This document shows, piece by piece, positions 1 through 64,000 of a stretch of DNA of 64,000 nt; position 1 is the stretch's first letter; the number at the start of each line of letters is the position of its first letter. The position numbers and the translations under genes are program-made. The notes under the pieces are model-generated. The model was given only the letters and a program-made list of their open reading frames with translations. It was not told where the DNA came from and did not search any database. The stretch lies in assembly GCA_022225965.2 (NCBI GenBank), contig JAKJXP020000068.1, forward strand, positions 124,001 through 188,000. The letters run 5' to 3'. Origin of the DNA: Diatrype stigma (taxonomy: Eukaryota; Ascomycota; Sordariomycetes; Xylariales; Diatrypaceae).

Positions 1-943
1 ACCAAGACTACATCCACAATAAGGAACATATACATATGAATGGTACGTTGTGAACACCGCGGTATACCATGTCTCGAGTAGGAAAGGCTAACAGGACTAC
101 AGTACGTGCGATTTGTCCCCCGGTCGAACGATCTGAACCTCGGCCTTGCGAGAGAAAAAGCTGACGTGAAAATAGGCTACGAAATGGCCATCGCTGACGG
201 AGTTCGCCAAATACCTGGGACGAGAGGGAATCTGCAGGGTCGAAGAGACAGACAAAGGCCTTCACATCGCATGGGTCGACGACTCTCCCGAAGCCCTACG
301 GAGGAGGGACGCGGTACGCAGGAAGGAGATGCAGGACAAGGGCGACGAGGAGCGGGAGCAAAGGATGATCCGGGAGCAGATCAAACGAGCTCGGAGAGAG
401 GCGGCAAGCGGCGGCGGCGGTGGCGGCAAGGAGGAGGACGACGCGGAGGAAGAAGCCGAAGCCCGTGAGCTCAAGCGCCAGGAAGGCGAGAAGATCAAGC
501 TGTCGTTCGGTGCCAAATCCGCCGCTCCATCAGTGCAGCCAAGCAAGGACCCTCCTGCCGAGCTGCTGCCACCTCCGCCGGATGCGGTCTCGTCAAAGCC
601 TCCGGAAGGCGAAGTCACCAATGCCGCAGAAGCCGCGGGTAGCTCCGCCACAGCGCCGCCACCGGTTGCCCCGGCACCAGCAGCTGCGGAGAATCCCGCT
701 CCCGCATCCGTTTCCGCGTCTGGTCCGGTGTCGCTGAAGATGGGGGCGGTCAAGCCGCAGACGAAAAACGTTTTCGCGGCGGCTAAGAAGAACGCGCTGG
801 CCGGGGGCCCGAAGAAGAAGTCCGCGTTTGAGCAGCCGAAGAAGGTGAGCGAGGCGGAGCGGATCATGAAGGAGGAGATGGAGAGGAAAAGAGCTCGGGG
901 GAGCTCCGGCTTCAGCGGTGCCAACAAGCGGCAGAAGATGTAG
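1..943 (+). CDS. kin17: KIN17-like DNA/RNA-binding protein, C-terminal part (5' cut by window)
   Basis: KIN17 proteins are nuclear, chromatin- and RNA-associated factors linked to DNA replication/repair and the spliceosome. Two exons are visible. Bases 3-41 read QDYIHNKEHIHMN. From 176 the frame reads ATKWPSLTEFAKYLGREG, then a conserved charged segment (ICRVEETDKG, HIAWVDDSPEALRRRDA). This is the second half of the KIN17 winged-helix-like domain followed by the basic coiled region. The last 200 residues are low complexity (Gly run, Pro/Ala-rich, Lys-rich) and end in KRQKM with a TAG stop at 941-943. The N-terminal zinc finger lies outside the window. The intron is about 43-175 (GTACGT donor, CTGAC branch, TAG acceptor). 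Joining at these canonical sites puts exon 2 one base out of frame (see findings). Identity is sure; the junction is not. Confidence 0.85.
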
Positions 944-3900
944 ACTTCTCCCCCACGTGCTGACCTTAATTCCTTATTTTACCTTTTCAGGCTGGGCCGA
1001 GGGAAGAGTGAGACAATAGTTGTTGCTTATTCCTACATAGCGAAGGCGTTCAGGTTCAGTTATGGTCGTTGCGGCGCCTATGCCGAGGCTATACAGAGTT
1101 ATCTACGGTATTATCTCATTTGAATGATTCCTCTTGCATACCGGATATAGAGAGATGTGCGGCTACAGCCATAATTATCGCTTGAATTATGTTATCCTCA
1201 ATGTTCTTAGTCCAGTCTCGCTAGACTTGTTCGAACACATCCGTGCTTCCACGTGCCCGCTGGGTTTCTAGAAGCATTCTGGATCTTTTCTCCTTGATAA
1301 CGTTCAGTATTATGCATTGGCCATCTGCCATGGTACCTAAGCTATGTAGCACTGCTCGTCAGGGTCCGAACTACGTAACTGTAAGTAACAATTACTAGTT
1401 ACCCAATCGCCTTCCACCCACATATCTTTTACCGCTCCGCTAGTTTCTTCATACCTACCTGAACTAGAGGCTGGACGGAGCATGCCATTTCGAGGCACGA
1501 GGCGAAATGTTCCCATTGTCTTAAATTAAGGGGGGGGCTGGCGACTTTACCGCCATCAACTAGAGTTAACACGTGTAGCCCGGGGCTGAAGAAAACGAGG
1601 GATGGGGGGGTTCTTTCTCTACACTAGGTCCTCGTGGATTTCCACCGATCGAGTGAGCGAGCTAATCGGTGTGTGTCACCGGCGCGGCGGTATGTACATA
1701 TGACGAGGAGAGCGGGGAGGGGAAGCATCAACGCCGTTGTTGTTTCTGTTAGTTGTCATGTCATGTCATGTCTTGCCTTGCACACTTGACTCAGGCTGTG
1801 CGAGCCGGCAAGCTCCTGAAACACATGAAATGAAATCAAGCACGAACGGCCCCGGTCCAACCAGAGTGCAGAGAGCGCTCTCTCCGCTTGTTGCCATGTC
1901 GTTCGCTGCAGGAGAGCGGGAGAGAAAAAGGGGGGAGAGGAGGACTAGAGGGCGTATGTGAGCGTGTAACCTCGCCCTCAAATGTGGTGGTTGAATCTCC
2001 GGGCCCACGATCCACGGCATCTACATGTATGTATGCGCGTATCCGGCGTCAGCTGGTGTACGTATTGTACAGACAGTTTGGCGGTCTGACCTACCTGGGT
2101 ATATACCTAACTTACCAGGCTATAGACGAGGCAATGGACATTCGAACTTGAGTTACCTACTTCTCCTCAAGTCAAAGAACAATCAACTCGATAGTTCTAT
2201 AGCGCTAGATACTCAATACTCACAAAGTAGCCAGCCTCCCGTTAGCCGGCCCGTAGAACGGCTGGGGTCCAAGGTGGAAGTGGAAGAGTGGAAGTGGAAG
2301 TCTGTAGGTTCCAGCTAACCTACTCTCGCCTCGCTCGCCTTGTCAATTTTATCTGTTAACCAGGGCAGCTGCCAGGGGTAGCAGGAGCTTCCAGGTCCCA
2401 TAGGTAGCAGACCGCAAATCGCATGACATCACATCATACTGCAGCATACAGCTGCCCCTATACGCATGGGCTTTCAGCGGAAATCCAATACCAGCTGCGA
2501 CTGCTTCGTAGCCTGTTAGGTAGAGATATAACTAGCGATAGTTGCTTCAGGTTTGTAACTAGCAGTAAAGCCTGCCAAATACTTCGCTGTAAAGAGACAA
2601 GGCGGTCAAAGCCAGATTAAATTACTCTCAAATCTCAAATGTCAAGATAGGACGGCGCCGGGTTGCTTTACTTGCAAATCCCGAGCAATAAGTAGTGAGC
2701 AATATACGAACCGCGAATTATTCCCAGAGCTCCCCCTCCAACTCAGGATGACAGAAGCCGGATAGCTGCCGCTAAGCTGAACTGCTCGTCAGATCGGATC
2801 CGGTTAAAGTCAATTGGGGGTAACACCTGCATTGTGTCATGGGGGTTGAAGTGTCCCTCTTTACCACATTGCCACACCCACGTAGGATACCTGCCTACAT
2901 ATACGCAGTCTTAGAGCGCAATAAGTTGGAGGATATATCATTAGCTCTCCTACATGCGTTTGCCTATACCTTACTTCGTCTTTATACTCGATGGTAGCTA
3001 GCTTAATACATAGAAAAGCGATACGCGATGTCGAGTTGTACTGCAACCCCATTGTATAGAATAGGCAGAGCGCTTCCATTTCCAATGGAGTGATTTCAAA
3101 GCAGAAAGGGTCTTGGCTGCGAGGAGATTCGTTCCCCTGTTGAAACGAGCTGTATGCACTATGAGCTCACAATCCTGCCGAGTTGGGGTCGCTGGGTCCC
3201 TTCCATTTTTTCGAGGTCTCTATGTCGGTCTTTGGGTCTTTAAGTATTCCGGTTTACTGCTACTGCTGCTTGCTTGCCCTTGCCCTTGCCCTTGCTTGAG
3301 CTACATACTATTATGTATGTCGTAGTTACCTTCCAGCTGGAGCTGGTTGGAAAGTTTAAAGTAGGCGATCGGCTACTCTGATCCCGGCTGCGCCCGTTCG
3401 TCCCGAGCCTACCTCCTACCTTCTACCTCCTACAAGAGACAAGGAATCTTGACAATCAACCTCCCACAGCGGTTCGAGGCGGGCCGGGTATCCATCTCCG
3501 ACTCTCGACGTTCGTATACCTACATAGCAGATAGCCACGAAACGACCCCCACTGTCCAGCCATTCGCACTCAGGAAGACCACCTCCTTTAGCTATATGAT
3601 AGATATGATATACCCAGTATGCCTATTATACGTAGCTATAGCTAAGGTAAGGGCGGTAACCGAATACCAGCGCAAGGATACAAGGGAGACATTTGTGGGG
3701 TAAGAAGCCAGCTCCAAAGGGGTTAGCTGGCTGATGGCCAAGACTCTCACTAAAGCCAACCCTTTCCGCCTGTCTGTTCCCAACTCTCGCCTATCGCCAG
3801 TGCTTTAGGGGGGACTGGGGGGGTGAGACGCAGTACATACATTGGTACTGAGCTCCAACCCAGAATCCAAGACATGTATCAAAACAGCACGCCTTTTAGG

Positions 3901-5666
3901 TCTTTTAGATCCTTTACCTACAGAGGAGCGACTGCTGAAGATAAAATAAAGAGAAAGGGGGCGGAGGCACAACGGATATAGCGGATGAATCCTCTTGACC
4001 CGAGAGTTCGAAAGACATGAAAGACACAGCTGCCTGTTGGGCTTGTCCACGTAGTTGGTCAGCTAGCTCGAGGTTGTTGTCAAGGTCGAATGGACCGCTT
4101 TGCTTGCTGTACTCTGCTTGCTGTACTTTGCTTGCTGTGCTTGCCGTGCTTGCTTCGAAAAGCCAAGTTCCTTAGGTAGTTAGTAGTTAGTAGTTAGTAG
4201 TTAGTTACCTAAGCTATGTCTTCCCTACCACTTGCACCTACCACTTACCACTCACTTACCACCTTACCTAAGGGCCAACTCCACAACGTACTAGAGAGCT
4301 AGGGGTAAATATTCAACGCTATGGTTGTACCTGTGCCATAGCCGGCCCATATACAGTGTACCGCAGCTGAGGGCAAAGACAGATTGGGGCGCAACTGGGG
4401 CAGGTCCAAGGTCTGCAGGTTTGAGAAAAAAAGGGTCAACGCTCAAAAAACTGCCCGAAAGCCAACTACGTCCCGAACGAACCATTCCTGGGACTCCGTC
4501 AGTCACAGTTCACTTCAGTTCAGTTCAGTTCAGTTTTATTGACACTTTCACTGGCTGCGAGCACAACTACCACCACCGACTATCACCACCACCCATCACC
4601 ATCACCGCCCGTGATAGTGACGCCCATCTACAGGCACGAGGTGGTAGTTGTTACAGAACTGGAAGTAAGTCAGGACCCACATGACATGTCTTTATATCCC
4701 CAGCACCAGAGACCGCACCGGAGAGGGCGAGAGAGAGTGTGTGTGAGAGTGTGTGAGCGAGAGGCGAGAGCATGCGCACACACAAGGTAGACAAGACAGA
4801 CCTGTACGGGGGGTTGGCCGGAGAGTTGCTACCTGGAGGAGATACGTACGCAGAATCGCCCTGACGATAGCATCATAAACGCACCCATTAAGCTTAGCCC
4901 GTTGATTATTCCGTTCCCTTCTTCCACCTGCTTGCTTGCTGTACCTAAATAAATCCGGGACTCAAACTGTTTTCCCATCCTCTTCCCTCAGAGCAGCTAG
5001 GCAGCGCTCCCCCCATCTTTCCACATCAGCATCACCACCTACTCTGATTCCCCATTCCTTCCATCTTGTCAATCTGCTTCGGAGCTACAAGGCTTTATCA
5101 GACATCCATCCAATACACGTAGTGTTTCTCTTTCGAGAGAGGCCCTTCATCTACCAATTCTACTGCAATTCCCTGCGCGTGCGTACTTTGCTCATGTACT
5201 CACATTGGTTCCCTCTTCAAGCAGGAACCCCCAACAGTAGCCAGCAGAAGACCTCGTCTGTCTGAGCTCATCCACTCACTCACTCGGGTCACTCGTTGCG
5301 GCAGCTAGACAAGCTGTTCTCATACCTTACCTCGAACAACGGAACTCGATACGATTTCAAGTTCGCTTCACCCTGCGAGACGATCCTCTTCCCAGTCCGC
5401 CTGTCCTGACCGTTCACGATCCTACCTTGTTTCCCACTAACCTACAACCTACGACCTACACCCTCGGATCTCGGCATTGTTCGATCTTCGAGTCTACGAG
5501 TACCAATTCCTTCCCAAAGCTTCTCCAAAAAGTGACGCTGGACCTACCATATCATCGACCTCTTTTCCCTAGCCACTCGGAAAGCTCTACGTCAGCGTAC
5601 ATCCATACCCAATAGGTCCCTACATCATATCTCTATCTGGTATACTGTACGAAAGAACCATCCATC
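944..5666. other. Long intergenic spacer, no gene seen
   Basis: This 4.7 kb spacer separates the KIN17 3' end from the Nrp1-like gene. Open frames here are short and low in complexity, and none looks like a conserved protein. It contains many short tandem or compositional repeats: GTGTGTGAGAG-type tracts near 4720-4790, TTGCTGTAC/GCTTGC repeats near 4100-4150, TTCAG pentamers near 4505-4535 and a TAGTTAG array near 4180. The last 700 bases before 5667 are CT-rich, as expected for a fungal promoter and 5' leader. Confidence 0.6.
4171..4212. repeat. TAGTTAG tandem repeat flanked by an inverted CTTAGGTA / TACCTAAG pair
   Basis: A 7-bp unit (TAGTTAG) repeats about four times between 4177 and 4206. 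CTTAGGTA (4171-4178) on the left is the exact reverse complement of TACCTAAG (4205-4212) on the right, so the tract could fold as a hairpin with the tandem array in its loop. No gene is attached to it. Confidence 0.6.
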
Positions 5667-7918
5667 ATGTCGAACCCGACTACCCCTCCGAGTCGTTTCG
5701 ATCGTTACGTTGTCATTCACGTCGCAACCACTTGTGACGAACATGGGGTCTATGTGACCAAGGACTCCGCTGAGGTTATTGAACTTGGCTGGATCCTTCT
5801 GGATGCCAAATCCCTCGATGAGGTACGTACAGGGGAGGGACATATACCGGTCTAATCTACCGGTCTAATCCAACAGCCCATTCTCAGCTTGATGATCTGC
5901 TCATGAGCTGGTAACAATGACATGCTGTATACACTGTCTGGATTGTTGGCTGACAAGGATTTTGTTTTCCAGCTTCACCGCGAGAGTGTCCTCGTCAAGC
6001 CTATCAACACACCTATTACTCCCCTATGCAGTAAGTTGAACTCCTCTTTGATATACGCAACCCAAGGATGTGTGTATGTGTCTGTGTGTGTGCTAAACGG
6101 ATTGTCTTGCAGCCAGTCTGACTACTCTCACATGGGAGCATGTTCGCAATGCGGGTACTTTCAGAGATGCCATCAACCGCTTTGATGCCTTCGCCTCTGA
6201 GCATCTGACCTCCCAGACCTTGGACTTCGTGTTCGTCACCTTGGACGCTTGGGACCTCCGTGTTCAGCTACCCCGTGAGGCCCGCGATAAAGCTGTTGTA
6301 CTGCCCCCGTATCTTCAGCACTCGCGCACGTTCGATCTTCGCACCGAATATCAGCGATGGCAGCAGCATCATCCGGAGTCTCTTCCCTTCGGCCCATCTA
6401 TGCTGTCGAACATTTGTGCTGCCCTCGAAGTCGAGCCTGTTCAGTCGAGCGCACCGATTAAGCACAACTTGCCTTTCCACCTGCAAGCTCTGGCTCCAGC
6501 TTCGCCTCGCAGAGCCATGGAGGAAGCGGTCACTCTGGCTAGAGTCCTTCGAGGTTTGATCCGCAAATCACAGCCGGCGCAGGATCATCCGGACGTTCTG
6601 ACCCGTCCCATGGACGCCCGCGCCGATGTCCGCGCTTTCCTGTCCGAGAGAAGCAAGGTTCTTCACATGTCTGGCCTGCCGCATGACACTACTCAGTCGG
6701 AACTTGAGAGCTGGTTCACCCAATTCGGTGGCCGCCCCATCGCATTCTGGACTCTGCGCACTCCTGAGCAGCATAAGCCCACGGGCACCGGCTTTGCAGT
6801 GTTCTCGTCCCATGAGGAGGTGAGCTCAATCCCATGTACATGCAATGAATGAATTATGTCATACTCGGCCATACCATTTTGGGTGGTTCCACCTTCTCCA
6901 AGGGTACAGCCCTGCCTTTGGGCTGCTCGCTATTGGATAGTCATTGCTTTCATCCGAACTTCACATGCTGACCATGTTGTACTAGGCTGCCGAGAGTCTC
7001 TGCATGAATGGACGTGCGTTGAACGAGAAGGCCATTGAGGTTTCTCCCTCTTCCAGCCGAGTGCTTGACCGTGCGGCGGAGATTCTCACCCCCTTCCCAC
7101 CGAGTAAGAATCGACCTCGCCCCGGTGACTGGACTTGTCCTTCATGTGGTTTCTCTAATTTCCAGAGACGTACCGCTTGTTTCCGCTGCTCTTTTCCTGC
7201 GGTCAACTCTGGTCCCCAAGGCGGGGAGATGGGATACGGGTTTGGCTATGGTCCGCCGGCTATCATGCCTCCCCCTCACCATGGTGGTCACCATGGCAAC
7301 ATGGGTCACGGCGGAGGTCGTATGGGCGGCAGCGGTGTGGTTCCTTTCCGAGCGGGAGATTGGAAGTGCGGTAACGAAGTTTGCGGTTACCACAACTTCG
7401 CCAAGAATGTCTGCTGTCTGCGTTGCGGCGCCAGCCGTGCTGGTGCTGCCGTTGTGGCTGATGCAGGCTATCCTAACGCAGTCAACAGCGATCCTACCTA
7501 CGGAATGGGCTCCGGCTCGATGGGCGGCACTCCTGGTCCTGGTCCTTTCGCCTCTGCTGCCGGTCCTTTTGGCGCGTCCAGTAACTATGGTCAGCACTTC
7601 GGAGGTCCGCCTAGCACCTACGCTCTGCCCTCCGGCATCGGTGGCGGCGCTGCTCCGTACCCATCCCTGAACACGCACTTTGGTCCGGCTCCTGGTTCCC
7701 ACTCGGCTGGCCCGTTCGACAGCCGAGCTGCTGAACAGGCTTTCTCAGCTGCTAACAACGGCCCCGCCTCCGCTGGTCCCTCTAACAACTTCTACTCGTC
7801 GCAGTCCGAGAATGACCCTTTTGCGTTCCTCTCTTCGGGTATCGGTGGCTTGTCTGTCAGCGGCAATGAGAATCGCCAGAATGGCTCAGGCGCGCCTCCC
7901 AGCAAGTCGCCGGCTTAA
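5667..7918 (+). CDS. nrp1: Nrp1/ARP-type RNA-binding protein: exonuclease-like fold + RRM + two RanBP2 zinc fingers
   Basis: Homologue of yeast Nrp1 (asparagine-rich protein), a putative RNA-binding protein found in stress granules. Exons are 5667-5822, 5973-6030, 6113-6819 and 6986-7918, giving 617 residues. Residues about 12-165 resemble an ERI-1/DEDD exonuclease fold (RYVVIHVATTCDE, then DFVFVTLDAWDLR). The catalytic D-x-E of ExoI is replaced by H-V-A, so nuclease activity is unlikely. An RRM follows at about 252-330 (VLHMSGLP as RNP2-like, GTGFAVF as RNP1-like) and is split by intron 3. Two RanBP2-type zinc fingers follow: GDWTCPSCGFSNF..CFRC near 354-375 and GDWKC..VCGYHNF..CLRC near 430-455. 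The tail is Gly/Ser/Pro-rich. All introns use GT-AG (GTACGT, GTAAGT, GTGAGC donors). ATG 5667 begins MSNPTTPPSRFDRY and is the first in frame. Confidence 0.88.
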
Positions 7919-10900
7919 ATCCTTAACCACCCGGACATTCCTACTTACATGATGTTCATTGTGGATGTCATTGATTTTTCGGAACGCATTTGGAATTCAG
8001 GTTTCAAGATAGATGGTCATCAGCCTTATACTTTGGCAGTACTTCTTTGGACTTACGACGCCTTCGGCTATGGCAAAGTTTGGAAGATCTGGTTCGAAGA
8101 GGCGAAGCTATGCTCTGGATCTGCGGCGTGTGGTGTGTACGCGCGATGCACAAATTACAACTTGATGTTTGAGGGGAGTTAGAGTGGCAAAACTGGCGAG
8201 TTCTCGGCATTATACGACCCGGAATCCCTCGGCTGGATTGTCTTATACATTTGATGCTCTCGCCTTTACGGGCGGGACAATTGTCTGTACATGCATGGAC
8301 TCTGCGGAATGGATGGAATAGTGGTGCATAGCGCAGGGAGTGTGTAAAGGATATCCTGGCTGGCTATCTTTTTGTTGATTTTCTTTCGATCGCCCAAGTT
8401 ACTGTATTTCCCTTTCGTTCATCGTTCCTCGTTTCTCTCTTCACCCATCGTCTTTCTCAACTTCTTGATACATCTCCCCTTTTCACCATTCTTGTTGATT
8501 ATCATTTGCGAAAAAGAATTGTTTTGCCTGGAAATTTCTAGGAAGGGCGGCCACGGTGGCTAGAGGGGAGCCAGGGAGTCAAGGTTGACTGGCAAGGCAG
8601 GCAGGCAGGAAAATCTGGAAAGGGTGAAGGACGGCACTTTTTTTATTATTGCGGCTTTGATCGAGACAACCTATTCCCCTTGCAAGAAAGAACCCTCCAC
8701 TTTTCACCACCCCAAGACCGAAGAAGCTACTCTTATATTGTGTTTCTCCACCGTCATCATCGTCATCGTCATCATCCAATCATCATTCTTCAAGTCTTGC
8801 CAATCGTTTTCTGTTTTCATCATTTTTGCTTCATGCGGGAGGAGGGGATAGAGAGGCGAGGAAGGGGGGGAGGGGGAAGTGTGTGATGAACATATGTGGA
8901 AAAAATGGCAGGGGAAGGGGGGGAGGGGGATGGCAGGGAGGATAATGGCCTGAGATAGACGGCGTGTTGTGACTATACTAGCCCTGGTTGTGTTAAGGGC
9001 GGAAAGGCTAAAGGAAAAAGGCTATGTTGTTATTGTTGCTAATAAATATTGCTGTCATGATGATATATCACGTTGCGAGCTGTGTGCTTTTGTTTAGTCT
9101 TCTTGTCCTGTGGCCCTGTGTATGGCCACCTCTGACGAAGGAAAGGGCTATGCGTGTCTCTTCCAGATACATCAGTAGGTGTCATTGATGCGTGTAAAAG
9201 CTATGTGTGGGTGCCGACGGGCTTCCGACGATGCTCGTATGACGAAAACCGTTCGTAGAGAATGGGATGGGTGATAGAGGCAGGCAACGTGCCCTTTTAT
9301 ATCGGAGATTACGGCAAGTAGACGTGATTTTTTGGTTAGACGGGAGAACTCTCTGTGATGACAGTGGTGATGAATGCAGCAAACGGGTGGAAATCCCTAA
9401 GCTTTGGCGGTTGAAGAACCGGTGATGTATTGGAACATGTTGACCATACCTTCGAACCTGCTCGACCACCACCAGATGGGCTGCCTGGTGTATATATGGG
9501 ATGGGTCCCTAGACCAAAGTACCGCTGTGTACCATTTCACACGCCCGCCTTCATGACTAGGTATAGTTGCGGGAACCGACCAACTAACTGCCCGTCAGAT
9601 GCTCACGATAACTTACCTCCCTACCGTAGTACTACTATGGCTGGATCCTGCTTGCCGTTGCTCTCCACTGCTCTGTTGCCCGTATCTAGCGTTATCATGT
9701 CCCATCCCATCACATCCAGAGCATAGGCGCCAGCGAGAACAAGAAACAAGCACAAACGCCCACGAGAATGCTGAAGCCTCGTGGCGGGCCAAACCTCTTG
9801 CCGCTCCATAGGTTGGTGGATAGGTACTGCTCTCGAACCGGGATCTCTCTACCCCCTTCTTCTGACTGTGATCTCTCTCTCCCTCTCTTGTGCTCTCCCT
9901 CTCTCGTGTGTACCCCTCGTAGGTATGTGTGTATGTATGCCCTACACATTACCCTGCTCTGCCCTGCCCTGTCTCGCCTATCCTCGACGGCCTTTCTATA
10001 ATTTGCCCTTGATCTAGTTAGTTGTCTTCTCCTGAACTGTCGGGGCCTTGCGGGCTTTTTGTCTTAACTACTGACAGGCTTGGGCTTCCCTCGGTAGGTA
10101 GCTTCGGCGATGGATGGCGTATGGCTTGCGGGTTGGGCATCTTGTTTTCGCGAATGCGGTGGGATGGCATCGGATGGGATGGCATCGGACGATGGGCTGT
10201 TTCGGCTGGTCTTCGTTCGGTAGTCTGATGGATTGTAGATGATCCTGTTAGATAGGTAGTTGGTTACATGTCGATTGGCTATTGGTTACCGGTACTGACC
10301 TGAAGATCCTGTGTGTTGTCTTTCCTCGAATCAGCGAGCGAACGGGTGAATAATACCACACGAGCCGATTCCAATACCTTTCCATCCAGCTGCCGTTACT
10401 TTCGTATCATCCCGAGTGCTCTGGTGCGTGGCACATGGGCCCCACGACGGGGAGGGAGCTTCTAGATACTTTGCTACCGCGGTATACCTAGGTTCGAGAC
10501 CTGGACAGCGCCCTATGGCTACAGAACGACGAGCACACTGATATTGCCTTCCAAAAGGCCGCGGGGAGGGGGGTATAACCGCCTGGTAAGGCAAAACAAC
10601 CCGCTTTCGGACAAGATGTGTCTTTCATCATGTATTTTGGTAGTTATAACATCCTATGGCGAGTTGCCGTTGCACGTACTCCCGCGTACTTCCCTGGCAG
10701 CAAGGGCTCTGCAAAAGCACCATGGTTCTAGGTGCTTTGGCGGTTAAGTCATTGCGCGTGGCATATCCAGTGCCAGCCAGGGAGAAATTGCTACAGGTCG
10801 TCGAATGGGTGTAAACATGTCAATCGAGTAGAGTAGGTTAAGAAGTAGACATCTATGAAGTACATTGGTGTCATGATACCACCCAATACGCGCAATATGT

Positions 10901-11495
10901 TAGGCTGGAGGTTTGAAGACGATGTTCGTCGTCGCCTGTCTAGCAGGGCATTCAACTAGGCAAGCAAGCAAGCACGAGTTCATCGAATCTTAGGTCATTA
11001 ATAGTCAGTCGGTTGTGCAATATTTGTTGTCTGCGGGTATCTCTCTAGCTACCTAGGTGCGCCTCAATAACATGATGGATGGATGGACTTTGAGTTCTTA
11101 AAACTACACATGTAAGTATGTCTATAGAAACCTCTCCGCCCTTCACCGTGATTCCAGCGTTCACCTTAACCTATGAGATGGAAACAGTAGTTCAAGTTGA
11201 AACACCACAGCCGTAGTAGAATAGAAGTAATCAACATCAAGGTTGCTTGCCAGCAAAGCGAAGGGGATAGTTGGGACATGTAACTTGGTGGCTGACGATG
11301 GAACAAACGAAATAGTGGCTTCAGGGCAGGGGAAACGGGAGTGTCAGTCCTGATCTGCGACGATGAGAAGGGAATGCCTCCCTTCAGTACAATAGAAACC
11401 GGAAAACTGATGCCATGTCCTTTCATCCCACCCCCGCCTATGTATGCCTCCATAACATGACGATGCCCTCCTTTTCAAGGCGTCCCTCCACCTTC
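7919..11495. other. Intergenic spacer, no gene seen
   Basis: About 3.6 kb between the nrp1 stop and the 3' end of the minus-strand gene at 11496. Apparent open frames are CT-rich or microsatellite-derived (for example the GTCATC repeats near 8745-8780) and show no conserved motif. The first few hundred bases are probably nrp1 3' UTR. Confidence 0.55.
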
Positions 11496-12761
11496 TCAAG
11501 GGCCAGGGGTAATGCTCAGACCAGCCCAGAAAACGGCAGAGGGTCGGCGGTCCGGCGTGCTGTACGTGTCCGGCGGCGGCACGATCGCGTTGCCGTTCAT
11601 GTCCGTCCGCTGCACGATGTTGCGGACGCCCTCGAGCTTGCGGCGGAGCTCGTCCCACGCCTCCAGCAGGGCCCGGGCCACGTCGTCGATGGGGCGGATC
11701 TGCGGCACCACCACTTGCTGCTGCTGCTGGTGCTCGCCAGGTTCGTGCGCCGCAGTAGGGCCGATGGCGAGCACCTTCTTGGCCAGTCGGACGGGGTATC
11801 CGGAAGCGACGGCGTACATGGACGCGGGCGCCTGGCAGTCGGCCGTGGCCCAGGGGATGACGCCGCGGCTGCGGCCGTCCCAGAACGGGCCGCCGCTGTC
11901 GCTGCCGCTGGTGGCTTTGATGACCGCGTTGATGTCGTCTTCGTCCTGCTGGACGTGGTTCTCCACGATCGGGACCAGGTGGGCGGCGTTGCTCGGCAGC
12001 ACCAGCACGTGCGTCGGCTGCGTCCGCTGCAGGGGCTGGGGCTGGGACAGACGCCGGAGGGTGGACATGGACACGGGCATGGGCGGCGGCGGCGGGAAGT
12101 AATACTGCGGCGTGGAGGAGGGAGTCATAGCCTGGAACATCTGTTCCACCTCCTCGCGCTTCTTGGCCGATGCGGCCCTAGCTGATGCTGATGCCGCGCC
12201 CCTAGTTGATGCTGCGCCCTGAGTCCCTGGGCGCACTCTGCCGTAGCGAGGCCAGGGCGTGCCGGGGACGGGGAACCGGATGGCGGGCGGGTAGATAAAA
12301 GAATCATGGTACTCCGCATAGTCCTCGATGAACGGGGATCCGCCAGTCTCGTAATCGTCCGCGGCGGCTAATTCGGCGGCGGCTAATTCGGCGGCGGCGG
12401 CGGCCGCGCCGGCGGGGGTGTCGAGCCGCTCGGTGTCGTTCTCCTCTAGCTCTCGCATCTTCGGGTTGCGCATCTCGAGCGTCTCAAGATCGTCTAGTCT
12501 GTCAACAACGCGAGACATGCTAGGGTTGGAAGAAGACACGATGATGATGGGTTTCTTGACCGGGGGGTAAGAAGGCGTGTGTTTCTCCTCTCGCGATGGC
12601 AGCTGCTCGGAGGGGACGGTCGGGTCAGCGGTAGCATCGAGGCGCTCGGTATCGTTGTTCTCTAACTCGAGCATCTTGGGATCGCTCATTTCGAGATTCT
12701 CGAGATCGTCCAGCTTGTCTGCAACAGCCTGAGGCACGGAAGAATCAGAGGAAGAGGCCAT
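11496..12761 (-). CDS. Unrecognised, mostly disordered protein with an internal duplication
   Basis: Single-exon frame of 421 codons from ATG 12761 (MASSSDSSVPQ). The frame stays open 25 codons further upstream but only with a TTG, so 12761 is the chosen start. I do not recognise the family. Two copies of a roughly 40-residue acidic module lie near the N-terminus. Shared blocks are LDDLENLEM..PKMLELENNDTERLD and LDDLETLEM..PKMRELEENDTERLD. Ala-rich, Pro-rich and Gln-rich tracts follow. The C-terminal 150 residues are less repetitive (FWDGRSRGVIPWATADCQAP, ARALLEAWDELRRKLEGVRNIV) and might hold a small folded domain. The 1.2 kb open frame and high GC compared with the flanks support it being coding. 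Function unknown; possibly lineage-restricted. Confidence 0.6.
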   Translation of the reverse strand: MASSSDSSVPQAVADKLDDLENLEMSDPKMLELENNDTERLDATADPTVPSEQLPSREEKHTPSYPPVKKPIIIVSSSNPSMSRVVDRLDDLETLEMRNPKMRELEENDTERLDTPAGAAAAAAELAAAELAAADDYETGGSPFIEDYAEYHDSFIYPPAIRFPVPGTPWPRYGRVRPGTQGAASTRGAASASARAASAKKREEVEQMFQAMTPSSTPQYYFPPPPPMPVSMSTLRRLSQPQPLQRTQPTHVLVLPSNAAHLVPIVENHVQQDEDDINAVIKATSGSDSGGPFWDGRSRGVIPWATADCQAPASMYAVASGYPVRLAKKVLAIGPTAAHEPGEHQQQQQVVVPQIRPIDDVARALLEAWDELRRKLEGVRNIVQRTDMNGNAIVPPPDTYSTPDRRPSAVFWAGLSITPGP

Positions 12762-14588
12762 GATGATGATGGGGTTGCTTGGTTGAGTGGCAAGAAGATG
12801 CGTGTAGCTTTGCTTTGATGACAGCTTTCTTGTCAAAGATCTGACGGATTGGCAATAAGAAAGCCTTTTCTCTGGTGATAGCTTCTCTCAGCTGGGCATG
12901 CTTCGCAAGCCTGGATGTGGGAGAAAGAAGAAGAGGGAAGGAAGAGGGAAAACAAATTGGGGGGATTAGGCAAGCGCCCATCAAGGTGAGTAGCTGGCTA
13001 CCAAGTTACATGAGCTTCAGATAAGGGTTCGTCAACAGCATGCGGCCGAGTGAAGATAAGTAGTCTCGGCAGAGCGTGTCAACTGACTACAGATTAAGGT
13101 ACAGATTAAGGGGTCGGCGATGGAGGCTTGTAGCTTCCCTGTGGCAGAAGCGTGGACCGAGTGCGGGAGCCCTCTACATGAGGCAATCACTGGAGACAGA
13201 TTCATATCTCGTGCGGATAGATCGTTGCCTGAAAAGCCGGGATGATGAATTCAGTTGTTGGCTGGGCTGCCTGCCCCCTATGGGATATAGGAGGGGAGTG
13301 AACCTGCTTCTACTAGACATCGAACCTTTCACGCTTCCAGATAACACATGGATCTCAGAACACGTCCCTTCCTGGCACTCCCCTTTCTTTCCCTCCAGCA
13401 GGACAGATAGCTACTAGGATCTGCAATCACTCTTATACAACATTACTATATACTCATCTAAAGGGGATGGGCGGTCGTGGCATGCGGAGTACTGTGTTAT
13501 GGTCTATTTGGAGATGTTCAAGCTCTGTGTGGCATTGTTTCGTGATTACTGATGTCGCCTTAAGGGGGCAATGTGATAAATAGTTCCTCTAATCACCATT
13601 CACATAGAAAATCCCCTAGACATATCGTCTTTAACGCTGTTCGTCCACTTTATTACAGTATGATTAGGTCCTCCCTTCAGTTAAGGGATACAGAACAAAG
13701 CTTCCACTGTAGAGTCAAAAGACACATTGTGCCATCTCCTTGTTTACGTGAAGCTAACCCCCTGAGGTTGTCTTCATGCTACCAGAATAAGACTAGGGCC
13801 CATGGCATAGACAGATGGGTTGTCATGGTAAGGATGTGAGGAAATGCATGCTCCTGGTCTGTCGAGAAAAGATGCCAACAATACACTAGCAAGCGAGAGG
13901 CATTGCCATGAAGGCGGGTGCTACCTGTTTATATACAAGGCGTTTGGCAGCTTGAAGTTGATACTATGACTCGACTGTGTAGGGGATCTTGGATACTGAA
14001 AGAGCCCTCCCATATATGACAGGATGGACAACGCCCCCTTTGATGATAGCTCAAGCATGCGTATGTTTGTCAGAAGCGGGAAAACAGCTAGCCAGCGGAC
14101 GCTTGGAATATCGCATCCAAACTACCAGAGTGTCATGGGAGGGACAGACCACAACCACTGAGCCACGATGTCACCAAAAGAGGATACAGAATCCGAAGTC
14201 AATACTAGTATATCTGGAGCCCCAGGGCTTGGCCATCTCAAGGCATCCAGATGCCATAGCTCTACAGACCATAACATAGTGTCTACACCTAATGTATTGG
14301 TGCCCTCAAGCTAGCAACCAGTACAGGTTGTTGAACTGGAACAAAGGCTGAAAGGGCTCAGAGTTGGAATGGATCATTGTGGGAGTTGCCTGCTCTCCTA
14401 TGCACACCTGATACTGACATGCTCTGCATTAACACTAAGTACTAACTACTAGTAGCGATGCTGTTTGCTATAATGTGGTTACGACACTCTGCAATCTTCT
14501 ATATGGTACGTGCATGCAGTCAGATGCAAGCTTTCGCTCTTTCATTGGTTGAATCTGGATCTGCCTCTATGATTTGACGCTACAGCTG
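12762..14588. other. Intergenic spacer, no gene seen
   Basis: Spacer between the 5' end of the minus-strand unknown gene and the promoter of the U2 snRNA gene. I see no convincing coding exon. It holds the promoter of the leftward gene and, near 14544-14548, an ATTGG (reverse CCAAT). Confidence 0.5.
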
Positions 14589-14731
14589 CTGATTGGACAG
14601 AGAGCTATGGCTGTTCCAGCCAATCAGAAGCTTGAGAAGCTGTGTCTGCCATAGCTTGCCCGAAGCGGTATAGTCAACGGGCAGAATCCTACTGATTGTA
14701 GAATCCCCCACACCGCTTTGGAGTATATAAA
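14589..14731 (+). promoter_or_regulatory. U2 snRNA promoter: inverted CCAAT pair and TATA box
   Basis: CTGATTGG (14589-14596) and CCAATCAG (14620-14627) are exact reverse complements and form an inverted pair of CCAAT boxes. TATATAA lies at 14724-14730, about 50 bp before the start of the conserved U2 sequence, followed by a CT-rich leader. A TATA box with an upstream activator element is what one expects of a highly expressed RNA polymerase II snRNA gene. Role inferred from position. Confidence 0.6.
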
Positions 14732-14778
14732 TACCTGCCCTCCCTCCCCATCTCTACTGACTTTTTCTTTTCTTCTTT

Positions 14779-15045
14779 AGCTCTCTTTGGTATGTCAATC
14801 CCACCCCCATACTACTATCTACTGGATTCGAAATGCAGCTGCTAATCTGTTCTTTTTACGACCAACAGCCTTTTGGCTTAGATCAAGTGTAGTATCTGTT
14901 CTTTTCAGTATAAAAGCTGAAAGTACCACACTGTGGTACAATCTCTTTTATTCTAATTTTTGTCACCCGGGAGCGGTCCTCTGTGCTTGCGCATGATCAC
15001 TCCCACCGTGTCCCTGGTATTACACTGCCTCCAGGTGACGCGAAC
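14779..15045 (+). ncRNA. U2: U2 spliceosomal snRNA, split by an intron
   Basis: U2 snRNA pairs with the intron branch site after BBP and U2AF have marked it, and with U6 in the catalytic core. The 5' exon is about 14779-14789 (ending CTCTCTTTG). The second exon runs from 14869 to about 15042. Seen in order: CCTTTTGGC and TTAGATCAAG (stem I and U6-pairing region); GTAGTA at 14889-14894 (branch-site recognition); stem IIa (CTTTTCAG / CTGAAAG); stem IIb (GTACCAC / GTGGTAC); Sm site AATTTTTG at 14955-14962; stem III (GGGAG 14969-14973 with CTCCC 15000-15004); stem IV (GTCCCTGG / CCAGGTGAC) with a TATTACACTGCCT loop matching the U2 B''/A' site. The spliced length is about 185 nt, close to S. pombe U2. 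All helices are intact, so it reads as a functional gene rather than a pseudogene. The exact 5' and 3' ends are uncertain by a few bases. Confidence 0.9.
14790..14868 (+). other. Spliceosomal intron inside the U2 snRNA gene
   Basis: A 79-nt insert interrupts U2 stem I. It has a GTATGT donor (14790-14795), a branch-site match GCTAAT at 14841-14846, a T-rich tract and a CAG acceptor (14866-14868). The branch adenosine (14845) lies 23 nt from the acceptor, normal for fungal introns. Removing exactly these bases joins CTCTTTG to CCTTTTGGC, the uninterrupted U2 5' sequence conserved from S. pombe to filamentous fungi. Confidence 0.85.
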
Positions 15046-15676
15046 CTCTTTTTTCATCACTATCCTTAGCTTGTCTAGGGTTCTGAAGAAGATACGGTCG
15101 TCTGTTATGCTAAAGCTCCTGGATCTGCATGGCTGGAGGGCAAGAGCCAGTGGGACATGTTTGGATAGAAATTGGAAGTAGATGTGGACCCGGATGCTTC
15201 GAATCCCCAGCAACTGCTGCCGTGGGCAACTCAGGATTATAGAATTTGAGAAAGATTTCCCGAGAATTACCTATGATACCACCACCATCACTAACTACTA
15301 CTTTGAAGCCACAGTCTAGGTCTTGGCTTAGATGTTCGGACGAGCAAGGGTAGCCCATCAATACAACACCATCCCCCATTTGCAGGTACTCAATCTTCTT
15401 GGTGATACCCAACAGTGAGGTTGCAATGGAACGTAATAGCTTCGAAGGAACTACTATAGTAATACACTTTTTCCATTAGCCTACACTAGGTTTCTACGCC
15501 AGACTGACTGTTGTCCCAACTGCTCCTCAGCTGGATAGGCCATACATGATGGGAAATGCCAGTCTCAGCTGTAGTATCGAAACCACCATCAGCCCAACTG
15601 ATCCCGCCAACGTGAACTACATCGTGTCCTTCCCTCATTATCATTACATCTCGTACACTTTGATCCGATCAAAGCC
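15046..15676. other. Intergenic, no gene seen
   Basis: This is the 630-base gap between the U2 3' end and the stop codon of the minus-strand GTPase. A T-run (about 15048-15054) follows the U2 sequence. No coding exon or further RNA gene is evident. Confidence 0.5.
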
Positions 15677-17256
15677 CTAAGCAAAGCACAAGGCCTGGCC
15701 TAGTCGATGCGCAATGGGTTTGTCGTTGATTCTCGCTGCTTGGTCGGCAGCCCGCTCGTCGAACACGCTTCGCACACCTTGTTCGAGAACCCGCTCAACG
15801 CCCTCGCCAGTCTTTGCCGAGCATTCCATATACGCGACTGCTCCCATGCCAGTCGCCGCCATGGAGCCCTGTTTTGGCACGTGTTGTTGTCAGTCTAGTA
15901 ATACGAAGTAGTAGATGAGGGGGGAGGCTGGGAGGGAAACTCACTTCGCCAGCGCTAATTCTAGCTCCTCGGTAGAACGACGTCCACAGTCCACCATTGG
16001 AGCGCTCGTCCTTCTGCAGACCAACCAGGATGATGGGAACGTCTCCGCAGTGCGTTCGTATCTCCTTGAGCCACTATTCATTCATACACGTCAATACGTT
16101 CTGCCCCACTTGATTGGTGTACGCAAGTTGATGTAGAGAGAGAGAGAGAGGAGAGCGTCTTACCTTGGTCTGAGCATTCTGGAAGCCCGACTGGCTCGTG
16201 AGACTGAAGCAGAGGAAGACAGCATCCCAGGTTAGGTACGTGAGCTTCTGCAGCTGGTGCAACTTGATGTCGCCGGACGTATCCCAGATCTCCAGGTCGA
16301 CCTGCTGGCCGTCGACTGCGGCTGTCTTGGTGTAAAGCTCATACTGCGTAGGCTTAAAGTACGACTATTTTTCATAGGTTAGGAACCCGAAGGTTATAAA
16401 TAGGAAATAAATACATGAAATAACTTACCTCGTCGAAGGTATCGAGGTAGTAGCGTCTAGTAGGAGGCATCGTGTCAGTTCAGACGAAAGCAGAGAGGGA
16501 AGGGGGTTAAGGTTAGCCGTCGCTTAGCTTACAGTAGCATGCTGGACTTTCCGGACTTGGAATCTCCAACACAGACGAACTGCATCTTCGGACGGTCGAT
16601 TGACGTGACACCGCTTACGGGTCGCGAAGGAGGCCCCACGAGAGTATCTCCATCGCAGTCACCAGAGCCCTTCGATGACGGCGTCACGACCCGCTGGTAA
16701 GCGTTGGAAAATCGTCGGAAGAATCCCTTCTTAGCCTTCGTGGCTTTCTCGCCGCTCTGCTTGGGGGTGGGAATGGGGAGCCCGTGCCAGGAATCGCGCA
16801 GTTTAGCCCGCTTCTGACGGGAGAGCTCGCCATCCTGTGCCTGGTCCTGAGCATCACGAGCCTACTCACTCGGATTAGCGGAGTGCCATGGAAAGAGCAA
16901 AAAACCAACAGCGGGGATTCGATGGGCGGGAGGGGAGCCAAAACAACATGCGGGATAACAGGTAGGTAACAAACCAGAGCACGTTTCTGCCCATGGGGGC
17001 CAGTAGGAGCTGGGGACTCATCATTGCGCGAAGTAGCAGGCACTGGCACATCATCCAGCCATCGGAGCAGCGAGGGCTTGGTGGCTCTCCAGACTTCGGG
17101 AATAGCGAACGAGAAGCTTTTCGAAAGCGTGGTTGGCTCCGGGTCACGGGGTGCCTGGGGCTCAAGACAGTGCTGGATGGAGGGCAGGTTGTCAGGTGAG
17201 AAGGATAGCTGCACGTCCGGGGAAGCCCCGAACGTGAATGACTCCTCGATAGGCAT
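15677..17256 (-). CDS. Atypical Rho/Ras-like small GTPase with long N-terminal extension
   Basis: Six exons on the minus strand: 17256-16975, 16861-16533, 16456-16429, 16364-16164, 16073-15945 and 15868-15677; phases are consistent and give 386 residues. Residues 1-186 are a disordered basic extension. The G domain starts at MQFVCVG. Seen motifs: P-loop GDSKSGKSS (about 193-201), switch I KPTQYE, G3 WDTSGD (about 240-245), G4-like VGLQKD and G5 ECSAK. Switch spacing and LQKD favour the Rho branch (compare Cdc42 TQID). The catalytic glutamine after the DxxG glycine is Asp, as in GTPase-deficient Rnd-type proteins that carry DTSGS. The C-terminus (QALCFA) is not a CAAX box, so prenylation is not predicted. 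The frame is open upstream of ATG 17256 to an ATG/alternative start near 17472, so the N-terminus could be longer. Likely a signalling or polarity GTPase; partner unknown. Confidence 0.8.
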
Positions 17257-19757
17257 CCTTGGGGAGGGAGGTTGTAGGTAACAGGAGTGGCAAGACAGTA
17301 GATGACCAAGGTGGGAAGTGTGCTTTGATGGATTGGGATGGCAGTCTCGAATCGGAGATGGATCAGAAAGCTCGGCAGAGCCGAAGCCGAGTGTAGCGGT
17401 GCTTTGTGTTGTGTGGTGTTTGTGTACAGTTCCTGGGGTTGCTAGGTGAAGGGCAGTCGAAACCCTGAACACCTAAGAGTCGACGCGGTGCAATTTACGC
17501 GAGCAGTCGCGCGTTACGTACACAATGGGTACTGCATGTAGCTGACATAATGGGGGGTGCCCTTTGAGTGTGCAGGTTCAGCATATAACAAGATACCAAA
17601 ACAATCGTCCGCTCCATGAACGCCGTGCTGAAGTTGGCATTGCATCCTAGCCCCTATCTATACAGCTGGCCACCCAAATTGTGTCAAGCCCTGACTATGC
17701 ACGATAACCCTCTTCACTAAAAACAGACTATGTCGACGTAGAAAAGTAACAGCACTGCATATAGGTATGCCCTTCTAATAGCTTTTCTTCATCGAATGTG
17801 TAATATCTAGATATAGCCATGGGAGCCCCTGAGAACGTCTCTTCAACCATGGGTTGATCCATAGACACCCAATATATACAATCTTGGTTTACCGATGTTT
17901 TCAGCATATATTATACCCGTCTTCCATTGTACTTGACAAGTATTCTTGCCAGGGCGTTTTGAGGAACACTGCTGGCAGAGTCTTGAAATGAAATGTGACC
18001 GGAGCCCTGCCCGTACTCTATGAAACCAACCATCTTGTGGTGGGTATATAAGTAAGCAACTGCATCTCTTGAGCGTATAACATAGTGATATCATTCTGCT
18101 ATACGATATAAATGCCTCTAGAAACCATGAGTATATAATTATTACCTGACAAAAAGATAGGGGACCGAATATATAATACCACCGCAGCTTCTGCAAGGAT
18201 CTGCAGATGGCATACGCGAAGTATGCAGCACTATCTTGGATGCCTACGTCTCGGGGCCTTGGGTATGATATAATAGTGCAAGCTTACTGGTGTCGTGGTC
18301 GAGACTGTTGATCACCAGAGTAAGGCCATCGGCTCGTAAGATACTGGAGTACTGTATACAGACCGTAGATCGGATGGGTTTTGCGTTTTGGCTGATATCG
18401 TCCCGTATATCCCACAGCTTGTAGCTCCGGTATTGCATCAAGAAACTCGACCACTGTGACACTGGCTTGAATGCGTGGGACAAGAAGCTTCAGGAGTTTG
18501 CTTGGGCATCTATCACCAGCGTGCGAAGATCCGTCTACCAGTGTCATGATCAGACCCCGGAAACATGGCTTCGGGAATCTATTGGGGCGTAGCTCTGATG
18601 CTCAATGAGAGCACGAGAAACGGGTTTACTTTGGCTGGTGGATTTTGTGTCGTCCGCGCCGATAGCCAAGGTGGGTGAGAATGGACGAACAGTCTCGCCT
18701 TCGATTTCTGTATACCCTGAGAACACCCCTATGAGTAAGTGGCCCTTCACTCTATCTAGACACTCTATCCAGAGTAGCAACAGAGCCTCCCAGTTCAGAA
18801 AGCCAGGAGGCATGGGATCTCAGGATAATGTCATGGGTATCTGGCAATCAGGGGCCTGGACACGGCACTGCCCAACGTAAGTCTTCCAGGAAAACTAGCC
18901 ACTTCTCTCCACTCTCTCTATAGTTTTGGTATACATTGTCTTCGTTCAATGTGATATAAGTAGTGAGCGGCGCAACACATCTCGGGCCGGCTCTGATACC
19001 AAGGATTCGAAGCCACCTCCGGGTTCTGTTGCAGACCTCACACCGGCAACTACATAGTAAACGATGCAGAGTCGGGATCTTCAACAGACGTACGTAAGCT
19101 CCAGACCGGATTGAATGGAATTCAAGAAATGATCTACTAGTCAAAGCCATAACATCACTTTATATCTGATGAGTTTGCAGCTCCTGGACCAGACCCGAGG
19201 TCGATCCGAGTCTTTCCGTGTTTCAATTGAACATCATTTAGCAAACCCGCAGATGCCGGGCCTAGACTAGGAGGTCCGGGTATGTAACTACCTAGTGGCA
19301 GGTTGCAGCTGGTCGACTGACTGCTCACTGAGAGCGGAAGTACCCCACTTGACTTCCAGGTTGTACGCGTACCAAACGTGCAGACGGACGGAGTAGCTAC
19401 ATACAGCCATCTGTATGTACACATATATACCTATTGTGCCTACCTATATGTAGGCTAAGTACCAACCTTAGGTATGATGTGATAGTTGCTGCACGTGATT
19501 CCCCGACTAAGAGGTCTGTGCTCCTTGATTAGCCACCTGGAGAAGACCCAAACACCCTACCTAGGTACTAAATAATTTAGTCAGGCTGCTTAACTTAGCT
19601 GCCCTTGACACAACAGATAAATCGCAATCGCATCGCGACTCATCAATCTTTGTTTCGCCCTACCAATTTTTGTTCTTCCAACGTTGTCGCTAGTCCGAAA
19701 CACGATAAACACGATTTCTTTCTCTTCATCATCAACGCGTTCCGCTAACCCCTCAAG
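17257..19757. other. Intergenic spacer with possible gene relic
   Basis: A 2.5 kb spacer between divergent promoters of the GTPase and the BBP gene. Between about 18250 and 19150 both strands carry several unusually long open stretches (about 80-115 codons) that do not join into one model and match no family I know. This may be a decayed gene. The 500 bases before 19758 include a TACCTAGGTA palindrome (19558-19567) and CT/AT-rich promoter sequence. Confidence 0.45.
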
Positions 19758-21948
19758 ATGTCGTGGAGAAACCAAGGCATCACCGGGTCTAACAACATCC
19801 CTCTAGGAAAAACCCGTCGGTTCGGTGGCGAATCTGATGAGCTTCCTGCCAGCCGCGATGAAGGCAATGTTAGTATTGCCTTCAGCCCATCCAACGGCGA
19901 CCGTGACTTGAAGCGCGGTCGCAGCCCAGAACCAAGTAAGCATTTCTCTATCATCGACTGTTCTCCCCAATCTGCTCGAATCCTGCATTTGCTTACATGT
20001 TCCCTCCCAGGATCCGATGGAGATGGTCCTCGACGCCGCAAGAAGCGAAACCGATGGGGAGATGCATCCGAGAACAAGGCCGCAGGCCTCATGGGACTTC
20101 CTACAGCTATTGTCGCCAACATGACCAGCGAACAGCTGGAAGCCTACACATTGCATTTGAGAATCGAGGAGATCAGCCAGAAGCTGAGGATTGATGATGT
20201 TGTCCCAGCTGATGGTGACAGGTTAGTGCTCTGCCCCTCCTTGTGTTGATTTTGTATCGTCCTGTCATGTCTTGATGGCTCACACATTTTGCTATCATAT
20301 AGATCTCCTTCGCCTCCACCGCAGTATGATAACCATGGTCGTCGTGTCAATACACGAGAGTACCGTTACCGGAAGCGTCTCGAAGACGAACGCCACAAGC
20401 TGATTGAGAAGGCCATGAAGACCATTCCTAACTACCACCCTCCTCAGGATTATCGCCGACCTACTAAGACACAGGAGAAGGTTTACGTGCCTGTGAACGA
20501 CTATCCGGAGATTAACTTCAGTGAGATTGCTAACCCTCTAACCTTTCTAACCATGATCTTCCCCCTTCTTGTTCAGGATCTCGCCAGGAGCGCCGCCGCA
20601 CTGAGATGGCTGCCGTGTGAATGCTGGCAATGCCTAATCCTACACGTCCGTCCTAACTATAACTTTACACGTACTAACACATAGCTTTTCTTACTAAAGT
20701 TGGTCTACTTATCGGCCCTCGTGGCAATACATTGAAGAAAATGGAAACAGAGTCTGGCGCCAAGATCGCCATCCGCGGAAAGGGTTCCGTGAAGGAAGGC
20801 AAAGGTCGGTCTGACGCCGCTCACGCCAGCAACCAGGAAGAGGATCTCCATTGTTTGATCATGGCAGATACGGAGGAGAAGGTCAACAAGGCCAAGAAGT
20901 TGATCCACAACGTCATCGAGACTGTGAGTTGGCCTGCCGTACCCATGTTCCCGGCCTATTGGAATGCTAACACTAGTCAAGGCTGCATCGATTCCCGAGG
21001 GACAGAACGAGCTCAAGCGTAACCAGCTCCGAGAACTTGCCGCTCTGAACGGTACTCTGCGCGACGATGAAAACCAAGCTTGTCAAAACTGTGGCCAGAT
21101 CGGCCACCGCAAGTACGACTGCCCCGAGAAACAGAACTTCACCGCCAACATCATCTGCCGCACCTGTGGCAACGCTGGCCATATGGCACGTGATTGTCCC
21201 GACAGACAGAAGGGCACCAGCTGGCGCAATGATGGGCCTCGTAGTGCAACGGGTCGCCTCGGGTCTGGAGACGCTGTCGACCGCGAGTACGAGGTAAGTT
21301 ATTTATCCCCTTGACATGTTCCTTATCAAGATGCCATACTGACGTAACATGTAGCAATTCATGCAAGAACTTGGTGGTGGTTCTGCCCCCCCGGCCCGCA
21401 TCGAAGCTGGTCCAGGCTCTTACAACAACGGTGGCGATCGCGATGCGAAACCTTGGCAGCGCGGTCCAACCGGTGCCGCTGCTCCCTGGCGTTCTCGAAC
21501 TAATGATCAGGGCAACGAGGGTGGCAGAGATAGCAGGGATGGCAATGGTGGTGGTGGCGGTGGTGGCGGCGCCGCTCCATGGAGAAGCCGCAACGAACGC
21601 TCTAACAATGATCATCACGGAGGCGATAACTACTACGGCGGTCAGAACTTCAACTCTGGGCCGCCTGCTCCGAGCGGTGCTGCTCCCTGGCACCAACCTA
21701 GTGCTCCGCAGCCGGGATATTCTGGCTACCCTGGTTACGCGGGCTACGGCGCAGCGCCTGGCATGGGTCCTCCCCCTGGCCTTCCTGCTGCACCCGGTTT
21801 GGGAGGCCCACCCCCGGGCCTACCTGGAAACATCAACGCACTGATTCAGCAGTACGCCGGCGGTGCGGTACCACCTCCTCCCCCTGCTGGCGATGCCCCT
21901 CCGCCCCCTCCGAGCGATCAGCCTCCTCCGCCTCCTCCCGGTGCTTAA
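19758..21948 (+). CDS. bbp: Branchpoint-bridging protein (BBP/SF1/Msl5)
   Basis: BBP binds the intron branch sequence in the early (E) spliceosomal complex and bridges to U2AF and U1 before U2 snRNP takes over. Exons: 19758-19935, 20011-20221, 20303-20520, 20700-20923, 20982-21293 and 21355-21948; 578 residues. The N-terminal SF1 helix-hairpin region ([32 protein letters not shown]) precedes the KH-QUA2 domain ([25 protein letters not shown] near 209). Two CCHC zinc knuckles follow: [14 protein letters not shown] (about 311-324) and [14 protein letters not shown] (about 336-349). The C-terminal 190 residues are Gly/Pro-rich with repeated APWRSR/APW motifs and a polyproline end, typical of SF1. 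Intron 3 (20521-20699) is unusually long for this gene and holds an exon-like insert. Confidence 0.95.
20577..20614 (+). other. Candidate cassette (poison) exon inside BBP intron 3
   Basis: Within intron 3 the first 56 bases (20521-20576) form a complete small intron by themselves: GTGAGA donor, three CTAAC-like branch sequences, CTTCTTGTTCAG acceptor. The following GC-rich bases continue the upstream reading frame as [13 protein letters not shown] and reach a TGA at 20618-20620. A GT at 20615 could serve as a weak donor. Any inclusion would truncate BBP before its KH domain or shift the frame downstream. Inferred, not proven. Confidence 0.4.
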
Positions 21949-24530
21949 GCGTAAAAGCGCGTCAACCGACCAGAGGCTTCCTTACTAATGTTGCACACCT
22001 GGCAATGCCGTATCTGCTTTACTGACACTAATTTGAGAGGTAATTTCTGCTAGCACTAACCGCAATATGTATGCTATTCTGAGGCTTCACGCGGGCCTGC
22101 AACAGTGCATACGAAGATGCATTACTGATACGGATCGTTAGGGAATTGGGCAGATTTGTTTCCACTCAATCCCCTATTGTACTATTAGCTGTGAGCCGGT
22201 AGATAGCAATCTAGATGGTGTTTCGTTTGAGAAGGGCTGAGTGAATATGACAAGTCAGCAACGAAAGCTATAGAATTGCTTTTTAATGTAGGTCCTCGTT
22301 CCCTCATCTTACCAGAACCGATCACCCAGGAAGCCGGACCCCAGCAGACCCAGTAACCCCGGCTTACTATAACCACTTTCCTAGAACGGAAAGCTGTTGG
22401 TCGATCCGTTAGGTGGACTCTCATGCACGACAGTTTTGCTAGTAGCCCTGAATAGTAACAACAGCAAGTACCGGCTTGGCCCAGACGCCAACCGATCCGA
22501 ACCTGCATCTGCGATGCCCCGTTCTAGGTCGAGAATTTCTCGTAGATAAGCTTCCTTGGCTGCTTGCCCAGCGCAATAAACGTTATGAATGTCACGTCGT
22601 ATGGTGTCTTTCCTATATATCCTCCCACCATACTGGCTGGGCATGCCATGATGGTTCTATAATCTCCTGTTCGCTCTACCACGTATCATTCAGACACACA
22701 CTCCTTGGAATTGTATCCATTCATATCAGGCTAATTATAGGTATGATTGATCAGTGTCTGGTAGCTTCATCGTAGGTCAGATAGATACAGTATCTACTAC
22801 TGTCTGTCTACTTAGCCTCCCAACAGTTGAGAGAGAGAGAGAGCTGAACTTGTCGAAGTGTGTGTGCGTGTGTGACGAGACGAAAATGAGCTGGAGTAGG
22901 TAAGTAGCCCAAAAGGCACTTCGGTCAGGAGGAAAAAAGAAGTAGACAACGTAAGACACGACATGATGATAAGGATGGTATCTCCAACCCGAAGTCCCAA
23001 AAAATAAGCAATAACGAGGATAGCGCTCACTCACTTACCTGTTTGCTCACTTTTTATCCCGACTGCCTGCCTGCCTGCCTCCATAACCAGCGACATATAG
23101 TAGAACGCCGGGAACGACGTCAGCCCAGAAGGCGGGGCAAGGTTGATCACTTCCTCCCAAGTTGATCACCAACGGAAGTCAGGAGAGGAGAGTCGGTCGC
23201 TCCTCCGGTAAATAAGGATGGGTGAACGACCGGGTCCTTTTTCTTCTACTCTCGTCTTGGTGTAACCTCTCTGGCATTTTGCCTATTATTACATAACGTA
23301 GCAGAACGCACCCATTCGTGTTCTGGGTGTGACTGCCACTCCTCTCTCATTTGCCAGGTTAATTATTTTGTAATTTATATTGTACTGCAGGCAGGTAGTT
23401 TACCAGGAGGCACCTGGGCAGGGCTGGCAGTTGGTAGGCTAGGGTACCTAAGTACTTGATAGGGGAGGCCAGATGGCCACTTAGATGGAACCTTGGAAGT
23501 GTGTGTGTGTGCATGTGTGTGCCATGTGGATGGGACCTTACCTTTCACAGAAGTGCAAGCAAGGGGGGGTAAGTACGATGCATGTATGTAAAGAAAAGAA
23601 AAATGTCCGTCCAGTCGGCCGGCAGGCAGCGTCGATCACCCATCCCAATTTGGAATCTCGCCAAAATCAATCCTGCCCGTTCCTGTCAGCATCGGGGGTT
23701 TGGCCTCTGTACTACATGGTAGTTACATACATACTAAGCTTTTACCCAGACCTGTGGTTTCTCGCTACCTCTGCTGCGCGAGGGCAGCGGAGAGAGAACC
23801 CATATGTCTAATATGTCCCATCTTTGCCGTGTGTGACGGGATTGTCAACCTAATCTACCTGCACATGCATCCTGCTTGTTACTTGGAAAAGCTTGCCCCA
23901 TTCGTCCTTAATCTGCGACCCTCCTTGGTCTCTTGAAGTGCCTTCTAGGCCGCTTCGAGACGCGAGAGCTGCTGCAGGTTGTATATTCCTTGGGGCAGGG
24001 GTTCCTTGGGGCAGACAGGCAGTCAATCCAGGGAGACCGGCCACCAACGGTGATCCATGGATGATGGATGGCATTACTACTTACGTATGTAGGTAGTTTA
24101 GGTAGGGTAGGTAGTTACCTAGTTACCTTACCTAGATGGTAATCTATACTCGAGCTCTCGCTCAACCTCGCCCTCCCATTGGTGGCGCATTCGATGACCC
24201 TGGTTCCCTTCAATTATATCCGACGAACGTCTGGCCCCCCCGGAGCCAACTAGACCTTGTTCTGTTCGTTCTGTGGGAGTCCGCTCTTTCCTTCCGTAGA
24301 TCCTATATCTCTGACGGCGACCCGCTCTGTTGTCTGCCTGTCTTATTGCCTGCTTGCCAACTTCCTTCTTGCCATCCTCCCTTCCACATACTTGGCTTAC
24401 ATAGGTAACATATCCACACTTCTTCAAACCAAACTACTTCTACCTGAGTAGACAACGTCTAGAACACCCACTCTTCCCAGGATACTACCTACACGCCTAT
24501 ACCAAGTCGCACCTACGCAAGCAGTCAAAG
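21949..24530. other. Intergenic spacer, no gene seen
   Basis: About 2.6 kb between the BBP stop and the secreted-protein gene. It contains a GA microsatellite near 22830-22842, a GT-rich tract near 22858-22875 and another near 23500-23520. GTAGGTAG/TACCTAG-type sequence is dense at 24088-24135. No conserved coding exon was found. Confidence 0.5.
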
Positions 24531-25519
24531 ATGAAATTCACCGGCCCCACACCCAACAGCGCCCTAGCGACCACCGCGATCCTGTTAGCCACGGCAGCGG
24601 GCCGGGCGCTAGCCGCCCCGCAGCCGCTCGCCGCGGAGACGACGGCGGCGCCGACGGTGACCGCACGGGCCTGCACCACCGGCACCCCGGTCTCGACGTC
24701 GGGCTTCAACATCGACTACGCCTGGGTAGAGCCGACCGTCATCCCCGAGGCCGGGTACCAGCCCGACCCCTCGTGGTCGAGCGAGCACGTCGTGGGCACA
24801 CAGGTAGGTTTTCAACTATGTTTGAATGGAGTGCAATTTTCCGTTCGTTCGTTCGTTCGCGTGTGCGTGGGACGGTATTTATATATGTGGCATGGCTGTA
24901 TATATGTGCAACACACGCCCGACAATCTGTTCATACCCGCAACTTGTCGTCTGGTTTTGGGGGCTCTGCTCTTGCTAGACAGAGGCAGGCAGGCGGATGT
25001 TGCGATGGCCTGGAACTTGAATCTGCTTGTTTCCTTCCTTTCCTCCTTCTTTCTCTCTCTCGCTCTCACTTGTTCTTCGAGTGTTGATGTGGTTTACACT
25101 GGCTGACACCAACCGTCCCCAACACCAGACCTTCGGTGTACCGGAGCCCATCGAGTCCGGCTTCGCCTACGCCCAGTTCAAGTGCCAGTACTCATGCAAC
25201 GCGCACGACAGCGGCAGCTTCTTCGTCAAGTACGACGGGCCGGAGAGCAAGGTAGGCTCGTACTGCAGCTGCTTTGACGAACTGTGAGTTGACTTTCTTT
25301 TCTCCCTTGCTTCTCTCTTTTCTCTCTCTCCTACTTAGCCCCAGTTGCCTTGGCGGGTTCACAGTATAGCTTCGCGCAGTCAATAAATCTTGTCTTGGAG
25401 GCATAACTACCTATGTGGCCCGTTTACTAACCTGCTGGCGCAAAAGAATCACCCCCGATCTGTTCGTCACCGGAAACCAGACTGTCGTGGGAGCGTGGAA
25501 CGCCATCTGCCGCGCCTGA
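24531..25519 (+). CDS. Small secreted cysteine-containing protein (possible effector)
   Basis: Three exons (24531-24803, 25129-25283, 25447-25519) give 166 residues. The N-terminus has a signal-peptide pattern: MKFTG, then a hydrophobic alanine/leucine stretch ending near residue 28 (GRALA-APQP). The mature part has six cysteines (RACTTG, KCQYSC, YCSC, AICRA) and one likely N-glycosylation site (GNQT). Intron 1 is long for this genome (325 nt) and contains a GTTC tetranucleotide repeat; intron 2 is 163 nt. The coding exons are distinctly GC-rich. I do not recognise the fold. A small, secreted, even-cysteine protein in a gene-poor, repeat-rich neighbourhood fits an effector or extracellular adhesion/defence protein, but this is inference. 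Confidence 0.7.
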
Positions 25520-26462
25520 TCCTACCGCTGCTGGTGCCTCCGACACTAAAGGCTCTATGGTTTTGATGTTGGGCTCTATGTAATGCAGCAACATTTCTCT
25601 GTGCGGAAGACAGTAATTACAGTTCCTTCTTCTCCCCTTCCAGCTATGGAGTTCTCGGGCATGGGGCGTTATCGAGAGATAGACAAAAGGGGAGGCTGTG
25701 TATGTATAGTAGGTAGCAGATCGGAAATCTCACCAAATTCTATCGGTTGACCGCATTGGCCATACTGTGCCGTATAAAGGTATTTGCTATCATGAGGTAT
25801 AATAGGGCTCACGAGACTCATGTCCTTGATGTCCCCACGGTGATACCAAGCTCAATGCCAAAGAAGCAGCTTGATCTGTATGGCTCGATGACAATATTCT
25901 GCAAGGGACTTCCACTTCCCCCTTCATTCGATGTCGAATATCACCAAGAGAAGGACTGTAACTGTGTGTAGCCAAGTCGCGACCCCGACATAGTCAGGGG
26001 AAGAAGGGAGGACATCACGAGAAGCCCTTGAGGGTAGGTAGGGGTTACTTTCCTGAGCACCTTGATGCAAAGGACTAAATTGAAATTGCAAGCTCGACAT
26101 AACTAAGATACAAATCCAGCGTAAGAGTAAGCATTCATACATTCGTGAAGGCTCTAGCGGCCGTCGCTTCATCAATACACCACCATGTTGAAAAGGATAC
26201 CTAGTTAAAGCAAAGTGTCAGGGATTCTATCATTCGCGCACCTTCTCCTTAACCGAGTCGCAAGAATCTCCATAACCGAGTCGCAAGAATCTCCATAACC
26301 CATAACCCACGTCCCAATTGTGTAAGTAGGCGCACCCCGCCCATCTAACAAGGCACGCACCCTCCAATGAAAATCACGAAAAACAAGAACCTTCTACCGC
26401 TCGCTCCCTTTTTCGTAACAAGAGCAAGAGCAAGAGCAAGAAAATCCCCCGTCGCTCTTTGT
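25520..26462. other. Intergenic between convergent genes, no gene seen
   Basis: The 940-base gap between the secreted-protein stop and the stop of the next minus-strand gene. It includes a direct duplication of the 20-bp unit TAACCGAGTCGCAAGAATCT near 26250-26294. No coding exon is supported. Confidence 0.5.
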
Positions 26463-26916
26463 TTAGCCTTCCGGCTCCGGGACTTTGCTGCGGTGCTGGT
26501 CCCTCACGAACTCCTCGATGTGCTCGTCGTGCTGCGGGCGGCTCGGCGGGACATCCTGCGGCGGCGTCTTCTTCTTGTTGTCCTGTTCCGCCTCGGTCTT
26601 CCCGGTGCCCAGGATCTTCGCGGCCGCCGGGATGTACCCCGTCACTGTTTATCCGGGACGAATTTGCGTTAGTCAGGGTTGAGGTAGCGCGTAGGTACTA
26701 CTAAGTACAATCTTCTGTATATGTATATATGACCTAGACCTGCTAATTATGCGATGTTTAAAGTCGTTGCAGAAACTTACCTTTCTCGGCGAGACTCGAT
26801 TGTGCTCCTTCGTCTTTGGCCTCAGGGTGGCGCGCTTCGTGGGCTGCTCGGTCGAGCTGCTCCTTGAAGGTGGGCTGCTGGCTCTCCTTGGGCGTTGTTT
26901 GTTCGGATGGAGACAT
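26463..26916 (-). CDS. Small hydrophilic conserved fungal protein
   Basis: Two exons (26916-26781 and 26644-26463) encode 105 residues, starting MSPSEQTTPKESQQ. The intron (136 nt) has a GTAAGT donor, a CTGAC/CTAAC branch region and an AACAG acceptor. The protein is highly charged, without membrane or signal segments. The C-terminal segment RPQHDEHIEEFVRDQHRSK resembles a motif I recall from short fungal proteins of unknown function (pattern RPxHDxxxEEFxRDQ). It could be a stress-related hydrophilic protein, but no activity can be assigned from sequence. Confidence 0.7.
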
Positions 26917-27382
26917 GGTACTGTAGCTAGATGTAGATCTGCTTACGGTATTGTTGATTTAGAGGAGTGAGGGAGGAGACAATGGATGCGGTTTTAAGGA
27001 TAAAAATGATCTTCGTTTTGTTGTTTCTTCAATGTTTGTTTGTTGCTGAAACTTGTTTCGATCATCCCCTTCGGAGTACGAGCTACGTCATTCACAGTTC
27101 TAGGCGCTCTGGCGCTCCGGGTAACAGTGGAGTAGACAATGGAGTAGACAGTGGATACCTATCCACTCGATAAACCTTATTTTCCAGCCCCTGCAGGTTC
27201 TCTACCCCCTCCTTTTTATCGTATATCCACTTTGGTCTGCTACATTAGGTAGCTATTAGGGAGTGGTTGTTATTTGGAAAAGAGCCAGTCATCCATCCGT
27301 CTGGTATCCAACTGACCAATTGGGTAATCCTCAAACCTGGGCGAGAGCCTCGAAGTATCAAGGTCGTTATCATCTCCCTAGG
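26917..27382. other. Intergenic, no gene seen
   Basis: A 466-base gap between the start of the small hydrophilic gene and the stop of the rhodopsin-like gene. It probably holds the promoter of the former. No other feature seen. Confidence 0.5.
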
Positions 27383-28894
27383 TCATACATCACCATCCCA
27401 TGCACGTGTACAATCATTGGCATCCCTCCCTCTTTCACTACCTACAGAGTGCACGCTCATGTCAATCTCAGTTGTGCGAAGAATCCCCACTTGGGACAAG
27501 TTCCTGGCATGACTATGCTCATCATCTGGCCGTTGTGCAGATACAATCCTTGCCGGAGGGAGCGGCTGGAGAGGTGTCCCATCTTCGTCCGCCCTGTGGT
27601 ATTGAGGTGCCGGTGCAACATGGTGCGCACCTGGCCATGACGATGACCCGCGGCGGGAATGGCTCAGTCGAGATGTCTTGGTGAGCATGGTGGAGCAGGA
27701 CGTCAGGATGTCCGTGAACCCGGACTTGATCCCGCTCTTGGTGAAGACCTTGGGAGAAGCCGGGGCGCTGAATACGACGAACGCACATGTCATCTCAGCA
27801 AGACACCAGAGGGACAGCCCCGCTAAGTAATAGCTACTATCGCTTGACTCGTTATACTGTACGGCCAGGGTGAGTCGAATGACGGCGCAGATGCAGGCGC
27901 TGTGTCCAGCTCAGATGTCAGCATTCACAACGAACGAGATAAGTCAATAGTGATTGACAATGGGGCAGGCGTACTTGATTCCAGTGGTGAAGAAGAATGA
28001 TATGCCGATTCTCTTCTTGACCGAGATGCGCAGATTCCATATGATCTTCTGCGGCAGAAGCAAGATAAGGAGGTCTGACACGACATTGATCGAGGCACTG
28101 CAGATGAGGACAATCTTGCTGTCAATGCAGCTTCCCGGGATTAGTCTATTCCATATTTTCTCGTGGGGGAAGCACGAGAAGCTCGAGACCAAGATGGCGA
28201 CAGTATAGTACACGACGTTGACGCCCAGCATCGAATAGCTGATCCAGCGGAAGGTGGCGTTTCCGGTGCCACGGGGAGCGAAGATACGAGTCCAGTCCAG
28301 CAATATCGATACCTTCAAAGCCATCATCGTGGCCTCGTAAAGGACGGTGTTATGATATGTAGACTATTCCGCCCGTTGATAAATTTCCTACTACAACGGC
28401 TTGGATAGAATTGATGCTCACGCGCAAGATTATAGGAAGATCCTTGAGTCGGACATCCCATTGGTGGAGATAGTAGGCCTTGAAACCGATCATGATAGAT
28501 ATGATCTCGTAAACGTAGACAGCGTAGGTGCACTATGGTACTCGTTATCATCGATTGATCTCAGAGCCCGCATAGGGAAGCCATACAAGGGCTATAAGCG
28601 CCAGATCTGAATTTGGTCAGTATATGCATTTGGCTCTTCTATCAGGCAGCATAGTTAAGACTTACAATCTTCGAACTTTATCCTCTTGATAGCAATGATT
28701 TTAAAGTAGCCACGAACAAATACAGCCACCGATGTGGCGAAGAGACAGAGCGACACGCCGACATATGCAGTGGTGATACGGTTTGGTGGGTTCACAAAAT
28801 TAGGTGTTACTCCGGGAGGAGGCGCAAGTGCAGGGCCATTAAGCAGGGTCTCATTCAGGCTCAGTGGAAGCTCTGAGGTTATACTGAGCGGCAT
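27383..28894 (-). CDS. Rhodopsin-like / PTH11-type seven-helix membrane protein
   Basis: Five exons: 28894-28666, 28606-28587 (only 20 nt), 28532-28422, 28363-27975 and 27899-27383; 421 residues. Phases all match, and joining restores the fungal rhodopsin-domain pattern: a first helix after RITTAYVG, then FEDYLALIAL, then a helix ending IGFKAYYLHQWDVRL, NTVLYEATMMALKVSILLDWTRIF, a cysteine-containing extracellular loop (SCFPHEKIW..SCIDSK), SASINVVSDLLILLLP, and TTGINACICAVIRL. The cytoplasmic tail is long, Ser/Arg-rich and disordered. Proteins of this type are abundant in filamentous ascomycetes; Magnaporthe PTH11 is the known example, a surface sensor needed for infection structures. This one lacks an obvious CFEM domain. 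Ligand and role are unknown. Confidence 0.82.
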
Positions 28895-30028
28895 ATCGAG
28901 CGGGACGTGTTGATCCAGGCTGTTGAGTAGTGATTCCTGGAGAGAAGTGATCTCTGAATAGGGCCGATCTGCCAGTAAGGATGAGAATCAGAGGAAAAGA
29001 AGCGGACAAGCTTCGCTTCTCCCCTCACAGCCAGCCACAAGGCTGAGCGAAACACGCTGCTTTATATCCCGCCAGCTTCGAGTGCTAGATAACAGTAGTA
29101 TCGGCGTAGTAATATTGCCTCGGGGGCAGGATGGCAGATGCAATGGGAGCCTGCCTCTGCCAAACCACTGCTGCATGCATTCATGTTACCTTGCAATCCT
29201 GTGTGTGAGCCGTTGGTGATATAAGTAAATGCATGTTGGCTGTTCTCCGCATCCGCGTGGCACCGGCTTTTTAGAATGAACCTTAATAGCTCTGCTAACT
29301 TCGTATGACAGTAAGCTCGAGAGCCTTGACGCGTTAACTCGATGATACCCGCTGCACTATGCCCCGGCACTCAGTCACACCAGATCAATAATTCAAGATG
29401 ATATCGACCTGGTACGACCGGTACTGCTCCGACGAGGCTCTCCTTGGAGACCTTGGGACCGGGGCTTGTCTGATTCCTTTGCAATTCCATTGTTGAAGAA
29501 ACCTAGAGAGACGGCAATGGGGCTCGAGCAACAGAAATATTGGAAATCCGAATTCCATATAATTACTTAACTATAGAAATACTAACAGACGGCGGATCCG
29601 AAGGGTACTACCGAACACCAAAAATGAAGACATCTTATATCTGCAACAACCGTGTGTGGATGAAGTTGGCAATGAGAAAAAGGAGAGCCTGGAGCCGTTC
29701 ACCTAAGCTACCTAACATGCACCTCTTGACAGCTGGCAGAGTGGGGGGTTTGCTTCAAGTTCGACAGTGAATAATCTGACAAACTGCGGTTACAAACATA
29801 CATACACGTAGGTACAGTGCAATACAGTATAGAGTATAGAGGTACTGGCAGACTAGGTACCTAAATAGACAGGCTTGTAGCAGACCTCGAACACCCTATA
29901 ATCCCTCATCGAAGGGTAAGAAAGGAAGTCGCACTTACCTCGAATAGCCCCTTTCTTTTCTTTTTTTTACTTCTGTAGCTTTCTTCTTTACCTCTCTCAA
30001 GACAGCAAGCCAACAGAAAAAAAAAGCC
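28895..30028. other. Divergent intergenic region, no gene seen
   Basis: 1.1 kb between the divergent starts of the rhodopsin-like gene and the CobW gene. It must contain both promoters. Bases 29985-30028 just before the CobW ATG are purine/A-rich (A-run at 30017-30025). No coding exon supported. Confidence 0.5.
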
Positions 30029-30824
30029 ATGGCGCCGATCCCCATCACCATCATCACGGGCTTCCTCGGGTCGGGCAAGACGACGATCCTGCTGAACTTG
30101 GTGCCGCAGCTGCGGGCGCGGAACCCGGCGTACCGGCTGGCGCTGCTCAAGAACGAGTTCGGCGACGTCGCCGTCGACTCGCAGCTGGCGTCGTCGAGCG
30201 CCGTCTCGGGCGTCCAGGAGCTGCTCAACGGCTGCATCTGCTGCAACCTGGTCGGGTCCCTGAGCCAGGCCCTGGCCGAGCTGCGCAGCGGCCGCGCGGG
30301 TCCGGGTCAGGGTCCGGGTCAGGATAACAACAACAACAACAACAACAACAACGGCCCACCCCCGGACCGCATCGTCATCGAGACGTCCGGCTCGGCCTTC
30401 CCAGCCACGCTCGCGATGGAGGTGAACCGGCTGGCGCGGGAGACGGAGGCAGAAGGCGGCGGAGGGCCGGCGTACGCGCTGGACGGGGTGATCAGCGTGG
30501 TGGACGTGGAGAACTGGAAGGGGTACGAGGACACGAGCTACACGGCGCGGGCGCAGGCGCGGTACACGGACCTGATCGTGTTCAACAAGTGGGAGCTGTG
30601 CGACGAGCGCCGCTTCGACGACTGCCTCGACCGCGTCGGCGACCTCGAGCTCGACGTCCCCACCCCCTGGGTCCGCAGCGACCGCGGCCGCGTCCCCGTC
30701 GACGTCGTCTTCGGCGTCGACGGCGGGCTGCTGAGGGGGAGGTCGTCGCTGCTGCTGACTGAGGAGGAGGGGAAGGGGGAGGGGGAGGGGGAGGATGGGG
30801 ATGGACATGCGCATGGTGGTGATC

Positions 30825-30861
<37 letters not shown>

Positions 30862-31333
30862 TCACCAGAGCGAGGTCGAGGTCCTGTCGGTCACGCTAAA
30901 AGGGGCTGAGGAGGGCAGCAGCGCCGCAGCAGTCGACCCTACCAAACTGATGGCACTCCTGAAGGCGGCGCCGAAGGATGAGGTCTACCGGATAAAAGCG
31001 GTGTTGACGGCGAAGTTGGGGACGGTCCGAAGTTCTAGCGACGACGAAGCGACGGCGGACCCAACCACCTCATCCTCTGACAACAACGACAACAGCAGGA
31101 GGTATATCCTGAACTGGGCGTTCGGGCGGTGGACGTTCACGCCGCTCGACCCCGGCGGGGGAACGGGGGCGGGCGAGCACGAGTCCAGCAGGGCGACGGC
31201 GCTGCGCATGACGCTGATCCTGGCGCGGTACGAGAGCGCCAAATGGAAGAAGAAGCTGGAGAGCAACGGGTGGTTGGAGCTAGATGGAGATGGAGACGGG
31301 AGCGGGGAGCTGAGCGTGGTGAAGATCGCATGA
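30029..31333 (+). CDS. CobW/COG0523 family metal-chaperone GTPase with His-rich segment
   Basis: Single exon, 434 residues. G3E GTPases of this family insert or traffic metals, mainly zinc; the eukaryotic branch is ZNG1-like. Seen: Walker A GFLGSGKTT at 11-19, NEFGD at 42-46, the metal-binding GCICC (CxCC) motif at 68-72, VIETSGSAFP, the guanine-specificity segment VFNKWE, and a histidine-rich stretch (HAHGGDHH plus alternating HD repeats) typical of the metal-buffering linker. A CobW C-terminal domain follows (RRYILNWAFGRWTFTP). Lineage-specific low-complexity inserts are a run of eight Asn in the GTPase domain and acidic/Gly-Glu runs before the His segment. The start is supported by the A-rich leader GCCATGG. 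The genomic GC is very high here relative to the flanks. Confidence 0.92.
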
Positions 31334-32678
31334 TGATCGATCGATCGATCGATTGATGACTGACTTAGATTTACTTGCGTATTAGACTTGTTTTATAACT
31401 ATCTATCTATCAGATATCACTACAAAGTGGAACAATATATACCAAGATTATGTGTAATTACGTGGACATAGAAGGGGAGGGGGCGGAGGGGGATAAAATC
31501 ACTACTAATGTATAAAGAAATCACTGCCTACTCCTTTTCAAGATTGTGCATGTTAGAAGTCATTGATATTGCTCTTCAAGCCACGGATAGACCTTGCTAA
31601 ACTCGCATGGTGTCTTGATTATAATACAGCCAAATGAAAATTGCCAGGTAACGAAAACCACGCACATGCCGATAGTCCCAATATTAAACAGTTTAATAGT
31701 TGAGAGACACGGACTCAGTCGACAGCTCCATTGGTTTTCTGCTTCTAGGCAAATAATGATGACTCAAGGAGATAAAATCAGTATTCTGCTACACAGTGCA
31801 TCCATCCCTTAGAAGAACACATTTGAGTATACCGGGAAGAAGCCAATAAGAAGCCAGTCAAATAGATAGATAGATAGACAGATGAACAGCTAGCTAGCTA
31901 CCTAGTCAGAGGGTATTATCTCAGGGGAAAAGAAAGAGACCACCCTCGGCCCCCCATTCTCGGGCGTCTCTATAACTAGCAGATAAAGGAGATTTTGTTT
32001 TACAGCGACAGGCAAGTGTCAGGTCTTATGCAAGGTTTCCTTCTTCTCTTCTCCTCTCTTCTCCTCTTCTTCCTCCCCTATCTTCTTCTCTCAACTTCAC
32101 CAGGGAGAAGCCTTGTTGTTCCTTGCTGAACCATTCATGATATAATTTTAACAAAAAGAACAAAGGTGTGATTCGTACATTCCGAGCCCCTTCACTCGGG
32201 CGAAGAATCTGATAGTTGCTCCCCTCCCCTCCCCTTTTCCCTCATTAACAACACAATACCTCTCCCCGTCCGTCCCCTCTCATCAAAAATCTGGAGAGAT
32301 CGGCATAGTCTGAATTTGTTGCTTCGAAACAAACATCCGCGTTGTGCTAGCTTATCGCTTCTCGGTCATAAAATCCCCGTCGCCTTTCCGCGACTTCATG
32401 TCGAGAACAATCTGCTTACTTGCTTGCTTGCTTCCTTGGTATCATGTAGTCGAAATCAATCATCCGTGCTCTCTTCCATAGCCCCAACACTCCTCACTCC
32501 TCACTCAAAACCCATTAGCTCCCCTGAACAGATAGTCTCGACGCCAAGAACGGTAGCGGGAGACCATCGCGACGCAGCACGCGGCGCAACGCAATGCAAT
32601 TTATATCACCGACTTTGTTTCTGCCTGCTTGCGTAAAGTAGAAGTCGAAGTTGAAGAAGTCGAAAGACAAAAAGAAAA
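31334..32678. other. Intergenic between convergent genes, no gene seen
   Basis: 1.3 kb between two 3' ends. A GATC tandem run follows the CobW stop (31336-31354), and a GATA run is at about 31863-31877. CT-rich low-complexity sequence is at 32040-32095. No coding exon seen. Confidence 0.5.
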
Positions 32679-34915
32679 TTAACGCCACAAGTCTCTTTCC
32701 TTGACCTTGTGGCCGGCACTGCTGCTAGGCCTCGGCCATTCATCCCCACCGCCGCTGGAGGCAAAGGGGGCTCTAGGTGGCGCGCCCACGCTCGAAGCAC
32801 TACCGCGGCGCCCGTTCACCGCACCACCATCCGGCGGCACGGCTAGGAAGCCGCCCGTGCCATTGCCCATGACGACGCTCATGCGTGCACCATGACCAGG
32901 TTGCCAGCTGCCCAAACTAGCGTCGAGGCCGTAGCCGCTCATGGGCCGCGCGCTGACACCGCTACCGGAGCGCCCGTGACCACCTCGTCGGCCCCCCGCG
33001 CCGCCGCCGGGTACGTCGAATGGGTCCATACGAATGGATCCCCAATCGACGTCGTCCTCACCTTTGGTGAAGACCTCGAGCGTTTGGTTTAGGGACAGGT
33101 GTGCAGGGCCACGAGGCGCAAAAGGAGCAGAAGGATTGGCAGCCGCCGCCGCAAACGGATTGTTGGAACTGAAGCGTTGCGATTGTCGCGGACGGCTTGC
33201 TGGGGGGTTCGCGGGTGGGAACAGGGAGCCATGGGGGTTGAACATCCTGTCGCTGCTAGAGCTGCTGGGCCGTCCACTTCCTCCTGCGTAGCCGGGCATG
33301 GGGGGTGGAAGTCCAAGGAGTAGGTCCGGGAATTGCTGGTCACGGACATAGATGGCTATTAGGCGTGGCAAGCCACCTGCGAAGAGCGACGTGGCGAGAT
33401 AATTATAGTAGCTTGAGGTTACGCCCTGGAAAGTGGTGGTAGTAGGCGCCGCCGTGATCTCGTAGCGCAATGTCTCGAGGGACCAGTTGGTCAGGGGCGG
33501 GATCGGCGCACTCAAACTCGGGAAGGCGGAGTCAACTTCATCGGTTATCGACAGGGTCTTGAGACCCGATGCGGCCATAAGAACTTCGTGGAGCGTCCAG
33601 GGCTGCACTCCGGTGTGGTCAAGCGAAAGCATCCTTACACTTTGCTGCGTATCTCCCCGAGAGAAGTAAGCCACCAGGCCAGCTGACGTTATTTTAGGAG
33701 TGTCCCTGAGGATAAGCTCGTCAAGTGCTGGGAAAGGAGGCAACACATCGTTGTAGTAAAAGATCTCATCGTCGATGACTTTTGTCTCCGATATTTTCAG
33801 GGCTCGTAGACGCGTAAGGACGGTCAAGACATATCGTAGCTTGGTGGGGTCTATGTTGATCCGGCCAAGCTCTAAGACCTCCAGATTCAGCCACGTATTG
33901 CCCATGCTAAGACCCTCTAAGCTGAGTTCACTGCCGCCGTTGTACGTCATCTTCCTAAGATCCGGACATCGGGCCTGAACCTCGAGCTTGAGGGTATGAT
34001 ACGCGGGGTCGTCGGAGAACAAGCCTTCTGGCAGGTCGACATAGCGTAGATTGGGCAGGACGGCGATAGTCCTCGCGAGGTCGGAACCTTTGGACTCTCG
34101 TAGCATGTAGGGCGTCTTCAGGTACTGGACGAGCACGCCACGGCGGGTCGGGTCTTCACGCAGGGTGCGGCACAACAGGCGCAATCGCTGTGCGGCCGGG
34201 TCTGAGGGGACGCCATTGCGGTCGAAACGGGACTTGCGCTTTCGCTTCTGAGACAGGTCGATCTCACGTTCGCAGTAATGGACCGAATCAATGCGGATGC
34301 TATGGTACCTGTGACGAACGTAGTGTTAGCTCATCATATTTCTAGCAGATAGGAGCGATTGAAGTCTCGCCCGCAATTGTAGACTCGGTACACGATAAGT
34401 GGCGCGTTCGTTATGGCGGGGTTGCGACACATGCGACAGATGTAGCACATGGAATTGGGAGCCGGCTCGACAGGCCATTGTGAGGCCAGGGGCATCGGAA
34501 ACTGATAGAAGAAGGGAGTGGCTTTATTTGAAAGAAGCCCAGCAACTCACATTAACTTAATGGCCGCCTTGCTCCATTTCTTGCAGACTTGTCCAGCATG
34601 GGCGAGATCGCGTACGTCACAAAGCATGCAGGCGTCTTCTATGGCGCTCTGCTCGCATGTTTCGTAGGACTCGTCGCTGGTATGAGGGCAGATGAAGGTG
34701 AAGACTCTCTCGAGGATCTGGTCGGGCAACTGCAGCCAGGGCGCGTAGACGTTGCTCCGCTCCAGGGCGGGATTGTAGAACTTCTCGTGACGGCCATTGT
34801 ACATCCGATACTTGTCGCGCTCGAAGTCCTCGTAGGTGTACCCGCTCGAGGCCTTGGCAGCCTTGGACCCGTCCAACGACTTCTTGCTTCGGCGAAAGAA
34901 CCTGGAGAACTTCAT
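32679..34915 (-). CDS. F-box protein with LRR-like repeats and disordered tail
   Basis: Two exons (34915-34551 and 34308-32679), 664 residues, starting MKFSRFFRRSKKSLDG. F-box proteins are substrate adaptors of SCF ubiquitin ligases. The F-box-like segment is WLQLPDQILERVFTFI followed, after an insert, by CDVRDLAHAGQVCKKWSKAAIKLMYHSIRID (about 60-130). The middle (about 180-420) has leucine-rich-repeat-like periodicity (LNLEVLELGRINIDP, LRALKISETKVID, LDELILRDTPKITSAGL, VRMLSLDHTGV, LKTLSITDEVDSAFP). The last 200 residues are Ser/Pro/Gly-rich and predicted disordered. The 242-nt intron has a GTGAGT donor and CACAG acceptor and restores the frame through methionine 122. An upstream in-frame stretch exists to 35065 without a conserved start, so 34915 was chosen. 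Confidence 0.85.
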
Positions 34916-37080
34916 GGTTGCTGGTAGAGATGGCGGGATTGGGAATTGGAAACGGGAACTGAAAGAATAAAGACTGCCTATTAAGTAAGGTGTTGCCGGG
35001 AGCCTTGTCACTCGGCAGAAAATTAGGAAGGCAGAAGTAGAGATGCAGAGAAGAGGGATAGACACCTATGGCTCTATGAGGTGAGGGCTGTGAGGTTACC
35101 TAAACACCGAAGCGTAGCGAGGGGTTATATTAGGTGTAACATATAGCTATCCAGCCATTTAGGGAATGTGTACGAAGTAGGCACTATAGTGATATAGTGA
35201 TATAGCAGGACGTAGTATAGTGAGGATTGTGATGGGATGGATTGCGGAGGCTGGGGAGATGGAGATCCCAGCTAGATCAAAGGGCCCTTGTCTCCCTTCA
35301 TCTACTATGGTATGAATGGGCTTCGTATGCAAGCTTGCAGCTTGCAGCTTGCAGGACGTATGTGCGGACTGATGTGGCACTCCGCATGTATCATACGTAC
35401 GAAAGAGGCGGAAGAAGAGAAGAAAAGACGTTGAGGTGTCTATGCCAGTGTACAACAGCGTGCGTAATTCCGAATGCTCGGGATAAGAGAGTGGGTGGGT
35501 GAGTGTTTTGTAGATCTGAGGCACTAATACCAGGTTCAGGTTCGCAGGTTCAGCACCAACGCCAGGTCAATTTGCCTCGAGGTGCTACAATACCTTACCT
35601 ACCTATGTATGTATGTATGTATGTACTGTATGTATTGTATGTACTGTATGTAGTTACATAGCTCCGTACATAGTAGGCGGTACTACCTGGGCTTGCTGGG
35701 CTGTCTGGCTGCCAGGTATGTTTCGGATGGCTGGCAGATCTCGCGTCCAATTGGGCAAAGTTGACACCTTGTTTGCCCGCTTCAGATAAGAATAGAACGA
35801 AGGCCTAACTAATTTGACGCCTGGCATACCTAGGTAGGTAGTGCGGCAGCGGCAGCGGCAGCGGTAGCATTGGGGTGAACGAGTGAACCACTGGACGACG
35901 GGCTCTTGGGGGCTTCTCCCTTAAGGTTCCTTGGAACCCTGGAATGCGCGAACGCCAGGCCCGGGGTGCTTGCTTGAGGACGGGTGCGCTTGCGGAGCCT
36001 TGGGAGGACAAGGGTTAGATGAGACTGGCGATACGTGATTCGCTCAGACGATAGGATAGGGCAATCGAGGGGAAACTAACTACTGCCGCTAGAGCCAAGA
36101 GCAGACAGAGGGAGGGCGATAACTGATAGACTATCTATTCGAGCTCGTTAAGGTTCTGGTCTAACTTGATGTCTCGAGGGATTGGGATTGGCGTGTTCCT
36201 GTTCCTGAATCCTTCCTACCTACTAGCAATAAGTCTCCTAGTAATACCGACCAGGTGCATGCAGAGACGAGATTATGTAGTCCAAGAAGAGAGCAATTAG
36301 TCGAAAAAACGACGATATGCGCCGCAATGTTCTAGCTATAATTAGGTCTATAGTTGACTCTTAACGAGAGCGAGATACATAAGTGCGAGAGCTGAACCGT
36401 CTAGACTGCAGGCAGGCAGGCAACCTAGCAGCTGGAGGTAACTCAGGTAAGGGAACATCCGAACAAGAATCCGAAAAGAGAGGCAATCCTGCCGTCCAAC
36501 TCGAAAGTGCGTCAAAATTCCAGGACTTCCTGTTTCACTGCTTGCAGCCGTGCCGCATGCACTCTTCAGGGTAACCACATGGGCATGGCACAGCTTTGGG
36601 GTCGGCCAAGTGCAGTATTGAGATTGCTGGCATGCTGGAAGGCACGAGGCTTCATACCTAAAGACTAGAGTCCAAGTATGTAGTACAGAGACATACCTAG
36701 CCGAGGAACCCCCCCTGTAGGAAACTCTGTCTGCTACTATGTTAGGATATGAACCTAGTGTTGGCCCCAAGTACTTAGTGCTGTACTGTTTTGTATAAAA
36801 GTACATTACCTTCACCAGGGTTTTCATACTTTAACATAATTTCCGACATACTAGCCTTATTTGCTAGAACATCCTGATATATCTAACATGGACATAATTT
36901 TATAACATCCTAGCCAATATGTTAGACCCACTTATTAGGCCATTCTGACCAATTAAAAATACTGGTACGATTAGGGATTTATAAAAAGAAAAAAAAAGAA
37001 ATCCCATATATACCTAGGTACTTAGAATTACATACATATTAAGGTATATTATTAAGTATATTACGAATATTACAATATTA

Positions 37081-37153
37081 CGGTCAGGTCACGAATTGAA
37101 CTTAAGGTTTACGGTTATTACGGTCTACGGCTTACCCACTGCGCTACGCTATC
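37081..37153 (-). repeat. tRNA-like (SINE-type) degenerate segment, copy 1
   Basis: On the minus strand this reads like a tRNA with polymerase III promoter boxes: an A-box-like TAGCGCAGTGGG (37146-37135) and a B-box-like AGTTCAATTCG (37102-37092), about 32 bp apart, the spacing of a tRNA gene. The acceptor and T stems are poorly paired, so it is not a working tRNA. It shares GAACTTAAGGTTTACGG exactly with the copy near 49100. Confidence 0.4.
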
Positions 37154-37263
37154 ACATGTACATTATATGGGGCAACTCTTATCTACCTACATATAGCCAA
37201 TTATACAGCCCGAAGTTCGCCCGAGACCGACCCACATATAATGGTACGTACTTAATTTCTGCA

Positions 37264-37358
37264 GCTGCAATAGAATTACCTAGCTGCAACAGAATTACCT
37301 AGCTATAACAGAATTGTTCAGCTATAACAGAATTGCCTGGCTGCAACAGAATTATCTG
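37264..37358. repeat. Five tandem copies of a 19-bp unit
   Basis: Unit GCTGCAACAGAATTACCTA repeats five times without gaps: 37264-37282, 37283-37301, 37302-37320, 37321-37339 and 37340-37358. Differences between copies are mostly transitions (for example GCTGCAAC to GCTATAAC). It lies in the AT-rich block. Confidence 0.85.
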
Positions 37359-38717
37359 GCTTAATCGACCGATTTCTGATTAGCTGCTTTTTAGCAGATA
37401 TGACTGATACTATGGGATGCCAATAGTCTTAACCAAGTGCCATACAATTTGACTGCCATTTACCTAATTATAACCAATTGCATTGGATAAAGATAGCAAC
37501 AGTCATGTTCAAATAAAGCCAGAGTATTGATTTGGGGTGCTTCTGCCCGAATTGAACTGCCTAGCAGCTATAGTTTTCTACAGGGGGGGTCCCCCGGCTA
37601 GGTACCCACATACTTCCGGGCTCTCACATACTCGCCATCCATCACCTAAGGCCCAGGTTGGTCAGGTATGCAGCGTTTCTATTCGATGCTAACAATCCCT
37701 TAAAATAGCATAAGTGACCACAAGGAATTCAACTGACATAAAAGTTAGATACAATACCTAATATATCAGTACCAGTAAAAGAGGCAATTAGGTCAAATTA
37801 GCCCTGTTTGATTTTCAGCGGGATAACGTCACTATGGAACTCTTTTAATACCTGTAAGGATGAAAAGGAGCCAGCTAATGCTCCAGCCAATTATAAATAG
37901 CCATGACTTCGACTTTCCTATCGTAACAGTTCAAGAGAGAAAGAAGCCCGGCAACTTATATATCTCGATTGATGACTATAATGACGATGCAATATGAAAA
38001 TGCGTAACTATTCCTACACACAACTACTTCGTAACATGACTGATACCTATGATGAACCCACCCGAGAAGCAAAAAGAACAACTGAACTGAACTGAACTGA
38101 ACTGCCAAACAATGCGTTGCTATGCACTTTGCAAGGTTGCCTACTGAACCTACTGATGAACCTGCCCCTGCCCTGTTGCAAGATGGGTGAAGCTAGGTTC
38201 CAATGCCATGCCATAATACGCCCATCTCTGTGTTTTCTGTTCTGTGTTGTGTAACTATTTCGTGTCCCGTGTTCCGCTTCGTGTACTGTTGTCATCACCT
38301 AGCTAGCATATATCGGTGGCTTTCTCACCATCATCACTCCTGGCTGGCACTTGATGAACCCGTACTTCGTATGTACGTACGTACGTAATTGCTGGTCTTT
38401 CTTCTTTCTTTCTGTAGTAGGTATGTAGTAGTTCGTGGTAGGTAAGGTAGTCATATCCTGCCCTGCCAGCCAGCAAGCCAGCCTGCCTGCTTGCATGGAC
38501 GGGGGTGGGTGTTCCCATCCAACTTCCCAAGGGCCCACCCCACCACCCCCACAGCCGATCTTGTAGGGTTTTCGGGCGAGATTTTCCATCCACCGCCCAA
38601 TCTTCACAAGTCGGTATTCCGATCGTCCTTGGGGTGAGAAGGGCTGGATCGCGTGGGCGCTTCTTCCGAGCTGGAGTCGCCGCCGCCGCCCCACGGTATG
38701 CACTGCTCTGGGTCTTC

Positions 38718-41145
38718 CTAATTCCCGTTAATTTGCACGCCGTCGAGGGGCGACGCCGGTCCGGAGAAGTTCGTCTTCTGTTGCGTTCGGAGAGTCAGGG
38801 GGAACGGGTACTCGTCCGGGTCTTCCTCCTCGCTGTTCGGGTGGGCAGGGGTTAGTCTCTTTCTCTCTCTCCTTTCCTTTCCCTATATATATTCAAGGAA
38901 AGGTTCGGCATGGGTTCAAACTTACGGTAGCTTCCACGCAACGTAATCCTCCGTGCTCAAGCCTTCCCGCCCCTCCTGTAGGCTAGCAAAGTCACCGGGC
39001 GTCATCATACCGGTGCGGTCGCGGGGTGAGCCGGGCACTGAGAACGGCCGCGAGATCTTCTGCTCCACACCAGGGATGAAGTCCTCCTCCTCCTCCTCCC
39101 CGGTAAATGACATCGGGTAAGCTCGTCGCAATGCAAGCTGCCGAGCTTTGACGTACTCCATTCCCATACGTTTCCAGTCCAGGAGGTCGCTAAGCCGTTC
39201 CGTCCGGTTCCGCTGGTTGATGCGCTGCCGACGGCTCTTACTACAAAAATCGAACATCTGCGACGTCAACTGGTTGACCGAATCATCCACGCCCTTGTTT
39301 CGCCGATCCACGATATAGATACCATAATCGGCCGAGTTTTCGATCAGCTCCTCCATGTAACAGCCAAAGCCTGACAGGTTCGTGGTGATGCTGGGAACAC
39401 CCATGACGGTACACTCGGCCGGAGTGTAGCCCCAAGGCTCATAGTACGAAGCAAAGACCCCCATGTGGGTACCACGGACGAAGTCGTCGTAATCAAGCGG
39501 TAGGACGGGGTTGGCGGAGCTGAGGAATTCGGGGTGGAACACAATCTTTACACGATCGGTAGGGTGGTTGAACAGCTGTACACGGCGAATCTGGTTGAGG
39601 ATGGGGTCCTCATGGTCATTGAGCATGTTGTGTGTGACGATCGGAGGTAGACTATGTCGCTTCATAGCGAACAAACGACGGCGGAGGACAACGCGGTCGG
39701 CGCTTGTGATCAGTTCCTTCTCATCGGGCAAGGGATCACCATCGTGCCACTTCAAGGACCGCTCGAAGATACGACGGCCAATGCCGCGCTCGATCACGTC
39801 GACCGTGTCCCGGAGAGACTTGATGACAGCTTGGCCCTTGAGGGCTTCCACCGTTAGCGAAGTAGTCTGTGCCGGCATAATAATGAACGCCACCACCGTC
39901 ATCTTGCTCCCCGATACCTTCAGGCGGTGGTTGAGGCGAGCAAGGGACTCGATGAACATATCCACACCCTTATTCCGGTACTCATATCGACCGGCGGTAA
40001 AGAAATACAGGGTGTTTTCGGGATCGAAATCGTAATGGCCATAGAAGTGACCTCGCACGAAGTCGTGGATCTTTTCCTTGGACTGCTGGTGTAAGTTCTG
40101 GAATTCGTGTACGGCAGAAAACTTGGTCACGTTCAAGCCATTTGGTAGCACTCCGTCAGGCTTGCGCTTAAGCAGATGCTCGCTCTCGAAGGCGGTAATG
40201 TGTGACACGGTGGTGAAGACATCGCAGCAGTGGGCTGCAGCGCGCTCAATGCAATATCTGTGGTAGATACCGCGCTTTCCTGCTTCCGCGTCGACATCGA
40301 ACCATTGCAGGTTGTTGTAGAAATCCACAGAGCCTGCGCAAAGATATCGCCCCAGCAGAGTTGCATGCGTGGTAAAGATGGTCGTAACATCTATATGCCG
40401 CCTCTTGCATAATGGGAGGCCAACACCCGCCAACCACTCGTGGAAGTGGGCGATGACAGCTTTCGTCTTTTCGTGAGCGACAAACTGCGCATGAAATCAG
40501 CAAGGGGCACTGGAGATCGACTGCCAGGAGAACTCACCTCTCCAAGAAACCAGGCCACCAGGTACCCGAAAACAATGGCCTCGTTCGTCTCATCGTCTCC
40601 AGCTGGAGCTGGGATACCAGCGGTATTCCACAGATCTGCTTTCCATTCGTTCAAGTAGCCATACGCGGTTTTGGTGTCAAGCAGCAAGACTCTAGGAGCG
40701 CCCTCAATGAGCCACCGTCCGTACAGCATGCCAATGCCCCGACTCTTCATAGATTCCATAGTCGCAGCGATTTCGGGGGTTTGGGGCTCGAGCTCCTCCA
40801 CCTCGACAGCAGCCTAGAATCCTATTAGCTGGCCGGTGCTGATGATACGTCGTATTGCGTTCTACAAGTAGCAAGGCCCCCGACTTACCGATTGGTGGTT
40901 GAGTGGGCCGATGAGGGTGTATCGATCGCCATATTCGTTTGTTGTGACGGGGGCTTTGGACTTGATGACAGAATATATACCACCAACTAGGCCACCGTTA
41001 GCTTGAATACCGAATGCCGCCGTTTCCCTCTTCCCAGCTCTCCCCTGGCTGAAGACGTACCACGATGGGCGACTTCGGTCGCGATCTCGAAGAGCAGATG
41101 GTTCTTAACCTCGCGCTGAGGTCTGTCTCCGTTCTCGCTCGACAT
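38718..41145 (-). CDS. gsy1: Glycogen synthase (GT3 family)
   Basis: Transfers glucose from UDP-glucose to glycogen chains, cytosolic. Five exons (41145-41061, 40987-40890, 40813-40538, 40484-38926, 38832-38718) give 710 residues, matching yeast Gsy2 (about 705). N-terminus: [28 protein letters not shown], the UDP-glucose-binding KVGGIY region. Then [27 protein letters not shown] and [17 protein letters not shown]. In the C-terminal half: [18 protein letters not shown] with the catalytic-region glutamate, followed by an arginine cluster ([21 protein letters not shown]), the glucose-6-phosphate and phosphorylation control region. The tail has Ser/Thr-Pro sites ([17 protein letters not shown]). 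Exon 5 ([18 protein letters not shown]) was added because exon 4 reaches a stop only inside a GTAAGT donor. Confidence 0.95.
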
Positions 41146-44121
41146 ATTGGGTGGCTTGAGAAAGGCAACTGCGGAAGCTGAAAGCTGAAAGCTGGGTGCC
41201 GGAGACGAGATAGGTAACGTAACTCGAGTGGCCTTTGGGCTACCTTAGTCGAGAGCTGGAGGTAACGACACGGACGTTAGACCAATGCAATGTAGAGCCT
41301 GTTGTTGGCCTTGAAAACCCCCCGGTTTTTAGAGTTCTGTGTCTTACACGGCGTCGACGGTGTTGAACCTTGGGACCTGGGGATCTGGGGACAAGTTGCT
41401 CAAGCTGGTAAAATAGGACGGGAATGGTTGGTTAGGAGCTTATGCGGGACGGGATGGGGGATATAAGGCAAGGGGGCTTTCCCGGTGTCCTCCCTCTTTG
41501 CTGAGAACGTACCTAAGGTCTGCTAGTTACAGGTACTTGCATGTATGTACTAGAGCTAGTAAGGATACTCAATAACATTGACGCGGGAAGAGGCCACGAG
41601 GATTGGTCATGGGGAGGTTGTGCAAAGAGACAGCCGGTAGACAGGCAGGTAGGCAGAGGTTTGGTTACTGGAGGGCACAAACATTAAAGAACTGGAAGAT
41701 GGAAGATTCCCAGATCTCACGAGAGGAGGGGTATGATCTGCATAAGTGTGCAAAGAGGCAATGATATGGCATACTACCTATGTACATAGGTCCTAGGTAG
41801 GCATGTATTCGTATTCCATGTATATTCCATGGCCAGCCTCTAACCAACTAGGCACAGAATAGGAATGGGGGCATTAAGCCTAACTGCGCAAATGCCCTCC
41901 TCATCCCCTCATGTCCATGTCTGATGAGAAAATCTCGTCAATGGGAAGGGAGCTCTTCCCCCCAGTGCCCCCGCCGTCGCTTCGCCCACTACCTAACTAC
42001 CTCATAGTACCTAAACAAGAGTAACCACCTACCTAACTGATGGCTGCAAGTATGGGATGGGATGTTGTCACAGTGCTTTCAGTGGCTGCATGTCTGGGCA
42101 TGATGGCTGCTTGTAGACTAACGCCCTGGTCCGACAGTCCACTTAGCGCTTCCACCCGCCACTGTGCTGCTTAGAGTGGGCAGAATGGCGCGTTTTTGGG
42201 CTTCAAGGGACTCCTTTCCAGACGGTTGGGCAATCACGATCTCGAGACTGCGCTGAAAGGCGCTCTCTAGCGTCGCATTTGTAGGCATGTATGTAGGCAT
42301 GTATGTAGGCATGTATGTAGGTATGTATGTCTCGTACACTGCCTGACTATGGAGCACTAATACCTAATTCCTAACTAACGGCCCTGGAACCCTGGAGATT
42401 GCTAGCTACTTCCGGGCGACTATCGGAGCCGTAGGCCATCGGTCTAGATGCTTGACGGATCTGTTAGCAAGGCGGGGTATCACCCCATACCATCTCATCT
42501 GTTAACGCTTGGCTTCCGAGCGTGTGTCATGACTCAAGTACTTCTATCGTAGGTAGGTTCATACATATTAACTAGCAACATCTTCCGCAGATATTCTTCC
42601 AAAGCACCACGTGCAGAGCAAGCAAGCAGATGCCAATACCCTAACAAGCATACCAAGCAAGCAGCAAGATGCTGAGATTGACATCACGCTTGCCTGCCCG
42701 CCTGCCTACCTTCCTACCTTATGGTAGGGGGTTTGTTCGGGGCTCAGACAAATCCTGTAACGTAATGTTTATCTAGATCCTCCAGGTTATTATCAGTTAG
42801 GTATGTATACATGCCTACTTTACATACAGGTAGGCTGATAGACTTGGTCTGGAAGCATTCGTTTTCATGCCGTTGGTTACGTGGTTGGGACGGGTTCGAC
42901 CGACCGAAGAATTTGGCCGTTGATACGACTAAAGCTAGACAGATGGCGGCCCAACGGATGGAGGAAGAAAAAAAAATTCCTCACATCGTGAAATGCCAGT
43001 CACCTATTACCAATACCAATTTACCCACGTAGTTACTTTGTTAGTCATCCTATTAGGAACATACCCCTGGCCCTAGTTACATGTCTAGCATTCCTTTCTG
43101 AGTTTTGTTTCTGGTTCATAAGAACACTATGTACCTACCTAGGTACGCTTGCGGATAGGCACCTAACCAACTTGGATGGAACCAGTATCGAAAGCCACAT
43201 CATTCACACCCAGATATCCAGATACCTATCTACTTGAACATCTCAGCAGAAGACGATGACCGCATCTGCCCCCGCGAAGCTTGCTCGCGCACCTGAGTCG
43301 TACCTACTATCGATCTACATACATAATACAAACCTAGGGTCCCCCGTCCCCTTTTCCCCGCAAGCCTGTACAATACCTACAGCTAGGTACCTTGCCAGCC
43401 TGCAAGCCTCCGCGAGCCAATGTACGTATGCGCCCTAGCGCCCAGTGGGGATCCCACCCTCATCATCCCACACGCAAAAATCCGGCCGATCTTTCTGCTG
43501 ACCTTGCCGACCACAGCCGACCTATGTCATAAGTTGACGTCACCTCCCAGCCTAGCTACACCTTTAGCTCGATCCGTCCCCGACTCCCCGCGGGGAAAAA
43601 GTACCTGGGTACATACACTAGGTACGAACCGAAGTACAGAGAGCTCGGGGATGTCTGCATCCAGGTGTTGCATGAACACGAAATCTTGGAAGATGTTCAG
43701 GTCACGAGATCTATTAGACGGCTCAGATGGACCCGAATACCGGAGTGCATACGTAGTTACCTAGGAACATGTAGTAGTAGTGAGATCCCACTATTTCACA
43801 TCTACATTGTTCCATGCCACACAGAAGCAGGTGTGCATATGAGGGAGGTAAGGTTGGTTGCACAGTGTTTTTGCTGCAATCGCTCGATAAATAAGCTAGA
43901 GATGCTCTCATAAACGAGAAAGTTTGGTACAGAGCTGCTTGTCCTTCTTCGAAAAACCCTTGCACCAAAAAGAGGAGGCCACCTAAGCCAAAGGCACCCA
44001 AAAAGGAAACCAAACCAAAACAAACAAAAAACCGTTACGCCAAGCCCATGCTCATCGATGGTGATTCGATCAATAACTAACAACTTGCACCCCTAAAGCG
44101 CAAGGAAAAGGAAAAACTACT
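41146..44121. other. Intergenic spacer, no gene seen
   Basis: 3 kb between the glycogen synthase start and the stop of the P4-ATPase. It has repeated TACCTAGGT-type sequence (for example 43132-43146 and 43381-43391) and a 12-bp tandem repeat at 42281. Open frames are short and microsatellite-like. No coding exon supported. Confidence 0.5.
42281..42328. repeat. Four tandem copies of a 12-bp unit
   Basis: GTAGGCATGTAT occurs three times exactly (42281-42316) and once with a single change, GTAGGTATGTAT (42317-42328). It lies in an intergenic region with no associated gene. Confidence 0.85.
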
Positions 44122-47100
44122 TCAGATGCCTTGAACTTTCCTGTACGACGGCGGTTTCATGGTCCTCCTGACTACCTTGACGATATATGGAGGTATGAGA
44201 GACACGGATCCGATAGCCACTATCCGCCAAGCGAATCCCCTGTTGAAGCGACGTTAACTGTGACATTCATTTCCAAGTATGGGGCATGAGTGAGTGAACA
44301 TCGCAACTTACCAAGTGAGCACGAAGTCGAGGTCGAAGTAATCGCCGAGGAAAGGTATGGAACCGACATAGAACAGGAACGTCCCCAGGATCGACAGGAC
44401 CATCATGATGTGCCAGGTGGTGATTTCCATCGCGACCATCAGCAGCTCGTTCAGCACCAAGACTGTATAACTAACGGCGACCATCTTGGGCCCGTCGACC
44501 TCGGTCAGGATCTGCGATAGACCCTGGATGATGCCGCCCTGGTATATCGAGACGAAGACCCATACGAAGAATGTGCGGTACGAGAGAGAGCGGCCCGAGG
44601 TGAGTTCCTTGTAGAGTTCTGGGTAGAGGTTGGCGAGGTTCTCGTCAACGTCTTTGTCCAGAACAAGTGACAGGACCGGCGCGGCTGTGTAGATGGTGGC
44701 ATAGCCAACGAGAAGCCAATCCTAGTAGCGGTTAGTATCAGGCACTATGGGGGGAAATGAAACAACTACGTACCTTGTAAAGGCCCTCCGGTTCGAATTT
44801 GATAGCGATGCTGTACATCGTCTGGCAGACCGCAAAAATAAGTCCGCGGTGAATAACGAACTGGGCGAGTTTGGCACTTCGCTTGTAACTGTTACGGCCG
44901 TGCCAGACAAGCAGCTTGGTAAGATGACAGAAGTGCTCGATCGAGAAGTCAGCAGCAAGACTGGCCTGCCGACCCTCCTTGCCAACTATACCAACACCAA
45001 CATCCGCAGCCTGGATCATCGAAACATCATTGCCACCGTCACCAATGCAGCAAACGCGCTTCTTAGTAAAGTCCTTGATGAGTGTCGCGATATCGGCTTT
45101 CTGAGTCGGGGAGCAACGGCATGCTACCACTGTTGGTAGTCGCACAGCCACGGAGATGAAGTCGTTTCGGAAGTGTGTCAAGAAAAGGGTTAGACTCTCG
45201 CCATCGATCAACAAGCAAGAATCAGTCCTGCTCCGGAGGAAATCAAGATGATCTTGAGCATTGTCTTTACGCTTGAGTTTGGCGACAGTGTAGATGTACT
45301 GTCCACGGGCAACCAGTTTTGAGCTAATGGCAACACATCTGGCTGTTTCGACTTTGTCACCCGTCAACATCCAAATTTTGATACCAGCATTGCGCAAGAG
45401 CTCTAGAGATGGCTTCACGTCCCTCTGTAGCTTGTCCTCGACACCAGTTACGCCGAGCAGTTCCAAGTCGCGTTCGAGAAATTCTCCCACAACACGCTGC
45501 ATCCCAGTATCTCGTCCGTTGATGGCTAGAGACGCCTCTTGATAAGCGCTTGTGAATTCCCGGTATTGCTCGAAAGATAGCTTCTTGCGCCCGACGACTA
45601 GAGTCCGTAGGCCTTCTCGGGCCATGTTCGCAGTCTCTTCGTCTAGCCAGTCGTTCGCAGCTACGATGGACCCCATGACCGTGTCAGCTCCCTTTTGGTA
45701 GAACCAGATCTCGCCATCGTTCAGGCTTGGCGCGGAAGTCTGCGCGTGCTCGTAGAATTGAACAATGATACCCATGCGTTTCCCTTCCGAGGTGAAAGGG
45801 AATACATCTAGTATCCTTACTTGCACAACAGTTCTCCCGCTATCCTTTGACTCCAGGACCATGCTCTTTCGATCGCGATATGAGAGCCGGAGCCCGACAG
45901 ACTCGGTCCAACGCACAATGGCAATCTCGTCAGGGGATGAGGCTTGGTAAGAGGTGATAGTTTGGCCGTTTTCTTCTTCCGTTGTGGGAGTAACATTGTG
46001 GCAAAGAGCTAGAGCCAGCACCACATCACGAACTCGGGAGCCAATCTCTCGTCGAGTCCGGGTTGCGGTGACACCGGCCGTAGTGTTATACGTTGATGAC
46101 GGTGTCACCAAATGCTTCTCATTTGCGGCACCCACAAAGCCATGCCTAACGTAGGATGCCACCTCGTCCATCGCCTCATTGGCATAAGACACCGTACCGA
46201 CATGGATTTTCTTCATTTCCATTTCATTCTGTGTCAGAGTGCCGGTCTTGTCGCTGAGCAAGTATTCAATTCTCCCTAGATCCTCCGGTATCGTGCTAGT
46301 GCGTACCACAGCGCCCGGGATCCCTTTATCTCTTTGGATAAAGCGAGAGTATACGCTCTTCCCCATGTCCAGATTCACTCGAAGGCTTATAGGTACAATC
46401 GTGGAGAACAAAACGAGGAAGCGCATGATCTTCACATACCATACGTTACCCTCGGTATTACCAAACCCCTCCAGGGCGACAAGTAGGATAGATATAGCTA
46501 GTGTCAAGGCGCAAAGAATCTTTGTCAACGAGTTGATCTCAAACTCCAGCAATCCCGTCTTCGAACGGGAAGGGGATGTGGAGAGGGCTGACCGTGTCTG
46601 CGGTCCAGTATAGACAATGACGGCCAACGTTATGGCCTGGGATGCGATAACAGTATTAGCCCAGGCAGTGTTGTCGATGGATAGGGGGGCTGAATTGCTT
46701 CTGTCATCGTGTTCATCGTCAATGATGAACGTATTCGTTGCAGCCTGCTTCGTTGGCATCAACTCTACAGTGCCGATGAATTCGTTGACTTTCCTGTCGG
46801 GTTTACCGCCGTTCACCCTCAGGCGTACGAACTCCTCAACTGGAAGAGATTGAGTCAAGGGCGAGGCGAGACGAAGCTTCCAATCCGTCTCACCATCAAG
46901 CTGGTCCGTCCTGATGAAAGTCTCGCCAGTGGTGCTCTCCTCAGCCAGCGGTGTGCTGGCCTCGGGCTCCTTTCCCTTTCCTGATACGAATTTATTCATA
47001 TCTTCCTCCACTGTCTCGACCAATAGCGACTCCGGGTTCTGGTCCGGAACTTGACCGTGGCTTTGGGTGCCCTCAGGCGTGGTACATTTTAATATTACCA

Positions 47101-48184
47101 CGTCTGCAGGTACACGCTGGCCCTTTCCTAACTTGAGGACATCCCCAACCTTAAGATCCCGAGACTTTTTGCTGACCTCTTCTACAAACGATGACCGTTC
47201 AATATAGCCTTCGCCTTCAGCTCGCTCCTCTTCCTCTTGGATGTCTGCTAAACGATCCCGCTGGGTCAAGTTCCGGCGCTGGCCCTTGCGCAGGGAGCTA
47301 GATTTCAACTTTCGCGTGGGACGGGATGAGTTGTTCCACTGTCCCGGTTCTCCGAACTGAAGAACGGTATATCTTTCCGAGTTCGCCTCGTTATCCCTGC
47401 GGCGTCGTTCAATATCATCATAGGCCTCCTTTCCCATGGTAATCATAAGAACGAAGGCTAGAGGTGCGATGTAAGTCGATATATAGCCTATCCTCAGAGC
47501 TGGCACGGCCTGTGACAAGGCAACTAGTAAGAAATACATGTTAAAGAAAAAAGAAAATTCGTTGTACAGGGTGACGGGGAGGAAAGTGAAGGCCGTGTAT
47601 TTGGCGTTGGACACAATATTGGGTGGAAATCGAGTAGACTGCGAGGATCCCACGGCAACAACTCTCGATGTTGAGGGGTCATCTTCCTCCTTGTCGGCTG
47701 GATCATCATCGTCGTCGGCACGGTTCGCACTGCCGCTAGATATAAAGCTAGGTAATCGTAAGGACGGAACACGACTCTTCAGACTGCTCTTCCCGGAAGA
47801 CCGGCCGGAAGAACGTGCACCATGCTCTTCTAGGAGGGGTGCATCGTCACCAGCGGTCCGGCTTCCATCCGAATATCGTTGGGGGTGCCCCTCATCGTCC
47901 AGCAGCCCTATGGCATCCTCGTCCTGTGTGTTGCGGCCGAGCTCGCCGTAGCCGCGGCTACGATTTACTGCTCGCCTCAGGCCACCCATACGAAGATTCC
48001 GTAGCGCGATCCGCGGCGCTCGATTCTCTGAAGCTGGAGAGGGTTGATGGCGCGAGTCCTGGCTGTGTGTTGCGGCGGAGGGGTCAAGCTCTTCTAGTTC
48101 TAGGTCCAAGTCGACATCGGAATCGGAATCGTTGATTGGGGAATCTGGTGGCTCGGTCGGGCGGTAAGGCGTTGAGGGCGGCAT
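44122..48184 (-). CDS. neo1: Neo1-type P4-ATPase (phospholipid flippase)
   Basis: P4-ATPases flip phospholipids to the cytosolic leaflet; Neo1/ATP9 acts in Golgi and endosomes without a Cdc50 subunit. Exons 48184-44774, 44721-44312 and 44239-44122 give 1312 residues. About 170 residues of acidic/Ser-rich extension precede the first membrane pair (TFLPVTLYNEFSFFFNMYFLL). Actuator motif DQLDGETDWKLR (the P4 form of TGES), phosphorylation site LLSDKTGTLTQNEMEMK, MLTGDKVETARCVA, and hinge IGDGGNDVSMIQAADVGVGI. The C-terminal helices match ATP9/Neo1 (LVGYATIYTAAPVLSLVLDKDV, PELYKELTSGRSLSYRTFF). ATP9/Neo1 is favoured over Drs2/Dnf because of this segment and the lack of a long C-terminal tail. The P4 motif PISLRVNL replaces the P2-type PEGL. 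Confidence 0.93.
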
Positions 48185-48713
48185 TCCCGTATTGGGGTCA
48201 TGCCCGTAAGAAATTGGTCTGCCTGGATGAAAGGGGCGGTCACGGAAGGAATATGTCTATCAGATCTCGCTGCAGGAGGGTTCGGAAAGTGGACAAGCGA
48301 GCGATGCGCGGCCGGCCGTGCTTGTGGGTGTTTGAACTTGTGAATGCAGATAAGAGGGCACTGCTGGTGGGCTCTTCGCTATTCGAAGGTAAATTTCATT
48401 AACAGAAATCCAATGCATCCATGTGGGACTTCATCTGGAAAGAAAGTAAATCAGACAAGGGAAAAGCGCATCGATGATGAGAAGGTACCGGATATCCTAA
48501 TGGCCACGGTTTGCAGAATGTCACAAGCAGTCGAGATAATTGAAGCAGGTTGTCTCTTACTCAATTGTCTGGCTATTCTGGTAGGCGGCAGGGCGGGTAG
48601 GCACCAGGGATACCTGGTAGGGGCGCAGTTAAGCAGTCGCTATCAAGCTGTCTTATGCAAGTACTTCGTAGTACTTTGTACTTCCTACATACATACGTAC
48701 ACCATGATGAATA
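48185..48713. other. Promoter side of neo1, no gene seen
   Basis: About 530 bases between the neo1 start and the left terminal inverted repeat of the transposon remnant. No open frame of interest. Confidence 0.5.
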
Positions 48714-49771
48714 CTACGGTATCAGGCATAAGTTTTAAGACACTGCCTTAAGGCGCGGGGGGGTATTTTGAAAAGGATGTCTGGGAGGGTTTTCCAGGGA
48801 TAATTCCTTTTCCCGTATAATTGCTCCCTTCACTCCGTTATAAGTAAAGGATATTTGCCATTCAAAGTGGCTTGCATTTAAAAATCGTTTGGCAGTCGCA
48901 ACTGGGTATTGGTTACGTAAGGATTTTGGACTCCAAAACTATTTTCAAATGAAAATTATTTTCGGCTGCCAACAAGGTGACCACATCGTTTTCGGAACCG
49001 GAGCTAGGCCCAAAAAGAAGAATAGTATTACTAAGCTGGTATATTATACCTATATACCAGCCGAAAAGCCAGCTAAACTTTTTTTTTTTTCCCGCCATTG
49101 CTAGAATCGAACTTAAGGTTTACGGATTACAAGGTTACATGGATTATAAATACATATAAGGCTTACTGCTACGGTTACGGCTACGATTACATACATACAA
49201 GCTACGGAATCACAATTACCCACTAAGCTACGCACGGTAGTGGAAACTTTCTTATCCCAACCTATAAGGTCTTAGCAACGGGTAGGTGCCTTACCTATAG
49301 CCTAGCCAAAAAAGGAAAACTAGCTCCAAATTAAAAAGCTGGTCCCAAAAGGATTTTGGCCCGCAATACACTTCGGCCGGACAAAACTCTTTTGAAGCCA
49401 TCAAAATCCTAAAGCAGCCGGAATAGCTGTCATAATATAGTACATTATGAATACCTATCGTTACTTCGGTTTGCAAGCACCATCATAAGGATTTTCAATC
49501 TAGAAAGGTATTAACAAAGTACTTCTGTTATGGCAATTGGTGTTGCAGCTTTAAAGACCCCCTGGTCATCGTTTTTAAAATACCCCCCCGCGCCCTAAGG
49601 TGTCAGGTACTGCTTGGCATGCGCTATCCGTATAAAGCTTAACGTTCACTGGGGAAAATCTTCGGCCAAACTCATAAGTATCTCGAGATGCCCTGGTCTA
49701 CGCTAATCCAGGGCCCCATGCTTAGCGGAGTATACATGACAGTGTCTTAAGACTTACCCCTAATACCGTAG
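48714..49771. mobile_element. Decayed TIR element (Tc1/mariner-like or large MITE) with TA target duplication
   Basis: Terminal inverted repeats are visible. The left end (48714-48780) begins CTACGGTATCAGGCATAAG and continues to a G-rich GCGCGGGGGGGTATTTT. The right end holds the reverse complement in two blocks: 49567-49599 (AAAATACCCCCCCGCGCC) and 49740-49771 (ending CCTAATACCGTAG). A 140-bp segment separates the two blocks on the right, an insertion there or a deletion on the left. TA flanks both ends (48712-48713 and 49772-49773), the duplication made by Tc1/mariner/pogo-type transposases. The interior is AT-rich with no transposase frame, so the copy is non-autonomous or dead. It contains a tRNA-like segment. 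Confidence 0.7.
49100..49235 (-). repeat. tRNA-like (SINE-type) degenerate segment, copy 2
   Basis: On the minus strand an A-box TAGCTTAGTGGG (49230-49219) and a B-box-like AGTTCGATTCT (49113-49103) are present, but 105 bp apart, wider than a tRNA. The segment around the B box shares GAACTTAAGGTTTACGG with the copy at 37095-37120, and ACCCACTNNGCTACGC is shared at the A-box end. An A/T-rich run (about 49080-49090) lies beyond the B box. It sits inside the TIR element. Confidence 0.4.
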
Positions 49772-49773
49772 TA

Positions 49774-50477
49774 CAGCCAGGTCTGGAACCTTTGGTGGGG
49801 AGTATGTATATATCTCCTTCAAGTATACGTACACAGTACTTCGGGAATTTAGGAAAATAAATTGCAACATATGAAGTACTCTATTGAAAATAGAAAACTT
49901 GGTTGAATAAACTCATAGACTCATCCAATGTGTGCCGAAAATGACATTGCAGCTTCTCCCGGGCTGTACCTAGGTAGGTGTAGATAGCAAGATGTTTCCG
50001 CGCATATGTAGTGGAGTTCCAAGCAGCTCGCAGTACCTCAGCTCAGTGATCCCAGAGACTTCAAGGTTGACGCATGCTAAGTAAGCCCTGCTACCTTATC
50101 GAGCCACGTGTGGCTTACGTACCCGGCAGGTAAGTACCTAGGTAGTCATGCATGCCGTCCGGATCCCGGATGTGACGTGCGACAGGCTGGGAGTCACTGG
50201 GGGAGCCTTATGGACGTAACCCAAGTCCCTACAAAGTCCCTACTTACATACCTAGGTACCGTATGCAGGCAGGTAATATGTAGGTCCTACACAGGTACGA
50301 TCAAGTCCATTCCGAATTTCCAGGTTCGTCGGGACCGACTGCTATATGGCAATGTTGCCCCTGATTCCTGAACTATGACTCGACCCAAGATTATATTTTA
50401 GCCCGCCTGACGCAATTTGCAAACATCGCCGCCAGGCTTCCCCCGAGCACCCCAAGGGCTTCGCGATCAGGCACGAA
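49774..50477. other. Intergenic, no gene seen
   Basis: A 700-base stretch with three TACCTAGGTA palindromes (49967-49976, 50135-50144, 50249-50258) in under 300 bp. No coding exon supported. Confidence 0.5.
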
Positions 50478-51251
50478 TCAGGCCAGGACCACTTTCCAAT
50501 AACTCCCTGGTCCTTTAAGAGCCGATTCCTGATTCTCGGCGTGACTGAAATCCAGCACCCACCCAGCCACATCCTCCTGCAGCACATCATCCACGTCGAT
50601 CTTGCTATGAGTCCTGTCGTTGCCGCAGAAGGTGGCCAAAGCAAGTCGTTTTGGCCGTTCGGGATGACGACCCCTTGTCTTGAAGGCACCCCATAAGGCT
50701 GCATGCATTTCGGTGTGGAGTTCCGGCATCAGGTCCTCGCTTCCTTGCCAGTATAGCTTGATGATGAGTTGAGGCCAAACGCCGGACCTGTTGGCCTCCT
50801 CCATCTCGTCTGCTCGGCAGGACACCAATAAGTCGCCTGTCAGTGCTGGGACGTCTTGTATAGCCGACTTGGTCCATTCGGAATATGCCGTTTGTATAGT
50901 CCTTATGGCCCACTCGCCGAATTGGCTTATCTTCGCGGGCTCTTCATCTCGACCTGCAATCGATGCGGAGGTTGCGTTCGATGTTTCGCATCTAGTCACG
51001 TCTGGTACACGGTCGACCAGGTATAGAGACTTATGGAAAGACACAGCATCCATACTCGGTATCGTTCGGTCTTGTAACAGCGTTGGGGACAGCCGAACTA
51101 GGCGAGGGAGTAGTTGTACTTTGATATCGAAGTTTCCTGGATCTGTGGACAGGGTGCATCGACTGCAGCGCTCAATAACCACGTCCAGGGGAAGTGATAT
51201 CTCACACTCTTTTATGGTCTCGCTGTCAGTAAGCAATACACAATGTATGAC
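50478..51251 (-). CDS. Unrecognised protein, 3'-terminal exon (5' end unresolved)
   Basis: An open frame of 257 codons ends at TGA 50480-50478. The frame has no ATG near its 5' end (first in-frame ATG 51053), and a CTAG acceptor precedes 51251, so upstream exon(s) are likely. Upstream minus-strand sequence at about 51260-51470 has coding-like stretches in two frames (for example HERVVQEYLVVEWHRW), but I could not build a consistent model. Visible sequence includes CEISLPLDVVIERCSRC, ISQFGEWAIRTIQTAYSEW, LHTEMHAALWGAFKTRGRHPERPKRLALATFCGNDRTHSK and DVAGWVLDFSHAENQE. No known domain recognised. It could be a gene with missed exons or a decaying gene. Confidence 0.5.
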   Translation of the reverse strand, partial: VIHCVLLTDSETIKECEISLPLDVVIERCSRCTLSTDPGNFDIKVQLLPRLVRLSPTLLQDRTIPSMDAVSFHKSLYLVDRVPDVTRCETSNATSASIAGRDEEPAKISQFGEWAIRTIQTAYSEWTKSAIQDVPALTGDLLVSCRADEMEEANRSGVWPQLIIKLYWQGSEDLMPELHTEMHAALWGAFKTRGRHPERPKRLALATFCGNDRTHSKIDVDDVLQEDVAGWVLDFSHAENQESALKGPGSYWKVVLA

Positions 51252-52359
51252 CTAGCGTGATGATTCATCTAGCCAGTTGAAGAGGTTGAGTCACTAAAAT
51301 GCCAGCCAACGGTGCCACTCGACAACCAGGTATTCTTGCACCACTCTCTCGTGAGAAGAATCTACTATGTGTACCCCAACTGCAGTGAAGGATTCTTAGG
51401 TTCGCGAGATCATGTGGCGGTTCCCTCAGAAGCTCAAGTATATCATCAGGAACTCGAGTTCGTCATTCCGAAAGACTAATCACAGGTCTAGCATTGAATC
51501 CTTCGACAAGAGGTATGTACAGTCAGTCAACTTGGAAGCACTAGATACCTCTCTTTTTTACTCTTGATTGCAAACTTGTATTTCCTTGGTTATATACTAT
51601 GCCACTTAAGCGTCCGTTCAGCAGAGTCCAGGTCCCCTATCACTAGCATATAGATGGGATATGAAGCTCTCTCCCTTCTGTCAGTTCCTTGCATTAACTT
51701 GGGGTTTAATCACGAACAAGTTGTGTACCACGATTGAACATCAGCTGTTAGGCTATTGTGCAGATAACCACGGCATTATTTATATATCCGTTAGATATAT
51801 CAGATCTGCATCGGCAGGGACTTGGAGTAAAGCTATTTGACTGCGACCAAGTTCACAAAGAACCAACCAAGCTGGATGAGCTAGAATCACGGAAACCTCT
51901 GATTGTCACTGGACCCATGTCACCAGAATATAGCTAAGACATCACATGTAAGGCAGAGCCGCAAATCAACGCATTTTTTTCGAGCTGGACTAATTCCACG
52001 AGTACGTATGTGCCACGCTTCTCCTTGTCATGGAAACCCACCGTGGTGCTATGCCGAGTTCTAGAATGCTGCTCCAACGACAGCAATACAGAGGGTATCT
52101 ATCTACATCTGCCGCCCGTGCATACGCCTATTAGCTTTTAGACGGGCTTTGACGCGCTGCTTTTTCGTAGTCGTGAACGGCGTCTCCCCTTTGTCATATC
52201 GTAAAGATATCTCTGGTACCTCTTCACCTTAGACCTGCCATAAACCCCAGTCAGCAACTACCAACTACCAACTCCAAAGTAAGTTCTCGTATCTCGGATC
52301 GGAATCGGAATCGGATCGGGTCGGATCGAATCGGTTATGCGCGTGCCACCTGTCTGTCT
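51252..52359. other. Intergenic or unresolved upstream exons
   Basis: Bases 51252-51500 probably contain 5' exons of the minus-strand gene at 50478. From 51500 to 52100 I see no gene. Bases 52138-52234 are a possible alternative last exon of hat2 (see that entry). GGATCGGAATCGGAATCGGATCGG-type repetition lies at 52295-52335. Confidence 0.4.
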
Positions 52360-54001
52360 TTACCTGCCAATCTCATCCAGCGGGAGGTCGCTCTCATCCT
52401 TGCCCACGATCGACTCGGCAACTTTCCAGATCTGCAGCATGTTATCTTCCGCTGCACTGGCCACCAGCCAGGGATCATTCAAGTTCCAACTAAAGTCAGC
52501 CAGGTGATTCGTGTGGCCCCCGTGCATGAATAGGCTGAGAAGAAAAGTTAGCGAGATAGTCAGCGAATATAGACGTGGATCGAAGCTTACAGCTCAGGAG
52601 GACCGTCCTCCTGATCATCCGGTTGCTGTTCCTCGCCAACTCGGCTGAGGTCCCAGAAGATGATGCGTCGATCATAACTAGCACTCCCTAGTATTCCAGC
52701 CTCCCGGGGGTGCCAAGAAATGGAAGTGACGGCGTCTTGGTGACCTTCGAGAGTATGAACCTTCTCCTTAACATTGCGCAAATCCCAAATGCCTATAGTA
52801 TTGTCGGCGGAAGCAGTAGCAACCAAGACCTCAGTGGACGGGTTGAAAGCCAAAGCATTGATGGCGTCACTATGGCCATCCTTGGCGACTAGTGACGACT
52901 GGGACGTGGAAGGCTGTCTGACATCCAGAATTTGCAAGGTCAAATCATCCGACACACTGCCGATGAAGTTCTTGGAGATGGGATGATATTGGACATCGTT
53001 TACAATGTTAGTGTGATGGGTATATCGGCGTGCCGGTTTCAAGATTGTACTGTCATTCTGCAGCGTCTTGAGATCCCTTTTCTCCAATCAGTATAGGGAC
53101 CACATGATCTTGCAACTCGATATACGTACCAAAGGCAAACGGTTTGATCCTCGCTACCCGAGGCTAAGGATCCTTCGACGTGGGGGTTCCAGTCTAAGCC
53201 AAAGCCCTCTTGATTATGGCCTTCTAGCTTGATCTGGGCATTGACCTTGCCATTGGGTTCGGAGCTGTGCTTGGTACGGTCGAAGATGAGAATCTCGCCA
53301 TTGACGGCTAGAGTTGCGATGAGGTCGGGGTTTTGGGGGCAGTATCGAGCCTTGTTGACCTCGCTCGGGTGGTCGATCTTCTGGACGATGTTCCATTTCA
53401 TAGGCGGCGTGTCCGTTTTTCCATAACCACCTATCTCTCCCCGGTCCTCGTCATAGTCGCGCGCATTGGGACGAACCGACTTGGGAATCTCGACCTCGGC
53501 GATTTGGACGTAGTTAGGCATGGTACTCGAATCGGATGTATGGGTGCCGACTAGGACCCGGTGGATGCGGACATTCTTGCCCTCGGGCTCCTTGACGTCG
53601 GGAAACCATTGAACGGTCAGAGTGGGCCAGGTAAGAGCAGTGCTGGGCCATATTAGCATACACTGAGCTGAGCTGAGTTGAGCTAGGCTGAGCTTGAAGC
53701 ATTCCTTGCCGACTAACCTCAGAATCATGTCATAGAGGAAGGGCGAGTTCTTCTTCCATGTCTTGTACTCTGCGCAAGGTGAGACGTTAGATTGCTAGCT
53801 ACCCAAGGAAGGTACCAGACAGGATGACTTGAAAATTACCTTCGTTGATTAATCGCTGAGCTCCATCCTCGTCGAGATCCTGATTCTCCATGTCGACTAG
53901 AAGAAGATGTCAGTAAAGCCGAGCTTAGAGGCGAGCGGGGGCCGAGAAGAGATTCGGAAGAACGCACCGTCAACATCGTCGACAACCTGGGCAGGTGCCA
54001 T
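52360..54001 (-). CDS. hat2: Histone acetyltransferase type B subunit 2 (Hat2, RbAp46/48 WD40 protein)
   Basis: WD40 histone-binding subunit that presents H4 to Hat1; relatives also serve CAF-1 and chromatin complexes. Six exons: 54001-53968, 53896-53840, 53769-53718, 53642-53130, 53076-52591 and 52534-52360, giving 438 residues. The N-terminal helix region is INEEYKTWKKNSPFLYDMIL followed by STALTWPTLTVQWFPD, the diagnostic RbAp48 start. WD repeats include EGHNQEGFGLDWNPH..LASGSEDQTVCLWD, HTNIVNDVQYHP, GHSDAINALAFNP..ADNTIGIWDLR, GHQDAVTSISWHP..ASYDRRIIFWDLSR, and HGGHTNHLADFSWNLNDPWLVASAAEDNMLQIWK. The acidic EEEQ/DDQEDGPPEL loop is typical. The stop used is TAA 52362-52360, but AG|GTAAAG at that stop could be a donor joining to 52234-52138, replacing the stop with a basic 31-residue tail. 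Confidence 0.92.
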
Positions 54002-55299
54002 GATTTATGAGTGGTGCTAGAAAAACCAACTCCTAGCAACACTTGAGTCTGAGAGTAATTGAGGCTGAAGAGTAACAAACTCCCTGTGTCTAGTTCAGAA
54101 TTCAGAAGATTCCAGGCAGGTCGACCGTAGGGATGATGTGATGCCGGTGGTAGTGCGAGGCACAAAAAGCTGCACCGGTATTGGTGGTATGGAATAACGA
54201 TGGTTCAATGCCTGGGCGCTAGCTCCACGAGGTTCCGAGTTCGCGACAGGGAAAACGCGGTGCGCGTAAAGTGTAACTGTAGGGGCGTATTGTAGACTAC
54301 ATACTACATACAGACCATGCACTGAAGTCAACTGGCGTGCGGCTCGGAAAGGATGGGGCCCTAAACCACTTGCAGGTGCCTTACCTCTTATCTACCTAGG
54401 TACCTTTAGGTAGGCTTCAGGATCCCCTGGAGAATGTACTGGTCAACTAGTAGTTAGAGGTAGTAGCTAGATGCATGTAGGAACATATGCAGGCACCCGA
54501 CTGGAAAGGAGTGATCAGACATGGAAATATCCCATGAAGGGAACCTTGGAAATCTTGAGAAGCAACAATTGATTGTACTTTACAGTTTACCTACTTGATG
54601 CAACTACATAGAAACCAGAGGCTAGCATAAATAGAGGCCGATGAGATAGTATTATAGCTACTGCGTACATACAATGTATGTACTTATCTATTTTCATACC
54701 TGGTGTGTATGTAGGTACAATTAGTGGCTCAATGCTCAATGCTCAATGCTTGGTGGGCTGATAGTCTGATAACCTGACAGTCTGATAGATGATAACCTGA
54801 TAACCTGATAACTCAGGCCATACGTACATCATGTGCCCGCATCCCGCATCATCAGGGCTGCTGCTTGATGATTCCTCACCGGGCGACAACTTACCTACAA
54901 TACCTAGCATCGCATCATACCCGATGGCCACGGCAACAACATCAGCAGCCTCGACGACTTCGACCTAGCAACGGCCACTGCATGTAGAAAGATATACTTC
55001 CCACTGTCTTGCCGTCAAATGCATTACCTCGGTGTTTGCCCTGTCCATTATTTTTATTGGTTTTTCCTCTCTCCAGTATAGGGCTTTCTATTTCCCACAC
55101 ATCCCACACAACATCTAGGCCCTTGACATTGGCCGCTGACATTGGCAGCAACTTCTTTGTCTGCCTTTCTCTCTGTCCTGAAGATACCCATTCAAAGCCT
55201 TCATTCAGTTGTCGGCTGTCTTCCTGGTTCATCGCCCTTCTTTGGCCGATTTCTTGAGGATACTTTGTATATTGGCGTCTCGAGATACATGCCAGCAAG
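54002..55299. other. Divergent intergenic region, no gene seen
   Basis: 1.3 kb between the divergent starts of hat2 and xrn1, holding both promoters. It contains a TACCTAGGTA palindrome (54393-54402), CTCAATG x3 (54728-54748) and GATAACCT x2-3 (about 54791-54811). No coding exon supported. Confidence 0.55.
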
Positions 55300-58200
55300 A
55301 TGGGGTGAGTCTTCTCTTATCCGGCCCGGGCTTGACCAGCCGCGGTGCCGTCAGGCGCTGCGCATTGCGTCGCATATACTAACAGAAGCGGCAGTGTCCC
55401 CAAGTTCTTCAGATGGCTTTCGGAGCGTTATCCGGCCATATCTCAGCTCATTGCAGAGAATCGGATCCCCGAGTTCGACAACCTCTATGTGCGACGTCCT
55501 GTAACCCTTCGCCTTTGGCAAACACTGACCTGCGTAGCTGGATATGAATGGTATCATACACAACTGCACCCACAAAGATACCCATGACACATCCTTCCGC
55601 CTGAGCGAAGAGGAGATGTTCATACGCATCTTCAACTACATCGAGCATCTATTCGGGAAGATCAAACCACAGAAGCTATTCTTCATGGCAATAGACGGCG
55701 TCGCCCCTCGCGCCAAGATGAACCAACAGAGAGCTCGTCGTTTCCGAACCGCATTGGATGCCGAACAGGCCCGTGACAAGGCCGTGCGAGAGGGTGTCGA
55801 GTTGCCCAAGGACGATCCTTTCGACAGCAACTGCATCACCCCCGGCACCGAGTTCATGGCTAAATTGACACGCCAGCTGAAATACTTCATCAACAAGAAG
55901 GTCTCGGAAGACAGCGACTGGCAGGGTTGCGAGATCGTTCTTTCCGGTCATGAGGTACCGGGAGAAGGCGAGCACAAGATTATGGAGTACATCAGAAATG
56001 CCAAAGCGCAGCCCGATTATTCTCCCAACGTTCGCCATTGTCTCTATGGCTTAGATGCCGATCTCATCATGCTGGGACTTCTCAGTCACGATCCTCATTT
56101 CTGTCTTTTGCGAGAAGAGGTCACGTTTGGTCGTGCTTCCAAGACCAAGTCCAAAGAGTTGGAACATCAAAACTTCTACTTGATGCATCTCTGCATCGTC
56201 CGGGAATATCTCGAGCTGGAAGTTCAGGATCTGAAAAAGGAGGGTGTTTTGAAATTCCCTTTTGACATGGAGCGCATTATAGACGATTTCATCCTCATGG
56301 CGTTCTTTGTCGGAAATGATTTCCTGCCAAACCTTCCATACCTGCATATCAACGAAGGAGCCTTGGCTACCATGTTCCGAATATATAAGCAGATTCTCCC
56401 TCAAAGCGAGGGCTACATCAACGAAGAGGGCGTTATCAACCTTCCCCGTCTGGGTTTACTTCTCCAGGAGCTGTCCAAGGAGGAACACCGCCATTTCGAG
56501 CATGAACATGCCGACACGAAATGGCTGAAGGGCAAGCAGTTGGCCGAAACGAATGGCGAAGAGATATCCAAGTCTAAGGGCAAACTTGTCATATCCACTG
56601 CTCAGAAAGAGTTATGGAAGAAGATTCGGAAATTCGTGCACAAGCGCTCTACGGAACCCCTGGATCTTGGCCATGAACTGAAGGCTGCGGATCGGAAATT
56701 CGTCCAAGAGGCAGCTGAGAATCTCCATCTTGAATGGCGTACAGAGGAAGATGACGATGGACAACGGCACCTTATCTTATCTTTCCCGCCCAAACCCGAG
56801 GGTACCGAGGATGAGGACGAGGAAGAGGAAGGCCAGTTCGCATTGCTGCGCGTCATAAAGCGCTATGACAATTCTCAGGTCATTGACGTCTCCGCTGGGG
56901 AAGCGCAAGCATCGATGCAAGCCAAGTATAAAGAGAAGCTTATAGAATGGAAGGACAAGTACTACTCTGAAAAATTCGAGTGGACACCCGAAAACAAGGA
57001 GACAGAGCTGAAGAAGCTAAGCGAGAACTACGTCCAGGGCCTTCAGTGGGTATTATTTTACTACTATAGGGGCGTCGCTTCATGGCCATGGTTCTATGCC
57101 TATCATTATTCTCCCATGATCTCCGGTAACTACGACCCATTCCGAATGCCTGACAGTTTACTAATCGTCTTTAGATGTGGAGAAAGGATTCAATGCCGAC
57201 ATGAACTTCAAGCTTGGGCAGCCTTTCAGACCATTTGAACAACTGATGGGCGTTCTGCCAGATCGAAGCAAGAAGATTGTTCCCACGGTATATCACGAAC
57301 TGATGACTGACCCCAAATCCCCCATCATCGACTTCTATCCCAGAGACTTCGAGCTTGACATGAATGGCAAGAAAATGGAGTGGGAGGCTGTTGTCAAGAT
57401 CCCATTCATTGATGAGAAGCGACTCTTATCTGGCATGGCAACCAAGAACGAGCTTCTTTCGGCAGACGAAAAAGCCAGGAATGACTTCGGCGTCTCCCTG
57501 AAGTTTACATACGACCCAAACGTCAACTTCACCTATCCTTCCTCACTGGTCGGAATTTTCCCTGATATCCCTTACTGCCATTGCGTCGAGAATATCTTCG
57601 ACCTTCCAACAACCGAGGGGTTGGATCTATACGTTGGCCTGGTCAATGGTGTCAAATTGGGTATCGATGCCTTAGCAGGCTTCCCGAGTCTGGCCACACT
57701 ACCTTATAATGCTTCGTTAGGCTTCCACGGAGTAAACGTTTTCCAGCAGGAAAGCCGTAACGAGAGCATGGTGGTGACTCTTGCTGACGTCGAACTCCGG
57801 AGCCGAGTAGAATCTGCGAGGGTCAAGTTAGGGCAGAGATGTTTTGTTGGATATCCCTTCTTGCAAGAAGCCAAGATTGTTCGTGTTTCCGATGAACTCT
57901 TCGACTACACATTAGCCAATGATGGATCAGGACAAGTCGTGCAGACCCATCATTCTGGCAAGGAAATCGATGAATGGTCGAAGAAGTCTTCTCGTATTGA
58001 GAATTTCTACAGCAAGCGTCTTGGTATTATCATTGGTCCTGTCGATTCCATGGTCCATGTCGACATGCTAAAGGGTCTCTCCAAGACAGACGAGGGTGCT
58101 TTTATCAAGCAGTATGGGCTGATCCCTGGCATGGAGACAGATTATGCCGCACAGGCCATTGTGGACGAAGTCGTCAGTGAGGATGAGCGGTTCATAGAAA

Positions 58201-59741
58201 GAGCTGCTATACCTCTCGAGGAGGAGTTCCCGGTGGGGTCTAGGGCTTTCTTCCTAGGCGACTACGCCTACGGGCGTCCCATACAAGTAGAGGGCCATCA
58301 TGATAACCGAGCTGATATCAAAGTGTCGGTTCCACTGACAAAGGAGCCTGAATTCGCTAGGCCCATTATTGCTCAAGCCGAACGGCAAAACCACTACAAG
58401 CCCTCCTATGCGGTTGCGAGAGATTTGAGTCTTCACCCACTTACTCTCAGCAAGATCACGTCAGCATTCTACGTCAACACGATAGGTGGAAACATGAGAG
58501 TGAATCTGGGACTGAACCTGAAATTCGAGGCGAGGAAGCAGAAGGTTCTCGGATATTCCAGGAAATCGAACACGGGCTGGGAGTTCAGCCCTGCTGCGCA
58601 GAAACTAATCATCGAGTACATGACGAAGTTCCCCGACTTCTTTGCCGCCATCATGCAGAACCCACAGGGGAAGGAAATTGACGAGACCGACCTCTGGCCT
58701 GATCAGAGTGTTGCTACTGCCAAGGTTAAAGAGATTGGGGCTTGGCTCAAGACGATCGAGACGAGCAAGTTCGAACGAGTTCCTCTTGATGCTGAACAGC
58801 TTGATTCGGACGTAGTGATGGCGCTTCAAAAGGCGGTGGATTCAATCAAGGAGGCCAGCTCGAAGGTAGACATCAAAAAGCTCAAGGCGGTTCCTCGATC
58901 TGCACTGCTGCAGCCCAAGGATGCCGAGCAACGTCTCGGCAGCCAGAGATTCCGATTAGGCGATCGACTCGTCTACGTCCAGGACGCTGGGAAAATTCCA
59001 ATCGCCTCTAAGGGTACGGTCGTTGGTATCAGCGAAATTGGCAGCCATCACATGCTCGACGTTCTCTGTGACGATACTTTCATGAACGGTACGACGTTAG
59101 GCGGCCGTTGCGATGCCTTCCGAGGCCAGACTGTGCCGGCCAATGCGGTCCTGAACCTGAGCAACAAGCAAGTCCTCGCATTATCCAAGACCGGTGCAGA
59201 GAGACGTCCCGCGGCATCGCAAGTGGCATCACCGCTCCAGGTTGGTGGTGGGTACGGCGGATACGGCGGGTACGGCACCGGCAGAGGGCAGCTCCGCGAT
59301 GCCAACACACCGGGACCTCTGAGGGGAAGTTTCCGCGGCGCTGTGAACGGCTTCGCGAACGGCGGCGTCCCACATCTCCAGCACAGCAGCATGGTCTACC
59401 GGCCAGCACCGAACGGAAACCAGCCCTACGGCCAGAACGGCCAGCAGTACCAGGGACCGAACGGAAACCCCGGCGGTCGCGGCGGCCGTGGAAGCCCGAG
59501 AGGTGGTGATCGTGGCAGTGGACGTGGCTACCGAGGTGGTGGTGGTCGCGGCGGCGGCGCACCACACCAAGCCAACGGCTATGCGGGACAGGAGAGTGGA
59601 CAGGGCTACCCCCGACAGTCGTACAACGCGGTCCCGCCTCCCGCCGGCCTCGACAGCCGCGGCGGCGGGCGCGGACGCGGACGCGGTCGTGGCAGAGGCG
59701 GCAGGGGCTCTAGAGGAGCACCGGCGGCTGCAGCCGAATAG
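55300..59741 (+). CDS. xrn1: 5'-3' exoribonuclease 1 (Xrn1)
   Basis: Degrades decapped, 5'-monophosphate mRNA in the cytoplasm. Four exons: 55300-55304 (ATGGG only), 55395-55488, 55538-57125 and 57175-59741; 1417 residues. The restored start is MGVPKFFRWLSERYPAI, the invariant XRN N-terminus, which fixes the 5-nt first exon. Catalytic and conserved blocks: LDMNGIIHNC, AIDGVAPRAKMNQQRARR, EVPGEGEHKIMEYIR, YGLDADLIMLGLLSH, FFVGNDFLPNLPYLHI, YYYRGVASWPWFYAYHYSPM. Then the Xrn1-type D1-D3/SH3-like region (CFVGYPFLQEAKI..VGSRAFFLGDYAYGRP), which separates it from nuclear Rat1/Xrn2. The C-terminal 200 residues are Gly/Arg-rich (RGG-type) and disordered. Introns are 90, 49 and 49 nt. Confidence 0.96.
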
Positions 59742-61077
59742 GGTAACTGACTGGCTGTAGCAGCAGCATACGCGTGCGTGTCTAGCCCTGGTTTCTTGGA
59801 CTTGTCGATGCTTACTTAGCAATTGCCCTGCGAGCTATGATGGCGCTTAAAACCACCTGGACCTGGACCTGGACCTGGAGGGCGGAGTTACATGGTAGGG
59901 TTCACTCAGAATCATTGCCTTGGCGGGGCTCGATTCCCACTGGGGTTCGCCCCCTCGCCCTGGCAGCGATTGGCTAGGCGCAATTTTGCAGTCAGGCAGT
60001 CTGAATGAAGCTTTGCAGCGAGCGAGCGCGAGAGCAGGGGAACTACTGTATGTCATGTCATGTCACGTCATATCATGGGGTTTCCCGGTCCTCTTGTTTG
60101 TTTGTTTGTTTCTTTGCATGTATGTATCTATATGTATGGACTGGCGGGCTACCTAAGTTAGACTAAGCGGTTCGGCTCAGGCTGGTGTTTTGGTACCTAT
60201 GTCAGGTTAAGCCGTCCTGCTACCTTCAGTACTTATGTATGGACGACATGGACAACAAGGACATGTGGCATGTGCGATGCAGGTCAGTGGTCGGTCGATC
60301 GGACAAGGGATGGACGGTTGGATGGATGGACATAGATAGAGCAGTATCTCGTATCTACATAGCGATGGTATACCCCTCTAGTACCTGACTACCCGGGCGG
60401 GTAGTAAAAGCGATATAGATTCGTGTACTATATATACCTATAGCGTATGTCCCAACTACGTTTTGACTCGTAAAAGGGGCGTGACCTGAGAAAGGGGCTA
60501 CGTGTCTATGTAGTCTCACCATCACGAAAACCTTCCTAGCTAGATCATACGAGTTCTACCCATTATAGTCATCAATTGTCCCCGAGCAGGAGCCCATTAA
60601 TCGATTGCAATGTATTAACAGATGATAATGATAATGGACAGGTTTATCGCAACGTAATTTCAACTGCTATACATGTAAGCAATTGTAGTCCGCATATCAA
60701 AATAGAACTTCCACTCGGAAACCTGATGCGTAATAACAACATTTTGCGATGGAGGGGACATGTCAAGGGTTTCGGCAACAGCTCGCGTAGTATCTGTGTT
60801 ATTTTTGCCATCTCTAATCTACAGGTATGATGTTCCTTGCCTACTGCCAGGGCCTAGCACTTTGAAGAACGCAATTCTGCCTAACCGCCCCTGAGCCGAT
60901 GAGCACCATTACTAGAAATCGTTTTCCTGTACAGCTATACACACAGACGTACACAGAACGTCGACTACGACTTGCGGAAAACCCGAGAGCTATTGAAGAT
61001 GCCATTGCCTGTGCCAAACGTGAACAGAACAGGTCAATCAGACAAGTGAACGAACACTCCTACCCCGCTTGGGAAAC
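59742..61077. other. Intergenic between convergent genes, no gene seen
   Basis: 1.3 kb between the xrn1 and calcium-ATPase stops. It contains GGACCTGGACCTGGACCTGG near 59858-59878, TTTG/TGTATG microsatellites near 60095-60140, and GATGGATGG near 60310-60330. No coding exon supported. Confidence 0.55.
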
Positions 61078-64000
61078 TCAGTGTTTCTGGACAGGTCTCG
61101 ATAGCGGACTGCTGCGCTTCGCTTCGCTGACCTTTTCCTTCGCCTTGTCCTTGGCAATGTGCACCCGTTGCCGCATGCCGATGTGCTCGCTCACCCTAGG
61201 TCCTCTGATCGACGACATCGTCCGCAGAGACGGACGGAAGTCCTCATCATTTGGATCCTTCCTGCGGCCCTCCTCCTCCTTCGCAGCCTCGGCCCTCTTC
61301 TTCTTCCTCTTGGGTAGCGAGGGCAGGACCGATATGAGCTTACGGAATGGCCAGGCCACCGCCAAGCCGATCGCCCGGGCCCAAGAATCGGGGAACTTGC
61401 GAATGGCGGCGCCCCAAGGGATGGAGATAGCTCCGAGGCCAAGCGAAAGACCCCATTCCTTTCCGTTCAACGGTACGATCTTGAACGCCTCGCCGCCAAC
61501 GAAGATGATCAGCACTTGTCCACCAATCATGATTGCATTTATGACGATAAAGAACCAATTGCGTGTGATTCCCTCGAAGATGTTAAGCCGATTGTCCAGT
61601 CGCCGATTACTGAATTCGTTGAAGATCTGTAACCAAACGAAAGTGTTGAAGACCAGTGTGTTCAACCGCCTCTCTTCACTCTCGCGTATAAGCGAATCAG
61701 GGTCGTTGACTTGATATCGGAGCAACGTAGCACCCCCGAAATAGAGGACAAAGGAGATGGCCAGCTGACAGATGACTTGACCCATGATCATCTTGCCCAT
61801 GCGAGTTGTGATGAGTGGGGCAGACTTCCTGTCAGGCTTGCGGTCTAAGACACTTGCACTTGGGGGGTCGGTGGCCAGCGCCAAAGCCGCAAATGTGTCC
61901 ATGATCAAGTTTACCCATAACAGCTGCACAGCGTTGAGAACAGATTGCCCTGATGGCGAGTACACAGCCGAGACAAATGTTAACACGACTGCTGTTACGT
62001 TGACCGTGAGTTGAAACTAGAGACAGTCAGCATATTTCAGAAATTGAAAGTAATGGCCCCATGTTTACCTGTAGGAACTTCTTCACGCTATCGTTGACAG
62101 CACGGCCCCAGCAGAGAGCCTTCACAATTGAGGCAAAGTTGTCATCCATCAGTATGATATCTGCTGCCTCCTTAGCGACCTCAGTACCAGCGATTCCCAT
62201 TGCAAATCCGATATCAGCTAGCTTCAAGGCTGGAGCATCATTCGTGCCGTCACCCGTGACCGCAACAGTCTCTCCGAGGCCTTTGAGAGTCTGTACTAAT
62301 ATTCTCTTGTCTTCAGGACTTGATCGGGCGAGAACTTGCAAGTGAGGGACTATGTCCTTCAATTCCTCTTCACTTTTTCGGCGGAAATCCGGTCCTTCCA
62401 TCGCAATTCCTCCCTCTTCTGGGTGGTAGATTCCACATTCTCGAGCAATGGCGCTTCCCGTCAGAATGTTGTCGCCGGTCACCATGCGGACGACAACACC
62501 AGCACGTCTACAGTCGTTAAGGGCGTCGATAACCGGCGGTCGAAGCGGGTCCCTGATACCAAAGATAGCAAGGAGTGTCATGTCTTGGTGGATTTTGCTG
62601 AAGTCAGCGAGTTGAGGGTCTTCTTCAGATTCGGCACCCTTTGGAGGCCACGAGTCGAAATCGCGGTATGTAGAGCCAATGGTTCGGAGGGTCTGATTAG
62701 CATATGAATCGATTATCTGCCCGAATAGTTCTCGGTCCTCCGTCGTCATATCTGCAGTGGTTAGTTCGTTAGCATCTGGATTTGCGATAATCCGTGTACA
62801 TTTGCTGAGGACGATTTCTGATGCGCCCTTGACGTAAGCTCTGAAACTTCCGCCAGGGAGCTTGACAACGGACGCCATGAACTTGGCAGCGGAGTCGAAA
62901 GGCACTTGTTGAACGACATTCGCACCTTCCCTTTCCTCATGCACTGGCCCGGCGCCGAGTTGATCGCGGTTGAACGTTAACAGCGCAACCTCGGTTTTCG
63001 ACCCGATATACGTCATTTTTCCGTCCTGGCTGCCTTCAAAAGCCGAGGAATTGATGGCGTTCGACTGAATAATCAAACGTTTTGTCTCATCGCTTAGTGA
63101 CTGGACGAATTCGCCAGCAGTGACATTCGGTATGGAGCCAACAAGCCCCTTTTCAGCTGCAGGTTCGCCGCTATCGTTACCAGGCTTGCCAATATCATCT
63201 GCTGTAGTGTCGGTGCCACCAAAGCTGATGTTCTTTCCCAGTGTTGTTGCAACTACTGACATCCGGTTCTGGGTGAGGGTACCCGTCTTGTCTGAGCAGA
63301 TTGTAGTGGCGTTTCCCATAGTCTCACATGCCTTCAGAATTCGAACCAAATTGTTATCTTTCATCATCCTGGTAGTAGCGAACGCAAGAGCTAGGGTTAC
63401 GGCGAGCGGGAGGCCCTCTGGTACTGCCACCACTATCACAGTGACGCTAACAACAAACAACTCTAAGAACTGTTGCCCCTTTTCATCTGGGGTAACTTGA
63501 CTGGTTGGGAGCTGGACACAAAACTTAATGAAGAGGACAATAAACAGAATTAGAGCAGCGCTTGCTCCAAATATGGCGATCTGGTCGGCTAAGACATTTA
63601 GCTTCTTCTGTAGGGGGGTGTCTTCTTGTTCGGTTCTGAGGGACATAGAGATACGACCATAGGTGCAGTTTACACCGACAGCCGTGACAAGGAAGTAACC
63701 CGAGCCTTCCTGAATCTTGCTCCCCGAGATGATGAAGGGGTCGAGCTTGTCCATGTTGACAGGTTCTCCTTTGCCTTCTGCTACGTTGTTGATAGCGGCG
63801 AAAACCTCGTCTGCCGGTAATTTCTTCATGAGATCTGATTCACCTGTTACCGACGACTCGTCGCATTTAACTCCATGACCTTTGATGAAAATTCCATCGG
63901 CTGGTACTAAGTCGCCTACTGAAAGGAGGGCAACATCGCCTACCAGCAGGTCGAAGACGGATATTTCAACAGTCTTTCCGGACCTGACAACGTTGATCAT
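61078..64000 (-). CDS. pmc1: PMCA-type (P2B) calcium ATPase, N-terminus cut by window
   Basis: Pumps Ca2+ out of the cytosol into the vacuole or across the plasma membrane (yeast Pmc1, Neurospora nca-2/nca-3). Exons 64000-62069 and 62016-61078 encode the last 956 residues. Seen: VFDLLVGDVALLSVGDLVPADG, actuator SVTGESD, helix-4 VPEGLPLAVTLALAFAT, phosphorylation site CSDKTGTLTQNRM, KGASEIVL, MVTGDNILTGSAIARECG, hinge TGDGTNDAPALKLADIGFAMG, then VKKFLQ-FQLTVNVTAVVLTFVSA and LLWVNLIMDTFAALALATDPP. The VVAVPEGLPLAVTLALAF and QLTVNVTA combination marks P2B rather than SERCA or PMR1. The C-terminal tail (about 70 residues) is basic (KRKKKRAEAAKEEE); in fungi autoinhibition is N-terminal, so the missing part matters for regulation. 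Neighbouring intron: 53 nt, GTAAAC donor, CTAG acceptor. Confidence 0.93.

Follow-up and report, generated by a model that had tools for sequence, protein, structure and literature searches.

Does the filamentous ascomycete Diatrype stigma possess a gene for U2 snRNA that is interrupted by a spliceosomal intron and, if it does, must U2 splice its own precursor? Both questions are raised by a locus within the 64-kb stretch of DNA analysed here, which we call the window. In our reading, the locus is very probably a transcribed, intron-bearing U2 gene spliced by the spliceosome; it is one of three U2 genes, and a paralogue can supply U2.

Anatomy of the interrupted U2 gene

In the whole 64-kb window, the sole Rfam match at gathering score obtained with cmscan was U2 (RF00004), at 14855-15049 on the + strand, with 141 bits against a gathering score of 46. 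The RF00004 alignment and the motif positions agree on a U2 with GTAGTA, an Sm site and stems IIa to IV, as the original prediction had described it. The split of stem I by 79 nt with GTATGT, CTAAT and CAG was confirmed as an insert at 14790-14868, and the coordinates given with that prediction are correct. The features, in window coordinates, are as follows.

14693..14698, + strand: TGATTG, core of an upstream promoter element (GGCAGAATCCTACTGATTG), 86 nt 5' of the RNA start
14711..14716, + strand: CACCGC promoter element, 68-72 nt 5' of six small RNAs
14724..14733, + strand: TATA box (TATATAAATA), spaced 54-57 nt from the RNA 5' end across six RNAs
14779..14789, + strand: U2 exon 1, AGCTCTCTTTG, identical in all three U2 genes
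14790..14868, + strand: predicted spliceosomal intron, 79 nt, with splice signals and exact excision
14790-14795, + strand: predicted intron donor GTATGT
14842-14846, + strand: predicted intron branch CTAAT, branch A at 14845, 23 nt from the intron end
14866-14868, + strand: predicted intron acceptor CAG
14869..15045, + strand: U2 exon 2, beginning CCTTTTGGC, about 177 nt, RF00004 match with an approximate 3' end; it holds the rest of stem I, GTAGTA (14889), stems IIa/IIb, the Sm site ATTTTTG (14956) and stems III and IV
15064..15080, + strand: 3'-flank hairpin CCTTAG-CTTGT-CTAGGG; a hairpin folds 3' of all three U2 genes

The Rfam consensus would place the start of exon 1 2 nt earlier, at 14777, which gives a first exon of 11-13 nt, and the U2 RNA is best taken as running from 14779 (or 14777) to about 15045. 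In the cmscan alignments, stems II-IV contain one non-standard pair, the same count as in L001, an uninterrupted U2 gene of the same genome. The hairpin in the 3' flank is a possible 3'-end processing signal. The sequence CTTG lies within or beside the loop of the hairpin 3' of each U2 gene (window, L001 and L003).

Excision of the 79 nt yields a molecule whose first 60 nt are exactly those of L001, which bears out the claim that splicing would restore the conserved U2 5' end. Cuts of 79 nt at 14789 and at 14790 both reproduce the L001 start, and GT-AG boundaries are obtained from 14790 only. By alignment with L001, the intron falls within the upper helix of stem I (UG/CC). When 170,528 79-mers of own-genome DNA were screened for GTRWGT, CTRAY at 6-36 nt and YAG, a single one passed, namely the insert itself; relaxing the donor to GTNNGN let eight through, and bare GT..AG let through 639. 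The published range of branch distances in fungi is likewise 6-36 nt (PMC5832005).

Six coding introns from the XRN1 and glycogen synthase genes served for comparison, those of glycogen synthase being positioned by eye from protein matches and one of XRN1 being re-placed, as the junction in the database protein appears wrong. Their donors are GTGAGT, GTGCGA, GTAACT, GTACGT, GTAAGT and GTGAGT, and their CTRAY branches lie 9-12 nt from the acceptor (one intron carries another CTRAY, at 21 nt), as against 23 nt in the U2 intron and 22 nt in the intron of the U3 snoRNA gene described below.

The re-placed junction is an observation in its own right. At 55489-55577 (+) of the window, the Diatrype stigma XRN1 protein of the database seems to be mis-spliced. 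The D. stigma record has no DMNGI[IV]H, a motif that 75 of 102 full-length XRN1 homologues contain and that the window DNA encodes directly 3' of a 49-nt GTGCGA..TAG intron. The DNA after the re-placed junction reads LDMNGIIHNCTHKD, which without its first residue occurs in 73 of the 102 full-length homologues.

Two other classes of intron were considered and rejected. Introns of groups I and II are larger than 79 nt, and no self-splicing intron was matched in the window by Rfam at gathering score, where U2 stood alone. A multiplied, introner-like family would have left close copies, which are what a DNA search of the genome with an 84-nt query detects; its one match was the locus itself, and the U3 intron was not among its matches either.

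The distance to the promoter decides where transcription would start. In U1, the three U2 genes, U3 and U4, the TATA box precedes the RNA 5' end by 54-57 nt, and TGATTG and CACCGC precede the RNA start by 86-90 and 68-72 nt, respectively. The interrupted U2 fits the TATA spacing only if transcription begins at exon 1, which places the insert inside the transcript. It is highly improbable that the functional RNA starts instead within the insert, near 14855, and builds an alternative stem I with no splicing. The tail of the insert was indeed aligned end to end with stem I by cmscan, but at the price of two non-standard pairs where stem I of L001 has none. Such a start would also put the TATA box about 131 nt away, and it would lose AGCTCTCTTTG, which is identical in the three copies and complementary to U6. 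Judged by matching signals, excision and TATA spacing, all of them read from the DNA, the assignment of the insert as a predicted intron within the U2 transcript holds.

The segment at 14680-14735 of the window forms an upstream module of small-RNA genes, with near-fixed distances, that is common to U1, L001, L003, U3 and U4. The module is not shared by all small-RNA genes: none of its three exact motifs occurs within 140 nt 5' of the Rfam start of U5, and U6 has none of them either.

The place of the intron within the molecule points to its likely consequence. The sequence AGCUCUCUUUG in U2 exon 1 can pair with CAAAGAGAAGCU in U6 exon 2 (11 bp with one bulge, -13.3 kcal/mol), and this pairing of the U2 5' end with the U6 3' region is the same for all three U2 copies. 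Exon 1 is the strand that U2 contributes to U2/U6 helix II. The predicted splicing would thus attach this strand to the remainder of the molecule, and this position is a new detail. An unspliced U2 would keep the branch-recognition region, with the helix II strand 79 nt away and stem I broken, and is probably poorly functional.

In the mechanism that we propose, RNA polymerase II would transcribe the window U2 from a promoter of the kind found at U1 and U4. In the precursor, a first exon of 11-13 nt would be followed by the 79-nt GT-AG intron and then by exon 2, about 177 nt long; the spliceosome would excise the intron as it does from an mRNA and so link the helix II strand with stem I. The spliced product would be a U2 identical to its intronless paralogue over the first 60 nt. 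Two points speak against the predicted splicing: the very short first exon of 11-13 nt, and the branch distance of 23 nt, which exceeds that of the six coding introns, though it is close to the 22 nt of U3 and falls in the published 6-36 nt range.

Three U2 genes and the question of self-dependence

The genome searched comprises 48.98 Mb in 224 contigs, the window lying on contig C68. The XRN1 query from the window has 100% identity to a D. stigma record, and the glycogen synthase matches are consistent with a xylarialean fungus (Eutypa lata 97%, Xylaria and Hypoxylon up to 93%). A covariance-model search, in which 46 of 1070 first-look candidates were scored, gave one U2 in the window and three genome-wide; the RF00004 search and locus count proposed with the original prediction are thus available. 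Two of the three genes lack the intron. One, L001, is uninterrupted and canonical, scores 159.2 bits and carries the same promoter elements as the window U2. The other, L003 (L003:1501-1697, + strand, genome place C87), is uninterrupted and scores 124.4 bits. A core-pattern search allowing up to 3 mismatches recovered the same three genes together with one fragment, L013. This candidate fourth gene at C23, which matches 21 of 22 nt of the core, was rejected since its flanks are not U2. The fragment (L013:1501-1522, + strand) corresponds to the U2 branch-recognition region and lies, by eye, antisense to an apparent intron of a coding gene.

These paralogues settle the second question differently from what had been expected. 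The proposal that U2 is forced to splice its own precursor does not stand in the face of two uninterrupted genes: self-dependence is not obligatory because the intronless L001, canonical and with the same promoter elements, can supply U2. In the mechanism outlined above, this paralogue would provide the U2 for splicing, and there would be no strict circular dependency. An intact U2 gene elsewhere that supplied all U2 RNA, with no spliced reads from the window locus, had been named in advance as evidence against the intron; the intact gene, one half of this condition, exists as L001, which could supply all U2.

Intact intronless paralogues also mean that the loss of one copy would be tolerated, and the window U2 might accordingly be a dead or silent copy, inactivated by an intron-like insertion of 79 nt, with all U2 coming from the intronless genes. 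We consider this unlikely. A random insert with three splice signals and boundaries that exactly restore the RNA is very improbable, and the window U2 has retained its promoter elements, exon 1, Sm site and stems II-IV. After splicing it would match L001 at 183 of 188 aligned positions. The five exon differences (one in the linker, three on the 3' side of stem III and one in a bulge of stem IV) add no non-standard pairs in stems II-IV, the count being unchanged with respect to L001. Outside the RNA the two copies are less alike: 73/98 positions agree in the promoter, and 53/89 (with 22 gaps) in the stretch 5' of it, against a baseline of 46/100 on average for random 100-mers. The contrast between 183/188 in the RNA and the much lower identity of the flanks indicates that the RNA has been conserved or homogenised. 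The comparison favours a window copy maintained as a gene.

The third gene, L003, is the most divergent U2, its RNA matching the window copy at 167/188 and L001 at 169/191 positions, and each pair of the three promoters agrees at about the same number of positions (72-73 of 98-99). L003 has changes in stem I, and ATCATG replaces ATCAAG beside the branch-recognition site; its promoter elements are the same. L003 is possibly a variant U2.

Predicted introns of U6 and U3, and the possible origin of the U2 intron

Six small RNAs of this genome were examined, and introns were predicted in three of them (U2, U3 and U6), in the case of U2 in one of three copies. One copy each was detected of U1, U4 and U5, and all three gave full-model alignments with no long insert, the U1 score being 51.2, under its Rfam threshold of 69.5. 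The model search for U6, in which 47 of 2374 candidates were scored, and a pattern search each gave a single gene; for U3, scoring of 24 of 514 candidates likewise gave one. The U6 and U3 features are as follows.

L004:1441-1596, genome place C103, - strand: U6 gene, sole copy detected
L004:1487-1541, - strand: predicted U6 intron, 55 nt, CCCCT/GTAAGT ... ATAG/GCACTAAGGATGACAC, inside the CCCCT/GCAC region
L018:1501-1892, genome place C7, - strand: U3 snoRNA gene, sole copy detected
L018:1789-1881, - strand: predicted U3 intron, 93 nt, after GTCGACAAT, with GTGAGT ... CTGAC ... CAG

The U6 intron has no CTRAY branch. In U3, the first exon measures 9-11 nt, and joining of the exons restores box A' TACTT. 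Self-dependence does apply to U6, as far as copies were detected, the single one being interrupted; U2 differs in that intronless copies exist.

The paralogues weakly favour a gain of the intron on the window copy over its loss from the two others, and we regard gain as the more likely direction. An ancestral intron lost twice, for example by recombination with cDNA, is a less probable origin, though one to be taken seriously; it concerns origin only and is compatible with the window U2 being a spliced gene. As a rule, introns are lost more often than they are gained, and homogenisation of the RNA between U2 copies would blur the tree. Against an ancestral intron, L003, the most divergent copy, is also without one, which requires two losses in place of one gain. 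The polarity is weak because no promoter stands clearly apart from the other two, and homogenisation weakens it further.

If the intron was gained, its source could in principle have been the U3 intron, an idea that we hold to be doubtful. The U3 intron, released in a spliceosome containing U2 snRNA, would have been reverse-spliced into U2; reverse transcription and recombination would then have fixed it in a single U2 gene. Such a transfer would have as its marks an in-register CCCNCCCCCATACT block, distances of 22-23 nt from branch to acceptor, tiny first exons and the presence of the intron in one of three paralogues. The two introns share an ungapped match of 13/14 nt at an identical offset from the donor, which was reached by 0 of 9734 79-mers starting with GT and by 0 of 20,000 shuffles. 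Their global alignment score, the best among eight introns compared with that of U2, was reached by 3 of 5000 shuffles, and among the nine places listed for GTNNGTNNNNCCCNCCCCCATACT, the matches in the U2 and U3 introns (2 of 9) are the only exact ones. Against homology, the local score was reached by 83 of 5000 shuffles, and of 168 intron-like segments, three (two among the 92 of 70-95 nt) align at least as well to the U3 intron over its full length, two of the three overlapping at one place. The shared pattern was selected after the match had been seen; at up to 2 mismatches it gave 9 matches as against 14 for the reversed control pattern, and a poly-C intron-like segment, L022, matches it with 1 mismatch. 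A DNA search of the genome with the whole U2 intron did not have the U3 intron among its matches. With controls as mixed as these, homology of the two introns is suggestive only and not established.

Relation to known introns and significance

Rhodotorula hasegawae is a basidiomycete yeast, unlike Diatrype stigma. An mRNA-type intron in its U2 gene was described by Takahashi et al. (1993; pmid 8355704), as cited in PMC2586383, and the two genes are alike in carrying an intron of spliceosomal type in U2. None of the titles and abstract openings among the matches listed in our literature search describes an ascomycete U2 intron. The earlier claim of a U2 gene split by a spliceosomal-type intron in a filamentous ascomycete is supported, and a U2 intron, that of R. 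hasegawae, is already in print. A 24-nt U2 core pattern had no match in viral_contigs and matched four stretches in three records of genome_contigs, apparently from other eukaryotes in bacterial bins (by eye), which have no bearing here.

The closest precedent for the U2 intron is the U3 intron of D. stigma itself, found in a gene with the same promoter module, a similar first exon (9-11 nt) and a branch distance of 22 nt. U3 acts in rRNA processing, so that, unlike in U2, an intron in it does not feed back on the spliceosome. U3 is a Pol II gene in fungi. In the abstract of PMC5832005 it is termed a polymerase III gene; the same source counts 138 interrupted genes among 310 fungal U3 genes and eight genomes that mix intron-bearing and intronless copies. 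The fungal U3 introns described there have donors that are mostly GTRWGT, branches of the form RCTRAC and acceptors that are mostly CAG, and like the intron of the window U2 they are placed in the 5'-most stem-loop. U6 is also often interrupted, again according to PMC5832005, which cites Tani and Ohshima (1989) for fission yeast and Canzler et al. (2016). As with U2, a U6 intron means that a spliceosomal RNA itself needs splicing, and L004 is an example in the same genome.

Introns in spliceosomal RNAs are natural cases in which the splicing machine processes its own part, and predicted introns in U2, U3 and U6 occur together here in one filamentous ascomycete. The U2 locus comes with built-in controls, namely two intronless paralogues in the same genome that share its promoter elements, together with exon differences that distinguish the products; these make the gain of an snRNA intron, and any effect on U2 dosage, directly testable.
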